Shown in pieces: positions 1 through 40,748 of a stretch of 40,748 nt of DNA. The notes under the pieces are model-generated. The model worked only from the letters and a program-made list of their open reading frames with translations, had not been told where the DNA came from and ran no database searches. The stretch's first letter is position 1. The number at the start of each line of letters is the position of its first letter. Where the stretch lies: IMG/VR virus record IMGVR_UViG_3300043411_000219, positions 1 to 40,748 of that record; one strand, written 5' to 3'. The DNA comes from a virus. A program made the position numbers and the translations under genes.

Positions 1-263
1 CGAAGATCTGCGCGCCCATGAGCAGTTCGGCCCCTGTACACACAGTCAGGCGTCCTCGACCGTGAGCGATTCGTAGGGAATAACGCGCGAGACGAGCCGG
101 CCTTCCTTCGTCATGATGTCGCCGACGTAGCCGTATGGCTGCTCGGAGCCCTGGCAGGGCGTGCCGTCCTTTCGAACCGGCGAGCCCTTCGGGGCGTTCA
201 CCTCGGGGCCGTAGAGTTCGACGTTGATGTCCTTGCGGGCCGCTGCGATGTCGACCTCGACGA
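1..263. repeat. Left copy of imperfect terminal overlap
   Basis: Positions 1-263 align without gaps to 40486-40748 (offset 40485). Eleven mismatches fall at 5, 11, 26, 32, 35, 50, 64, 82, 106, 109 and 136; from 137 to 263 the copies are identical (127 bases). Ten of the 11 changes are at third codon positions of the two genes covered, and nine are synonymous. This fits a sister-strain tip attached to a shared 127-base overlap in a circular assembly graph, rather than a packaged terminal repeat. Confidence 0.9.
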
Positions 264-507
264 TGTCGCCGTTCGGCATGCGCGCACGGCGCTTGCCGGG
301 CTTGATCGTCTTGCGCTCGACCGATGACGGCGCGATGTCGGCAACCTTGCCGCTCGCCGCAGCCTCTGCCATCGCCATCGCCTGCACCTGGCGCTCGCGT
401 GCGTCAGCAATCTCGGTCGGGTCGTCAGGATCGCCGGGCTGTGATGCGCCGGGAATTTCGGTTTCGTCGTCGCCGGGAATCTGCGTTGCAAGGCGTGATC
501 GTGACAT
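46..507 (-). CDS. Hypothetical protein, first gene of the late block
   Basis: I do not recognise this 153-residue protein. The N-terminal third is acidic and Asp/Pro/Glu-rich and probably disordered. The middle is Ala-rich and helical, followed by a basic stretch (about residues 65-80: KTIKPGKRRARM). The C-terminal half is more ordered, with a Gly/Tyr-containing core ending in VIPYESLTVED. In the circle its 3' end is read from 40531-40748, and the next gene (GTG at 40528) follows two bases later, so it is the first gene of the virion block. Differences between the two copies are mainly synonymous, which shows selection on the protein. The upstream 47 bases give no clear Shine-Dalgarno sequence. 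A structural or packaging role is only inferred from position. Confidence 0.75.
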   Translation of the reverse strand: MSRSRLATQIPGDDETEIPGASQPGDPDDPTEIADARERQVQAMAMAEAAASGKVADIAPSSVERKTIKPGKRRARMPNGDIVEVDIAAARKDINVELYGPEVNAPKGSPVRKDGTPCQGSEQPYGYVGDIMTKEGRLVSRVIPYESLTVEDA

Positions 508-554
508 ATGCGCGCATCCGTGGTGGACCCGCGCGCAGTGTCATGCAATTAGCG

Positions 555-752
555 TTAACAGTGGTTAGCGCTTCGATCAAGAGCGACAAGCGAGAGCGCG
601 TGCGTCCCGTTTGGCTGCCGCATCCCGGTGCGCCAATACCACAGCGTCACCCGCGACACCTGCAGCACCCGCCGCACGTCGACATTGCGGGCGTGCAGGC
701 GGGCCAGGAGCGCGGGCCAGTCGGGCAAAACGCGCGCGCGAGGAGCATTCAT
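555..752 (-). CDS. Small helix-turn-helix DNA-binding protein
   Basis: A 65-residue basic protein. Residues about 20-45 (VDVRRVLQVSRVTLWYWRTG) have the spacing of a helix-turn-helix: a short helix, a turn, then a recognition helix with S-R-x-T-L-x-x-W. It resembles YdaS/Cro-like small phage regulators. The start at 752 (ATG-AAT-GCT) is chosen because the protein begins just after the upstream gene's stop at 764; a longer reading to 887 overlaps that gene and has no domain support. It is the last gene before the late block, so control of late genes is a reasonable inference. It could equally be a minor regulator or a terminase-type DNA-binding protein. Confidence 0.55.
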   Translation of the reverse strand: MNAPRARVLPDWPALLARLHARNVDVRRVLQVSRVTLWYWRTGMRQPNGTHALSLVALDRSANHC

Positions 753-763
753 GGCGCGTTGAG

Positions 764-1384
764 TCACACCATCCCCCACCGATACGGTTTCCGCTGAGAC
801 ATCGGCCCCACCGGCTCGCCCTCTGGTAGCTGCGTGCCCAGGCGAGGGTCTAGGTTGTTCGGCGTGAGTAGCAATCCTCCGTGCCATTCTTGTTTCGTCT
901 GTTCCGGCAGCGTTGCCCGTAGCTTTTCGATTTGATCCGGCGTCGGCACGTAGTCCTCGCGCCCCTTCCGCAGTCGTTCGTTGTCAAGCCACAATTCGTA
1001 GTTGCACGACGATCCTCGCTGAATCTCCGTCCGCAACCTCTCCACCTCCGCCCGCAGCGAGTCGCGTTCTGCGCATACCTCGTAATGCTGGATCGCTGAG
1101 ACAACATCGCGCCCGTATCCAATTTGCCCGCGCAACAGCTCATCACACTCGGCGACGGTGAGGAGGACGGTGCCTGACTCTTTCCTGCCTACCTCGCACG
1201 CACCGCGCAAACCAATGTCTGTGACATCGCATCCGATGAAACGCGATTGCGCCTCCCACGCCGCATCACTGACATGCTGCCGAGTCGGCGCGGCCATCGA
1301 GTTATCAAGCATTCCTTGACCACTGAGATTGGCAGGCGCCGCCATCATGTGCGCCAGTCCTTGCCCTAGTTCGTTCTCGCCCAT
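764..1384 (-). CDS. Hypothetical coiled-coil protein
   Basis: About 206 residues, not recognised. The N-terminal 60 residues are Ala/Met/Gly-rich. Residues about 100-140 hold a predicted coiled coil (CAERDSLRAEVERLRTEIQR) of the kind seen in many small phage accessory proteins. The C-terminus is Pro-rich and ends in RKPYRWGMV. Two ATGs stand together at 1387 and 1384; the second is preferred because AGGAG lies six bases before it. The gene lies between the PGDYG-like gene and the small HTH gene. No catalytic motif is visible. Confidence 0.65.
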   Translation of the reverse strand: MGENELGQGLAHMMAAPANLSGQGMLDNSMAAPTRQHVSDAAWEAQSRFIGCDVTDIGLRGACEVGRKESGTVLLTVAECDELLRGQIGYGRDVVSAIQHYEVCAERDSLRAEVERLRTEIQRGSSCNYELWLDNERLRKGREDYVPTPDQIEKLRATLPEQTKQEWHGGLLLTPNNLDPRLGTQLPEGEPVGPMSQRKPYRWGMV

Positions 1385-1443
1385 CATCCGCTCCTATGCT
1401 CGTTGACCCGCTGCCCGTGCTGCGGACGTGCGTTCTGACGTGC

Positions 1444-1722
1444 TCACAATGGATCGTACGTTGCGGCGAATATGTCCGACTTGCACGGGTATATCTCGCC
1501 CTTGACGCCCGTGATTAGCATGTCATCTCTCCCCATTTTCATCGTGCCCTCTAGGGTCGGGATCAGGTAGCAGTCGTCGTTTTCGTGCGTGATCGGGTGC
1601 CCCTGATACTGGAACGACCAAGGCATGCCGCGGACGATATTCCCGCCGCTGTCTATGCCGTGCCGTACGAGTTCATCGAACGTTATTGCCTCGATCACAA
1701 CCGGCTTCTTCCGATACTTCAT
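1444..1722 (-). CDS. PGDYG-like phage protein
   Basis: This 92-residue protein starts MKYRKKPVVIEAITFDE and ends with GVKGEIYPCKSDIFAATYDP. Both ends are hallmarks of a very common phage accessory family whose members have a degenerate PGDY/GDWI core; here the core reads MGRDDMLITGVKGE. The family has no established function known to me. The start has a good AGGAG five bases upstream. It lies among early genes between a possible 24-residue ORF and the coiled-coil gene. Confidence 0.75.
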   Translation of the reverse strand: MKYRKKPVVIEAITFDELVRHGIDSGGNIVRGMPWSFQYQGHPITHENDDCYLIPTLEGTMKMGRDDMLITGVKGEIYPCKSDIFAATYDPL

Positions 1723-1735
1723 TTACGCTCCTTTT

Positions 1736-1810
1736 CTACGTTGCCTTCAATCCGTCCATCCTAGTCGCCAGCAATCGCTCCTGCGCCGTCTCCGTGGCTC
1801 GCAGGGGCAT
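1736..1810 (-). CDS. Possible 24-residue coupling ORF
   Basis: The ATG at 1810 follows directly on the TGA of the winged-helix gene (TGAATG). The frame runs 24 codons, MPLRATETAQERLLATRMDG onward, and ends at TAG just before the AAAAGGAG ribosome-binding site of the next gene. It fills the gap exactly. Either it encodes a micropeptide or it only carries ribosomes across the junction. There is no homology evidence. Confidence 0.3.
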   Translation of the reverse strand: MPLRATETAQERLLATRMDGLKAT

Positions 1811-2197
1811 TCATGGCGCGTTCAATCCAGCTCGTCCGGTGACAACCCGCACCCCATGCTGCCCGTCGAGCACTTGGCGCACGGATGCAGGCATGGGCAT
1901 GGCTAGTTGTATCTCTGAAAAATCCACGCGTAACGATCGCGGCGGACTGAGTTCATCTATTGCTCGCTCGACGCTTGCGACGGTCAATCTGTAGCCAGCA
2001 CCGGCATTGGTAGCCGCAGCACTCACCGTCTCAATCATTTCCAAGTTCCGCAGCTTGGTCAGCGTGGTCCGTAACTGACGCTCCGTGTATTCCGGGTGAC
2101 GCGCTTGGATGTGGCGCACCTTGGTTGCACCGTCTGCAATGGCACGGAGTACCGCACACGTTCGCTCGCGGGCCGGGAGGTAGATTTGCGATGTCAT
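1811..2197 (-). CDS. Winged-helix-type DNA-binding protein (putative)
   Basis: About 128 residues. After a short N-terminus, residues about 10-60 (ERTCAVLRAIADGATKVRHI, then QARHPEYTERQLRTTLTKLR) have the rhythm of a winged helix: helix, helix, recognition helix with RQLRTTLTKLRNLEMIE, then a short beta wing. The C-terminal half is not recognised. The start is the ATG at 2197, which overlaps the previous stop as ATGA; a longer frame to 2281 lies within the upstream gene. The position, last of a run of recombination and nuclease genes, resembles that of late regulators in lambdoid phages, but that role is inference. Confidence 0.6.
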   Translation of the reverse strand: MTSQIYLPARERTCAVLRAIADGATKVRHIQARHPEYTERQLRTTLTKLRNLEMIETVSAAATNAGAGYRLTVASVERAIDELSPPRSLRVDFSEIQLAMPMPASVRQVLDGQHGVRVVTGRAGLNAP

Positions 2198-2580
2198 GAT
2201 GTCACCTGTAACGCATTGCGTACCAGTTGCAACGCCTCGCCCGTCTCGACCATCCTCGGAGTCACCCGCAGATGTCGCCATCCCGAGAGGACTAAAGCAT
2301 TGTGCTTTTCAATGTCTTTCAGAAAACGCCCCTTGATCCGGTGAACCATGCCGTCAATCTCGACGGCGAACCGTAGGCCGGGCCATGCGAGGTCCAGCCG
2401 CCAATCGCGTGACGGATGAAACACAAATTCCCGGAATGGCACCGGGAGCCCCGCCGCCTCGATTTGCTCTTTGAGCACGATCGGCCCCTTGTCCGGTCCC
2501 TTGGGTATGGGCTCTGCCTTCGGGGCTGGCGGTGCTTTCTTCTTCATCAGCGCCGCGTACTCTTCTTCGCTCATCCTCAT
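2194..2580 (-). CDS. Putative PD-(D/E)XK / DUF559-like endonuclease
   Basis: About 128 residues. The core reads FREFVFHPSRDWRLDLAWPG, then LRFAVEIDG, then H-R-I-K-G-R-F, then DIEKHNALVLSGWRHLRVTP. This is the layout of very-short-patch-repair/DUF559-type nucleases: an acidic residue in R-L-D-L-A-W-P, E-I-D-G with a following basic H..K, and the final W-x-x-L-R-V-T. The N-terminal 50 residues are Lys/Pro-rich and probably flexible. The ATG at 2580 overlaps the upstream YbcO-like stop (ATGA). Lambdoid phages often carry a resolvase (RusA or NinG) at this place, so a junction-processing role is plausible but unproven. Confidence 0.65.
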   Translation of the reverse strand: MRMSEEEYAALMKKKAPPAPKAEPIPKGPDKGPIVLKEQIEAAGLPVPFREFVFHPSRDWRLDLAWPGLRFAVEIDGMVHRIKGRFLKDIEKHNALVLSGWRHLRVTPRMVETGEALQLVRNALQVTS

Positions 2581-2861
2581 TTCACTAGCCCCTCGTTGAA
2601 CCATACGGCCACCGTCTTGACCCATGCGCGCATCCATCGCTCGCGCTTCTCTTCCTTGCTCAATCCGCCCTTCCGCCCATCGATCTCGTCGTGGCAGGAC
2701 TGGCAGACGTAGGCCACCATGTAGTCGGGAGCCTTGTGGCCAATGCCTCGACCGTGCTCAAGAGCATTGCTGTGCGCTGCTACAGTCGTCCCGTAGGAGC
2801 CGCAAAGAGTGCAGGCGCGGTCCCGTGCGAACTTGAGAAGTTTCTGGGCGCGGTATGTCAT
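2577..2861 (-). CDS. YbcO-like nuclease (DUF1364)
   Basis: A 94-residue protein with CTLCG near the start, an A-H-x(n)-H-G-R-G-I-G-H-K-A-P-D segment, and C-Q-S-C-H-D-E-I-D-G. Two CxxC pairs with the CHDE signature and the G-x-K-A-P-D-Y motif are typical of the YbcO/DUF1364 family of lambdoid phages, described as zinc-binding nucleases. The basic C-terminus (KEEKRERWMRAWVKTVAVW) fits DNA binding. The start at 2861 overlaps the DUF1367 stop as ATGA. With DUF1367 upstream and a PD-(D/E)XK-like gene downstream it forms a recombination/nuclease cassette. Confidence 0.75.
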   Translation of the reverse strand: MTYRAQKLLKFARDRACTLCGSYGTTVAAHSNALEHGRGIGHKAPDYMVAYVCQSCHDEIDGRKGGLSKEEKRERWMRAWVKTVAVWFNEGLVK

Positions 2862-3331
2862 GCGAACGTCATCACTTTTTCGACCCACTCACGCATCGTT
2901 CGTTCCGTCAGTCCGCGATTGGGAAGTATCCGCACGAGCACGACATCGATCGTCTTGCTATACAGCCGCTCGAATGTCACTTGATCCATGCTTCCGAACG
3001 ATATCGACTTGGCGACCTCGGCCACCACGTACCCGCCTCGACCATCGGGAACAAGCAGCATTTCGCCAAAGCCCGCCCACATGATCAGCCGCTTGCGAAA
3101 TACGTCCAGGCTTGGCAATGCCTCGCAATCCGTGGGTAGCGTTTCTGTCCACGCATCGAATGCGATCTTCGCCAACGCCCACCACTTGCGATGAAAGTCG
3201 CCATTGCGCATCAGCTTCAATTCGACCTTCGATACACTCCCGACCTTGAACCGCTTCGCCGCGTCGTGATCTTCCTCGGCCAGCGGCACAAACGCGCCCT
3301 GAGCGGTTTTAAGCAGATGCAGCGTTGTCAT
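2858..3331 (-). CDS. DUF1367 family phage protein
   Basis: The protein is 157 residues. The N-terminus MTTLHLLKTAQGAFVPLAEE, the central R-N-G-D-F-H-R-K-W-W-A-L motif (about residues 41-52) and the later SISFGSMDQVTFERLYSKTI segment match the DUF1367 family of lambdoid and related phages. Members sit in the nin-like region near nucleases, as here; their biochemical role is not established. It overlaps the preceding 63-residue gene by 23 bases and the YbcO-like gene by four. This is an ordinary early accessory gene, with the family call made from memory of the motif. Confidence 0.75.
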   Translation of the reverse strand: MTTLHLLKTAQGAFVPLAEEDHDAAKRFKVGSVSKVELKLMRNGDFHRKWWALAKIAFDAWTETLPTDCEALPSLDVFRKRLIMWAGFGEMLLVPDGRGGYVVAEVAKSISFGSMDQVTFERLYSKTIDVVLVRILPNRGLTERTMREWVEKVMTFA

Positions 3332-3500
3332 TGATCATCCCTGCCGCGCGTGGGTAGTACTCGAGCGCCCATGCTTCGTTTTCCCGTGCTTCCGTCTTGC
3401 ACTCGTCGATTTCTTGCGCGCCGAACGTCATAGGAGATTGCGACTTTTGAAAATTCATAACCTTCTCGAAACTTTCTAACCATTCTTTCGTTACTCTCAT
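3309..3500 (-). CDS. Small hypothetical protein
   Basis: A 63-residue acidic protein starting MRVTKEWLESFEKVMNFQKS. AGGAG lies six bases before the ATG at 3500, which decides this start over a longer frame to 3530. The sequence is mostly helical with no motif I recognise. It is the first gene after the 240-bp non-coding stretch and the first of the nuclease cassette, so the signals in that stretch may control it. Confidence 0.6.
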   Translation of the reverse strand: MRVTKEWLESFEKVMNFQKSQSPMTFGAQEIDECKTEARENEAWALEYYPRAAGMINDNAASA

Positions 3501-3740
3501 CTCGTTCTCCTCAACACCTTCGCTCCGCAACCCACACCCAGAGCGGACGGACCTAGTCCATCCCTAGGCCCTTCACATGAACCGACACCCGTCGCGTTAC
3601 ATGACCCGGCAGCCTTATCGATCGCAGGTGCTTCCTTCGCCGCCTGCCGGGGTGTTTCAGATCTATCCCACAGTACCCCGCTCCGTCCTCGCCGCTGTCG
3701 TTAAACCATGTCCGACCAGCGAGGCGTAAATGCTGGTCGG
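3501..3740. other. Non-coding structured stretch after the primase gene
   Basis: This is the longest gap in the minus early block. On the minus strand most ATGs are met by a stop within three codons (for example ATGTGA, ATGTAA, ATGGACTAG), so it does not encode a minus-strand protein. It holds two perfect inverted repeats: CCGACCAGC/GCTGGTCGG at 3712-3720 and 3732-3740, and CCCGGCAG/CTGCCGGG at 3605-3612 and 3644-3651. The second encloses GCAGG/CCTGC, which could form a competing hairpin. An origin, an attenuator or a small RNA are all possible. Confidence 0.6.
3712..3740 (-). terminator. Hairpin directly after the primase stop codon
   Basis: A perfect 9-bp stem (CCGACCAGC with GCTGGTCGG) encloses an 11-base loop and begins at the base next to the primase TAG. 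No U-run follows on the minus strand (the next bases read ACATGGTTT), so it is not a standard intrinsic terminator. It may slow polymerase, protect the 3' end, or be part of a longer structured RNA. Confidence 0.4.
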
Positions 3741-4616
3741 CTACGCGCTACGTGCCCTCTGTATCAGCCCCGCGACGGCGAACAGCCCGTCCCGCTGGTG
3801 TAGGTCGTTCGCATCGTCGCCAATGGTCGGCGCCATGCAATACGGGAGTCCTGTTGCCTTCGCCGCGCGTTCTCCGGCGCCGCTCTCGTCGTTGTCGGCG
3901 AATACGAACTTGCGCCCCTTCACCATCGGGGCAACGTGGACCATGTTTGAGTCGCTGAAGCAGACGAGGACCGCATCGGGGAATCGCATCTGCTCTAGGG
4001 CGAGCTTTACCGACAGCCCTGTGCAGAATCCCTCGACAAGCCATGTCGTCGTTGCTTGCGGATTGCCCAACCGGAACACAGCGCCTTTGGCCCTTGTTCC
4101 TGGCAGCATCTTCTTTTCGTGTTTCTGGTCGATCCAGCGGATCATCTGAGCGCCGACGATCGACCCGTCCAGCGAGTACATCGGGATGCACATCGCGCCG
4201 TCGACTACATGCGCGTATCCGTGCTTCCATTCCGGCTTCGTGTGGCGCGTCATACGCTCACGAAAGCCTTTGTACGTCATGTAAGCAGCGGGAGCCCACT
4301 GCGCACGCTGTAGCAGCGCCCTAGCCTCGTTTGCTGCCTTCTGGTGCCTCTGCTCCTGCTCGCGTGCTCTGGCGATCCTCTGCGCCTGCTGTGCGCGCTT
4401 CTCCGCCTCACTCCAGGGGCGTGCGGAGGGATCGTTGAAGAAGTGTGTCATGCCGTCCGAGTCCCAGGCATGTACCCAACCGCGGGCGCCGTCGTAGACG
4501 TAGGCCCCGTTGCGCTTGCGCTCGTGTGCCGTGGTCGCACACCGATGGATTCGCCCGTCATCGATCAATCGGTCGATGAGCACACCATTGGCGCGGGCGA
4601 AGTCGAGAAAGTTCAC
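3741..4616 (-). CDS. Toprim-domain DNA primase-like protein
   Basis: A 291-residue protein in the style of P4/phage primases. The N-terminal 60 residues (FLDFARANG... GAYVYDGARGWVHAWD) resemble the domain that comes before Toprim in these proteins. Residues about 68-105 are an Arg/Gln/Glu-rich coiled helix. The Toprim core follows: WLVEGFCTGLSVKLAL (Glu195 as the metal-binding acid) and KFVFADNDESGAGERAA (Asp241 and Asp243, the DxD pair), ending with IGDDANDLHQRDGL. The start codon overlaps the helicase stop (ATGA). There is no helicase domain in the protein itself, so the separate SF2 helicase just upstream is its natural partner in replication initiation. Confidence 0.85.
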   Translation of the reverse strand: MNFLDFARANGVLIDRLIDDGRIHRCATTAHERKRNGAYVYDGARGWVHAWDSDGMTHFFNDPSARPWSEAEKRAQQAQRIARAREQEQRHQKAANEARALLQRAQWAPAAYMTYKGFRERMTRHTKPEWKHGYAHVVDGAMCIPMYSLDGSIVGAQMIRWIDQKHEKKMLPGTRAKGAVFRLGNPQATTTWLVEGFCTGLSVKLALEQMRFPDAVLVCFSDSNMVHVAPMVKGRKFVFADNDESGAGERAAKATGLPYCMAPTIGDDANDLHQRDGLFAVAGLIQRARSA

Positions 4617-6103
4617 GCCGCCACCTGTTCGCGCGCTTTGTTGTAGGCGATGTTCTTCGCGCGGATCTGGTTCATCACCGCCCGAGTGATCGGTACATCA
4701 GGAGTCGTATCGAACGCGAACGATCGAGGGGGAAATTGCCCCATGATGTCCTTGTAGATGAACGCCGCGCGCATCTTCTGCTTCTCGGGGCGCGAGTTCG
4801 CGCGGGCATACGTGACGCATTGTTCGTACAGGTGCCGGGCATCGTCGGCAAGCTTCTTCTTCCCGATGCGTACCTCGGTCAACTCACCGGGGAAATGCTC
4901 GACCAATGGCGTCGTCTGCACTTCAAACCCACACGAGACGCATCGCTTAGCAAACGGTTTCGCGCCACACTGGGGGCATCCCTTCGGCGGCTTCTCGTCG
5001 TCCCTTCGTATGGCCTTGTCGAACTTTTCACCGGAGTCAAGTTCGCCCAGGCCGTTGTAGAAAATGTCGCTGAAGTCCTCGGAGAATCGCTCAAGATTCC
5101 CGGCATGGTCGAGAATGATGCAGTCGCGCTTGCCGGTATTCGGCGACGATCTAAGTCCGCGTCCCCACATTTGGATTGCTGTAGAAAGGGACTTGCGAAG
5201 GGGGCGGCAGTCGATGACGCATCCCACGTCGGGAACATCGAATCCCTTTGCGAGTGCCTCGACGGAGATGAGCACGCGAAGATGCGAATCTTCCTTCCGG
5301 TACTCCCGGAGCAGCATTTCGCGCTCGTCGGCGGATGTGTTGCTGGTGAACACTGCCGCACTGATACCCGCCTCGTTGAACTGCTTGCACAGTTCCTCGC
5401 AATGGCGAATCGTTGCGCCGAAGCAAATCGTTTTCCGTCCTTCGCCGTGCCTTGCCCACTCGGAAACGACATCGCCGACGATCTCTAGGCCCCGCTCCTC
5501 GGCGGCTTTGTCGGTCCACTCGCCCCCGGCTGTTGCCGCGCCGCTCATGTCCGCTTTCTTGGCGATAAACGGCCGCATTGGAACGAGGATGCCCTGCTCG
5601 GTGAGTTCGGCCATCGTGGCTGCGTTGACGAGATTGGAAAACAGCTTGCCCAGGCCCGGCGAGAATGGAGTCGCCGACAATCCAATGACCACCGCATCGG
5701 TTTCCGGGATGTACTTGGTCCAGGCCGACATCTGCGTATGACACTCGTCGATCACGATCACGTCGGCTGCCGGCCAGCCTCGGCGGGCGATCGTCTGCGC
5801 GGATGCGATCTGAAACGGCTTGGCGAGATTCGTGCGCCAGTGGTTCGCCTGTAGGATGCCGTGTGAGTCCAGCCCGTACCGATCGGCGGTATCGCTGGTC
5901 TGATTTATTAGGGTCGTGCGATCTGCGAGGAAGATGCACCGCTTATCGCGCTTCAGGGCTTCATTGATGATCCGAAGTCCCAGGTACGTCTTTCCTCCAC
6001 CCGTAGGAGCCATGAGCACTTGCCGCTTATGGCCAGCCCTCAGCCCTTCACGAAGCTGGTTATGTGCGCGCTCTTGGAAGGCGCGAGGTTCGGGGAAACT
6101 CAC
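4613..6103 (-). CDS. Superfamily 2 DNA helicase (DECH type)
   Basis: About 496 residues. Visible motifs, numbered from the GTG at 6103: Walker A APTGGGKT (32-39), Walker B DECH (119-122), motif III SATP (143-146) and motif VI QMWGRGLR (311-318). A four-cysteine zinc knuckle (CPQCG...CVSCG, about 376-391) follows, then a helical C-terminus. This is the DEAD/DEAH-like phage helicase often paired with a Toprim primase. I chose GTG at 6103 because it overlaps the DUF3102 stop as GTGA with AGAGGA about eight bases upstream; a longer ATG frame to 6142 is less likely. It is expected to unwind the origin or remodel recombination intermediates in the cytoplasm. Confidence 0.9.
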   Translation of the reverse strand: MSFPEPRAFQERAHNQLREGLRAGHKRQVLMAPTGGGKTYLGLRIINEALKRDKRCIFLADRTTLINQTSDTADRYGLDSHGILQANHWRTNLAKPFQIASAQTIARRGWPAADVIVIDECHTQMSAWTKYIPETDAVVIGLSATPFSPGLGKLFSNLVNAATMAELTEQGILVPMRPFIAKKADMSGAATAGGEWTDKAAEERGLEIVGDVVSEWARHGEGRKTICFGATIRHCEELCKQFNEAGISAAVFTSNTSADEREMLLREYRKEDSHLRVLISVEALAKGFDVPDVGCVIDCRPLRKSLSTAIQMWGRGLRSSPNTGKRDCIILDHAGNLERFSEDFSDIFYNGLGELDSGEKFDKAIRRDDEKPPKGCPQCGAKPFAKRCVSCGFEVQTTPLVEHFPGELTEVRIGKKKLADDARHLYEQCVTYARANSRPEKQKMRAAFIYKDIMGQFPPRSFAFDTTPDVPITRAVMNQIRAKNIAYNKAREQVAA

Positions 6104-6804
6104 GCCGCGGTCCTCTCTGCCTTCTCGAATTTCGCCTTCCACATCTTGGCTGCACGAACGGCTTCGTTCTTCTCGTTCATCAGCCCGTTGTTGCGCTCCC
6201 GAAGGATGCGAACCTCGGCCTGTAGCCGCTTCACTTCCGCCAGCGCCTCGGCCAGCTTGTCGCCTGCGTCCTCGACCTTTTGCAGAAACACGAGTTCGTC
6301 GTTCATGGCCGCTTGTTGCGTCGACATTTCCGCAAGGCGGTCGTTTGCCTCGTCCAGTTCGGCGCGGAGCTTCTCGACTTCCACGGGCGCGACCGGCTTG
6401 GATGCAGGCAAATCGGCAGGCTCTGCCGATTTCGGCAAATCCGTCGTGACTGCCGATTTGGTCGATTCTGCCTTCGGCTTGGAAAGCGCCTTCAATGCTC
6501 CCTCGATGGTCAAATCGGCAGTCGCTGCCGATTTGGCGGAAAGCTGTTTCCAGTTAACGGCCACGCTCATGTATGCGCGAGCAGTGCGCTCGCTCACTTC
6601 GACGTTCGCCGCCAGCCACGGCAGCCACTCGCCATGATTCAGCGCCGCCTTTGCCTTAATCAGATGCTCACCCGCGACCCGCGCATGCTCGATAGCCGTC
6701 TGCGCCGATTGAAATGCTGCCCGGTGCTCGTCGTTGATGACTGCCGCGTAGTCTGCCAGCGATGCTTTTGCGATTGCTTTGGTCATTGGCAACGTCATAT
6801 CCAT
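6100..6804 (-). CDS. DUF3102-like protein with KSAxxADL repeats
   Basis: A 234-residue protein. Residues about 20-85 match the DUF3102 pattern: a long helix, H-G-E-W-L-P-W-L, then VSERTARAYMSVAVNW, a likely HTH-type DNA-binding segment. Residues about 88-150 carry the repeated peptide K-S-A-x-x-A/T-D-L (KSAATADL, KSAVTTDL, KSAEPADL). From about 150 to the end is a long coiled coil (LRAELDEANDRLAEM). In other phages DUF3102 proteins lie near replication or methylation genes; their function is not settled. The DNA coding for the repeats is palindromic (see the repeat entry). The gene lies between the methylase and the helicase. Confidence 0.75.
   Translation of the reverse strand: MDMTLPMTKAIAKASLADYAAVINDEHRAAFQSAQTAIEHARVAGEHLIKAKAALNHGEWLPWLAANVEVSERTARAYMSVAVNWKQLSAKSAATADLTIEGALKALSKPKAESTKSAVTTDLPKSAEPADLPASKPVAPVEVEKLRAELDEANDRLAEMSTQQAAMNDELVFLQKVEDAGDKLAEALAEVKRLQAEVRILRERNNGLMNEKNEAVRAAKMWKAKFEKAERTAA
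6410..6534. repeat. Palindromic repeats inside the DUF3102 gene
   Basis: Five copies of the nonamer AAATCGGCA or its complement TGCCGATTT occur within 125 bases. Four pair into two perfect inverted repeats: 6410-6418 with 6424-6432, and 6512-6520 with 6526-6534, each with a 5-base spacer. A lone copy lies at 6451-6459. They encode the peptide KSAxxADL. They could be binding sites, hairpins in the mRNA, or only a by-product of peptide repeats. Confidence 0.8.
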
Positions 6805-6870
6805 TCAATTTAGATGCGAATCAACTGAGGGCGTTCGGGCCGCGCAGGGCAAGATACGGGCCACGTTCAT
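6805..6870 (-). CDS. Possible 21-residue coupling ORF
   Basis: This frame fits the gap between the methylase and the DUF3102 gene exactly. Its ATG overlaps the methylase stop (ATGA) and its TGA lies directly before the next ATG (TGAATG). The peptide would be MNVARILPCAARTPSVDSHL plus one Asn. No homology is known to me. Translational coupling is the likeliest purpose. Confidence 0.35.
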   Translation of the reverse strand: MNVARILPCAARTPSVDSHLN

Positions 6871-7634
6871 ACAGCCGCATCCCTCATTTCCTCGGCTCGC
6901 ATGATTGCGCGGCCGATGATTTCCGGGATCTGCGGGACGACGGCATTTCCGAGGGCTCTAAGGCGGTCCACCCTATTGGCATTCCCATCAGCCATTCTCG
7001 GAATGTCGTCGACCGCACGAGGTCCTGGCGGCCAGTATCCACAATTTGATCGCAAAGGTTCGCGATATGAAGTCGTCCAGGAGTCCCGCGTCGTAAGCGG
7101 TTGCCACGCCCAGATTGGCCCTTGTAATCGCGCGTGGTCGGGGTATGCCAATAACCAGAGGCGTTCTCTGTGCTGGGACGCCCCAAGCGCGTCAGCTCCC
7201 AACACACACCATTCCGCGTCGTACCGCATCTCGGTAAGGTCGCCAAGTACGCCGAGCAATCCTCGAACAGCGAGAGCTGCGACGTTCTCCACGACGATGT
7301 ATCGCGGTCGTACGATCCCAATAATCCGCGCGTACTCGCGCCAGAGCCCAGAACGTTCTCCATCCAATCCGGCACGCTTACCGGCGTGGCTAATGTCCTG
7401 ACAGGGGAATCCGCCGCAGATGACATCTATAGGCTCCAAGCTGGCGAGCGATTCAGCGCCCAAGGCACATACGTCGTCGAAAATTGGGACATCGGGCCAG
7501 TGCTTTCTAAGCACGGCTCTGCAATAGGGCTCGATTTCGCAGAAGGCGACGGTTTGCATTCCGGCTCGCTCAAGTCCGAGGGAGAAGCCGCCGATGCCTG
7601 AGAATAGGTCGAGGACTCGCATGTCATTGCTCAC
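6867..7634 (-). CDS. dcm: C5-cytosine DNA methyltransferase
   Basis: A 255-residue C5-cytosine methyltransferase with the expected motifs in order: motif I DLFSGIGGFSLGLERAG (9-25), motif IV GGFPCQDIS with catalytic Cys78, motif VI VVENVAAL, motif VIII QHRERLW (154-160), and motifs IX/X RLRALGNAVVPQIPE (224 onward). The interval for target recognition between VIII and IX is only about 60 residues, short for the family. It would methylate phage DNA against host restriction. The GTG at 7634 overlaps the preceding gene; the ATG at 7622 is an alternative that loses four residues. A second gene is nested in a different frame over its C-terminal two thirds. Confidence 0.92.
   Translation of the reverse strand: MSNDMRVLDLFSGIGGFSLGLERAGMQTVAFCEIEPYCRAVLRKHWPDVPIFDDVCALGAESLASLEPIDVICGGFPCQDISHAGKRAGLDGERSGLWREYARIIGIVRPRYIVVENVAALAVRGLLGVLGDLTEMRYDAEWCVLGADALGASQHRERLWLLAYPDHARLQGPIWAWQPLTTRDSWTTSYREPLRSNCGYWPPGPRAVDDIPRMADGNANRVDRLRALGNAVVPQIPEIIGRAIMRAEEMRDAAV
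6884..7426 (-). CDS. Nested out-of-frame gene inside the methyltransferase
   Basis: A 180-residue frame lies wholly inside dcm. It starts at ATG 7426 with GGAG seven bases upstream, directly after an in-frame TAG. The product looks like a real protein: DTSSWRTSQLSLFED, then TLPRCGTTRNGVCWELTR, then SGYWHTPTTRDYKG, then FREWLMGMPIGWTALEPSEM. From memory, these W-T-S / L-P-R-x-G / W-P-T-P / M-G-x-P-x-G-W-T motifs recur in a family of phage proteins of unknown role found with cytosine methylases. The C-terminus is Ser/Arg-rich because it is read over dcm motifs IX-X. The function is unknown; it may assist, block or direct the methylase. Confidence 0.7.
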   Translation of the reverse strand: MSSAADSPVRTLATPVSVPDWMENVLGSGASTRGLLGSYDRDTSSWRTSQLSLFEDCSAYLATLPRCGTTRNGVCWELTRLGRPSTENASGYWHTPTTRDYKGQSGRGNRLRRGTPGRLHIANLCDQIVDTGRQDLVRSTTFREWLMGMPIGWTALEPSEMPSSRRSRKSSAAQSCEPRK

Positions 7635-7839
7635 AATCCCTCATTTCCTCCAGCCGCCGCCGAGCCGCGCTATTGCGCTTGGCCTGCTGGTCGTAGCTCT
7701 CTCGGTATTCCTTCGGCGCGGGAATGATCTGGCACTTGCGGCAACTGACGTATCCCACGCAGGATTCGGTGAGATTGCGCAGACCGGTTAGGCCAGAGCC
7801 GCAGGGGCAGGGCGCGTTTGTGGCGCGGGGGTTGGCCAT
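7624..7839 (-). CDS. Small zinc-ribbon-like protein
   Basis: A 71-residue protein with CPCGSG near the N-terminus and CVGYVSCRKCQII further on. The cysteines C-x-C...C-x4-C-x2-C suggest a small zinc-binding ribbon. The C-terminal 35 residues are charged and helical (QQAKRNSAARRRLEEMRD). The start at 7839 is set by AGGAG nine bases upstream; a TTG at 7857 would extend it. It overlaps the methylase gene by 11 bases. Its role is unknown; nucleic-acid binding is a guess. Confidence 0.6.
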   Translation of the reverse strand: MANPRATNAPCPCGSGLTGLRNLTESCVGYVSCRKCQIIPAPKEYRESYDQQAKRNSAARRRLEEMRDCEQ

Positions 7840-7866
7840 TTTTACCGACTCCTGCAAGGCTTACCA

Positions 7867-8061
7867 TTATGCAACGGGAACGGATTTGGCAGGGGTGCGA
7901 AAATCGTGCCCCAACCGATCGGTAAAAAAATTCCGGCCTTGCCGAAATCGGTAAAAGTTGCCATTTCTGCTGCGGACTGCACAGGGGACCGACCCGCGCC
8001 ACGGATGGAGGAGGGTTCCGTGTGGGCGTCTCTGCGACGGGCGAGGATCGGGGGAAATCAT
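7867..8061 (-). CDS. Small hypothetical protein
   Basis: A 64-residue frame whose ATG overlaps the stop of the phosphoribosyltransferase-like gene (ATGA), the usual junction in this genome. The product is basic and rich in Arg, Phe and His (NFYRFRQGRNFFTDRLGHDF), with no domain I recognise. Within it the DNA carries two direct copies of ATCGGTAAAA (7918-7927 and 7947-7956), read on the plus strand. A competing 40-residue frame at 7842-7964 ends two bases before the next gene. Only one is likely to be translated. Confidence 0.4.
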   Translation of the reverse strand: MISPDPRPSQRRPHGTLLHPWRGSVPCAVRSRNGNFYRFRQGRNFFTDRLGHDFRTPAKSVPVA

Positions 8062-8390
8062 GCGACGGCCTTTTGCAAAGCTTCGCGCTCGTACCAAAAG
8101 CGCAGCCGAGGCGGTTCGTTGAATACGTGGATCACAATGCACTCGCCGCCGTATCTGCGCTCAATTTGTCGCAACGTCGCGCCAGTCCGCTTTGCTGTAT
8201 CAATAATCAGCAACGGACGCAGGTTATCCGGGCACGGTTGGCCGCATGGAATCCACGGAATCCCGAGAATGTGCGATGCGTACACGCTGGCAACGGCACC
8301 GCTTCTGCCTGGGCCAACTACGGCACGCGCATTCACGCCTTCCAGCTTGGCGATGATTGCGTCTCGAAATGTAGCTTCGGTAACTATCAT
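8058..8390 (-). CDS. Phosphoribosyltransferase-like protein
   Basis: A 110-residue protein. VGPGRSGAVASVYASHIL (about residues 25-42) resembles the substrate-side loop of type I phosphoribosyltransferases, and LLIIDTAKRTGATLRQI (about 60-76) fits the PRPP-binding motif of hydrophobic residues, acid, then T-G-x-T-L. It is much shorter than cellular enzymes, and the usual paired DD is reduced to a single D, so catalysis is uncertain. Phages carry such domains in nucleotide salvage or as regulators (PyrR-like). It is translationally coupled to the Cro-like gene (ATGA at 8387-8390), the first cistron after the divergent promoter region. Confidence 0.6.
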   Translation of the reverse strand: MIVTEATFRDAIIAKLEGVNARAVVGPGRSGAVASVYASHILGIPWIPCGQPCPDNLRPLLIIDTAKRTGATLRQIERRYGGECIVIHVFNEPPRLRFWYEREALQKAVA

Positions 8391-8566
8391 TTAGCGCCTC
8401 GCTTCAATTTCCGTTGACGCGCCGCAATAATCTTGCGGATTGCAGGTTGACGGTCGGCAGGAATGCCGCGATAGCGCCACACGTACAGAGTCGTGCGCGA
8501 TACGCCGATTGCCTTTGCGGCATGATCGGCAAAACGCCACTCTCGGATCAGGTCATCGAATGTCAT
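8387..8566 (-). CDS. Cro-like transcriptional regulator
   Basis: A 59-residue basic protein, missed by length filters. MTFDDLIREWRFADHAAKAI then GVSRTTLYVWRYRGIP shows a full helix-turn-helix: A-A-K-A-I-G-V-S as helix 2 and turn, R-T-T-L-Y-V-W as recognition helix, then I-P-A-x-R-Q-P-A-I, the common end of Cro/YdaS-type phage repressors. It is the first gene of the minus early block and faces the 54-bp inverted-repeat region at 8598-8651, its likely operator. It probably represses the divergent plus-strand operon and/or its own. Confidence 0.8.
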   Translation of the reverse strand: MTFDDLIREWRFADHAAKAIGVSRTTLYVWRYRGIPADRQPAIRKIIAARQRKLKRGAK

Positions 8567-8597
8567 GCGCCGAACTTAACCCATGCGCCGACAATTT

Positions 8598-8651
8598 GCA
8601 AACTAGTAAAACTTATCACTGGCTTGTGATCGATAAGAAAATACTGTTTGC
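8598..8651. promoter_or_regulatory. Divergent operator region with inverted repeats
   Basis: The bipartite element GCAAAC-N8-CTTATC lies at 8598-8617 on the plus strand and again, inverted with the same 8-base spacing, at 8632-8651. Between them is a smaller palindrome ATCAC-N6-GTGAT (8615-8630). The 148-base gap 8567-8713 separates the Cro-like gene from the plus operon, so this is the expected control region. Promoter hexamers are not clear; TTGCAA-N17-TAAGTT on the minus strand is a weak candidate for the Cro-like gene. Confidence 0.7.
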
Positions 8652-8713
8652 AGAATGTGCAGGATGCGCCGATACTCTCCCCATCGACATCGCCACGACG
8701 AAGGGGAAACAAA

Positions 8714-8935
8714 GTGATCAACCGAAGCAAGCAGTGCTGGGAAGTCGGAGAAACGGTCAAGGTCGGATTCATGACCCTGCGAGTTCTCGCCAAGGTTCCG
8801 ACGCCCGGCGACTTCCTCCCTGACCAATACGCGCTGACGAACGCCGATGGTTCGCGCTTCTACCGTTTCGTGCCGCACAACGGTTGCGAGCGGGTTACTG
8901 ATCTTGCCGAAGCAATGGTGCAACGTGGGTTCTGA
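8714..8935 (+). CDS. Hypothetical protein, first gene of the plus operon
   Basis: A 73-residue protein starting at GTG 8714 with AGGGG seven bases upstream; an ATG at 8648 would begin inside the operator. The product (SKQCWEVGETVKVGFMTLRV, then YALTNADGSRFYRFVPHNGC) looks like a small beta-rich domain. No family is recognised. As first gene after the divergent promoter it is probably expressed early. Confidence 0.6.
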   Translation: MINRSKQCWEVGETVKVGFMTLRVLAKVPTPGDFLPDQYALTNADGSRFYRFVPHNGCERVTDLAEAMVQRGF

Positions 8936-9107
8936 TCACTTGATCGTCTTGCTCAACCAAGAAATTGAGCGACTCCACGCTGAGATAGAAAGTCTTCGTG
9001 CAGATGCAGCCCATCATGACAAATGGGCAATACAACAGGCCGACCTCATGCGGCTTGATCGTGCCGAAATCCATCGGTTACGTGAACTCGCCAAGGTGCC
9101 CGCATGA
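8925..9107 (+). CDS. Small coiled-coil protein
   Basis: About 60 residues from GTG 8925, overlapping the previous gene by 11 bases; a TTG at 8940 is an alternative start. Nearly all of it is a heptad-like helix (VLLNQEIERLHAEIESLRAD). No family is recognised. Its stop overlaps the next ATG as ATGA. It is one of a series of tiny genes of unknown role. Confidence 0.5.
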   Translation: MGSDHLIVLLNQEIERLHAEIESLRADAAHHDKWAIQQADLMRLDRAEIHRLRELAKVPA

Positions 9108-9301
9108 GTTCCCGCGATTTGACCGCTCACGCCGCCCTAGCCGCCGACATCCTGTCCATGCCCGCCGACCTCGCCGGGTACTCGCTGATCATCGAGGCCA
9201 TGCTGCACAAGCTCGAAGGTGCGCGCATCCCGTCTGTGGAGTTCGACTTAGCGCACACGCTGCATGTTGCTCACGACATTGCGCAGGGGGATGAGGAATG
9301 A
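9104..9301 (+). CDS. Small hypothetical protein
   Basis: A 65-residue helical protein (MSSRDLTAHAALAADILSMP, later LAHTLHVAHDIAQGDEE). The ATG overlaps the preceding stop and its own TGA overlaps the next ATG. No motif is recognised. Confidence 0.6.
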   Translation: MSSRDLTAHAALAADILSMPADLAGYSLIIEAMLHKLEGARIPSVEFDLAHTLHVAHDIAQGDEE

Positions 9302-9594
9302 GCGCGAACAAGTGGACGCCGGGACCGTGGATTCATTGGGCTGATACGAACCTCGTCATTCGTTTGCATGGCGGCGCGGCGAGGCGTGAAGACTTGCGCA
9401 TCTGCGAGGTATCCACCAACACGCGCAAAGACGAAGGCAGGTATAACGCCCGCCTAATCGCCGCGGCTCCTACTTTGCTCGATGCCTGCGAGGCAGCATG
9501 GAACTGCGTCATTGAACTGCCGCCGTCGAATGCGACATCCGAGCTTGTTCGCATGCTTGCAGACGCCCTAGCCCGTGCCCGAGGTGAATCATGA
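9298..9594 (+). CDS. TPGPW-type phage accessory protein
   Basis: 98 residues. The N-terminal K-W-T-P-G-P-W and the later YNARLIAAAPTLLDACEAAW segment are signatures of a very common small phage protein family of unknown function, recognised from memory. The C-terminal helix ends ADALARARGES. It is coupled by ATGA overlaps on both sides. Probably an early accessory protein. Confidence 0.7.
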   Translation: MSANKWTPGPWIHWADTNLVIRLHGGAARREDLRICEVSTNTRKDEGRYNARLIAAAPTLLDACEAAWNCVIELPPSNATSELVRMLADALARARGES

Positions 9595-9932
9595 CCCACT
9601 ACGAGCAATCCAACGCCGACCTACTAGCAACGATCCAGCGCCTACGTTGCGACCTGGGCTATGACCCGGTATCGGACGACACCGTGAGCACGATGGCGCT
9701 ATTTGACGGGCTGTGCAAGGTCGAGCGCGAGTTACGGCGCGAACTGTCTTGGCAGGGTGCGACGACTAAACCGCAGGCTGCGCTGCCGAAAGACGCGATA
9801 ACGCACGGCGTTAACTGCCAAAAAGCGCCGCACTGTGCCGCCACCGGGTATCTGCACACCGAGGCCGACGATTCGCCTTATGACGTGGATGGGGTAGCGT
9901 ACTGCGGTCGCTGCCATATGGTGACGCGATGA
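9591..9932 (+). CDS. Hypothetical protein with C-terminal cysteine pairs
   Basis: A 113-residue protein. The N-terminal half is a helix (SNADLLATIQRLRCDLGYDP). The C-terminal 45 residues hold C-x5-C...C-x2-C (VNCQKAPHCAATGYLH, then YCGRCHMVT), which may bind one zinc ion. No family is assigned. It has ATGA overlaps on both sides. Confidence 0.6.
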   Translation: MTHYEQSNADLLATIQRLRCDLGYDPVSDDTVSTMALFDGLCKVERELRRELSWQGATTKPQAALPKDAITHGVNCQKAPHCAATGYLHTEADDSPYDVDGVAYCGRCHMVTR

Positions 9933-10069
9933 ACCAAACGATCCGCCAAATGCGCGCACTGAGCCAGCCGCGTCGACTCACGCCAGCCGGGCGCTTCTGG
10001 ACCGCATACGCCATCGGCGCCCTGCTCGGCGTGTATGTGCTGGTGGACTTGGTTACGAGGGCGCTATGA
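9929..10069 (+). CDS. Small single-span membrane protein
   Basis: A 46-residue gene coupled at both ends by ATGA. The N-terminus is basic (MNQTIRQMRALSQPRRL), followed by a membrane segment FWTAYAIGALLGVYVLVDLV and a two-residue cytoplasmic end. It is probably an inner-membrane protein with N-in topology. Function unknown. It is too short for common gene finders. Confidence 0.6.
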   Translation: MNQTIRQMRALSQPRRLTPAGRFWTAYAIGALLGVYVLVDLVTRAL

Positions 10070-10398
10070 GCGATCGAGAGTTGCTGGAGATGGCGGCTAA
10101 GGCTGCGGGGATTGAGTGGTACGGGTACTGCGGCGACGACTCTACCGAATGCCATTATTTCGACATTGGACCGGATGACGTTGTGAAGTGGAATCCATTG
10201 CGTGACGACGGCGATGCGCTGCGGCTGGCTGGCACGGCGGGCATATCGGTAGATAGAACAAGCAACCGCTGCTGGGCATGGAAGAACGGATCGGCGATGT
10301 ACGGGGTCTGCGAGGAATTCTACAAAGGCGACATACACGCCGCCACACGCCTGGCCATCGTCCGAGCAGCAGCCGAAATCGGGAGGAAGATGCCATGA
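10066..10398 (+). CDS. Phage protein with DGDALRLA motif
   Basis: 110 residues. The pattern SDRELLEMAAKAAGIE at the start, WNPLRDDGDALRLAG in the middle and AIVRAAAEIGRKM at the end is a widespread phage accessory family (DUF2591-like in layout) of unknown function. It is coupled to its neighbours by ATGA overlaps. Confidence 0.7.
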   Translation: MSDRELLEMAAKAAGIEWYGYCGDDSTECHYFDIGPDDVVKWNPLRDDGDALRLAGTAGISVDRTSNRCWAWKNGSAMYGVCEEFYKGDIHAATRLAIVRAAAEIGRKMP

Positions 10399-10538
10399 CC
10401 ATCGACCGCGTTATCGGATGGTTTGCAGCCATCGGCCTCGTGTGGATATGCAGCACCGCGGGCATATGGGGCCCCGTAGTCGACAACCTCGAATGCAAGT
10501 CGACGCCGACGATGCAGAGAAAGGAGGTGCGGTTGTGA
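10395..10538 (+). CDS. Small membrane or exported protein
   Basis: 47 residues: MTIDRVIGWFAAIGLVWICS opens with one hydrophobic segment, followed by a polar tail of about 27 residues containing one Cys. It could be a single-span protein or have an uncleaved signal anchor. The ATG overlaps the previous stop, and the last codons carry the strong AGGAGG used by the next gene. Confidence 0.5.
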   Translation: MTIDRVIGWFAAIGLVWICSTAGIWGPVVDNLECKSTPTMQRKEVRL

Positions 10539-10870
10539 GCATCATTCAAGGAAAACTCCCGCGCGTGAAGTTCGCTCCACACGAGCCCGGTAAATCGTAC
10601 ATGCCTTGCAACGGCAGCGAAGGTGAATACTTCTTCGGCATGTGGTGCGAGGAATGCGCGCGTGACAAGCTGATGAACGGCGAAGCAACGATGGATGAAA
10701 CAGACAAAGACCCGTCGTTGCTATGCGAAATCATCGGGCGATCGTATTGCAATGACTCGATACCGGAGTGGATATACGGCGAGGATGGGCAGCCGAAGTG
10801 CACGCAGTTCGTGCCGAAGGGTGACCCGGTGCCGCTGCCGCCTAACCCGGATCAAGGATCGCTGTTGTGA
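10535..10870 (+). CDS. Hypothetical cysteine-rich protein
   Basis: A 111-residue protein from GTG 10535, which overlaps the upstream stop (GTGA) and has AAGGAGG seven bases ahead, the strongest ribosome-binding site in this operon. FGMWCEECARDKLMNG, preceded by a single Cys (MPCNG) and followed by LLCEIIGRSYCND, suggests a zinc site. The C-terminus is Pro-rich. Phage proteins with a similar W-C-x-x-C-x-R-D segment are known, but I cannot name a function. Confidence 0.6.
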   Translation: MSIIQGKLPRVKFAPHEPGKSYMPCNGSEGEYFFGMWCEECARDKLMNGEATMDETDKDPSLLCEIIGRSYCNDSIPEWIYGEDGQPKCTQFVPKGDPVPLPPNPDQGSLL

Positions 10871-11085
10871 CCGCCCCCGCCCCCAAATTCCGTTTCACCT
10901 ACGCCGTCCCCGTGCGTCACAGCCTCGTCAGGGGCAACACGGTAGCCCGTAACGAGCAGGCAGTGCGCAACGAGCTTGCGATGCGGTATGGGAGCGAGGC
11001 GGCGGAACAGGCGCGGGTGGAGTTGGCTAGTGTGGAGGAACCATGCAATGAATCACGACGACTATTTGAGGGCTATGGAGCATGA
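10867..11085 (+). CDS. Small hypothetical protein
   Basis: 72 residues from GTG 10867 (GTGA overlap). Basic N-terminus (KFRFTYAVPVRHSLVRGNTV) and an acidic helical C-terminus. No family is recognised. Its TGA overlaps the ATG of the ERF gene. Confidence 0.55.
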   Translation: MTAPAPKFRFTYAVPVRHSLVRGNTVARNEQAVRNELAMRYGSEAAEQARVELASVEEPCNESRRLFEGYGA

Positions 11086-11801
11086 ACAAGAGCGAACAAA
11101 TCAACGAGATTGCAAGCGCGTTAGCCAAGGCACAATCGCAACTACGCAACCCGGCATTCGACAGCAACAACCCGCACTTCAAGTCGAAATACGCGAGCCT
11201 AGCAAGCGTGAGGGATACCGTTATCCCGGTCCTTTCTGAGCATGGATTGTCCGTGGTTCAAATGCCCGTGACCGCTGATGGCAAGGCAGGTTGCGAAACC
11301 ATGCTGATGCACTCGTCCGGTCAGTTCCTCTCGGAGTGCCTGCTAATCACGGTCGATAAATCGAATGCACATGGGGTCGGGAGTGCGATCACCTACGCTC
11401 GGCGATTCTCCCTCATGGCGTTTGCGGGTGTCGTGGGCGACGATGACGACGACGGGAACGCGAGCGTAGGCAAGCCTAAGCCGTCCATCGTTCCAGCGCC
11501 CATCACCCCCACTACCGGAGCATTCGACGGCCTTGCTCCTGACCGCGCAGAGGTCGCAAGACGTATCGGGGATGCAGTCATCGCAATGATCGAGGCCGAT
11601 AGTCTTGAGGATGCCTATACGTACCTCTACGTGGAAAACAAGGACGCCGGGCGTATCAGTAATGACGAGATGATCGCTGTGTGGTCCATGCTTGGCCCGT
11701 ACAGCAAAGCACGGTCTGCGTTTAAGCGGATGCGCGACAAGCACATAAAGTCCGAACAATCCAATAACACCACCACAACTTCTGAACCAGAGGCAGCATA
11801 A
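11082..11801 (+). CDS. erf: ERF-family single-strand annealing protein
   Basis: A 239-residue protein. The N-terminal region INEIASALAKAQSQLRNPAF, then NPHFKSKYASLASVRD, then LSEHGLSVVQMPV, and later HGVGSAITYARRFSLMAFAG followed by an acidic run GDDDDDGN, is the classic ERF superfamily pattern. These proteins form rings that anneal complementary DNA in phage recombination and genome circularisation. The linker from about residue 125 is Pro/Thr-rich; the last 80 residues are a helical C-terminal domain with a Thr/Asn-rich tail. It is in an operon with an HNH endonuclease and an SSB-like gene. I see no exonuclease partner. Confidence 0.92.
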   Translation: MNKSEQINEIASALAKAQSQLRNPAFDSNNPHFKSKYASLASVRDTVIPVLSEHGLSVVQMPVTADGKAGCETMLMHSSGQFLSECLLITVDKSNAHGVGSAITYARRFSLMAFAGVVGDDDDDGNASVGKPKPSIVPAPITPTTGAFDGLAPDRAEVARRIGDAVIAMIEADSLEDAYTYLYVENKDAGRISNDEMIAVWSMLGPYSKARSAFKRMRDKHIKSEQSNNTTTTSEPEAA

Positions 11802-12407
11802 ATGCAATTTGGGCAATTGACAGTCCTGGACACAAATTTAATCAATGGCCGAAGGCAGGCATTATGTCGATGTGCGTGCGGCACATCTAAATGGATTCGG
11901 ATAGATGCGCTAAAACAAGGCCAGCTTTCATGCGGGTGCATCGCTCGTAAGTTATCTTCAGACCGGTTAAGAACGCATGGGATGTCGTCGACGAGTTCAT
12001 TCCGTGCGTGGAACGCGATGATGAATCGGTGTTACCGACCGGCCCAAGCACACTATGGCCGCTACGGCGGGCGAGGAATACGTGTTTGTGACCGATGGCA
12101 TAGCTTTGAAAACTTCATTGAAGATATGGGCCTAACGCCAATCGGGTTCCAGTTGGACCGGATCAACAATGCCGGTGACTATGAGCCGGGAAACTGCCGA
12201 TGGGTTACGCCGTTAATGAATTCCAACAACCGGCGTGACAATGTTCGTATCGAATATGGCGGCACGACTATGACACTGGCGGAGTGGGCTCGGGTCAAAA
12301 AATTGACCTACCACACACTGTTTTTAAGACTTAAGCGCGGATGGAGTATTGAACGCGCATTGACAACGAAGATGCGCGAAGAACGCGCGAAGGCTAAGGC
12401 AGCATAA
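11802..12407 (+). CDS. HNH endonuclease (homing-type)
   Basis: A 201-residue protein. The N-terminus carries a small zinc-like region (ALCRCACGTSKWIRID, later SCGCIARK). The core has HGMSSTSSFRAWNAMMNRCY, GGRGIRVCDRWHSFENF, LDRINNAGDYEPGNCRW and NSNNRRDN, which is the common phage HNH family of mobile intron-less endonucleases. The C-terminal part (TMTLAEWARVKKLTYHTLFL) looks like a DNA-binding helix-turn-helix. The gene starts directly on the ERF stop (TAAATG) and its DNA is visibly richer in A+T than its neighbours, so it is probably a recent insertion between erf and the SSB-like gene. Confidence 0.85.
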   Translation: MQFGQLTVLDTNLINGRRQALCRCACGTSKWIRIDALKQGQLSCGCIARKLSSDRLRTHGMSSTSSFRAWNAMMNRCYRPAQAHYGRYGGRGIRVCDRWHSFENFIEDMGLTPIGFQLDRINNAGDYEPGNCRWVTPLMNSNNRRDNVRIEYGGTTMTLAEWARVKKLTYHTLFLRLKRGWSIERALTTKMREERAKAKAA

Positions 12408-12418
12408 CCAGCGAGGCG

Positions 12419-12721
12419 ATGATGGCATACGAAAAGCGCGAAGGGTCGGGAAGTCTGTTTAAGAACGACCGCAAGGAACAACCGAATCACCCTGACTACA
12501 AAGGCGACATCCTGATAGACGGACAAGAGTATTGGCTGTCGGCCTGGATCAAGGAAGGCGCCAAAGGCAAGTTTATGAGCATCGCTGCCAAGCCGAAGGA
12601 AGCGCGGCAGGAGCAACCGAGGCAGCAATCGAAGGCTCCGCTGCCGGGTAACTTTCAGGATCTCGACGATGAAATTCCGTTCGATAACCCGTACCGCGGC
12701 ATCCGCTGCTTAGTCGTCTAA
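12419..12721 (+). CDS. SSB-like single-strand DNA-binding protein (putative)
   Basis: 99-100 residues (ATG at 12419 or 12422). The body EGSGSLFKNDRKEQPNHPDY, then DGQEYWLSAWIKEGAKGKFM has the short beta-rich pattern seen in a small phage protein family often lying next to ERF or RecT. Near the end is DLDDEIPF, nearly the acidic DDDIPF tip of bacterial SSB that recruits repair proteins. Here it is followed by 12 more residues (DNPYRGIRCLVV), so the tip is internal. The role as an ssDNA-binding partner of ERF is inferred from these features and the context. Confidence 0.6.
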   Translation: MMAYEKREGSGSLFKNDRKEQPNHPDYKGDILIDGQEYWLSAWIKEGAKGKFMSIAAKPKEARQEQPRQQSKAPLPGNFQDLDDEIPFDNPYRGIRCLVV

Positions 12722-12729
12722 CCGTTCAC

Positions 12730-12787
12730 GAGGCGGCGAGCCCCGGTCATGGCGACACGGGGCGTCCGTGTGGCGCGGCGCCGCCTC
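12730..12787 (+). other. Structured intergenic RNA element
   Basis: A perfect 9-bp closing stem GAGGCGGCG/CGCCGCCTC (12730-12738 with 12779-12787) encloses two hairpins that cannot form together: GCCCCG/CGGGGC (12740-12745 with 12758-12763) and ACACGG/CCGTGT (12755-12760 with 12766-12771). No U-run follows. The ribosome-binding site AAGGA of the next gene begins eight bases after the closing stem. It may be an mRNA stability or translation-control element. Confidence 0.45.
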
Positions 12788-12805
12788 ACCCGATAAGGAA
12801 TGATG

Positions 12806-13252
12806 ATGAGCGAGAGCAAGACGCCGTTTGAGAAAGCAAACGCAAAACCGGAAGTACAGCGATGGACTGGCGCCGTATCTGCCAACGATGGAGGCGGATT
12901 CGTTACCTACGGGGACTACCTCGACGTGTGGCGCAAGGTTCAACGGCAATTCGACTCTCTCGACGGCCTTGAACACCGCGCGAGAAAAGCCGAATCCGAC
13001 CTCGCCGCCGCGCTGGCCGAACGCGATGCGCTGGCCGCTCGGGTCGAGCAGGCGGAGGCGGATGCTAGGCGGTGGCGATTCGTGAGGGGCAAGGTTAGCC
13101 GCATCCTCAACGAAAGGACGCTGAAGATGGATGGGCTGCGAGTCGAGGTCTATTACGACGAGCCGCAAGCGTTTTTAATCGTGCCAACTGACAACGGCGC
13201 ACTCTTTGACGAAGCAATCGACGCCGCCCTGGCCCGCGAGGAGAAGTCATGA
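12806..13252 (+). CDS. Hypothetical coiled-coil protein
   Basis: 148 residues. Three ATGs in a row (12800, 12803, 12806); the third has AAGGA six bases upstream and is preferred. Residues about 50-95 form a coiled coil (EHRARKAESDLAAALAERDA), followed by WRFVRGKVSRILN and a C-terminal domain DEAIDAALAREEKS. The coiled coil ending in D-A-x-R-W-R-x-x-R is frequent in small phage proteins of unknown role. Confidence 0.65.
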   Translation: MSESKTPFEKANAKPEVQRWTGAVSANDGGGFVTYGDYLDVWRKVQRQFDSLDGLEHRARKAESDLAAALAERDALAARVEQAEADARRWRFVRGKVSRILNERTLKMDGLRVEVYYDEPQAFLIVPTDNGALFDEAIDAALAREEKS

Positions 13253-13470
13253 GGATCGAAGTTGTTTTCAGGCGCGAAAGCCACGTGATCGGCGTGCAAC
13301 CTGTGCCGCGAATGCTGATATGGACGCGCCACAACGTCCGCACACTGAGCTTGCAACGACTATGGTGCGCCATCGCTCGGCACGACTGGAAGCCCTGGGA
13401 ACACACTAAATACACGGGCGGTCAGTCTCGTCAATGTCTACGGTGTGGAAAGTGGGAATCGAAGTCATGA
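13249..13470 (+). CDS. Small protein with C-terminal zinc-knuckle half
   Basis: 73 residues, basic and Trp-rich. The end reads WKPWEHTKYTGGQSRQCLRC then GKWESKS, a C-x-x-C pair of the kind used for zinc binding. The ATG overlaps the upstream stop. No function is assigned. Confidence 0.55.
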   Translation: MRIEVVFRRESHVIGVQPVPRMLIWTRHNVRTLSLQRLWCAIARHDWKPWEHTKYTGGQSRQCLRCGKWESKS

Positions 13471-13712
13471 CCCCGGAGCAGATCGAGAAGTGGCGATGGA
13501 TGTCGAAGCAACATGCGGACGGTGCCTCGCGCACATGGGAAGAATGGCATCTTGCGTATCACACCGAATTCGCCCGCCTCGTCGCGCAGGATACGTGGGA
13601 GCGGGCGCGTAATGTCTGCTTCGCCGTCGATGAAACCGGGGACTACGTGTGCCATACGCGGGATGACTGCGCGAATGCGATCGATGCCGCTGCCGCGCAG
13701 GAGGCGAAATGA
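13467..13712 (+). CDS. Hypothetical protein
   Basis: 81 residues from ATG 13467, which overlaps the previous stop (ATGA); a longer frame from 13434 lies inside the upstream gene. It is helical, acidic and Trp-rich (MTPEQIEKWRWMSKQHADG, later LVAQDTWERARNVCFAVD). No family is recognised. Confidence 0.55.
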   Translation: MTPEQIEKWRWMSKQHADGASRTWEEWHLAYHTEFARLVAQDTWERARNVCFAVDETGDYVCHTRDDCANAIDAAAAQEAK

Positions 13713-13894
13713 TCTACACGTTAGCCGAACTGCAACGATGGAGTGTGCGGCGCGCGATAAACGGGCAATGGGTTCCCGCTCGGCCCGAAGATGGTCCGTG
13801 GATATGGCGGGTTCGCGCGGCATGGGAAGTCTTTCGCGGACGTGCCGATGCGTTTACGTGGCCGGATCAAGGACAGAGGGAGGCGAAATCGTGA
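13709..13894 (+). CDS. Small hypothetical protein
   Basis: 61 residues, Trp/Arg-rich: MIYTLAELQRWSVRRAINGQ, then WVPARPEDGPWIWRVRAAW. The pattern of a short N-terminal helix and G-x-W-V-P-A-R-P is seen in small phage proteins of unknown function. It is coupled at both ends. Confidence 0.55.
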   Translation: MIYTLAELQRWSVRRAINGQWVPARPEDGPWIWRVRAAWEVFRGRADAFTWPDQGQREAKS

Positions 13895-14166
13895 GCGAGA
13901 CGCCGGAAGTATCTGCGGAACGTCGTGCGGAATACTGGAAAGCAGAGCATGCAGCCGCGAACGTGGTAATTGACCGCCTCGAACGCCAGCGAGACGAGCT
14001 TGCCGCGGCTTTGCGGGAGTTGTACTTAATTGCAGACACTATCCGTCGCGCGCATTGGACGCACTGGCAAAGCGACGAAACGTACAAGTTGACTGCCTCC
14101 ATAAACAGGGCGCGCGCAATTTGCGATGCGATCGGCGCTCGTCTCGGCGAAGGGGGCGAGGGGTGA
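13891..14166 (+). CDS. Small coiled-coil protein
   Basis: 91 residues from GTG 13891 (GTGA overlap) with GGAGG upstream. The whole protein is helical (AERRAEYWKAEHAAANVVID, then LERQRDELAAALRELYLIA). It contains no motif beyond the coiled coil. Confidence 0.55.
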   Translation: MSETPEVSAERRAEYWKAEHAAANVVIDRLERQRDELAAALRELYLIADTIRRAHWTHWQSDETYKLTASINRARAICDAIGARLGEGGEG

Positions 14167-14393
14167 GCAAGCCGACTCGAAAGCTAACGCATGGGGAATT
14201 GCACTTGCTCACGCTTGTTCGCCAAGATTCAAAGCCGGACGGGTGGACGCCAGTGAGCAAGATAGTCATGACCGTCATGGCCAAATTGCCGCCTGAACTC
14301 GTGATCGTGAAATCGCATGAGGACGGCAGAGGGCGAGCCAAACTGACAGACGAGGGGAAATCAGTGCTAGACGCAAGATACTGGCTGCCATGA
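14163..14393 (+). CDS. Small basic protein, possible winged helix
   Basis: 76 residues from GTG 14163 (GTGA overlap). THGELHLLTLVRQDSKPDGW then TPVSKIVMTVMAKLPPELVI then AKLTDEGKSVLDARYWLP resembles a winged-helix fold: a helix, a second helix around S-K-I-V-M, and the frequent L-T-D-E-G-K-x-V-L ending of MarR-like wings. This is a weak structural guess only. Confidence 0.5.
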   Translation: MSKPTRKLTHGELHLLTLVRQDSKPDGWTPVSKIVMTVMAKLPPELVIVKSHEDGRGRAKLTDEGKSVLDARYWLP

Positions 14394-14461
14394 GCGAGCG
14401 GCTGACGGCGAGGGAGGCCGCCGACCTATGCGACGGTATCACGCGGCCTGCTATTTCTTAA
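14390..14461 (+). CDS. Possible 23-residue peptide ORF
   Basis: The ATG overlaps the preceding stop (ATGA). The peptide MSERLTAREAADLCDGITRP plus AIS reads like the beginning of a small helix-turn-helix protein (L-T-A-R-E-A-A-D-L) that stops early. It may be a truncated gene remnant or a coupling peptide. Confidence 0.35.
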   Translation: MSERLTAREAADLCDGITRPAIS

Positions 14462-14468
14462 CACGTTA

Positions 14469-14491
14469 GCCGAATATGTACGGAATTCGGC
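14469..14491. promoter_or_regulatory. Palindrome upstream of the DUF551 gene
   Basis: GCCGAAT (14469-14475) and ATTCGGC (14485-14491) form a perfect 7-bp inverted repeat with a 9-base spacer, in the only sizeable gap at the end of the plus operon (14462-14519). It is flanked by ACACGT on both sides (14461 and 14501), with TATACA at 14499 as a possible -10. It may be an operator or secondary promoter for the last two genes. Confidence 0.35.
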
Positions 14492-14519
14492 AAACTCTAT
14501 ACACGTAGGAGAGGGATGG

Positions 14520-14762
14520 ATGGTTACGGACACTTGGCAACCGATTGAGACGGCGCCGAAGGATGGGACATATGTACTCGTTTACCCGGCAACATGGGGC
14601 GGTATGTCATGCTCTGTTGCGCAATGGGCCGAGGACAAATATGCGAAAACCCCTCGACCGTTCTGGACTAGGCTCGACGATCTAGGCAAGGTAACGATTA
14701 GTCGGCAGAAACCGCCCACCCACTGGCAACCGTTGCCCCAACCCCCGGAGCCCGCCCGATGA
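14520..14762 (+). CDS. DUF551 family phage protein
   Basis: 80 residues. WQPIETAPKDGTYVLVYPA at the N-terminus and PTHWQPLPQPPEPA at the end are the two diagnostic ends of the DUF551 family, ubiquitous in proteobacterial phages and without a known function. AGGAG lies nine bases before the ATG. It is probably separately initiated, given the palindrome upstream. Confidence 0.8.
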   Translation: MVTDTWQPIETAPKDGTYVLVYPATWGGMSCSVAQWAEDKYAKTPRPFWTRLDDLGKVTISRQKPPTHWQPLPQPPEPAR

Positions 14763-15040
14763 CCGCCATACTCAGCGACGAGCAGATAGTCACCCTCCTA
14801 GCCACGGACGGCGGGCGCGAGGAAATGTTGCAGGAGGCGGCGAGGATGGGGGCGATGTGGGCGCTTCAGTACGGACCGAGCGCGGAGCAGTCTGCAATCT
14901 CTGCGGCGGAAATTCTGTCTATGCTTGGCGTCCCGCTCAACAACGCCGGTGCGGTCGATCTGTGCCACGGGTTCACGACGTTGCGACTGGAAGCCATCCG
15001 CGCGGCTGTGTCTACCGAGGCCAAGCCGCCACGCAGCTAG
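14759..15040 (+). CDS. Hypothetical protein, last gene of the plus operon
   Basis: 93 residues, helical: LSDEQIVTLLATDGGREEML and a C-terminal LEAIRAAVSTEAKP. No family is recognised. The ATG overlaps the DUF551 stop. Its TAG overlaps by two bases the stop of the convergent holin gene (CTAGCTAG at 15037-15044), leaving no room for a terminator between the operons. Confidence 0.6.
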   Translation: MTAILSDEQIVTLLATDGGREEMLQEAARMGAMWALQYGPSAEQSAISAAEILSMLGVPLNNAGAVDLCHGFTTLRLEAIRAAVSTEAKPPRS

Positions 15041-15423
15041 CTAGCCGCCACGCCGTTGATCTTCTCAACCGTTCGCAGCCCGCCAAGCCCGAGCATCCCG
15101 AGCAGTAGCGGCCACATTTCACCCAGGTCGGCCGGGCTGAGACTCACCGTTACCCCGGCGAGAGCCAATCCGAACTTGGCGCACGGTAGACCGATCCAGT
15201 TCCACGCGCACGCCGAGCCGCAAACCCACCCTATGAAGGGTCGCCAGCCGCTCACAAAGACGCTGGAGCTTCCGGCTTCGGCTTTGTTGGCGTCAAGCTG
15301 CCCCTGAATCACCGTGAGCGCAGCGGCCATCTGTGCGCGTTCCTGTTCGGTCTTGTCGGGCCATAGCCGCTTGATAACGGTGTCGGCCAGCCCTGTGATC
15401 GCGGATACGGGATCGAGCGCCAT
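15037..15423 (-). CDS. 3TM holin
   Basis: 128 residues. The layout fits the GTA/3TM holin family: an amphipathic N-terminus DPVSAITGLADTVIKRLWPD, a charged helix with E-Q-E-R-A-Q-M-A, the signature GWRPFIGWVCGSACAWNWIG, and two more hydrophobic stretches (FGLALAGVTVSLS and WPLLLGMLGLGGLRTV). Holins of this type open the inner membrane for the endolysin. It is the last gene of the late block, next to a small membrane protein and the lysozyme-like gene, which completes a lysis cassette. Confidence 0.8.
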   Translation of the reverse strand: MALDPVSAITGLADTVIKRLWPDKTEQERAQMAAALTVIQGQLDANKAEAGSSSVFVSGWRPFIGWVCGSACAWNWIGLPCAKFGLALAGVTVSLSPADLGEMWPLLLGMLGLGGLRTVEKINGVAAS

Positions 15424-15425
15424 GA

Positions 15426-15614
15426 CTATTCCAGAAAGTATGCCGGTACGCCAACAGCAAGCGCAAGCAACGTGACGTAGAGAATAATTGCGATCTCTAC
15501 CGTTTTCACCGGCAGGTTAAAACGAAAATGCAACAACGTAATCCAGCCGAGAACAAGCACCACGCCCAGTATTGCGCCGGCCACGAGGATGAGCAGCCCG
15601 ACCATGGCTTTCAC
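15426..15614 (-). CDS. Small two-span membrane protein of the lysis cassette
   Basis: 62 residues from GTG 15614, which overlaps the endolysin stop (GTGA); the ATG at 15605 is also possible. There are two clear membrane spans, VGLLILVAGAILGVVLVLGW and IAIILYVTLLALAVGVPAYF, joined by a short loop LLHFRFNLPVKTVE. It may be a second holin, an antiholin or a lysis accessory. With a 3TM holin next to it the division of labour is unclear. Confidence 0.65.
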   Translation of the reverse strand: MKAMVGLLILVAGAILGVVLVLGWITLLHFRFNLPVKTVEIAIILYVTLLALAVGVPAYFLE

Positions 15615-16084
15615 ACGTTCTGCCACGCTAGATCGTAGTACCCGTTCCACGTGGAACGATGCGGCTTCCCTGGGCGCCACGTGTTAATGTAGTACGCCCA
15701 CGAACCGTCATAGTCACCCGGCTCCGGGAGCGCCCCTGCTGCCCACCAGAGATTGAGCCGAGCGAACGCCATCGCCAGGATGTCGTTGTGCTCCAGCGCA
15801 TTCCATACCGTTGTCGGATAGTCGTTGTACTGGAGTTGGTCGAGTATGGCCTTGGCGTGGTGCTTGGTCGCCGCGTGGGTTAAGACGCCGCGAACGCCAC
15901 CGCCTTGCTCGAATTGCCAGAAGCCGCGAGCCGGACCGTCGTTGTACTGGCGCCGAGCGGTGAACTTGTCGCCTTCCTGCATCCCGATCGCGTACATCAT
16001 CGCCTTGGCTTTCGGCGTATCCATCGCCGTAGGCAGAAGTTTCATCGTTGCTTCGTAGATGATCTGGAATGGGAAGTTCATCAT
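15611..16084 (-). CDS. Lysozyme-like endolysin (putative)
   Basis: 157 residues. The region AMMYAIGMQEGDKFTARRQY, then GPARGFWQFEQGGGVRGVL, follows the layout of lytic transglycosylases/lysozymes: a helix ending in a catalytic-type Glu (Glu37 in MQE), then a G-x-x-x-G-F-W-Q-F segment in place of the usual G-L-x-Q. The later LALARLNLWWAAGALPEPGD-like stretch and the WRPGKPH end are shared with a phage family seen in Burkholderia-type phages. There is no signal peptide, so it would depend on the holin. ATG 16084 overlaps the upstream stop. A parS-like palindrome lies in its last codons. Confidence 0.65.
   Translation of the reverse strand: MMNFPFQIIYEATMKLLPTAMDTPKAKAMMYAIGMQEGDKFTARRQYNDGPARGFWQFEQGGGVRGVLTHAATKHHAKAILDQLQYNDYPTTVWNALEHNDILAMAFARLNLWWAAGALPEPGDYDGSWAYYINTWRPGKPHRSTWNGYYDLAWQNV
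15643..15658. other. parS-like site (perfect 16-bp palindrome)
   Basis: CGTTCCACGTGGAACG is a perfect palindrome that contains the core GTTNCACGTGNAAC of the bacterial chromosomal ParB-binding site parS. It matches 14 of 16 bases of the proteobacterial form TGTTCCACGTGGAACA. It lies in the 3' end of the endolysin gene (codons for H-R-S-T-W-N-G). A 12-base specific core is expected about 0.002 times in 40 kb by chance. Confidence 0.6.
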
Positions 16085-16491
16085 TGAACCTTTGTAAGTA
16101 GCGCTGCGATGGCTTTCCACTTGGCATCCGCCCATGTGATGAACGCCCCGCCCACGGCAAGACCTGCCGCCGTCATCCAGGCAAAGCGCACATGCTTTCG
16201 CAGCGCCTTGGACTCGTCGCGCTTCTCTCGAAGGTCCGACAGCATCGGCCCGAATTCCTTCTGGAAGGAAGACCACGTATCGGTAATGCACTTGATGTCG
16301 TGCCGAGTCTCTCGGCGATACGTCGTCGCTTCTCTGCTACTGTTTTCGATGGATGCTTTGATGTGCGCAACGTCGCCGCACATTGCCCCCAAATCGAGCT
16401 GTATCGTTTGAACGTGATCGCGCATGTCGCGCACATCGGACTCCAGGTTAGAGACTCGCTCGTGTGTCCCCGTGCTCGGTGCATCTGCCAT
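16081..16491 (-). CDS. Coiled-coil protein with one membrane span
   Basis: 136 residues. Residues about 10-40 are a coiled coil (ERVSNLESDVRDMRDHVQTI), 65-100 a charged helix, and about 104-120 a hydrophobic segment (FAWMTAAGLAVGGAFITWAD) followed by a short basic end. This resembles small phage proteins placed just before endolysin genes, called holin-like or spanin-like in annotations. It has AGGAG six bases before its ATG. It is the first gene of the lysis cassette after the tail spike. Confidence 0.6.
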   Translation of the reverse strand: MADAPSTGTHERVSNLESDVRDMRDHVQTIQLDLGAMCGDVAHIKASIENSSREATTYRRETRHDIKCITDTWSSFQKEFGPMLSDLREKRDESKALRKHVRFAWMTAAGLAVGGAFITWADAKWKAIAALLTKVQ

Positions 16492-16501
16492 GCTGCGCTC
16501 C

Positions 16502-18622
16502 TTACGCTGTTACGTTGGTTCCATCGGTTTTGCTGTTCGCGCCTGCCACCGTGATCTGCGACACACTGGCACCGATACACACATTCGGCGCCGCCGCGAT
16601 GCGATCAGTATTGACGCCTCGAATCCCATACGTTCCGGCGTAACAAGTGTTTCCCGTGACAGTGAAAAACTCAATACCGCCCGCATCGGTGCTGTTGAGC
16701 ATGATGTTTTCGGAACCGCCGGCATCCACGCGCATCGAGTTGTTGGCGATGCTCCCGTGTTCGATGAGTCGACCAGTCGGCGCATTCAGGTAGATGCCGC
16801 GCGACTTCACAAGCCCAAGATTGTTGCCGGCCACGGTGATGTACTTAATATCCGCTGCATCCGCCTCGATCATGATCCCGGTCTGCCATCCGTCAGAGAG
16901 GACGTTATCGCTGATGACGATCCCGCTGTTCGTCGCGTTGTTTCGTTGCTCGACGAAGACGCCGATATGATCGCTATCGGTGCTCGATCCGTTGTCGAGC
17001 AAATTGCTTGAGATAACGAGCGGGCATTGAATGCCGAGCGGGAAGATTTGGCACAGGATGCCGTGCTCGTATGATCCGCGAATCACGTTGCCGGAGATGA
17101 CGCCCGCACCGCCGAGCGATTGCAGTGCGGCCTGTGTGCCGCTGGTCAGGTTGCCGACCTCGGCCGAGATCGTGTTACCCGTCCAGGTGTAGATTTCCGT
17201 GCCTGCGTGGTTGTCGATGCCGGCCGCCCTGCAGCCGATCGCCGTGCAGCCCGTGACCGTGATGTGACGATTGACCGCCGTCGTGCCGCCCGTGGTGACA
17301 CCGTGCCGCTGGTCGTAGAACGTGGCGCCCTCGATCGTGGCATGGTGCGTGCCGTGCGTGAGCATCACGCCGTAGCTCGCGCCATCGGTCGAGTCGTGCG
17401 CGTTGCCGAAGTATCCGCCTCGCACCCGCGCATACAGGCAGGTCGCGAACTCGACCGCCGCATAGTCGAACGCCTGGAAGTCGCAGTCGATCACGTTGAC
17501 GTTCCGGCAGACAATGAACCGCGCCCCATATTGGTCTTGCCCGCCTGCCGTGGTGCCATCCCCTGCGCCAGTCGCCCGGACGTTGCGCAGCGTGATGTTC
17601 TCGACGAAGGTGAGTTTCTTCGCGCTCGCCGTGTCGGCCGTGTTGTACGCCGAGTGTGTCGCATCGCGCAGGTTGCACGTCAGGCCAGAGACGCTTGCAA
17701 TGCGGGTAATCTCCCCGACCTTGGTGCTCGTGTTGCTCTCGTAGTTGGCCGTCGACCCTGCCAGCACGTAATCACCTGCCACCAGCCCGGCCGACGTGAC
17801 CGGCAGCGACAGCGACAGTCGGGAGCGGTTCGCGGTCAGCAAGTTGGCGCTGCCCGTCGAGCCGCTGGCGTAGAACAGCACGTCACCCGATGCCGCATCG
17901 GTGAAGTCGAACACCGCGTTACAGATTTCGAGGTTACTGCGTAGCGTGAGCGTCGCGCTTACCTTGTACGTGAGCCCTCGCCCATCGATCAACGGTGCGC
18001 CTGCGTCGATCGCCGCCTGCCATGCGTCCGTATCGTCTGTCACGCCATCGCCCGCAGCGTCGTAGTCCATCGGCGTGACCAGCTCGCCGAGCTTGGCGTC
18101 GACCGTGCGCTCGACTGCTCCGGTTCCGCTGGCGAGATAGGTGCCGTTGTCGTAGACGGCGTCAGCCGCTTCGAGATTTGTCCCACCTGCATTCCATCGC
18201 AGGAACTGTCCGGCGCCCGGTACGGGCAGCGTGACAGAGCCAGCCAGCGCATTGCCGAGCGGGAGCATCGGTGCGCGGTCCATGTCCACGCGGATCTGCT
18301 GTACCTGCATCACAATGCGGTCAAGATCCGCATCGAGCGTTTCTTCCAGCAGATCGCCGTTGTGCTGGTAGTCCGTCTCGCGGTCGTAGGGCACATTGCG
18401 CGCCCGCAGCACCTCGACGCCGGAGGTGGGCGCCACGCTGAACGTGACATTTCCTCCGACCGAGTCACCGACACCCGATACCGTGTAGCCGCTGGTCGTT
18501 GAGACGCCATCGAGCTGCACGAGCAGATCATCGGCATCGAGAATGCGGAACGTGTAGGGGAATACGGTTGTAACGCCGTTTCCGACTGATACGTTCGGGG
18601 TATAGCTCGCGGTCACAGGCAT
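16502..18622 (-). CDS. Tail spike with T7-fibre-type N-terminus and beta-helix
   Basis: 706 residues. The first about 110 residues (SVGNGVTTVFPYTFRILDAD, then RNVPYDRETDYQHNGDLLEE, then MQVQQIRVDMDRAPM) match the N-terminal adaptor domain of T7-like tail fibres. Then comes a pectate-lyase-type start (DYDAAGDGVTDDTDAWQAAI) and a long right-handed beta-helix rich in N-x-I/V and G-N repeats up to the C-terminus. This is the design of depolymerase tail spikes, so it probably binds and may cleave a surface polysaccharide; the active site cannot be read from sequence. ATG 18622 is chosen for its AGGAG; the longer frame to 18679 overlaps the terminase gene. Confidence 0.85.
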   Translation of the reverse strand: MPVTASYTPNVSVGNGVTTVFPYTFRILDADDLLVQLDGVSTTSGYTVSGVGDSVGGNVTFSVAPTSGVEVLRARNVPYDRETDYQHNGDLLEETLDADLDRIVMQVQQIRVDMDRAPMLPLGNALAGSVTLPVPGAGQFLRWNAGGTNLEAADAVYDNGTYLASGTGAVERTVDAKLGELVTPMDYDAAGDGVTDDTDAWQAAIDAGAPLIDGRGLTYKVSATLTLRSNLEICNAVFDFTDAASGDVLFYASGSTGSANLLTANRSRLSLSLPVTSAGLVAGDYVLAGSTANYESNTSTKVGEITRIASVSGLTCNLRDATHSAYNTADTASAKKLTFVENITLRNVRATGAGDGTTAGGQDQYGARFIVCRNVNVIDCDFQAFDYAAVEFATCLYARVRGGYFGNAHDSTDGASYGVMLTHGTHHATIEGATFYDQRHGVTTGGTTAVNRHITVTGCTAIGCRAAGIDNHAGTEIYTWTGNTISAEVGNLTSGTQAALQSLGGAGVISGNVIRGSYEHGILCQIFPLGIQCPLVISSNLLDNGSSTDSDHIGVFVEQRNNATNSGIVISDNVLSDGWQTGIMIEADAADIKYITVAGNNLGLVKSRGIYLNAPTGRLIEHGSIANNSMRVDAGGSENIMLNSTDAGGIEFFTVTGNTCYAGTYGIRGVNTDRIAAAPNVCIGASVSQITVAGANSKTDGTNVTA

Positions 18623-18630
18623 GGCTGCTC

Positions 18631-20238
18631 CTAAGAAAAATCGAGTTCGACTTCGATGTCGCCCGCCGAGGGGCGCCACGGGGCGGCGTTCGGTGCGGCC
18701 ACGGCGCGGCCAATGCTCTTGCCGATCCGCATCGGCTGGTCTTTCAGCGATCCGGCGCCTGCATCGAGATGGTTGTCGGGCTGCTCTTTCACGTCCGGCC
18801 GCCAGTCCTTCATCTCGTCGTAGACGGCATCAAACGTGGACACGTGCGCCCATATGACGCGCGCCGAAAGCGGCGCCTCGAAGGCGTCAAGGATTCGTTT
18901 GTTCTTGTCGGCCGTCTCGTGCAGGTCGGCCACACCGCAGCCGATCGAGCGCAGCTCCTTACGCAGTACCTGCACCGCCATGGACCCGAGGCCGTTGGTT
19001 TCCACGACTACGCGCGGGAGCTGCAAGTCCTCGACAATAGCCTTGATCTGCTTGCACTGCTGGAAAACATCGCCGGTCAAGGCCACGGACCGATGCCAGA
19101 AATACGTCCCCGCCTCGTTCTGGAACATGACGCCGAAGGCCGAGGCATCACCCGTCACACGCCCGAGCGCGCAATCCCATCGCGCCGTCGCGCTGACGAT
19201 CTGCGTCTTGCCCAACATCATGCGCACCTCGCCGTTCGCCATCTCGATGACCGGCTCGACGTTGTACGGTCGCAGGCGGTCGGGGTCCAGTCTCACCGCA
19301 TGCAGCGGTTTTGCTTCCAGCCCGTACTGCGAATCCCAGGCGTTGAGCGTGCGCGTGTCCTTGCGCCGCCGCTCGATGTCGTCGCGGGTGAATCGCTCCG
19401 GCCAGGCGCAGCCGCTGTAAATGTCCAGCGTATCGCCCGGCGGCTTGTGCAGGACGACTTCGCGCTTCGTGGCGTGGTAGTCGACACCCTCGACCAGCAG
19501 CCGGGAATACTTACCGATGCCGACGAACACGTAGAGCCCATCCGCGTACAGCGGGAAGTTGAAGCCATAGCGTTTGTCGTTCTGCGTGGCCTCGCCTTCG
19601 TAGCGCTTGTGGTGCTCGAATAGCGGGATCTTGAGAACCGCCGCGCCCCCGGCGATCTGCTCCTCATAGATCGAGTCGTGCGTGTGCGGCGTGCCGATGT
19701 AGGTTTTCTGCCCGCCAGGAACGAGAATGTGCGTCGATTCGCTGATCCGCTCGCGGAGCTTCTCGCGCGCCTCCTTTGACCGAATGTTCTTCGGCACCTC
19801 GATGTCGTCGAAGTCGACCGCATCCGCCCGCGATCCGGTCGCGTTGCTCATGACGCCGTAGGCCGCCATGGACGCATTGCGGGCATCGATCGAGCCCTTG
19901 ACCCAGAATTCCTCGACGCCGACCTGGGAAGGCAGCATGGCGCGGCAGAGCGGGTGCCGGCGAAGCACCGTCAATGTGTCGCGCGTCATCTTCTTCGATA
20001 GGCGCGCATCTTCGCCCCATATCAGGTTACGCCGGGTCGGGTCGCAGTACAGGCACCATGCTTTGTAGACGCCGAAGATCGTCGACTTCGCCGCACCGCG
20101 AAACACCATCAGCACGCGCACCAATTCCCGGCAGTCCTGCAGCCATTCGCATATGCGCACGTGGAGCGCGGGCACCTTCCATCCCTGGACCTTGGCCCAG
20201 ATCATGAAGAATGCGACGAATGACACCTTACTTTGCAC
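18631..20238 (-). CDS. terL: Terminase large subunit
   Basis: 535 residues from GTG 20238. The ATPase domain has an atypical Walker A VFRGAAKST (about residues 45-53) and Walker B VDFDDIE (about 141-147). The nuclease domain shows ATARWDCALGRVTGDASAFG, VVVETNGLG and DNHLDAGAGSL, carrying the acidic residues of RNase H-like TerL nucleases. It cuts and packages phage DNA into the prohead through the portal. GTG 20238 overlaps the small terminase and has GAGG ten bases upstream; an inner GTG at 20226 is also possible. A longer ATG frame to 20298 lies within the preceding gene. Confidence 0.9.
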   Translation of the reverse strand: MQSKVSFVAFFMIWAKVQGWKVPALHVRICEWLQDCRELVRVLMVFRGAAKSTIFGVYKAWCLYCDPTRRNLIWGEDARLSKKMTRDTLTVLRRHPLCRAMLPSQVGVEEFWVKGSIDARNASMAAYGVMSNATGSRADAVDFDDIEVPKNIRSKEAREKLRERISESTHILVPGGQKTYIGTPHTHDSIYEEQIAGGAAVLKIPLFEHHKRYEGEATQNDKRYGFNFPLYADGLYVFVGIGKYSRLLVEGVDYHATKREVVLHKPPGDTLDIYSGCAWPERFTRDDIERRRKDTRTLNAWDSQYGLEAKPLHAVRLDPDRLRPYNVEPVIEMANGEVRMMLGKTQIVSATARWDCALGRVTGDASAFGVMFQNEAGTYFWHRSVALTGDVFQQCKQIKAIVEDLQLPRVVVETNGLGSMAVQVLRKELRSIGCGVADLHETADKNKRILDAFEAPLSARVIWAHVSTFDAVYDEMKDWRPDVKEQPDNHLDAGAGSLKDQPMRIGKSIGRAVAAPNAAPWRPSAGDIEVELDFS

Positions 20239-20536
20239 GAGGGCCAAACCTCTTTCCGCGGGCGTTCTCGATAATCTCGTCGGCCTGCGCCATGGCATCA
20301 GCCGTCATTTTCTCGGCTTCAAGATCCTCATCGACACCGGGCGCGGCGTTTGCTGTGCGCATATCGAGCAACGTCTTGATCCTGATGACGTGCGTGATGG
20401 TCAAATTGGCGTCCTTCTTGTGCCATACTCGATCGCCTCGCGCTTCCGGCCAGTTACCGGGGTCGGCTTCGTCGAGGTAAATGTCTACAAGCTTGTCTTG
20501 CAGCTCTTCCAGGCGTTTAATCTGGTCCGCTCTCAT
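20228..20536 (-). CDS. terS: Terminase small subunit-like protein
   Basis: 102 residues, directly upstream of terL with an 11-base overlap. DQIKRLEELQDKLVDIYLDE, then ADPGNWPEARGDRVWHKKDA, then NLTITHVIRIKTLLDMR is a pattern I associate with short proteins that come before podoviral TerL genes. The helical oligomerisation-type core and acidic end fit a small terminase. No HTH is obvious, so DNA recognition may differ from classic TerS. The name rests on position and on memory of the pattern. Confidence 0.6.
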   Translation of the reverse strand: MRADQIKRLEELQDKLVDIYLDEADPGNWPEARGDRVWHKKDANLTITHVIRIKTLLDMRTANAAPGVDEDLEAEKMTADAMAQADEIIENARGKRFGPRAK

Positions 20537-20548
20537 TGAGGCGCCCTC

Positions 20549-20779
20549 GTGAAAACGGTATTCGGTTGGCTGTGCGCAATGCTGGTGATCCTCGCCTCGC
20601 AGGTCGTATTCGCGGGCGTCCTGCTCGGCGTGTTTGCCCTGTGCCCCACGTGCAAGGATGTGCAGGCGCTCTTGATCCTGATCGGATTCATCGGCGTTGC
20701 TGCTGCAGTCGGCTTCATGTGGCTGGCGGTGCGCATCATTGCACGGCTGCTTCGAGTCGCGGGCCACGGTCGGGCGTAA
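20549..20779 (+). CDS. Opposite-strand membrane protein (moron candidate)
   Basis: A 76-residue gene on the plus strand inside the minus-strand late block. It starts at GTG 20549 with GAGG seven bases upstream. It has two long hydrophobic segments (WLCAMLVILASQVVFAGVLL and ALLILIGFIGVAAAVGFMWL) separated by a short CPTCKD loop, and a basic C-terminus IARLLRVAGHGR, as for an inner-membrane protein. It fills the only gap in minus-strand coding here (20537-20735) and overlaps the end of the large ejection protein gene by 44 bases. Morons of this kind often block superinfection; that is inference. Confidence 0.6.
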   Translation: MKTVFGWLCAMLVILASQVVFAGVLLGVFALCPTCKDVQALLILIGFIGVAAAVGFMWLAVRIIARLLRVAGHGRA

Positions 20780-23291
20780 GGTCGCCGGGTGCCCACCACC
20801 AATCCTGCTGGTAATCTTTCTGCGTACGCTGTCGAATGCTCGACAGGTAGCCGGGCGATAGCTGCTCCATGATCTGCTGCATAAACAGGTGATCTATTGC
20901 AGCCTTGGTGTACCAAAGGTTCCCGCCCGGAATGAAGCCCTTCAGATCCTGCAACGTCTGCCCGACCAGGTTGGATTCGCGCCCTTCCCATTGCGCCTTG
21001 ATCGCCTGCGCTGGTTGAACGAGTCCCATTTCAAGCAACGGCCCGATCGTCGGTCCGGAGACTGTTTCGAGAATCCCGGAGCCGTAGCGGGTGTTCGTGG
21101 CGCCGTAGAGAAAATCGCCATAGATGCCGAGCGCACCGCCCTGCATGAAGGCGGCTCCCCAAAATTTCTTGTCGTTCATGTTGCGCGGATCTTTACCGGA
21201 GAGCATCTCGCGCACTTGGATCGTCATCGCCCCGCCCGCGGTCAATGCGACCAACATTGCGGCCGACATGCTGGCCTTCGTCACCGGTCCTTCTGCGTTG
21301 TCCATCAAATCGAACATGCGGCGGACCTGTGTCCATGGGAAGGATTTGAACTGCAGCACCGCGCGGCCGATCTCGCCGGGCACCGTGCCGCGCTGCAGGT
21401 TCGAATAGAACTGCGCGCGCTCTTTCCATCCGGGCGAGATGATGGCGAAATCGGCTTCTGTGTTGACGGCGCCCAGGAGTTTGACGACCGCATCGTGCCG
21501 AGCACGAGCACCGTCGCCGGCCTGCGCTGCCTGCGGAATGATCCCGGCCTGCTGTAGCTCGGCGTCGGTCACGCGCCCGATCGCCTCGGGCGTGATGCTC
21601 GGCCCATAGCCGCCGATGTCTTCGAGCTTGGCGAGCTGCCACACATGCCAGTCTGCCTCTGTGATGCCCCAGTTACGTAGCACGCGCACGTCCGAGTCGG
21701 CGAGCTGCGCGAACGTCTTGCCGGCCGCGATCTCGTTGCCGATCGCATGGAACAGTCCGGCACCGAATGCGCCCTTCGGTATGGCGTTGATCGCCGACAT
21801 ACCCGAGATGCGCATCACGGCGTTGGCAAGTTTGCCGGTGAACTGTGCCGCGCTGGACGCGTGACCGAAGCCATCGTGAAAGCGCGTGAGCCCGCCCCGG
21901 ATCGATTCGAGCATGAGCCCCTGTTGCTGTAGCGCGCGCCGGTCTGCCGCGTTCGTAGGGTTCAGCAGGCTGATCTGCTGCCCCCAATCCTTGAGCATGG
22001 GCAGATGGTTGAGCATCGCGACGGCCTGATACATGGCCCGATCGCCGAACAGGGAGGCCAGCGCCGCGCCGCCGAGCTTACCGGCCGTGTTCAGGTGCCC
22101 GAGCGTGTCGGCGATGTTGGATATGTGCAGGTTGGCCGATGGCTGCGTGCGGCCGGTCGCATAGTCGTAGTATCGGTCGAGTGTGCGCGCCCGCTCCTGA
22201 TACTTGCCGGCGTTCTTCCGGTCGGCGAGGACCGCATCCTGCAGCGCCGTATCGCGCAGCGTCTGGAACGTCGTCTTATCGTTCGGCCCGAAGTATTCCG
22301 CGATGGCAATGTCGCGCGCCATGGTGTCGAGATGGCCGTAGAGGATCTCGAGCGGCGAGCGTTCGCCGAAGTCGCGCCAGTAGGCGATGGTCGACTCGGC
22401 ATCCTTGAAGTGAATCACCCGGCTTTCGCTGTGCCGGTTCGCGAGTTTGCCTGTGCCCTTGAACTGTCCCGGCACCTGGTTCGCGATTCCGCCCGTGCTG
22501 ATCGTGTCGTACGCCTTGCCGAGCATTCCGCGCATGTCGGCGTCCGTCATCGGTTGCCCGGCGATGTCGACATACTTGTTTCGGTCGAGCAGCGGCAGGA
22601 TCGCATCGACCCATTCGGCCTGCTTCACGCCAGCGACTCGCGCCTGCGAATGGTGCTGCGGCATACCCCAATCGTCGAGCCGGCCCACGTCGCCGCCTGC
22701 CTGATTGAACAGTTGCCGCGCGGTTTCTGCCGCCTCGTGGAATGCCTTGGCGCCTTTCTTGGCGATGGCATCCCCGGTGTTCTCGCCGCGCAGCTCGCGC
22801 ACGAGCGTCACGAGTTTGCCCTCGTCCTGGAACATGCCGAACCAGTCGCGCCCGAGCGCTTCCCATGTCGGCATTACACGGCGCAGCAGGTCGGACTGCA
22901 CGCCCATCACGCGCTGCTCCATGCTCTCGATGCTGGTCTTGCCCTTGAAGTTGCGGAAGATCATCAAGTCGAGCGCATCGAATGGCTTTACGCCTGCCGC
23001 CGTCAATCGCTGGTAGGCGTCGAGGTTCCTGCCCATCGACAGCACCTGCAGATGCGCCTGGCGCTCGCGTACCGCCGCCTCGCGCATCAGATCCTCGGCG
23101 GCTTTCTTGGCAGCAAGCGTGACAATGTTGTCGGCCTGCGCGCCCATGCCGGTGTCGATGGTCGGCGTCTTGCCGTTTTTGATGTCAAGCGCGGCCTTGT
23201 GGACGCGGGAGAATATGCCGTCGATCTCGTCCTGCGAGAGCGAGCGTCCAGCGGCTTGCACTAGGCGGGCGATGCAGTTAGCGCTCGGCAT
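20736..23291 (-). CDS. Very large ejection (internal virion) protein
   Basis: 851 residues. The N-terminal half is helical. The C-terminal 250 residues carry QRGTVPGEIGRAVLQFKSFP, then SAAMLVALTAGGAMTIQVRE, then GKDPRNMNDKKFWGAAFMQG, then GGNLWYTKAAIDHLF and a final WWWAPGDLTPDRGPRLE. That block is a recurring C-terminal domain of large podoviral internal virion and polyvalent proteins. A hydrophobic segment in it (about 660-690) could enter membranes. Such proteins are ejected ahead of DNA and form a channel or protect the genome. It lies between the fibre genes and the terminase genes, consistent with a T7 gp16-type role. A weak GGGG lies seven bases before the ATG. Confidence 0.75.
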   Translation of the reverse strand: MPSANCIARLVQAAGRSLSQDEIDGIFSRVHKAALDIKNGKTPTIDTGMGAQADNIVTLAAKKAAEDLMREAAVRERQAHLQVLSMGRNLDAYQRLTAAGVKPFDALDLMIFRNFKGKTSIESMEQRVMGVQSDLLRRVMPTWEALGRDWFGMFQDEGKLVTLVRELRGENTGDAIAKKGAKAFHEAAETARQLFNQAGGDVGRLDDWGMPQHHSQARVAGVKQAEWVDAILPLLDRNKYVDIAGQPMTDADMRGMLGKAYDTISTGGIANQVPGQFKGTGKLANRHSESRVIHFKDAESTIAYWRDFGERSPLEILYGHLDTMARDIAIAEYFGPNDKTTFQTLRDTALQDAVLADRKNAGKYQERARTLDRYYDYATGRTQPSANLHISNIADTLGHLNTAGKLGGAALASLFGDRAMYQAVAMLNHLPMLKDWGQQISLLNPTNAADRRALQQQGLMLESIRGGLTRFHDGFGHASSAAQFTGKLANAVMRISGMSAINAIPKGAFGAGLFHAIGNEIAAGKTFAQLADSDVRVLRNWGITEADWHVWQLAKLEDIGGYGPSITPEAIGRVTDAELQQAGIIPQAAQAGDGARARHDAVVKLLGAVNTEADFAIISPGWKERAQFYSNLQRGTVPGEIGRAVLQFKSFPWTQVRRMFDLMDNAEGPVTKASMSAAMLVALTAGGAMTIQVREMLSGKDPRNMNDKKFWGAAFMQGGALGIYGDFLYGATNTRYGSGILETVSGPTIGPLLEMGLVQPAQAIKAQWEGRESNLVGQTLQDLKGFIPGGNLWYTKAAIDHLFMQQIMEQLSPGYLSSIRQRTQKDYQQDWWWAPGDLTPDRGPRLEAAVQ

Positions 23292-23469
23292 CGATATGCC
23301 CCACGAGGATTAACCCGCACAAAAAGATCACGTCTATGGTGTCGAACTGCTTTGGTGGCGATCCCGCGTGCATTAGTAGCGGATCGTCGGGTTCCTGCGC
23401 CTGTGCCTGCCCCCAAGACCCGCCCCAGGAGCCGAGCCAGCGATTGCCCCATACGTCACCGATGGCCAT
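23278..23469 (-). CDS. Small Gly/Trp-rich virion-region protein
   Basis: 63 residues. The N-terminal GDVWGNRWLGSWGGSWGQAQ has the W-G-x-x-W-G repeat found in small phage proteins placed after fibre genes. The C-terminal half contains a short hydrophobic stretch IDVIFLCGLILVGHI. The ATG follows directly on the upstream TAA (TAAATG). It overlaps the large ejection gene by 14 bases. Function unknown. Confidence 0.6.
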   Translation of the reverse strand: MAIGDVWGNRWLGSWGGSWGQAQAQEPDDPLLMHAGSPPKQFDTIDVIFLCGLILVGHIDAER

Positions 23470-24009
23470 TTATGCGGGTATCCATTCGTTACCCTCTGCG
23501 CCTGTACCGGATACAGCCACGTCGTTCACGTATTGGATGTTCGCGTCGACTTGGCCGGCCACGGTGAACGATAGCGAGTCCGTCTTTGCCTTGATGGCAT
23601 CGACGTTTGATTCGACCGTTGCCACTGCCGCCAACACTGCATCATCCGCAGCAGCAAGCGCAGTCGCGAGTTCTGCGTTGGTCGGCAAGTCATCAATGCC
23701 AGTGAACCCTGCATTAGCAGCGTTAACCACCTCATACACGCCGCCTGCGTCGTCAATCGTGCCCTCAGCGCCCCGCCATAAGAGCGGACCCTGTGTGTCA
23801 GTGTCGCCCGTGCCCAGGTCGAAATAGTAGAAGCCGCTCGAAATCGCCGTTGCGTTCGTCGCGCCGGCCGCCGGATTGCCGAACGCCCCGCCGTTCTTTG
23901 ATATCGTTATGGCGATTGTCTTGCCGGTCGCGGGCGTTTTCCCGTCCGATGTGAGGTAGGCGCGGAACCCGACCCGCTTTGCGACTGACTGCGGAATACG
24001 TTCGCTCAT
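23470..24009 (-). CDS. Fibre-associated structural protein
   Basis: 179 residues. Residues about 1-95 (RAYLTSDGKTPATGKTIAIT, ISKNGGAFGNPAAGAT, SGFYYFDLGTGDTDTQGPLL) match a beta-sandwich domain common in phage fibre-associated proteins. The C-terminal part is a helical region ending SLSFTVAGQVDANIQYVNDV, which looks like a trimerisation or attachment segment. It is coupled to the SGNH fibre gene by ATGA and is probably a tail-fibre subunit or adaptor. Confidence 0.65.
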   Translation of the reverse strand: MSERIPQSVAKRVGFRAYLTSDGKTPATGKTIAITISKNGGAFGNPAAGATNATAISSGFYYFDLGTGDTDTQGPLLWRGAEGTIDDAGGVYEVVNAANAGFTGIDDLPTNAELATALAAADDAVLAAVATVESNVDAIKAKTDSLSFTVAGQVDANIQYVNDVAVSGTGAEGNEWIPA

Positions 24010-25607
24010 CCCATGCTCCCAAGTCCAGATCCAGAACGGGCTCGCGTTACGCCGCCGCTGCTCCCTGATGCCACTTGCAATACGCTACGATCGATGGCGC
24101 GCGCCCACATGGCGCCGAGCGATACCGCGCCGGTCGCGGTCGGGTGCGTGTCGTCAGACTGCATCTCGTCGTTGTTGAGCAGGAAGTGCTGCCAGGCGAT
24201 CGTGTCGCCTCGCAGGATCGTGGTGCCGTTGATAAGCGAATCGATCTGCGCCCGGTATGCAATCGCCAAGTCGACGGCCGCTGCATCCGTGGCGCCGCCA
24301 TTGGCCCCTGCCGGGATATAGATCGGGTACGACAGAATGACCGTGTAGCCGTCCGCGATCAGGTTGTCGCAAATCGTGTCCAGGTTGGTGCCAAACGTGG
24401 CTGCCGATTGATGCTCGGCTGCGTCGTTGGCGCCCAGCATCACATGCACATGCGTACAGCCAGCCGCCGCGAACTGTGCCTCTGCAAGCGTGTAGTTCGT
24501 CCCGCCTGCCGTCGATGTCCAGTCGTCCGCCGCTGATCCGTTTACCCCGTACTCCGAGACAGTGACAGCCTTAACCCGGTACGTTCGCTCTAGGATGACT
24601 CCACACTGCACCGCTGGGTCTTGGCCGGCCGACAGACCATAGCCGTTCGTGATCGAGTCGCCAATGAACCCGATCTTGAGCGGATCATGCAGCAGGCACC
24701 CGCCGACCGTGTTGCTATCCGCCGTTGCTGCTACGTCGTCAGTTACCCGGCATTGGTAGAAGTACGCCGTATCCGTGGTCGCCGTGGCGTCCGAAAGCGT
24801 CGTGCTATCGGTGCCGACACTCGTCCCTGATCCAAAAGCTGCGTCGGCAGTCGTTCGTCGCTCCCATGCGTACGAGTATGGCGACGTTCCGCCCGAGGCC
24901 GCGCCGACACTAAGATTGATCGCGGCATCCGTGGCCGATGTCAGCGAGGCCGTGCCGCTGGTGAGCCCGCCGCCGCCACCTCCGCCGCCCATGCCAGTGA
25001 AGGCAGCCGCCGCTGCAATCGCAGATACAGAAGTGGTCCACGAAAACAGCGTGGTCGCGGAGGATATGGTCGCCGCTGTCGATTGATGAATGTACCCATC
25101 GCCGACGCCATAGCTCGTGCCGCCGACAAAATTGGCGTGATTTACAAGCGTGTTCGCGCCTGCCGCAGCAAAGCTCGAAACACTAGCCGCCAAGCCCACG
25201 CCGATGATGACTAGCGCATCGTTCTGCGTTGGCGTGAGGTTGCTTCCGACGCCTGACGTAGTGGCCGTTGCAGATCCGCCCGACTCGACATCGAATACTG
25301 GCGTTCCGCCTCCGCTGCTCCATGCCTGAATGGAGAATGCCCCGGCGAGGCCAGTAGCCGTGAACGTGAACGTGTGGCTCGCGTTAGTCGTCGGACCGAT
25401 GCAATAGTACAGCCGCGCTCGATTACTACCCGCAGCGCGCGAAGTGAGGGCGGTCCACGTGTTTCCCTGCGAATCAGATACCGTGGGCGAGCCATTGGCA
25501 AAAGCCGCAAACAGCACGAACAGATCCGCGCCGGTCGTGTCGATCGCAGACGTAGTTCCGCCGTTCAGACCTCCGGTGTTAGCATCAGCAATTAACGTCC
25601 AGGCCAT
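24006..25607 (-). CDS. Tail fibre with SGNH/GDSL esterase domain
   Basis: 533 residues in three parts. Residues 1-205 are a Gly/Thr/Ser-rich beta domain like phage lectin-type fibre heads. A polyglycine linker (206-214) leads to an Ig/fibronectin-like domain (215-300, with WERRTT and FYQCRVTD). Residues 310-510 are an SGNH hydrolase: IGFIGDSITNG (nucleophile Ser318), a block II Gly near 357, block III GAND (392-395) and block V DDTH (Asp485, His488). It probably deacetylates a surface glycan. GGAGG lies eight bases before the ATG. The tail after 510 is Gly/Ser-rich. Confidence 0.85.
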   Translation of the reverse strand: MAWTLIADANTGGLNGGTTSAIDTTGADLFVLFAAFANGSPTVSDSQGNTWTALTSRAAGSNRARLYYCIGPTTNASHTFTFTATGLAGAFSIQAWSSGGGTPVFDVESGGSATATTSGVGSNLTPTQNDALVIIGVGLAASVSSFAAAGANTLVNHANFVGGTSYGVGDGYIHQSTAATISSATTLFSWTTSVSAIAAAAAFTGMGGGGGGGGLTSGTASLTSATDAAINLSVGAASGGTSPYSYAWERRTTADAAFGSGTSVGTDSTTLSDATATTDTAYFYQCRVTDDVAATADSNTVGGCLLHDPLKIGFIGDSITNGYGLSAGQDPAVQCGVILERTYRVKAVTVSEYGVNGSAADDWTSTAGGTNYTLAEAQFAAAGCTHVHVMLGANDAAEHQSAATFGTNLDTICDNLIADGYTVILSYPIYIPAGANGGATDAAAVDLAIAYRAQIDSLINGTTILRGDTIAWQHFLLNNDEMQSDDTHPTATGAVSLGAMWARAIDRSVLQVASGSSGGVTRARSGSGLGSMG

Positions 25608-25611
25608 CTAC

Positions 25612-25740
25612 ATGACCTCCATGGATCTAGTCGCCATCGCCGTCATTGCGCTCATCGGCATCGGCGCGCTGTACCGCCGCTGGTCGAAAGATGACAAGCC
25701 AGAGCAAAGGGATACGGATTGGCGGGATTCGCAGTGGTAG
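25612..25740 (+). CDS. Opposite-strand 42-residue membrane protein
   Basis: This plus-strand frame lies in the 154-base minus-strand gap between the SGNH fibre gene and the VVNVPAP protein gene. The product is MTSMDLVAIAVIALIGIGAL, a single membrane span, then YRRWSKDDKPEQRDTDWRDS and QW, a charged cytoplasmic tail. The stretch antisense to it is Met/Ser-rich and less protein-like, which favours the plus frame. Its ribosome-binding site is weak (AGG eight bases upstream). It may be a moron or lysis accessory. Confidence 0.45.
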   Translation: MTSMDLVAIAVIALIGIGALYRRWSKDDKPEQRDTDWRDSQW

Positions 25741-25761
25741 GGCATATACAGTCCCATCCAA

Positions 25762-26181
25762 TCAAAAGTTAAGAGGCTCTGTCGGTCGGAACGTGATACG
25801 CCGTGGACGACCGGAGCCGTCGTACTCTCTAACCTCAACGCTCCACTCGGTAGCCTTGCGCGCCTCAATATTCACCACGGGCGCCGGCACATTCACCACC
25901 GGAGCGGGCACATTCACCACCGGGGCCGCTGCTGGCGTCGGTGGCGCCTGCCGTGCCGCCGCCAGGTCCGCACTTGCCTGCGATACCTGCGCCTGCGCTT
26001 CGTCCTTCTCGCGCATCAGCTGGCGATTCGAAGCCCGCAGCATCGCGATCTCGTCTTCGAGCGCCTTGATGCGTTCGCCGCCTTCGACCGCCGCGAGGCG
26101 TTTCTCTATGTCCATGCTCGGCCCTTTCGGCTCCGGTACGTCGATAATCTTGCCCGCTGTGATGCTGTATCGCTTGACCAT
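25762..26181 (-). CDS. Coiled-coil protein with VVNVPAP repeats
   Basis: 139 residues. Residues about 24-75 are a coiled coil (LRASNRQLMREKDEAQAQVS). Residues about 85-107 are a Pro/Val repeat (APVVNVP three times, tandem 21-base units). The end, EWSVEVREYDGSGRPRRITF, is a small domain found at the end of several phage structural proteins. It lies between the ejection and fibre genes and is probably a tail-associated structural or linker protein. AGAGGG precedes the ATG. Confidence 0.65.
   Translation of the reverse strand: MVKRYSITAGKIIDVPEPKGPSMDIEKRLAAVEGGERIKALEDEIAMLRASNRQLMREKDEAQAQVSQASADLAAARQAPPTPAAAPVVNVPAPVVNVPAPVVNIEARKATEWSVEVREYDGSGRPRRITFRPTEPLNF
25870..25929 (-). repeat. 21-base tandem repeat encoding VVNVPAP
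   Basis: ATTCACCAC recurs at 25870, 25891 and 25912, a strict 21-base period. Each unit encodes A-P-V-V-N-V-P. The third unit, at the 5' end of the gene, keeps the amino acids while its third bases differ, so the repeat is selected at protein level. Confidence 0.85.
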
Positions 26182-26184
26182 GTC

Positions 26185-27714
26185 TTACCCTCTGAGCATG
26201 CAGGAGGCCGCGACTTCGAATAGGCCGGCGTCTTGCGCGGCCAGCTCGGTGTCGAGGCGTGCGTCTTCGAGATATTTCGCGGCGCTGATCGTGATCGGCT
26301 GGCCGTTCTGGTCGGCGCCGATGGTCAGCGTGAGATCCGGGCGCTCGGCGACGAATTGGTCGGCGGCGGCGCGGATGGGGTCGGGCGCGTTACCAGATTC
26401 GCCGGCCGGCGTCGATTTATTCACCCCAGTTTCGGCTTCCGGCCCCGCCTTCATCCCGTCCGGCAGTCCGATCACATCAGACGCCCTGCCCTGCAGCACA
26501 GCATCGAGCACGAGCTTTTCCTCGGCTGACCGCAGAAATCCAGGCCGGCGCGAAATCTCAATTGCGCGTTCCAAGTCTGGATGCAACACAGGTGACTCGG
26601 TCGCCGCCTTCAGTGCGAGCAGTTCCTCGGCGCTGCGAATAAATCCCGGCTTGCCCTCTGCTTCCATGCGCGCGAGCTGCGTCAGCATGTCGGCCTCGAC
26701 CATGCCCTTAGCCTGCGCGTTGAGTTCGTCGGCGATGGTCTTGCCGAACGCGATGCGCTCGGCGTCAGGAAGGAATCGCGCGCCCTCGGTCAGCGCCTCG
26801 ACGTTCACCGGCCGATCGTTGAGCAGATCATCAACGGCCTGCTTCATCGCCGCGTGGTGCTTGGCAATGTCCTCCGCGCTCGCCATCCGCCCCGGCGCAC
26901 TCTCGACATTCAGATGCTCGGCCTGCTTCAGCGTGACCAGCGCGTCGATATCGGATGGCTTGAATGTGCCCGTCCACTCGGCGATCTTCGACCATGCAGC
27001 TTCGCCCTGCGCCCGCTGTGCCGGCGACAGATGCGCGATCCCACCGAAGGCCAGCCCGAGCAGCACATCGAGGGTGACAGCAGTCGGGTCAAATGCCTTG
27101 AATTCGTCGGCGGCCTTGGTGCCTTCGAGGATCGCGCCAGATGCCCCGCGAGTCGCAGCCCCCTGCACCGCGTTGAATCCCGCACCGCCGATCACCACGC
27201 GCTGCGCAAGCGTCTTGCCGAGCACGGGGAGCCACACGCCAAGTCCGAGCCCTGCGGCCTGCACAGCGCCAACGGCGCCCGCCTTGTCGGCGTCCACGCC
27301 CTTGCGCACCAAGTCTTCACCGGTGCTCATCTGTGTCTTTGCCACGAGTGCAGCGGGAGACGCCACAAGCAAGGGGATCGTGCCGAGCAGTTGCCCGACG
27401 ACCTCACCCGCGACGCCGACCTCGGAGCGCTTCGGCGTCCAATACTCGACGGCACGGTTCCAGATGTCGTCATGCCGCTTGAAATACTTGTCGACCGCCT
27501 CGGTCCCGCGCTGGCCGTACTTGCCCGTGTCCTGCAGCATGGGGCCAACGGCGCCGAGCATGGAGACAGCGCGGCCCGTCTCGGCAAAGCCACGCATGAT
27601 CGCGTTGCCGGCCGATGGGAAGAAGTTATCGAACACCCCAGGATCGCGCCGTTGCGTCGCGCCGAATGACGCGAGCACGTTGGCGTTCTCCTGCGGGAAT
27701 AGTTCGAAGCTCAT
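26185..27714 (-). CDS. Internal virion (ejection) protein with hydrophobic segments
   Basis: 509 residues. The first 60 residues resemble internal virion proteins (FPSAGNAIMRGFAETGRAVS, then MLGAVGPMLQD). Residues about 100-210 hold hydrophobic stretches (LGTIPLLVASPAALVAK and GLGLGVWLPVLGK), so it may insert in the host membrane. About residues 355-400 carry two copies of a G-F-I/L-R-S-A-E-E unit (EGKPGFIRSAEELLALKAA and SRRPGFLRSAEEKLVLDAV). It is coupled (ATGA) to the 707-residue protein and is probably ejected with the DNA. Confidence 0.65.
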   Translation of the reverse strand: MSFELFPQENANVLASFGATQRRDPGVFDNFFPSAGNAIMRGFAETGRAVSMLGAVGPMLQDTGKYGQRGTEAVDKYFKRHDDIWNRAVEYWTPKRSEVGVAGEVVGQLLGTIPLLVASPAALVAKTQMSTGEDLVRKGVDADKAGAVGAVQAAGLGLGVWLPVLGKTLAQRVVIGGAGFNAVQGAATRGASGAILEGTKAADEFKAFDPTAVTLDVLLGLAFGGIAHLSPAQRAQGEAAWSKIAEWTGTFKPSDIDALVTLKQAEHLNVESAPGRMASAEDIAKHHAAMKQAVDDLLNDRPVNVEALTEGARFLPDAERIAFGKTIADELNAQAKGMVEADMLTQLARMEAEGKPGFIRSAEELLALKAATESPVLHPDLERAIEISRRPGFLRSAEEKLVLDAVLQGRASDVIGLPDGMKAGPEAETGVNKSTPAGESGNAPDPIRAAADQFVAERPDLTLTIGADQNGQPITISAAKYLEDARLDTELAAQDAGLFEVAASCMLRG

Positions 27715-29834
27715 TGCGTGCTTATCCCGGCGCGGGCGGCATACTCGCGCGCTTTCACGGCACTGCGATTTACGGATGCGGGCGCCACCGGCTTGTTGAA
27801 GTCGAGCAGAACGGGCTGCTTGTTCTCGTCGAGCAGCACGGCATCGCCCACCAGTGGCACGTACTGCCCATCGCCCACCGGCAGCAGCGGCAGCGCATCG
27901 ATGCGGCCGATCGACGGGTCAACCTTGTACGCCTGAGCCCGCTGAACGATGCCGTCCTTGAATTCGCCGGTCGTCATGCCGTAGGGCAGAAGCGTCTCGC
28001 GCCCGGCATGGTTGGCGACGCCACCGGTGACGAGCGCCATCGCCGCACGCCATCGCCGGGAGTTGATCTCGCCGCTTTGGTCACCTTCCTGGGCGGCCCG
28101 TGCTGCGTACAGCGCCTTGGCTGCCTGAAAGTCGGCATTGCGTAGGTTCGACCGCCCGGCATACGCGGTGCCGGTGTACGCCGCCCAATCACGCGCGAGC
28201 ATGTCGTCTTTCGGCATTGGCCACGCGCCACCCTTGCCGGGGGTCCCGTCCTGTTTCGTGTCCGGTCGCAGGATCGCCGCGCCGGTCAGGATCTCGACGG
28301 CAACCGACTTGCCGGCCTGCGACTGCCGATCGTTCGCCGCGAAGATGCCGGCCTTGGCCGTCACCGGATCGTCGGGCGCAATCTGGCCCAACGTGGCGCG
28401 ATAGACCGCCGCATCGCCGAAGCCCTGCCGCAGCTTGGCCAGCGTATCGGCCTGCTGCGCCGGGGTCGCAGACTTCAATACCGACTTGAGCGCTCCGACC
28501 TCTTCGGGCAGCAGCCCGGCAAGCGAGGATTGCCCTCCGAGCTGGCGCTGCTGGCCGAGCAGGACGGTCGACCGGCTTTTCAGGTTGTCAGCCCATGACG
28601 CCGGATTCGATAGGTCCAGCGGCGTGATCTCGGCACCGGTGCGGTTTGCCGCGTAGGCGAGCGGCTGCGTCTGGATCTGCTCGACCGTCTTCGACACCGC
28701 ACGCTCGATGCGGCCGAGCGAAGCCCAATCCTCGGGCGCTGCGCCGTCCTTCGTGTACTTGGCGCGGATCTCTTTCACCGTCGCCACCTGTTGCTGCGGG
28801 CTCATCTTGAGCAGGTCGGCCATATAACGCTGATCCTGGATCAGCCCGACCGCCTGCGCTTCGTACGGCGTGCCCTTGGCCATCGTGACCGCGTCGGACA
28901 TGGTCTTTGCATCGACTGGCATCCCTGCCTCGATCGCGGCGCCCAGGCGTTGCAGCGTGGTGCCCGCGAGTGCGGTGCGGCGGTTCTCCGCGGCAATCGC
29001 ACGGTTCTCGATCCGCGTCATCGCGTTGAGCGCCTTGCCTTCGAGCGCGTTGCGGTGCCCTGGATCCAGATCGGTGTTGCCGGGCAGCGAGTCGAGGAAC
29101 TTCTTCAGCCCCGGCGCGTTGTCGCGGTTCTTCGTCAGCCACGAGTCGGCGACGAGGAACGTCGCGCGCTCGGTGAATTTCTGCTTGGCGGATGCGATCT
29201 GCTCGGGGTTCATGCCGGCTTGCGGGCCCATGCCGTCGAGCGCCATGTGCGCCTGCTTGACCGCTGTGCGCAGATCCGTGCCGGCGAATCGCTCCTGCTG
29301 CTCGAGATAGCCCGAGAGACCGGCCCCGATGTCGTGCCGATTGCGCTTGATGACCTCGCGCTGGATGCTGCGACCATGGGCGCCGAGATCGCCAGTCAGC
29401 CCCGCGCGAACAAGTTCGGCATTCGATTGATCGACTTGCCCGATCGTGTCCTCGACGATCTTGGTCGACGACTCCTGCCAGAGCTTCGGCGCGTCATCCT
29501 TGCCGATCGTGCCGTCAGCAATACCGATGCTGATCCGCTCGGATTCGGCCGCGAGCGCATTCTGTGCCGTGGCGTGCAGCGTCATGGCCTCGGCGCGCTT
29601 GGCCTCGCGAGCAAGCTGTTTCGCCTCTGCCTGTGCTTCCCGTGCTGCCCGGTCCATCACGACGGCCTGGTCGCGCTCGTTGGCAACAGTGATCTGTCCT
29701 TCGACCGCGCCGATCGCACCGACGCCGGCCGCGACCTCGCGCAGACCGTCACCTGTGGCGAACGCATCGCGCCCGACTTGGGGAGATGCGGGCTTCGCCA
29801 CCCGGTAGCCGAAGTCGCCCGTCTGGATTCTCAC
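27711..29834 (-). CDS. Large internal virion protein
   Basis: 707 residues, almost wholly helical and Ala/Gln-rich. The N-terminus MRIQTGDFGYRVAKPASPQV then LREVAAGVGAIGAVEGQ fits the family of podoviral internal virion proteins (T7 gp15-type role). Long helical repeats follow (AKQLAREAKRAEAMTLHATA). It starts at GTG 29834, overlapping the previous stop (GTGA). There is no enzymatic motif. It lies between the MCTGAE-tagged protein and the membrane-active ejection protein, so the three very likely form the ejected complex. Confidence 0.7.
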   Translation of the reverse strand: MRIQTGDFGYRVAKPASPQVGRDAFATGDGLREVAAGVGAIGAVEGQITVANERDQAVVMDRAAREAQAEAKQLAREAKRAEAMTLHATAQNALAAESERISIGIADGTIGKDDAPKLWQESSTKIVEDTIGQVDQSNAELVRAGLTGDLGAHGRSIQREVIKRNRHDIGAGLSGYLEQQERFAGTDLRTAVKQAHMALDGMGPQAGMNPEQIASAKQKFTERATFLVADSWLTKNRDNAPGLKKFLDSLPGNTDLDPGHRNALEGKALNAMTRIENRAIAAENRRTALAGTTLQRLGAAIEAGMPVDAKTMSDAVTMAKGTPYEAQAVGLIQDQRYMADLLKMSPQQQVATVKEIRAKYTKDGAAPEDWASLGRIERAVSKTVEQIQTQPLAYAANRTGAEITPLDLSNPASWADNLKSRSTVLLGQQRQLGGQSSLAGLLPEEVGALKSVLKSATPAQQADTLAKLRQGFGDAAVYRATLGQIAPDDPVTAKAGIFAANDRQSQAGKSVAVEILTGAAILRPDTKQDGTPGKGGAWPMPKDDMLARDWAAYTGTAYAGRSNLRNADFQAAKALYAARAAQEGDQSGEINSRRWRAAMALVTGGVANHAGRETLLPYGMTTGEFKDGIVQRAQAYKVDPSIGRIDALPLLPVGDGQYVPLVGDAVLLDENKQPVLLDFNKPVAPASVNRSAVKAREYAARAGISTQ

Positions 29835-30400
29835 GGCTCATACCTCGTGAAATCGAAGTCGGACGGCGAGATCGTCATCGTCGAGGCTTGGCTCCGTACC
29901 TGCATGCGCCGCCAGCGGTTCGTCTCGGCCTGAATGCGGCGTTCTTCGGCCGCGGCACCGAGCATCGACTTGCCGGCACTGCCGATGCCGGTCGAGATCG
30001 CGTTACGCCCGGCCATACGCCTGCCCGCTGCGGTCGCCTCTTGCGCTGCGGCCCGATAGCCGCCGCTCAAAAGCTCCGTGAGCGCGTCCTCGCTCGCCCC
30101 GCGTGTGATGTCCTCCTGCACCGCGAGAGCGCTGCCCGAGTCGACAGCCACGCCCGAGGCCCCATACGCTGCCCGCGCTGTGCCTCGCGTCGCCTTGCCT
30201 GCCTTGCGGATTTTTCCTGCGCCGACCTGAGCCAGCCCGCGAGATACCTGCGCGTCGGCCATGAGTTGATCGGCTTCGTAGTTCGCGTGATCGTATGAGC
30301 CCTTCGCCCCGACCAGCTTTCCTACCGCATCCATCGCCCCAGATGCCAGGATCAGCTTGTCGGCGTGCTGCGTCATAAATCCTTCGGCCCCTGTACACAT
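29831..30400 (-). CDS. Internal virion protein B-like, MCxGxE N-terminus
   Basis: 189 residues. It begins MCTGAEGFM, then a hydrophobic/helical stretch LILASGAMDAVGKLVG, then Ala/Gly-rich helices (GYRAAAQEATAAGRRM) and a final helix (AEERRIQAETNRWRRMQVRS). The size and layout are those of T7 gp14-like internal core proteins, which are ejected and join the outer-membrane channel. The ATG shares one base with the GNAT stop (TAATG). The first nine residues match those of two small genes before the portal (see findings). A longer frame to 30694 lies inside the GNAT gene. Confidence 0.7.
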   Translation of the reverse strand: MCTGAEGFMTQHADKLILASGAMDAVGKLVGAKGSYDHANYEADQLMADAQVSRGLAQVGAGKIRKAGKATRGTARAAYGASGVAVDSGSALAVQEDITRGASEDALTELLSGGYRAAAQEATAAGRRMAGRNAISTGIGSAGKSMLGAAAEERRIQAETNRWRRMQVRSQASTMTISPSDFDFTRYEP

Positions 30401-30840
30401 TACAGCCTCGCTTTGTAGACGCCGCCCACATGACGCAGGCCCATGGCTTCGAACAGTTCGCCGGTTTCTCGGATCATGACGCCCGTTGATACCGCGAGCG
30501 ATACCTCCTGCGCGCCGCGATCTCGCGCCCACACGATGAACGCTTGAACCAGACGAGCGGCCGCAATGCCACCACGCCGGCCGGGTTCGACGAATAGCGC
30601 CAAGTCGTGCGCCATGAGTTCGCGGCAAAACCAGAATTGCGACAGGCACCCAGCCATGCCGCCGACGATTACGCCCTCCATCTCGTGAACGCACAAAAAG
30701 CCGTCCTTGAGTAGAAGCTCAAGCACGCTTGCGATCTTCTCGTCGTCATAGTCAAGGTACGAATACCAGCTTTCGGCGTGCATCTTCCTCCCGAGGGCCA
30801 GCAGGTCGGGAATGTCGGAGAGCGTCGCACGTCGTATCAT
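30400..30840 (-). CDS. GNAT-family acetyltransferase
   Basis: 146 residues from ATG 30840. MIRRATLSDIPDLLALGRKM is the standard GNAT beta1-alpha1 start. CVHEMEGVIVGGMAGCLSQF corresponds to strands 2-4, LALFVEPGRRGGIAAARLVQ is the acetyl-CoA-binding motif A (R/Q-x-x-G-x-A/G with G-R-R-G-G), and the end GELFEAMGLRHVGGVY is the family's F-E-x-x-G-F/L-x-x. It should use acetyl-CoA; the substrate is unknown. It sits between the nozzle and ejection genes, a place where several podoviruses carry such enzymes, so a virion protein may be the target. It shares one base with each neighbour. Confidence 0.85.
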   Translation of the reverse strand: MIRRATLSDIPDLLALGRKMHAESWYSYLDYDDEKIASVLELLLKDGFLCVHEMEGVIVGGMAGCLSQFWFCRELMAHDLALFVEPGRRGGIAAARLVQAFIVWARDRGAQEVSLAVSTGVMIRETGELFEAMGLRHVGGVYKARL

Positions 30841-33026
30841 CAGTCCCCCGCCGTGATTCGTTTGACCAGCGCCAGCACGCACAAAGGCAGCGGCTGCGTC
30901 TGTCGGATCGTGATCTTTCGCCCGCGCGCCCATCCGATCGTTGTCACCCGCTTGTCTCCGGTGAATGGCTCGACCGCAGCATCGAGCACATCGGCACCGA
31001 AACGCCGAAATGGAAGCTGCTCACCCTCGACCTCGCATCCAATCGACTTGTGCAGCTTGACCACAACCTCAGAAATCGACACCGGGCGCCCCTGCATCGA
31101 TCCCTCTGGCAATGCAATCTCAGGCGGCAGCGTGACTATCGTCGTGTCGTAGTGCAGCCCGATCTCGACTTCTTCAACGTCACGAGACAACACGACCTGC
31201 CCACCGGTGACGACTTCCTGCGGGAAGACAATGCCATCGCCGAGCACGTCGACCGTCTCGCCTTCGAGATGCGATACCGCCCATGTATCAGTTGCAGCTG
31301 CAGTCGTGACGATGCAACAATCCGTCTGCAAGTTGTCCTCATGCTCTGCCTCGAATTCCAATAGCTCGACATACCGCACAGTGGAGCCGTTGATGGTCCT
31401 GCGCACGATGGCCCACAGTTGATTTTTGTCTCCGTAGGGGATCGAGCACACCGCCTCGAAGGCGCCGTCCGTGACCTTTCGCGTCCAGGCCACGACTTCT
31501 TGATCGCGCGAGTACGTGAGCAGCACAAGCACGCCATCGCTGCGCACCATGGCAACGATCGACTCGGGCTCTTCGAGGTAGGCCATGTCGACGATACCCG
31601 GCTTCGTGATGTGCTCCGACAGAATGCTGAGGTCGGGCGCCGGGTAGGCGTCGAGTTCCACGCGGTAGGACAGCGAGCGGATCCGTTTACCTGCGCGCTG
31701 CACGTAGAGCGCCTCGCCACCCACGCGCACCGGGCGCACGTTGGCGGAGCCATAGCCTTGCTCGTCCTTGGCACGGACGTTCGTCGGCGTGAGCGGCTTC
31801 TCCACACCGCCACGCATGGAAAGGATCGACCCGAACGTAAGCGGGACCAGATGCGAGAGCGGCGCGAGCTGCAGGATTGGATTCTGCTGGTCGCTCACGA
31901 TCTCGAAGACAAGGCCATCATCGTCGGCCGCGCCGTAGCAGAAGTCGTCGTATATCCGCGGCGACGATGCCCATACGTTGTTCGGGTACGCCTCGGACCC
32001 AGCCGCGACGAGGCGCTGCTCGTACAGCGTCACCGCCCGCGGGTAGCCGTTCGTCGCGTTCCAGACTTTTGACTCAAGACTCCAGGAGTCTGAAGGCGCT
32101 GCGGTAGTGCCGGTGAGAGCGCGCCGCACAACGCCATCAACAGCAGTCGCCGACGTATACGCGGTGATCTCGACCACGCCGCCGTTGACGTGGACATAGC
32201 GGCCAATATCACTAACCTGCGCATCATTCCTCCATCCACCAGCAGCCAGGGTGAGCGTCGCTGTTCCGCCGAGCGTGATCGTGCCCGAAGGCGTGAGCGC
32301 CGACTTGGGCGACTCCTCGATTGTCCACGCGCCCGAGGCAAGGCCGACCGCTGAAAACGTGTCGACGATATCCACCGTGACGATCAGCGCCGACGTGTAG
32401 CCGACGATCGTTGCGTACCCAATGCCGCTCGACAGCGGGCGCCCCACGTCGGAGGGTTGAAACGCATTTGCCGCGGCTGTCGCTGAGATGCCCGAGCCGC
32501 TGACCGCGCCGAGCGTCAATGCTGTTGCAGGCTTCTGCCCGATCTCGTCATGCGGTTCGACCGTGAAGCGATGCGCCGCGAGTTTCCAAGATGCGTCACC
32601 GTATCGGGTCAACCGACGCATCGCATAGTCCGGGTGAACTATGAACATCGTGTCCGCGCTCTGCACATAGTTGAGATCCCAGAGATCGGTCTGCCCGTAT
32701 GGCGTGGTGATCTCGTAGGCCGGGCCTCCGCTGGTGATCTGTGCGCGGTCCTTGTAGAAGCGGATGTACTGATGCCCGAATTCCAGCGCGTACGCCGTAT
32801 CCGTGCGGTAGACAAACGGGATAAGGCGCGCGAGCTTGGCGCTGTCCTTGGTGGACTTGATGTAGCGAGTACCGGGGCAACGCACTGCCGCCCCGTGGAC
32901 CATCACATACGCATTTTCCAGTGTGTCGGCGCCGTTCTGGTACTTGCTGATGTCGACGCGACCGAGCACGCGGGGCGAGAGTTCGCCCGCGGTAAAATTT
33001 GTCTGCACAGTATTGATGCGGGCCAC
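30840..33026 (-). CDS. Tail nozzle protein (gp12 / tail tubular protein B-like)
   Basis: 728 residues. The N-terminal NFTAGELSPRVLGRVDISKY, then NGADTLENAYVMVHGAAVRC-type sequence and RLIPFVYRTDTAYALEFG, is the well-known start of podoviral nozzle or stabilisation proteins. Middle repeats are beta-rich, and GDKNQLWAIVRRTINGSTVR lies near the C-terminus. It forms the lower tail tube. It starts at GTG 33026, overlapping the adaptor TAG by one base, and ends overlapping the GNAT gene. Confidence 0.85.
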   Translation of the reverse strand: MARINTVQTNFTAGELSPRVLGRVDISKYQNGADTLENAYVMVHGAAVRCPGTRYIKSTKDSAKLARLIPFVYRTDTAYALEFGHQYIRFYKDRAQITSGGPAYEITTPYGQTDLWDLNYVQSADTMFIVHPDYAMRRLTRYGDASWKLAAHRFTVEPHDEIGQKPATALTLGAVSGSGISATAAANAFQPSDVGRPLSSGIGYATIVGYTSALIVTVDIVDTFSAVGLASGAWTIEESPKSALTPSGTITLGGTATLTLAAGGWRNDAQVSDIGRYVHVNGGVVEITAYTSATAVDGVVRRALTGTTAAPSDSWSLESKVWNATNGYPRAVTLYEQRLVAAGSEAYPNNVWASSPRIYDDFCYGAADDDGLVFEIVSDQQNPILQLAPLSHLVPLTFGSILSMRGGVEKPLTPTNVRAKDEQGYGSANVRPVRVGGEALYVQRAGKRIRSLSYRVELDAYPAPDLSILSEHITKPGIVDMAYLEEPESIVAMVRSDGVLVLLTYSRDQEVVAWTRKVTDGAFEAVCSIPYGDKNQLWAIVRRTINGSTVRYVELLEFEAEHEDNLQTDCCIVTTAAATDTWAVSHLEGETVDVLGDGIVFPQEVVTGGQVVLSRDVEEVEIGLHYDTTIVTLPPEIALPEGSMQGRPVSISEVVVKLHKSIGCEVEGEQLPFRRFGADVLDAAVEPFTGDKRVTTIGWARGRKITIRQTQPLPLCVLALVKRITAGD

Positions 33027-33598
33027 TATCCGCGCACCGCAATCAAGGGAGAGTCGAGCCCCTGCTCGCCGGTGCCTTCCTGGCCGTCCGCCGTACGAGC
33101 AGATCGCATGTGCATCGCGTGCAGCTTGGCCATGGCCTCTTGCTGCGTGGCGCTCTTGGTGATCGGGTAGGCCAGCGCTGCAGCCATGCCGGAGGTAAGC
33201 GCAAGGCGCAGCAGAGCGTCATAGCGGGCCGCATCTTCCAGCCGATGAACGTATCGGACGTATCCGATGGCGTCGTCCATCAGGAGTTTTCCGTTCTCGA
33301 CTTCCCATTCGGGCGGCATCGAGTCGTCTTGGCCGACCGTCCATACGCGCAGGCAATCGGCCGGCAGCGTGAACGAGTAAGCCCAATCGAATGCAGGCGC
33401 CGTCGCATCGGCTGCTAGCACGACGCGCATCATTGCGCAATTCCAAGGGTGAGACCGCAGCACCGCGTCGCGTACCGTGTCCCAGAGATTCGAGCACAGG
33501 CGCGCCCGTGTCGTGTTCTCGTCAAAGCTGGCGATCGTCTCGTCACCGAGCAACAGCAGCGCATTGCTGCATATCTGAACTTCACTCGTTGCCGGCAT
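33026..33598 (-). CDS. Tail adaptor protein (gp11 / tail tubular protein A-like)
   Basis: 190 residues. The start EVQICSNALLLLGDETIASF followed by RARLCSNLWDTVRDAVLRSH is the signature of the podoviral adaptor ring that joins portal and nozzle. FTLPADCLRVWTV then lies in the conserved middle, with a helical C-terminus. The end (SARTADGQEGTGEQGLDSPL) is flexible. AAGGG lies six bases before the ATG. A hairpin and a parS-like sequence lie just upstream. Confidence 0.85.
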   Translation of the reverse strand: MPATSEVQICSNALLLLGDETIASFDENTTRARLCSNLWDTVRDAVLRSHPWNCAMMRVVLAADATAPAFDWAYSFTLPADCLRVWTVGQDDSMPPEWEVENGKLLMDDAIGYVRYVHRLEDAARYDALLRLALTSGMAAALAYPITKSATQQEAMAKLHAMHMRSARTADGQEGTGEQGLDSPLIAVRG

Positions 33599-33618
33599 CG
33601 CTCGCCCTTTGCGGAAAG

Positions 33619-33642
33619 GCCGACCGAGTTTCCCCGGTCGGC
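33619..33642 (-). terminator. Hairpin between cement-like and adaptor genes
   Basis: GCCGACCG and CGGTCGGC form a perfect 8-bp stem with an 8-base loop. On the minus strand the stem is followed by CTTTCC, a short pyrimidine run, so partial termination after the abundant capsid and cement messages is plausible. The next gene's ribosome-binding site follows at once. Confidence 0.5.
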
Positions 33643-33645
33643 ATG

Positions 33646-33661
33646 TGCTTCACGTGAAACG
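33646..33661. other. Second parS-like sequence
   Basis: TGCTTCACGTGAAACG matches 14 of 16 bases of the parS consensus TGTTTCACGTGAAACA. The central 10 bases TTCACGTGAA are a perfect palindrome. It is in the intergenic gap 33599-33665, so no coding constraint explains it. The other parS-like site is at 15643-15658, about 18 kb away. Confidence 0.5.
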
Positions 33662-33665
33662 TGGA

Positions 33666-34169
33666 TCAGTTCTCGACAGCGCGCACCTTGAGCGAAACCG
33701 TGCCCGCAGCCGTTGCCGCGGCGGTAAGCGTCAAGCAGATGTCGTAGAACTTGCCGGGATCGGCGGTGAGGCCGAGCGCTTCCCAGAGGCGCTTCTCGAT
33801 GTCCTCGACACCGACGACGGCCGACTCGTGCTGGACGCGCGTGCCGATGACCAGCGCCGAAGCGATCGACTGCGCCGAGGCGAAGAAGTCCGCATCGACC
33901 ACTGCCGCGCCGTTGTCGAAGGTGTCATAGAGGCCGATGTCTGCAGCCGCCGACGTAATGGCGTCGCAGAGCAACTCGACATCGGACACTCGCCAGGACG
34001 AATGCACCGACACCATGCGCAAGATGCTCGCAATGCTGTCGCCGTTGGCCACTTCGACCGTTGCGACAAACTCGCGCACCACACCGCCCGCCAGGTAGGC
34101 CGGGACTTTTTGCTTCGGCGCCGCTTCCTGCCGCGTGATCGCCGTGCTCTTGGTATCTACCACTGCCAT
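33666..34169 (-). CDS. Capsid cement/decoration-like protein
   Basis: 167 residues, directly after the capsid gene. The N-terminus is flexible (VVDTKSTAITRQEAAPKQKV). The rest is a beta-rich domain: YLAGGVVREFVATVEVANGD, SILRMVSVHSSWRVSDVELL and FYDICLTLTAAATAAGTVSL. BPP-1 carries a cement protein next to its capsid gene, and the size and position agree; the call rests mainly on that. AGGAG lies six bases before the ATG. A hairpin terminator candidate follows the gene. Confidence 0.65.
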   Translation of the reverse strand: MAVVDTKSTAITRQEAAPKQKVPAYLAGGVVREFVATVEVANGDSIASILRMVSVHSSWRVSDVELLCDAITSAAADIGLYDTFDNGAAVVDADFFASAQSIASALVIGTRVQHESAVVGVEDIEKRLWEALGLTADPGKFYDICLTLTAAATAAGTVSLKVRAVEN

Positions 34170-34210
34170 GATTTGCTCCTAGTCTGGTTTGATGGATGGA
34201 CGAGTCAGGA

Positions 34211-35221
34211 TCAGGTCGAGACCGCGATCTCGACGACGCCTTCATCCTCGATCCGCACCGCGCCCAGGGACATGCGTGCGTACACCTGCACGCTCTGGTT
34301 TTTCTGGGGGAGACGGTCGATCGAGCTGATGATGTCCTTGCCGATGCCGAGCTTCATCGCGGACTTGGTCCACGCCAGCGGGTAGGACGTGCCGCCAGAG
34401 CCGTAGATGCGCTCGGAGCGGATGAACTTGAAGCCCAGGAAGGTATCGATCTGGCCGTTTGCCAACGCCTTGACGGTGTTGTAGTCGATCGACTTGATCT
34501 CGGTCGTCCCGTAGAGCGTGGTGAGATCCTTCGAGCGGCAGACGATCACGCGGTTCGGGTTCACACCCTGGCCGGTGATGCTGTCGCCCATGCCTTCTTC
34601 GACAAGTTCGGCGGTATCCATCAGTTCCTTGGTGGACAGCAGCTTCGCCAGCGTGAGGCCGGTGCCGCCGACGGCGATCTTCTGCCCAGCCGGGAGCGCG
34701 GTCGTGCCGCTGTTGGTCCGAGCGCTGCCGCGTGCCGCCGCGTAGATGACGTCGTCTTTCTTGCGGTTGAGCGCTGCGACTGCGAGCCGGGGATAGACCG
34801 ACTTCGGATCGGACAGCATGCGGATCTCGTCCATCTCGTCGACCAGATCAGCCCAACCCTTGTCGGCCAGGTCGAGCCAGCGCCGGGAGTGCGGCGTCTC
34901 GACGTACTGCGTATCGGCATGGCGGTTGTTGATGTCGTACGCTTCCGACTTGCCGACGCGTTCGGCCGCAGCCGACTTGCCGACGATGCCAGACTTGACC
35001 GTGACATACGGCTCGAAGCGCGCCGCCATCTGCTGACCGAGCACATGGAAGTTCGACTCGTACTGCTCGACGAATGCCTCGGTTATCTGATTGCTGAACA
35101 GCGAGCCGAGCGACTGGCGCGGCGTGGTGATGGCGAGTTGCGCCAGAGTGAGGAACAGCGCGCCGATCGCGGCGCAGATGCCGACGACAAACGTCAGCAT
35201 GAGGTGTGCAGCTTTACGCAT
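34211..35221 (-). CDS. Major capsid protein with hydrophobic N-terminus
   Basis: 336 residues. From about residue 35 onward it fits the BPP-1/phage capsid family: SNQITEAFVEQYESNFHVLG, KSEAYDINNRHADTQYVETP, RRWLDLADKGWADLVDEMDE, AALNRKKDDVIYAAARG and LGFKFIRSERI. The first 30 residues are odd: MRKAAHLMLTFVVGICAAIG then ALFLTLAQLA looks like a membrane segment or signal peptide. GAAGGAG lies eight bases before the ATG, and no ATG, GTG or TTG occurs between Met8 and the capsid domain, so the segment must be translated. A 137-base gap precedes the gene, with a small CCGAG/CTCGG hairpin. Confidence 0.85.
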   Translation of the reverse strand: MRKAAHLMLTFVVGICAAIGALFLTLAQLAITTPRQSLGSLFSNQITEAFVEQYESNFHVLGQQMAARFEPYVTVKSGIVGKSAAAERVGKSEAYDINNRHADTQYVETPHSRRWLDLADKGWADLVDEMDEIRMLSDPKSVYPRLAVAALNRKKDDVIYAAARGSARTNSGTTALPAGQKIAVGGTGLTLAKLLSTKELMDTAELVEEGMGDSITGQGVNPNRVIVCRSKDLTTLYGTTEIKSIDYNTVKALANGQIDTFLGFKFIRSERIYGSGGTSYPLAWTKSAMKLGIGKDIISSIDRLPQKNQSVQVYARMSLGAVRIEDEGVVEIAVST

Positions 35222-35358
35222 GATGCGGACTCCTTCAATCGAGTTCAGGGTTAACTTCCCTTCTCGGTCGAGGTGTCCGCTTGCACGGGCTCGCCTACAG
35301 TCGGGTGGTGCGGTGCTACGTGCGGGCCGAGTCCCTCGGGTGTCCGCGGTTCGTGCTG

Positions 35359-36255
35359 CTACGCTGCCTTGAGGGGGTTTTTCCCGCCCTTGGCGTAATA
35401 CTCGTTGACCTTCGCGACGACGCGCGCATGGTCGGCGTGTGATGCGTTCCAGTATGCCTCGGACTTCTGCAGCGCCTGGATGTCCAGCCCGCCAGCGCCG
35501 CCAGCGTTCTGGCGCGTGTCCTCGCCGAGTTCCTTTCCGACGTTGGCTAGGATCTGCAGGACTACCGGGTTATTCCCGATCTGGTCCATGACTTGAGCGT
35601 TGCGCATGTCGGCCGGCGCGTAAGTGTTGAACGCCTTTGCGGCCTGCACCATGTTACCCTTGAATGCATCACCATCGGCCGGACCCCAAGACTTCGCGAG
35701 CGATTCTTTACCCTTGGCCATGGCGTTGTCGAAAGCACCGTCGACCATGCCCTGCACGTTCTGGAAGTAGGCGCCGAGGATGCCCTCGTACTGCGTCTGC
35801 GAGAGGCCGAGACCGTGCGCGAGATCGCGGAAGCCCTTGGCCTGCGCGTCGTCGAGCTTCACGTCCTGCCCGGTCGTTTCCTTGACCTTGGCGAGCACCG
35901 CATCGGCCTTGTACTCGTCGGCCGTGGCCGGTGCGCGTTCGGCTGCGTTGCCGAGTTTCTTTTCGAGTTCGGCATACGCTGCCGCCTGCTTGGCAGCGCT
36001 GGCGGTTAGGTCGAGCTTGCCGTCTGCGCCCGTTACCTTGAATTTGTCGGGGAAGGTCGCGAGCGGATCTGTGCCGGCTGCGGGTGTACCACCAGCGGGC
36101 TGCTGACCAGCGGCTGCGGCGGCTGCAGCGAGCAGCGATGGCTCGGCAGCGGCGGCAGGCGGTACCACGTCACCACCGGCCCCCGTAGCACCTGTCGATC
36201 CGGTAATTCCATCGGTCGCCGCCTCCATGAACACGAAGCCGTTACGCTTCCACAT
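35359..36255 (-). CDS. Capsid scaffolding protein
   Basis: 298 residues. The N-terminal 90 residues are Gly/Ala/Pro-rich and disordered (TGSTGATGAGGDVVPPAAAA). Then DEYKADAVLAKVKETTGQDV and LDDAQAKGFRDLAHGLGLSQ, the usual pattern of podoviral scaffolds, a long helical part, and a charged C-terminus (KVNEYYAKGGKNPLKAA) that would bind the capsid protein. It directs prohead assembly and leaves or is lost on maturation. The ATG lies inside the end of the Bbp19-like gene (14-base overlap). Confidence 0.8.
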   Translation of the reverse strand: MWKRNGFVFMEAATDGITGSTGATGAGGDVVPPAAAAEPSLLAAAAAAAGQQPAGGTPAAGTDPLATFPDKFKVTGADGKLDLTASAAKQAAAYAELEKKLGNAAERAPATADEYKADAVLAKVKETTGQDVKLDDAQAKGFRDLAHGLGLSQTQYEGILGAYFQNVQGMVDGAFDNAMAKGKESLAKSWGPADGDAFKGNMVQAAKAFNTYAPADMRNAQVMDQIGNNPVVLQILANVGKELGEDTRQNAGGAGGLDIQALQKSEAYWNASHADHARVVAKVNEYYAKGGKNPLKAA

Positions 36256-36481
36256 TGTCTTCTTCCCCTGTCTCGCCGCGCTGCACCTGGCCGATCTGGC
36301 TCAAGATGAAATGCACCACCGAGCGCGCGCCCTCGTTGAAATCAGTCTGCCGCGCACCCTCGACACCACCACGCACGAAGCTGCGCCGGTCGTAGAAGCG
36401 CGCCGTCAGGTCTTCGAGGATCGCGACGCCGTCGCCGTGGGATTCGAAGATGCGTGAGTAGGTTTCTGGCGTGGCGGTCAT
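36242..36481 (-). CDS. Bbp19-like phage protein
   Basis: 79 residues. ETYSRIFESHGDGVAILEDL then TARFYDRRSFVRGGVEGARQ and ARSVVHFILSQIGQV have the pattern of the small Bbp19 domain, named after Bordetella phage BPP-1 and found between portal and scaffold genes in related podoviruses. It is probably a minor structural or assembly protein. The ATG overlaps the beta-helix gene stop (ATGA). Confidence 0.75.
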   Translation of the reverse strand: MTATPETYSRIFESHGDGVAILEDLTARFYDRRSFVRGGVEGARQTDFNEGARSVVHFILSQIGQVQRGETGEEDNVEA

Positions 36482-37947
36482 GCGGCTAGCCTGAACTTAG
36501 ATGCGACCGTCAGATTGCCGGCGCCAGGCGTTCGCGCGGCCCTTGGCGTCGCGGTGCTGGTCGGCTCGGACCCGCCCATGTAGGCGTCATTCGCTGAGCC
36601 CACGATGTTGTTTCGCGTCTCGGTGTAATTGGTGAGCGCGTAGGCCCCGGCGTTCTCGATGTAGATGCCGGCATCGCCGTAGTCCTGCCCCCAGTTCTCT
36701 TGCAGCGTCACGGCGTCTGCTGCCTTGATGATCGAGTAGCAGGAATAGCGGGGGCTGATGACTCGATTCCCGCGCGCTGTGACATTGGCAGTCTTGCCGG
36801 ACGATCCGCCAAACCAGCCGATGACCGAGACGCCGTTGGCGCAATTGATCGCGAGGTTGTCGATCACGCGAACGCCCTGGGATAGGAACACGCCGATTGC
36901 CGCGCCAATCACTTCCAGGCTGTCGCTAGACGAGGTTTCAGGATTGCGTCCGGTATTGCGGATGATGTTCCGCCTGACATCGATGTTCGAGGCATTGTTG
37001 TATGGGTCGTCAAATCCGTAGTTGTCGACGAAGATCCCAACGCCCGTGCCGTAGCTGTGCCCAGCGAACACCGTCGAGCCGTCGAGATCGTTGTGCTCGA
37101 CGACCACGTCTCGGCACCCGGCGATCCATAGCATGTGCGAATCGTAGTTGCCGTTCCCGCAATCTCGCAACGTATTCCCAGCTACCCGATTCACGAGTGT
37201 CGCAGAATGCCCGCTCCCGATCGCCGCGTAGGCGATTCCGTACGCTGGCGTCCCGTACACCTCGTTGTCTTCGACTTGCACGCCGCAAGAGAAATAGTCG
37301 AGATCAACAGTTCCGGCGGTCGTGGTCAGTGAGGTAGCGCGTGGGATAAGCCGAATCCCGTAGGGAGATGGAGATCCAGTCGTCGCGTGCTTGCCTGGAG
37401 AACGGACGACATTCCGCTTGATCTCTACGTCGACATAGACGCCGCCTTCCGCGCTCCCCCATATCACTAAGATGCCGACGTTGTTGAATGTGCCGAGCAC
37501 CTCGTTGTCAAGCACTTCGACGCCAACCAATGCGGACGAGCCGGTGTTGTTTATCTGGATCCCGTAGTCGCAACGGTCTTCTGTCGTGCAGTATTGGACC
37601 TTCTGGTGCTCGCAGTTTAGAAACCGGATCCCGCCGTCCGCGTAGCTCCCCGTTGGACCGGCACGAAGGTTTTGCACAGTAACGTAGTTGCGAGCATTGA
37701 TGTCTATGCACCACCCGGTGTATCGAACAGTCCGCACGCCGCCCCAGCCCTCGAATACGATCTCGTTCCCGCTCGTTCCGTGGTCGCCTTTCGACGAGTC
37801 ATAAAGCAACTGGCCGACATAGTCCGACAGGAGGCGCACCTTGTCTCCAGCAACCAGCGGCGGCAGGCTCGCCGTCGAGTTATACGGCGAGGCCGCGGTT
37901 CCTGAGCCACCGCCCGGCGCTGTCTGGTCGATATAGTGAACAGTCAC
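36478..37947 (-). CDS. Right-handed beta-helix protein (putative spike or depolymerase)
   Basis: 489 residues. The short start MTVHYIDQTAPGGGSGTAAS then GDKVRLLSDY is typical of parallel beta-helix proteins, followed by some 13-15 coils with N-x-V-x-x-N patterns (VEVLDNEVLGTFNNVGILVI, VQVEDNEVYGTPAYGIAYAA, IDVRRNIIRNTGRN). The C-terminus is Pro/Thr-rich. Such proteins bind or cut polysaccharides. Its place between portal and scaffold genes is unusual, as spikes usually follow the tail genes. It is coupled to the 181-residue protein by ATGA. Whether it decorates head or tail is open. Confidence 0.75.
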   Translation of the reverse strand: MTVHYIDQTAPGGGSGTAASPYNSTASLPPLVAGDKVRLLSDYVGQLLYDSSKGDHGTSGNEIVFEGWGGVRTVRYTGWCIDINARNYVTVQNLRAGPTGSYADGGIRFLNCEHQKVQYCTTEDRCDYGIQINNTGSSALVGVEVLDNEVLGTFNNVGILVIWGSAEGGVYVDVEIKRNVVRSPGKHATTGSPSPYGIRLIPRATSLTTTAGTVDLDYFSCGVQVEDNEVYGTPAYGIAYAAIGSGHSATLVNRVAGNTLRDCGNGNYDSHMLWIAGCRDVVVEHNDLDGSTVFAGHSYGTGVGIFVDNYGFDDPYNNASNIDVRRNIIRNTGRNPETSSSDSLEVIGAAIGVFLSQGVRVIDNLAINCANGVSVIGWFGGSSGKTANVTARGNRVISPRYSCYSIIKAADAVTLQENWGQDYGDAGIYIENAGAYALTNYTETRNNIVGSANDAYMGGSEPTSTATPRAARTPGAGNLTVASKFRLAA

Positions 37948-38489
37948 GAAACCCTCGGAACCTTCAGGATTCGAACGCGCTCAAGCGTCAACGTGTCGCC
38001 CGAGTTCGCGCGCTGCCCGCCTACAATGATGGTTTGATCGAGGCTGAAGTCGATCGAAGAAGTTTGCGCAGACTGACCGCCGCCCGTGAAGTGCCCAGGA
38101 CTGCCGGCCGACGGCCGCGCGTAGACGTAGGTTTGCGAGTTCAGCGCGTTCCTATTCGCCATGAGGACCATCGGCGCTTCTTCGCTGACGGTCGTCCGCG
38201 TGCGGCGCCACATATCCACGCCCAGCGCGGTTTTTACGAACACGATCTTGTTGTTCGCGCTGTTCGTAAATTGCCAGTAAGGCTCTATTTGCAGTTCGTC
38301 ATTTGGTCCCAGCGTGTCCGCGGGAATCAGCAACGAATACAGGGATTCGTCGGCGCCAGTGCTGGCGCACGACACTTGCACCGCGCTCTGTCCGAGCACT
38401 TGGATAATGCCGTCGCCCTTGGTGAAGTCCTCATTTACCTCCCATCCACTACCGCCCAGCGTCGCCAACGGACTTTGCACGCTACCCAT
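37944..38489 (-). CDS. Jelly-roll-like virion protein
   Basis: 181 residues. The region LLIPADTLGPNDELQIEPYW, then QFTNSANNKIVFVKTALGVD, then NALNSQTYVYARPSAG and TLTLERVRILKVPRV is a beta-sandwich domain seen as a module in phage fibre and spike proteins, where it helps trimerise or bind glycans. Here it stands alone, overlapping the portal stop by eight bases and joined to the beta-helix gene. The pair probably forms one receptor-binding or head-fibre complex. The call rests on pattern memory. Confidence 0.6.
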   Translation of the reverse strand: MGSVQSPLATLGGSGWEVNEDFTKGDGIIQVLGQSAVQVSCASTGADESLYSLLIPADTLGPNDELQIEPYWQFTNSANNKIVFVKTALGVDMWRRTRTTVSEEAPMVLMANRNALNSQTYVYARPSAGSPGHFTGGGQSAQTSSIDFSLDQTIIVGGQRANSGDTLTLERVRILKVPRVS

Positions 38490-40104
38490 TCATCGCCCCT
38501 TCGAGCCCCTTCTGCAGCGCAGGCGTCACCACGGCGGCGGCCTGTTGCTGGGCTTGTGATTGTTTGCGGTCCTCGCGCATGGAGTCGCGCTCGTCCTCGT
38601 CTCGCATAAGATCGCCAGGCACGCCGAGCAGATCGGCGCGACGCCTCACCGCATCGTCGAGCTTGTAGTTGTCGAGCACAGTCGGATCGAGCTGCGCCTC
38701 CTGCATGAGCGTCGTCTCGTAGCGGTCCATGGCCGCTACGTCGACCAGCTTCTGCGAGCGGGCAAGCGGGCCGGTGTATCGCACGGCGACGGATTTCTGA
38801 TCGAGCCAGTCGGGCGGCTGACCGAACACGCCAGCTCGGTAGCCGATGCCGAAACAGCGCTTAATCATCGCCTGCAGGAATTCGGATTGCATGCGTGAGT
38901 ACAGCGGGCCGAGCAGCTGGCGGATCAGTTCGACGCGCACCTGCACCTCGGTCGCGGTCATCTCCGCGTTTTTGGCGTAGGGCTCGAGCTGGTCGGCCAT
39001 GAGCACCTTGCGGATCGAGCGCTGCAGATCCTCGATCACGATCGCGCCGAGTTCGAACTTTCCGCCCGGCGTCAGCGCCTTGATGTTCTCGGTGTCGTTG
39101 ACCACGATAACCTTCCGCGCCCCGACCGTGATCGAGCGCGGGTTCAGGACACCATCGTCTACTGCGGCCCACATGCCAGAGACGGCAAGATCCATGTTCT
39201 GCAGGCTGAACTTCTTCGCCTCGTTCAGCGTCTTTATGTCGTCGAGCGCGTCATAGACCGGGCCGAACGGGTAGCAACTGTCGGGGATCAGCATCCAGCG
39301 GGGCACGACGAGCGGCATCTCGTGATAGCCGGACTCGCGCAGGATCTGCTTCGTATCGCGTTCGATGTGGCACGAGGCGATCGGCATGTTCTTCGCCATC
39401 TGTCCGGCCGCCCCTGCGCGCGGATACAGCGCTTGCACGATTGCGACCTCGGCGTCAGGCGTCTTGCTCGCCTTGGCGCGCACGACCTCGCTCACCATGT
39501 TCTCGCCGAACTCGTTCACGCACTGCTCGGCGGTCAACGTGTACTCGCGGTGCGCGATGTCGATCACGCCGCCCGGCCTGCTCGCTCCGATGTACGTCCC
39601 GGCCAGCGGCCATTGCTCGAAGGTGTAGCCGCCGAGTTCCGTGTCCTCGTCGATGAACAGCGGGAACCAGCCCGCGATGGCCTTGTTCATCATACATTCG
39701 AGGATCAGCCCGTCGAAGTTAGATAGGTGGATGTTTTCCCACGTGAGCTGCGCGGCATCGTCCAGCCAGAGGCGCGCATCGTCTGGGATGTCGTCATCCT
39801 TGTAGCCCTCGACGCCGTAGCCCACCCAGAGCGACGAGCCGGGCACCATGGCCGAAACGAACGCCGACGCCTGGATGCGTACGCAGTCCTTCGCCGTCGA
39901 GTCGTAGAGCTTGGCTGCGGCGCCCTTGGCGTATCCAGCGTTGCTCTGCCCGCCTCCGCTCGCTGCCGCTGCCGTGAGCGAAAGCCCAGAGCCGAGCACC
40001 GGGTACGTGTGATCGAAGCACTCGCGCCAGGTCTGCTCGATGGTCGAGCGCTTGGACACGAGGGCCGAGTGCCGGCGCATGATCGCTGCGGGATCGGCTG
40101 CCAT
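38482..40104 (-). CDS. Portal (head-to-tail connector) protein
   Basis: 540 residues. RHSALVSKRSTIEQTWRECF, then GAAAKLYDSTAKDCVRIQAS, SSLWVGYGVEGYK, MNKAIAGWFPLFIDED, the central YHEMPLVVPRWMLIPDSCYP with FGPVYDALDDIKTLNEAKKF, and AEMTATEVQVRVELIRQLLG are the landmarks of the podoviral head-to-tail connecting protein family. The C-terminal 50 residues are Gln/Arg-rich (the portal barrel end). It forms the dodecameric vertex for DNA entry and tail assembly. The ATG shares one base with the previous stop (TAATG). Confidence 0.9.
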   Translation of the reverse strand: MAADPAAIMRRHSALVSKRSTIEQTWRECFDHTYPVLGSGLSLTAAAASGGGQSNAGYAKGAAAKLYDSTAKDCVRIQASAFVSAMVPGSSLWVGYGVEGYKDDDIPDDARLWLDDAAQLTWENIHLSNFDGLILECMMNKAIAGWFPLFIDEDTELGGYTFEQWPLAGTYIGASRPGGVIDIAHREYTLTAEQCVNEFGENMVSEVVRAKASKTPDAEVAIVQALYPRAGAAGQMAKNMPIASCHIERDTKQILRESGYHEMPLVVPRWMLIPDSCYPFGPVYDALDDIKTLNEAKKFSLQNMDLAVSGMWAAVDDGVLNPRSITVGARKVIVVNDTENIKALTPGGKFELGAIVIEDLQRSIRKVLMADQLEPYAKNAEMTATEVQVRVELIRQLLGPLYSRMQSEFLQAMIKRCFGIGYRAGVFGQPPDWLDQKSVAVRYTGPLARSQKLVDVAAMDRYETTLMQEAQLDPTVLDNYKLDDAVRRRADLLGVPGDLMRDEDERDSMREDRKQSQAQQQAAAVVTPALQKGLEGAMNG

Positions 40105-40265
40105 TAGGCACCCAACGTCTGTTTCATCCCAACCGCAGCCGGGGCCGAGCTATCGACCGCAGCGCGCGAGAGCAGCGATTGCGGCCGGCGTTTGGGTTGC
40201 GTGGGCACAGCGCTTGTGGCGGGCGTGGGCGCGGCCTGCATGACGGGCTCGGAGCCCCCGCACAT
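40104..40265 (-). CDS. Small virion-type protein, tandem paralogue 2
   Basis: 53 residues, too short for common cut-offs. MCGGSEPVMQ begins it and KRRPQSLLSRAAVDSSAP then VGMKQTLGA ends it. Both ends match the upstream neighbour: M-C-x-G-x-E-x-x-M at the start and R-x-x-S-L-L-S...K-x-T-L-G-A at the end. The end pattern is like small podoviral virion proteins (T7 gp7.3 type) that I remember as ending in T-L-L-G. It lies between its paralogue and the portal gene. The middle is Ala/Pro/Thr-rich and probably flexible. Confidence 0.65.
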   Translation of the reverse strand: MCGGSEPVMQAAPTPATSAVPTQPKRRPQSLLSRAAVDSSAPAAVGMKQTLGA

Positions 40266-40267
40266 GG

Positions 40268-40528
40268 TCAGGCGCCCAACGTGGCCTTGCCCTGCTCGTC
40301 GCCGCTGTAAGCACTCAGCAGGGAGTTCGCACGGGCACGGCGACGGGTATCGAGTTTGGCTTTTGCTGCGTCCTGCGAAGCGAGATCGGATGCGCGTGCA
40401 GCGTCTGCAGCCGGATCGGATGTCATGGCCTTGGGCTTGTCGCCGAGTGCGCCGGTCAGCGCCGAGACTCCACCCGCCACGCCGCCGAATATCTGGGCGC
40501 CCATGAGCAGCTCGGCTCCGGTACACAC
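40268..40528 (-). CDS. Small virion-type protein, tandem paralogue 1
   Basis: 86 residues from GTG 40528. It begins MCTGAELLMGAQIFGGVAGG, a Gly-rich hydrophobic helix like those in ejected proteins, and ends RARANSLLSAYSGDEQGKAT then LGA. It shares both termini with the 53-residue gene that follows two bases later, so the two are probably duplicates. In the left tip of the window the same codons appear with five third-base changes and no amino-acid change. It is probably a minor virion or ejection protein. Confidence 0.7.
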   Translation of the reverse strand: MCTGAELLMGAQIFGGVAGGVSALTGALGDKPKAMTSDPAADAARASDLASQDAAKAKLDTRRRARANSLLSAYSGDEQGKATLGA

Positions 40529-40748
40529 AGTCAGTCGTCCTCGACCGTCAGCGATTCGTAGGGAATCACGCGCGAGACGAGCCGGCCTTCATTAGTCATG
40601 ATGTCGCCGACGTAGCCGTAGGGCTGCTCGGAGCCCTGGCAGGGCGTGCCGTCCTTTCGAACCGGCGAGCCCTTCGGGGCGTTCACCTCGGGGCCGTAGA
40701 GTTCGACGTTGATGTCCTTGCGGGCCGCTGCGATGTCGACCTCGACGA
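40486..40748. repeat. Right copy of imperfect terminal overlap
   Basis: This is the partner of 1-263. The right copy is continuous with the rest of the late block, so it is probably the version belonging to this genome. Joined to position 264 it gives a circle of about 40,485 bp. It contains the 3' part of the 153-residue gene and the start of the small GTG-started gene ending at 40268. The right copy differs from the left at residue 134 (Asn instead of Lys) and residue 153 (Asp instead of Ala) of the 153-residue product. Confidence 0.85.

Follow-up and report, generated by a model that had tools for sequence, protein, structure and literature searches.

Can one stretch of DNA encode, in two frames of the same strand, two proteins that are both genuine and, if so, what would the second of them contribute to the first? 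The question is raised by a locus in the virus record IMGVR_UViG_3300043411_000219, analysed here over its full 40,748 bases (positions 1 to 40,748, hereafter the window). A dcm ORF on the minus strand (6867..7634, 255 aa, GTG start) contains a second ORF (6884..7426, 180 aa, ATG start) in the +1 frame relative to dcm; read 5' to 3', the nested frame runs from 7426 to 6884, wholly within the 7634 to 6867 span of the dcm ORF. The initial annotation had taken both for real genes and had pointed to a GGAG seven bases 5' of the nested ATG and to an in-frame TAG directly before it; as read from the sequence, the Shine-Dalgarno-like GGAG is indeed found on the minus strand at 7437-7434, and the nested-frame TAG stop at 7429-7427, abutting the ATG on its 5' side. 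The 3' end of a 77-codon ORF on the same strand (7624-7857) overlaps the dcm start, which suggests translational coupling; the match of this small ORF to a SEC-C motif lies below threshold (E 6e-4). A scan of neighbouring genes (helicase, primase-like, NinB-like, DUF3102 and small ORFs) revealed no recognisable restriction endonuclease, and the methylase thus appears to be an orphan.

An open and conserved-looking nested frame might be an artefact of dcm conservation combined with GC-rich codons. Some nested motif columns are indeed forced by the dcm motifs (W and G columns, z~0), and canonical Streptococcus phage dcms show short +1 ORFs over motifs IV-VIII. The null model used here shuffles synonymous codons within each dcm gene and was applied to 122 loci that contain a dcm; a search with the dcm protein alone had supplied 80 of the fetched loci, which are therefore not selected for the presence of a nested ORF. 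Among genes of sufficient length for the test, 522 stops fall in the +1 frame where the shuffles predict 948, while the +2 frame under the same shuffles holds 1844 against 1642 expected. The longest +1 ORF exceeds the shuffles with p=0.010 for the window gene alone and with p~0 in nearly all relatives, genes of 42% GC included. Control dcms of the host/restriction-system type, most of them with motif IX in their own frame and supplemented by a few partial or phage-type genes, contain 449 +1 stops against 452 expected; the sole intact phage-type gene among these controls (L319) has a +1 ORF that spans its full length. Synonymous shuffles, +2 frame, AT-rich genes and bacterial controls all reject the artefact, as do the changes within the target-recognition domain (TRD), which are mostly synonymous in the nested frame; such an origin of the nested frame is hardly credible.

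Selection on the second frame can moreover be placed along the gene. In a set of 91 phage dcms free of redundancy, conservation of the +1 translation goes far beyond the demands of the dcm protein and of codon usage; this excess is limited to approximately dcm codons 67-227, which correspond to the nested ORF, is gone on either side, and peaks (z 30-39) at an EWLMGxPxGWT signature. The nested ORF is a real gene. The claim of two real overlapping genes is thus borne out by the excess constraint in these 91 genes and by the deficit of +1 stops, and the per-frame comparison of related phages by which that claim was to be checked reveals a strong excess on the second frame.

The dcm-frame protein is readily assigned: it matches phrog_363 (E 6.5e-79) and PF00145 (E 5e-41), the latter only over profile positions 1-163 of 324. 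Its translation carries motif I (DLFSGIGG, 7587..7610), motif IV with the catalytic Cys in its PCQ (GGFPCQDIS, 7389..7415), motif VI (ENV), motif VIII (QHRERLWLLAYP, 7140..7175) and motif X (LRALGNAVVPQ, 6930..6962), all on the minus strand. It had been credited with every catalytic motif; this needs correcting for motif IX, which was found in the dcm frame neither by inspection of the translation nor with a canonical motif-IX matrix, which gave no signal there. The dcm chain thus shows no conserved TRD and motif IX, as the Pfam match stops at position 163 of 324 and the frame beyond is unconstrained. On the same strand, the nested frame holds a target-recognition region (TPTTRDYKG...GRQDLV, 7022..7144), supported by identity to the nearest relatives in each frame, followed by a motif-IX-like signature (RSTTFREWLMGMPIGWTA, 6962..7021) that reads EWLMGMPIGWT in the window and bears the top excess constraint of the gene (z up to 39). 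Over the nested TRD, the dcm frame is a passenger linker (6999..7139, minus strand) that is open and whose protein is not conserved. Further upstream, over dcm motifs V-VII, lies a doubly constrained stretch (nested SSWRTSQ...LPRCGTTRNG, 7209..7319, minus strand), identified from the per-codon excess of +1 identity (z up to 30).

Constraint is handed over from one frame to the other along the gene. Related genes were aligned as nucleotides and substitutions were counted by codon position, with region borders set by motif VIII and the EWLMG motif and with each sequence used once per divergence bin; the three bins hold 19, 28 and 44 pairs, whose phylogenetic independence is incomplete. Among the 19 pairs of the closest bin, substitutions in motifs I-V concentrate at dcm third positions (0.119, vs 0.041 and 0.008 at the other two), and those in the interval between motifs VIII and IX at nested third positions (0.119, vs 0.020 and 0.012). 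Across the TRD of the closest pairs, the ratio of synonymous to non-synonymous changes is 141/38 in the nested frame and 26/153 in the dcm frame. Judged by these substitutions, the dcm frame rules motifs I-VIII, the nested frame takes over immediately 3' of motif VIII and rules the TRD and the motif-IX stretch, and constraint returns to the dcm frame at motif X. The bins of 28 and 44 pairs agree with this hand-over, and over the 91 pairs the TRD pattern is nested-like in 77 and dcm-like in 10. The window itself behaves in the same way: in comparison with its seven nearest relatives, identity over its TRD and motif IX is 79-89% in the nested frame and 61-66% in that of dcm; over motifs VI-VIII it is the dcm frame that is favoured. 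The proposed constraint of one frame by the other is borne out; the dcm-frame "TRD" itself evolves as an unconstrained linker.

Both frames are thus under selection, the place where each is selected can be located, and both are kept open. In M.HhaI, most of the motifs lie in the large domain, and the variable region and motif IX in the small one (PMC3404938). Since the small domain of solved C5 enzymes consists of the variable region and motif IX, the dcm frame would correspond to the large domain and the nested frame to the small one; and because nested-frame selection falls on the TRD and motif IX and catalytic selection falls elsewhere, the nested chain would be required for both of these elements. 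The pair very probably encodes, from shared DNA, a single orphan phage C5-cytosine methyltransferase made of two polypeptides. The dcm frame, translated end to end, would yield an alpha polypeptide that forms the large domain, carries motifs I-VIII and X for catalysis, and has a linker under little constraint in the usual place of the small domain; the nested ORF, initiating independently at its own internal ATG and Shine-Dalgarno sequence, would yield a beta polypeptide forming the small domain, with the target-recognition region and motif IX. We infer that these two separately translated chains would associate into an active enzyme, capable of sequence-specific methylation of the phage DNA, and that this methylation presumably shields the DNA from host restriction.

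An identical codon-position hand-over is predicted if programmed frameshifting instead produces a single fused chain, the ribosome moving to +1 after motif VIII for the TRD and motif IX and possibly back again before motif X. A conserved proline codon with C in third place (CCC) does lie at the hand-over (codon 165), but the nested TP motif, present again within the TRD, accounts for it. The dcm frame over the nested TRD evolves as an unconstrained linker, yet stays open: of 292 loci, 287 have no dcm-frame stop through the TRD and motif IX, where 45 would be expected from the nested protein, and the stops total 23 against 720 expected (the 292 loci are phylogenetically not fully independent). 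Reading of the catalytic chain thus runs on as far as motif X; a frameshift product would have no need of such an open frame. Neither would it require the nested frame 5' of motif VIII to be constrained, nor its starts to be conserved; the absence of nested-frame stops upstream of motif VIII, which is partly so by construction, is not counted as evidence here. In the relatives with an internal start, the combined score of start and Shine-Dalgarno exceeds that of synonymous shuffles in 58 of 63. The nested ORF begins inside dcm in the window's group; in a second group, labelled "MSWLF", the nested ATG follows the dcm start at a distance of 4 nt, as NTGAATG in 149 of 171 cases, and almost the entire dcm gene is therefore read in two frames. 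Finally, the join from motif IX to motif X in a fused chain, measured from the sequences, would be about 7 residues shorter than the canonical spacing. Frameshifting is thus very unlikely, and two polypeptides translated from separate starts account better for the locus.

Assignment of motif IX to the beta polypeptide rests on form, position and arrangement in relatives. With its sequence RLNPxWVEWLMGFPxGW, the nested signature is similar to canonical motif IX, RRLTPRECARLMGFPDTF, and an hhalign comparison to canonical motif IX falls exactly on it, with a weak score (P 0.0076, probability 5%); the canonical motif-IX matrix likewise finds its best match on the signature in 281 of 324 relatives. 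The signature fits motif IX in form and in position, the sequence match by itself being short and weak. Pfam detects no C5-methyltransferase domain in any nested protein searched, and no IX-X in the small subunits of the split relatives described below. Two nested proteins modelled alone with AlphaFold gave low confidence (pLDDT 65 and 57), and a Foldseek search with a nested-protein model returned no match; both outcomes are to be expected of a domain folding together with its partner, and are at the same time uninformative. The nested TRD is variable in length (32-200 codons in the 324 relatives) and contains between 0 and 5 modules of a "PTP" type, with one module in 136 relatives, two in 105 and three in 48; these modules recall the tandem TRDs of multispecific phage methylases.

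Relatives of the nested protein, which the initial annotation had suggested searching for, are plentiful: tblastn with this protein recovers 55 annotated phage records at less than 60% identity. With a family profile, at least 297 loci come up in viral contigs, and 193 in contigs of bacterial and archaeal genomes belonging to many phyla. The family ranges over phages and prophages of many phyla and includes one archaeal contig. Its motifs had been likened to those of phage proteins encoded next to methylases; they are conserved phage motifs, but the association is one of overlap and not of adjacency, since all 159 loci kept after a search via the nested protein have an overlapping dcm in the identical +1 phase and no standalone nested gene occurs among them. 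This constant co-occurrence, together with the fact that overprinted viral genes are often accessory, would also suit a regulator, an inhibitor or an accessory protein overprinted on a methylase that is sufficient by itself, in line with the earlier suggestion that the product modulates the methylase encoding it. Nested-frame selection nevertheless coincides exactly with the interval of the TRD and motif IX, and dcm alone, being unconstrained over this interval, would lack a conserved small domain.

The split relatives bear on the same point. In Mycobacterium phage Rifter (L415), the first methylase gene stops after motif VIII and a second gene, overlapping it in the +1 frame, encodes a TRD, the IX-like signature and then motif X; Streptomyces phage Vash (L007) and two further loci (L147 and L153) are arranged in the same manner. 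One chain thus holds the signature 5' of motif X, which supports its reading as motif IX and is hard to reconcile with an accessory protein. A regulatory or accessory role is very unlikely indeed, and the nested product is probably a specificity-domain subunit of the methylase instead of its modulator. The four split forms are possible intermediates between the one-frame and the nested forms. In a tree of the catalytic part that includes just five canonical genes for comparison, a supported branch keeps all the nested-type genes together on its one side. Taken as a family, these genes probably constitute a large group of small orphan phage methylases in which catalysis and target choice are encoded in two frames, the nested gene carrying all of the specificity, often with 2-4 "PTP" modules.

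Existing annotation reflects the arrangement imperfectly. The nested family gives nothing usable against Pfam, NCBIfam or PDB sequences, while PHROG 1008 is matched by all 57 nested family members tested (best E 7e-37; window protein, E 6.5e-15). By these profile matches, PHROG 1008 is the nested family; it is labelled merely "DNA methyltransferase", a label silent on the +1 frame of dcm and on the missing catalytic motifs. The profile combines nested TRD/IX proteins with a C-terminal segment (positions 293-323) that matches the dcm-frame motif X of one relative (G004), and the label therefore mixes two architectures. Annotation pipelines choose either frame of the pair: in Pseudomonas phage VB_PaD_phPA-G the nested frame alone is annotated, as "hypothetical protein", and in Paenibacillus phage Jacopo both frames are annotated. 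In Streptococcus phage P0091 (L416), gp40 (1301-1720) is annotated as a nested "DNA methyltransferase" within a canonical dcm that has motif IX in frame; it stops short of the TRD, has the look of a spurious call and probably lies outside the family. Five other loci (L199, L255, L273, L277 and L282) carry frameshifts after motif VIII that swap the frames and fuse the catalytic part to the nested TRD and motif IX; these are either natural or sequencing errors, and several of them contain, close to the swap, a G-rich stretch that codes for GGGG and may be a slippage site. In two more (L016 and L017), a stop occurs at nested codon 106 and similarity to the window protein persists past it (44%, residues 1-169); their nested gene is either decayed or misread.

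In EcoHK31I, the smaller polypeptide is reportedly encoded within the gene of the larger one, in an alternative frame, both being required for activity. The small gene of the window likewise lies inside the large gene, in the +1 frame. The C5 methyltransferases M.EcoHK31I and M.AquI are each naturally composed of two polypeptides (PMC3404938). In M.EcoHK31I (YGGCCR), the large polypeptide contains motifs I-VIII and X and motif IX is found in the smaller one; the TRD is predicted in the large subunit, leaving IX alone in the small one (PMC3404938). The large polypeptide of the window likewise has motifs I-VIII and X and lacks IX, a likeness in the published motif layout. The two systems differ in that M.EcoHK31I is part of a restriction-modification system, whereas the window gene is an apparent phage orphan, and in that selection places the TRD of the window in the nested frame. 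The small polypeptide of M.AquI (CYCGRG) carries TRD sequence together with motif IX (PMC3404938). The Rifter, Vash, L147 and L153 forms are similarly arranged, with a large polypeptide ending after motif VIII and a small one containing IX and X; by comparison, M.AquI has motif X in its small subunit and a split variable region, while the window has motif X in the dcm frame, with the small gene entirely nested. ShiLan-type hidden HNH insertions likewise conceal an ORF within a phage methylase gene, in a frame other than that of the methylase, but they are mobile insertions carrying a homing endonuclease, whereas the ORF of the window lies over motifs of the methylase itself and encodes a part of the enzyme; an inserted endonuclease of this kind was rejected here, as the window nested protein has no Pfam match and the family no HNH match. 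The kind of arrangement is already known through EcoHK31I; what sets the present case apart is that selection locates the TRD within the nested gene. Its spread across phages appears undescribed in the open-licence literature searched, which yielded no account of such a phage family.

If this reading is true, the pair would rank among the most widespread long overlapping gene pairs of double-stranded DNA phages, and a function would be assigned to a large and mislabelled family. For such "Dcm" proteins, the TRD given in annotations would then belong to the wrong frame, and databases would gain the true location of the TRD in these phage methylases. An annotated "dcm" expressed alone may be inactive; the many natural split methylases of the family may in turn provide tools for targeted methylation. 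More generally, a frame hand-over inside one enzyme raises the testable question of how two proteins sharing one stretch of DNA may diversify specificity without breaking catalysis.
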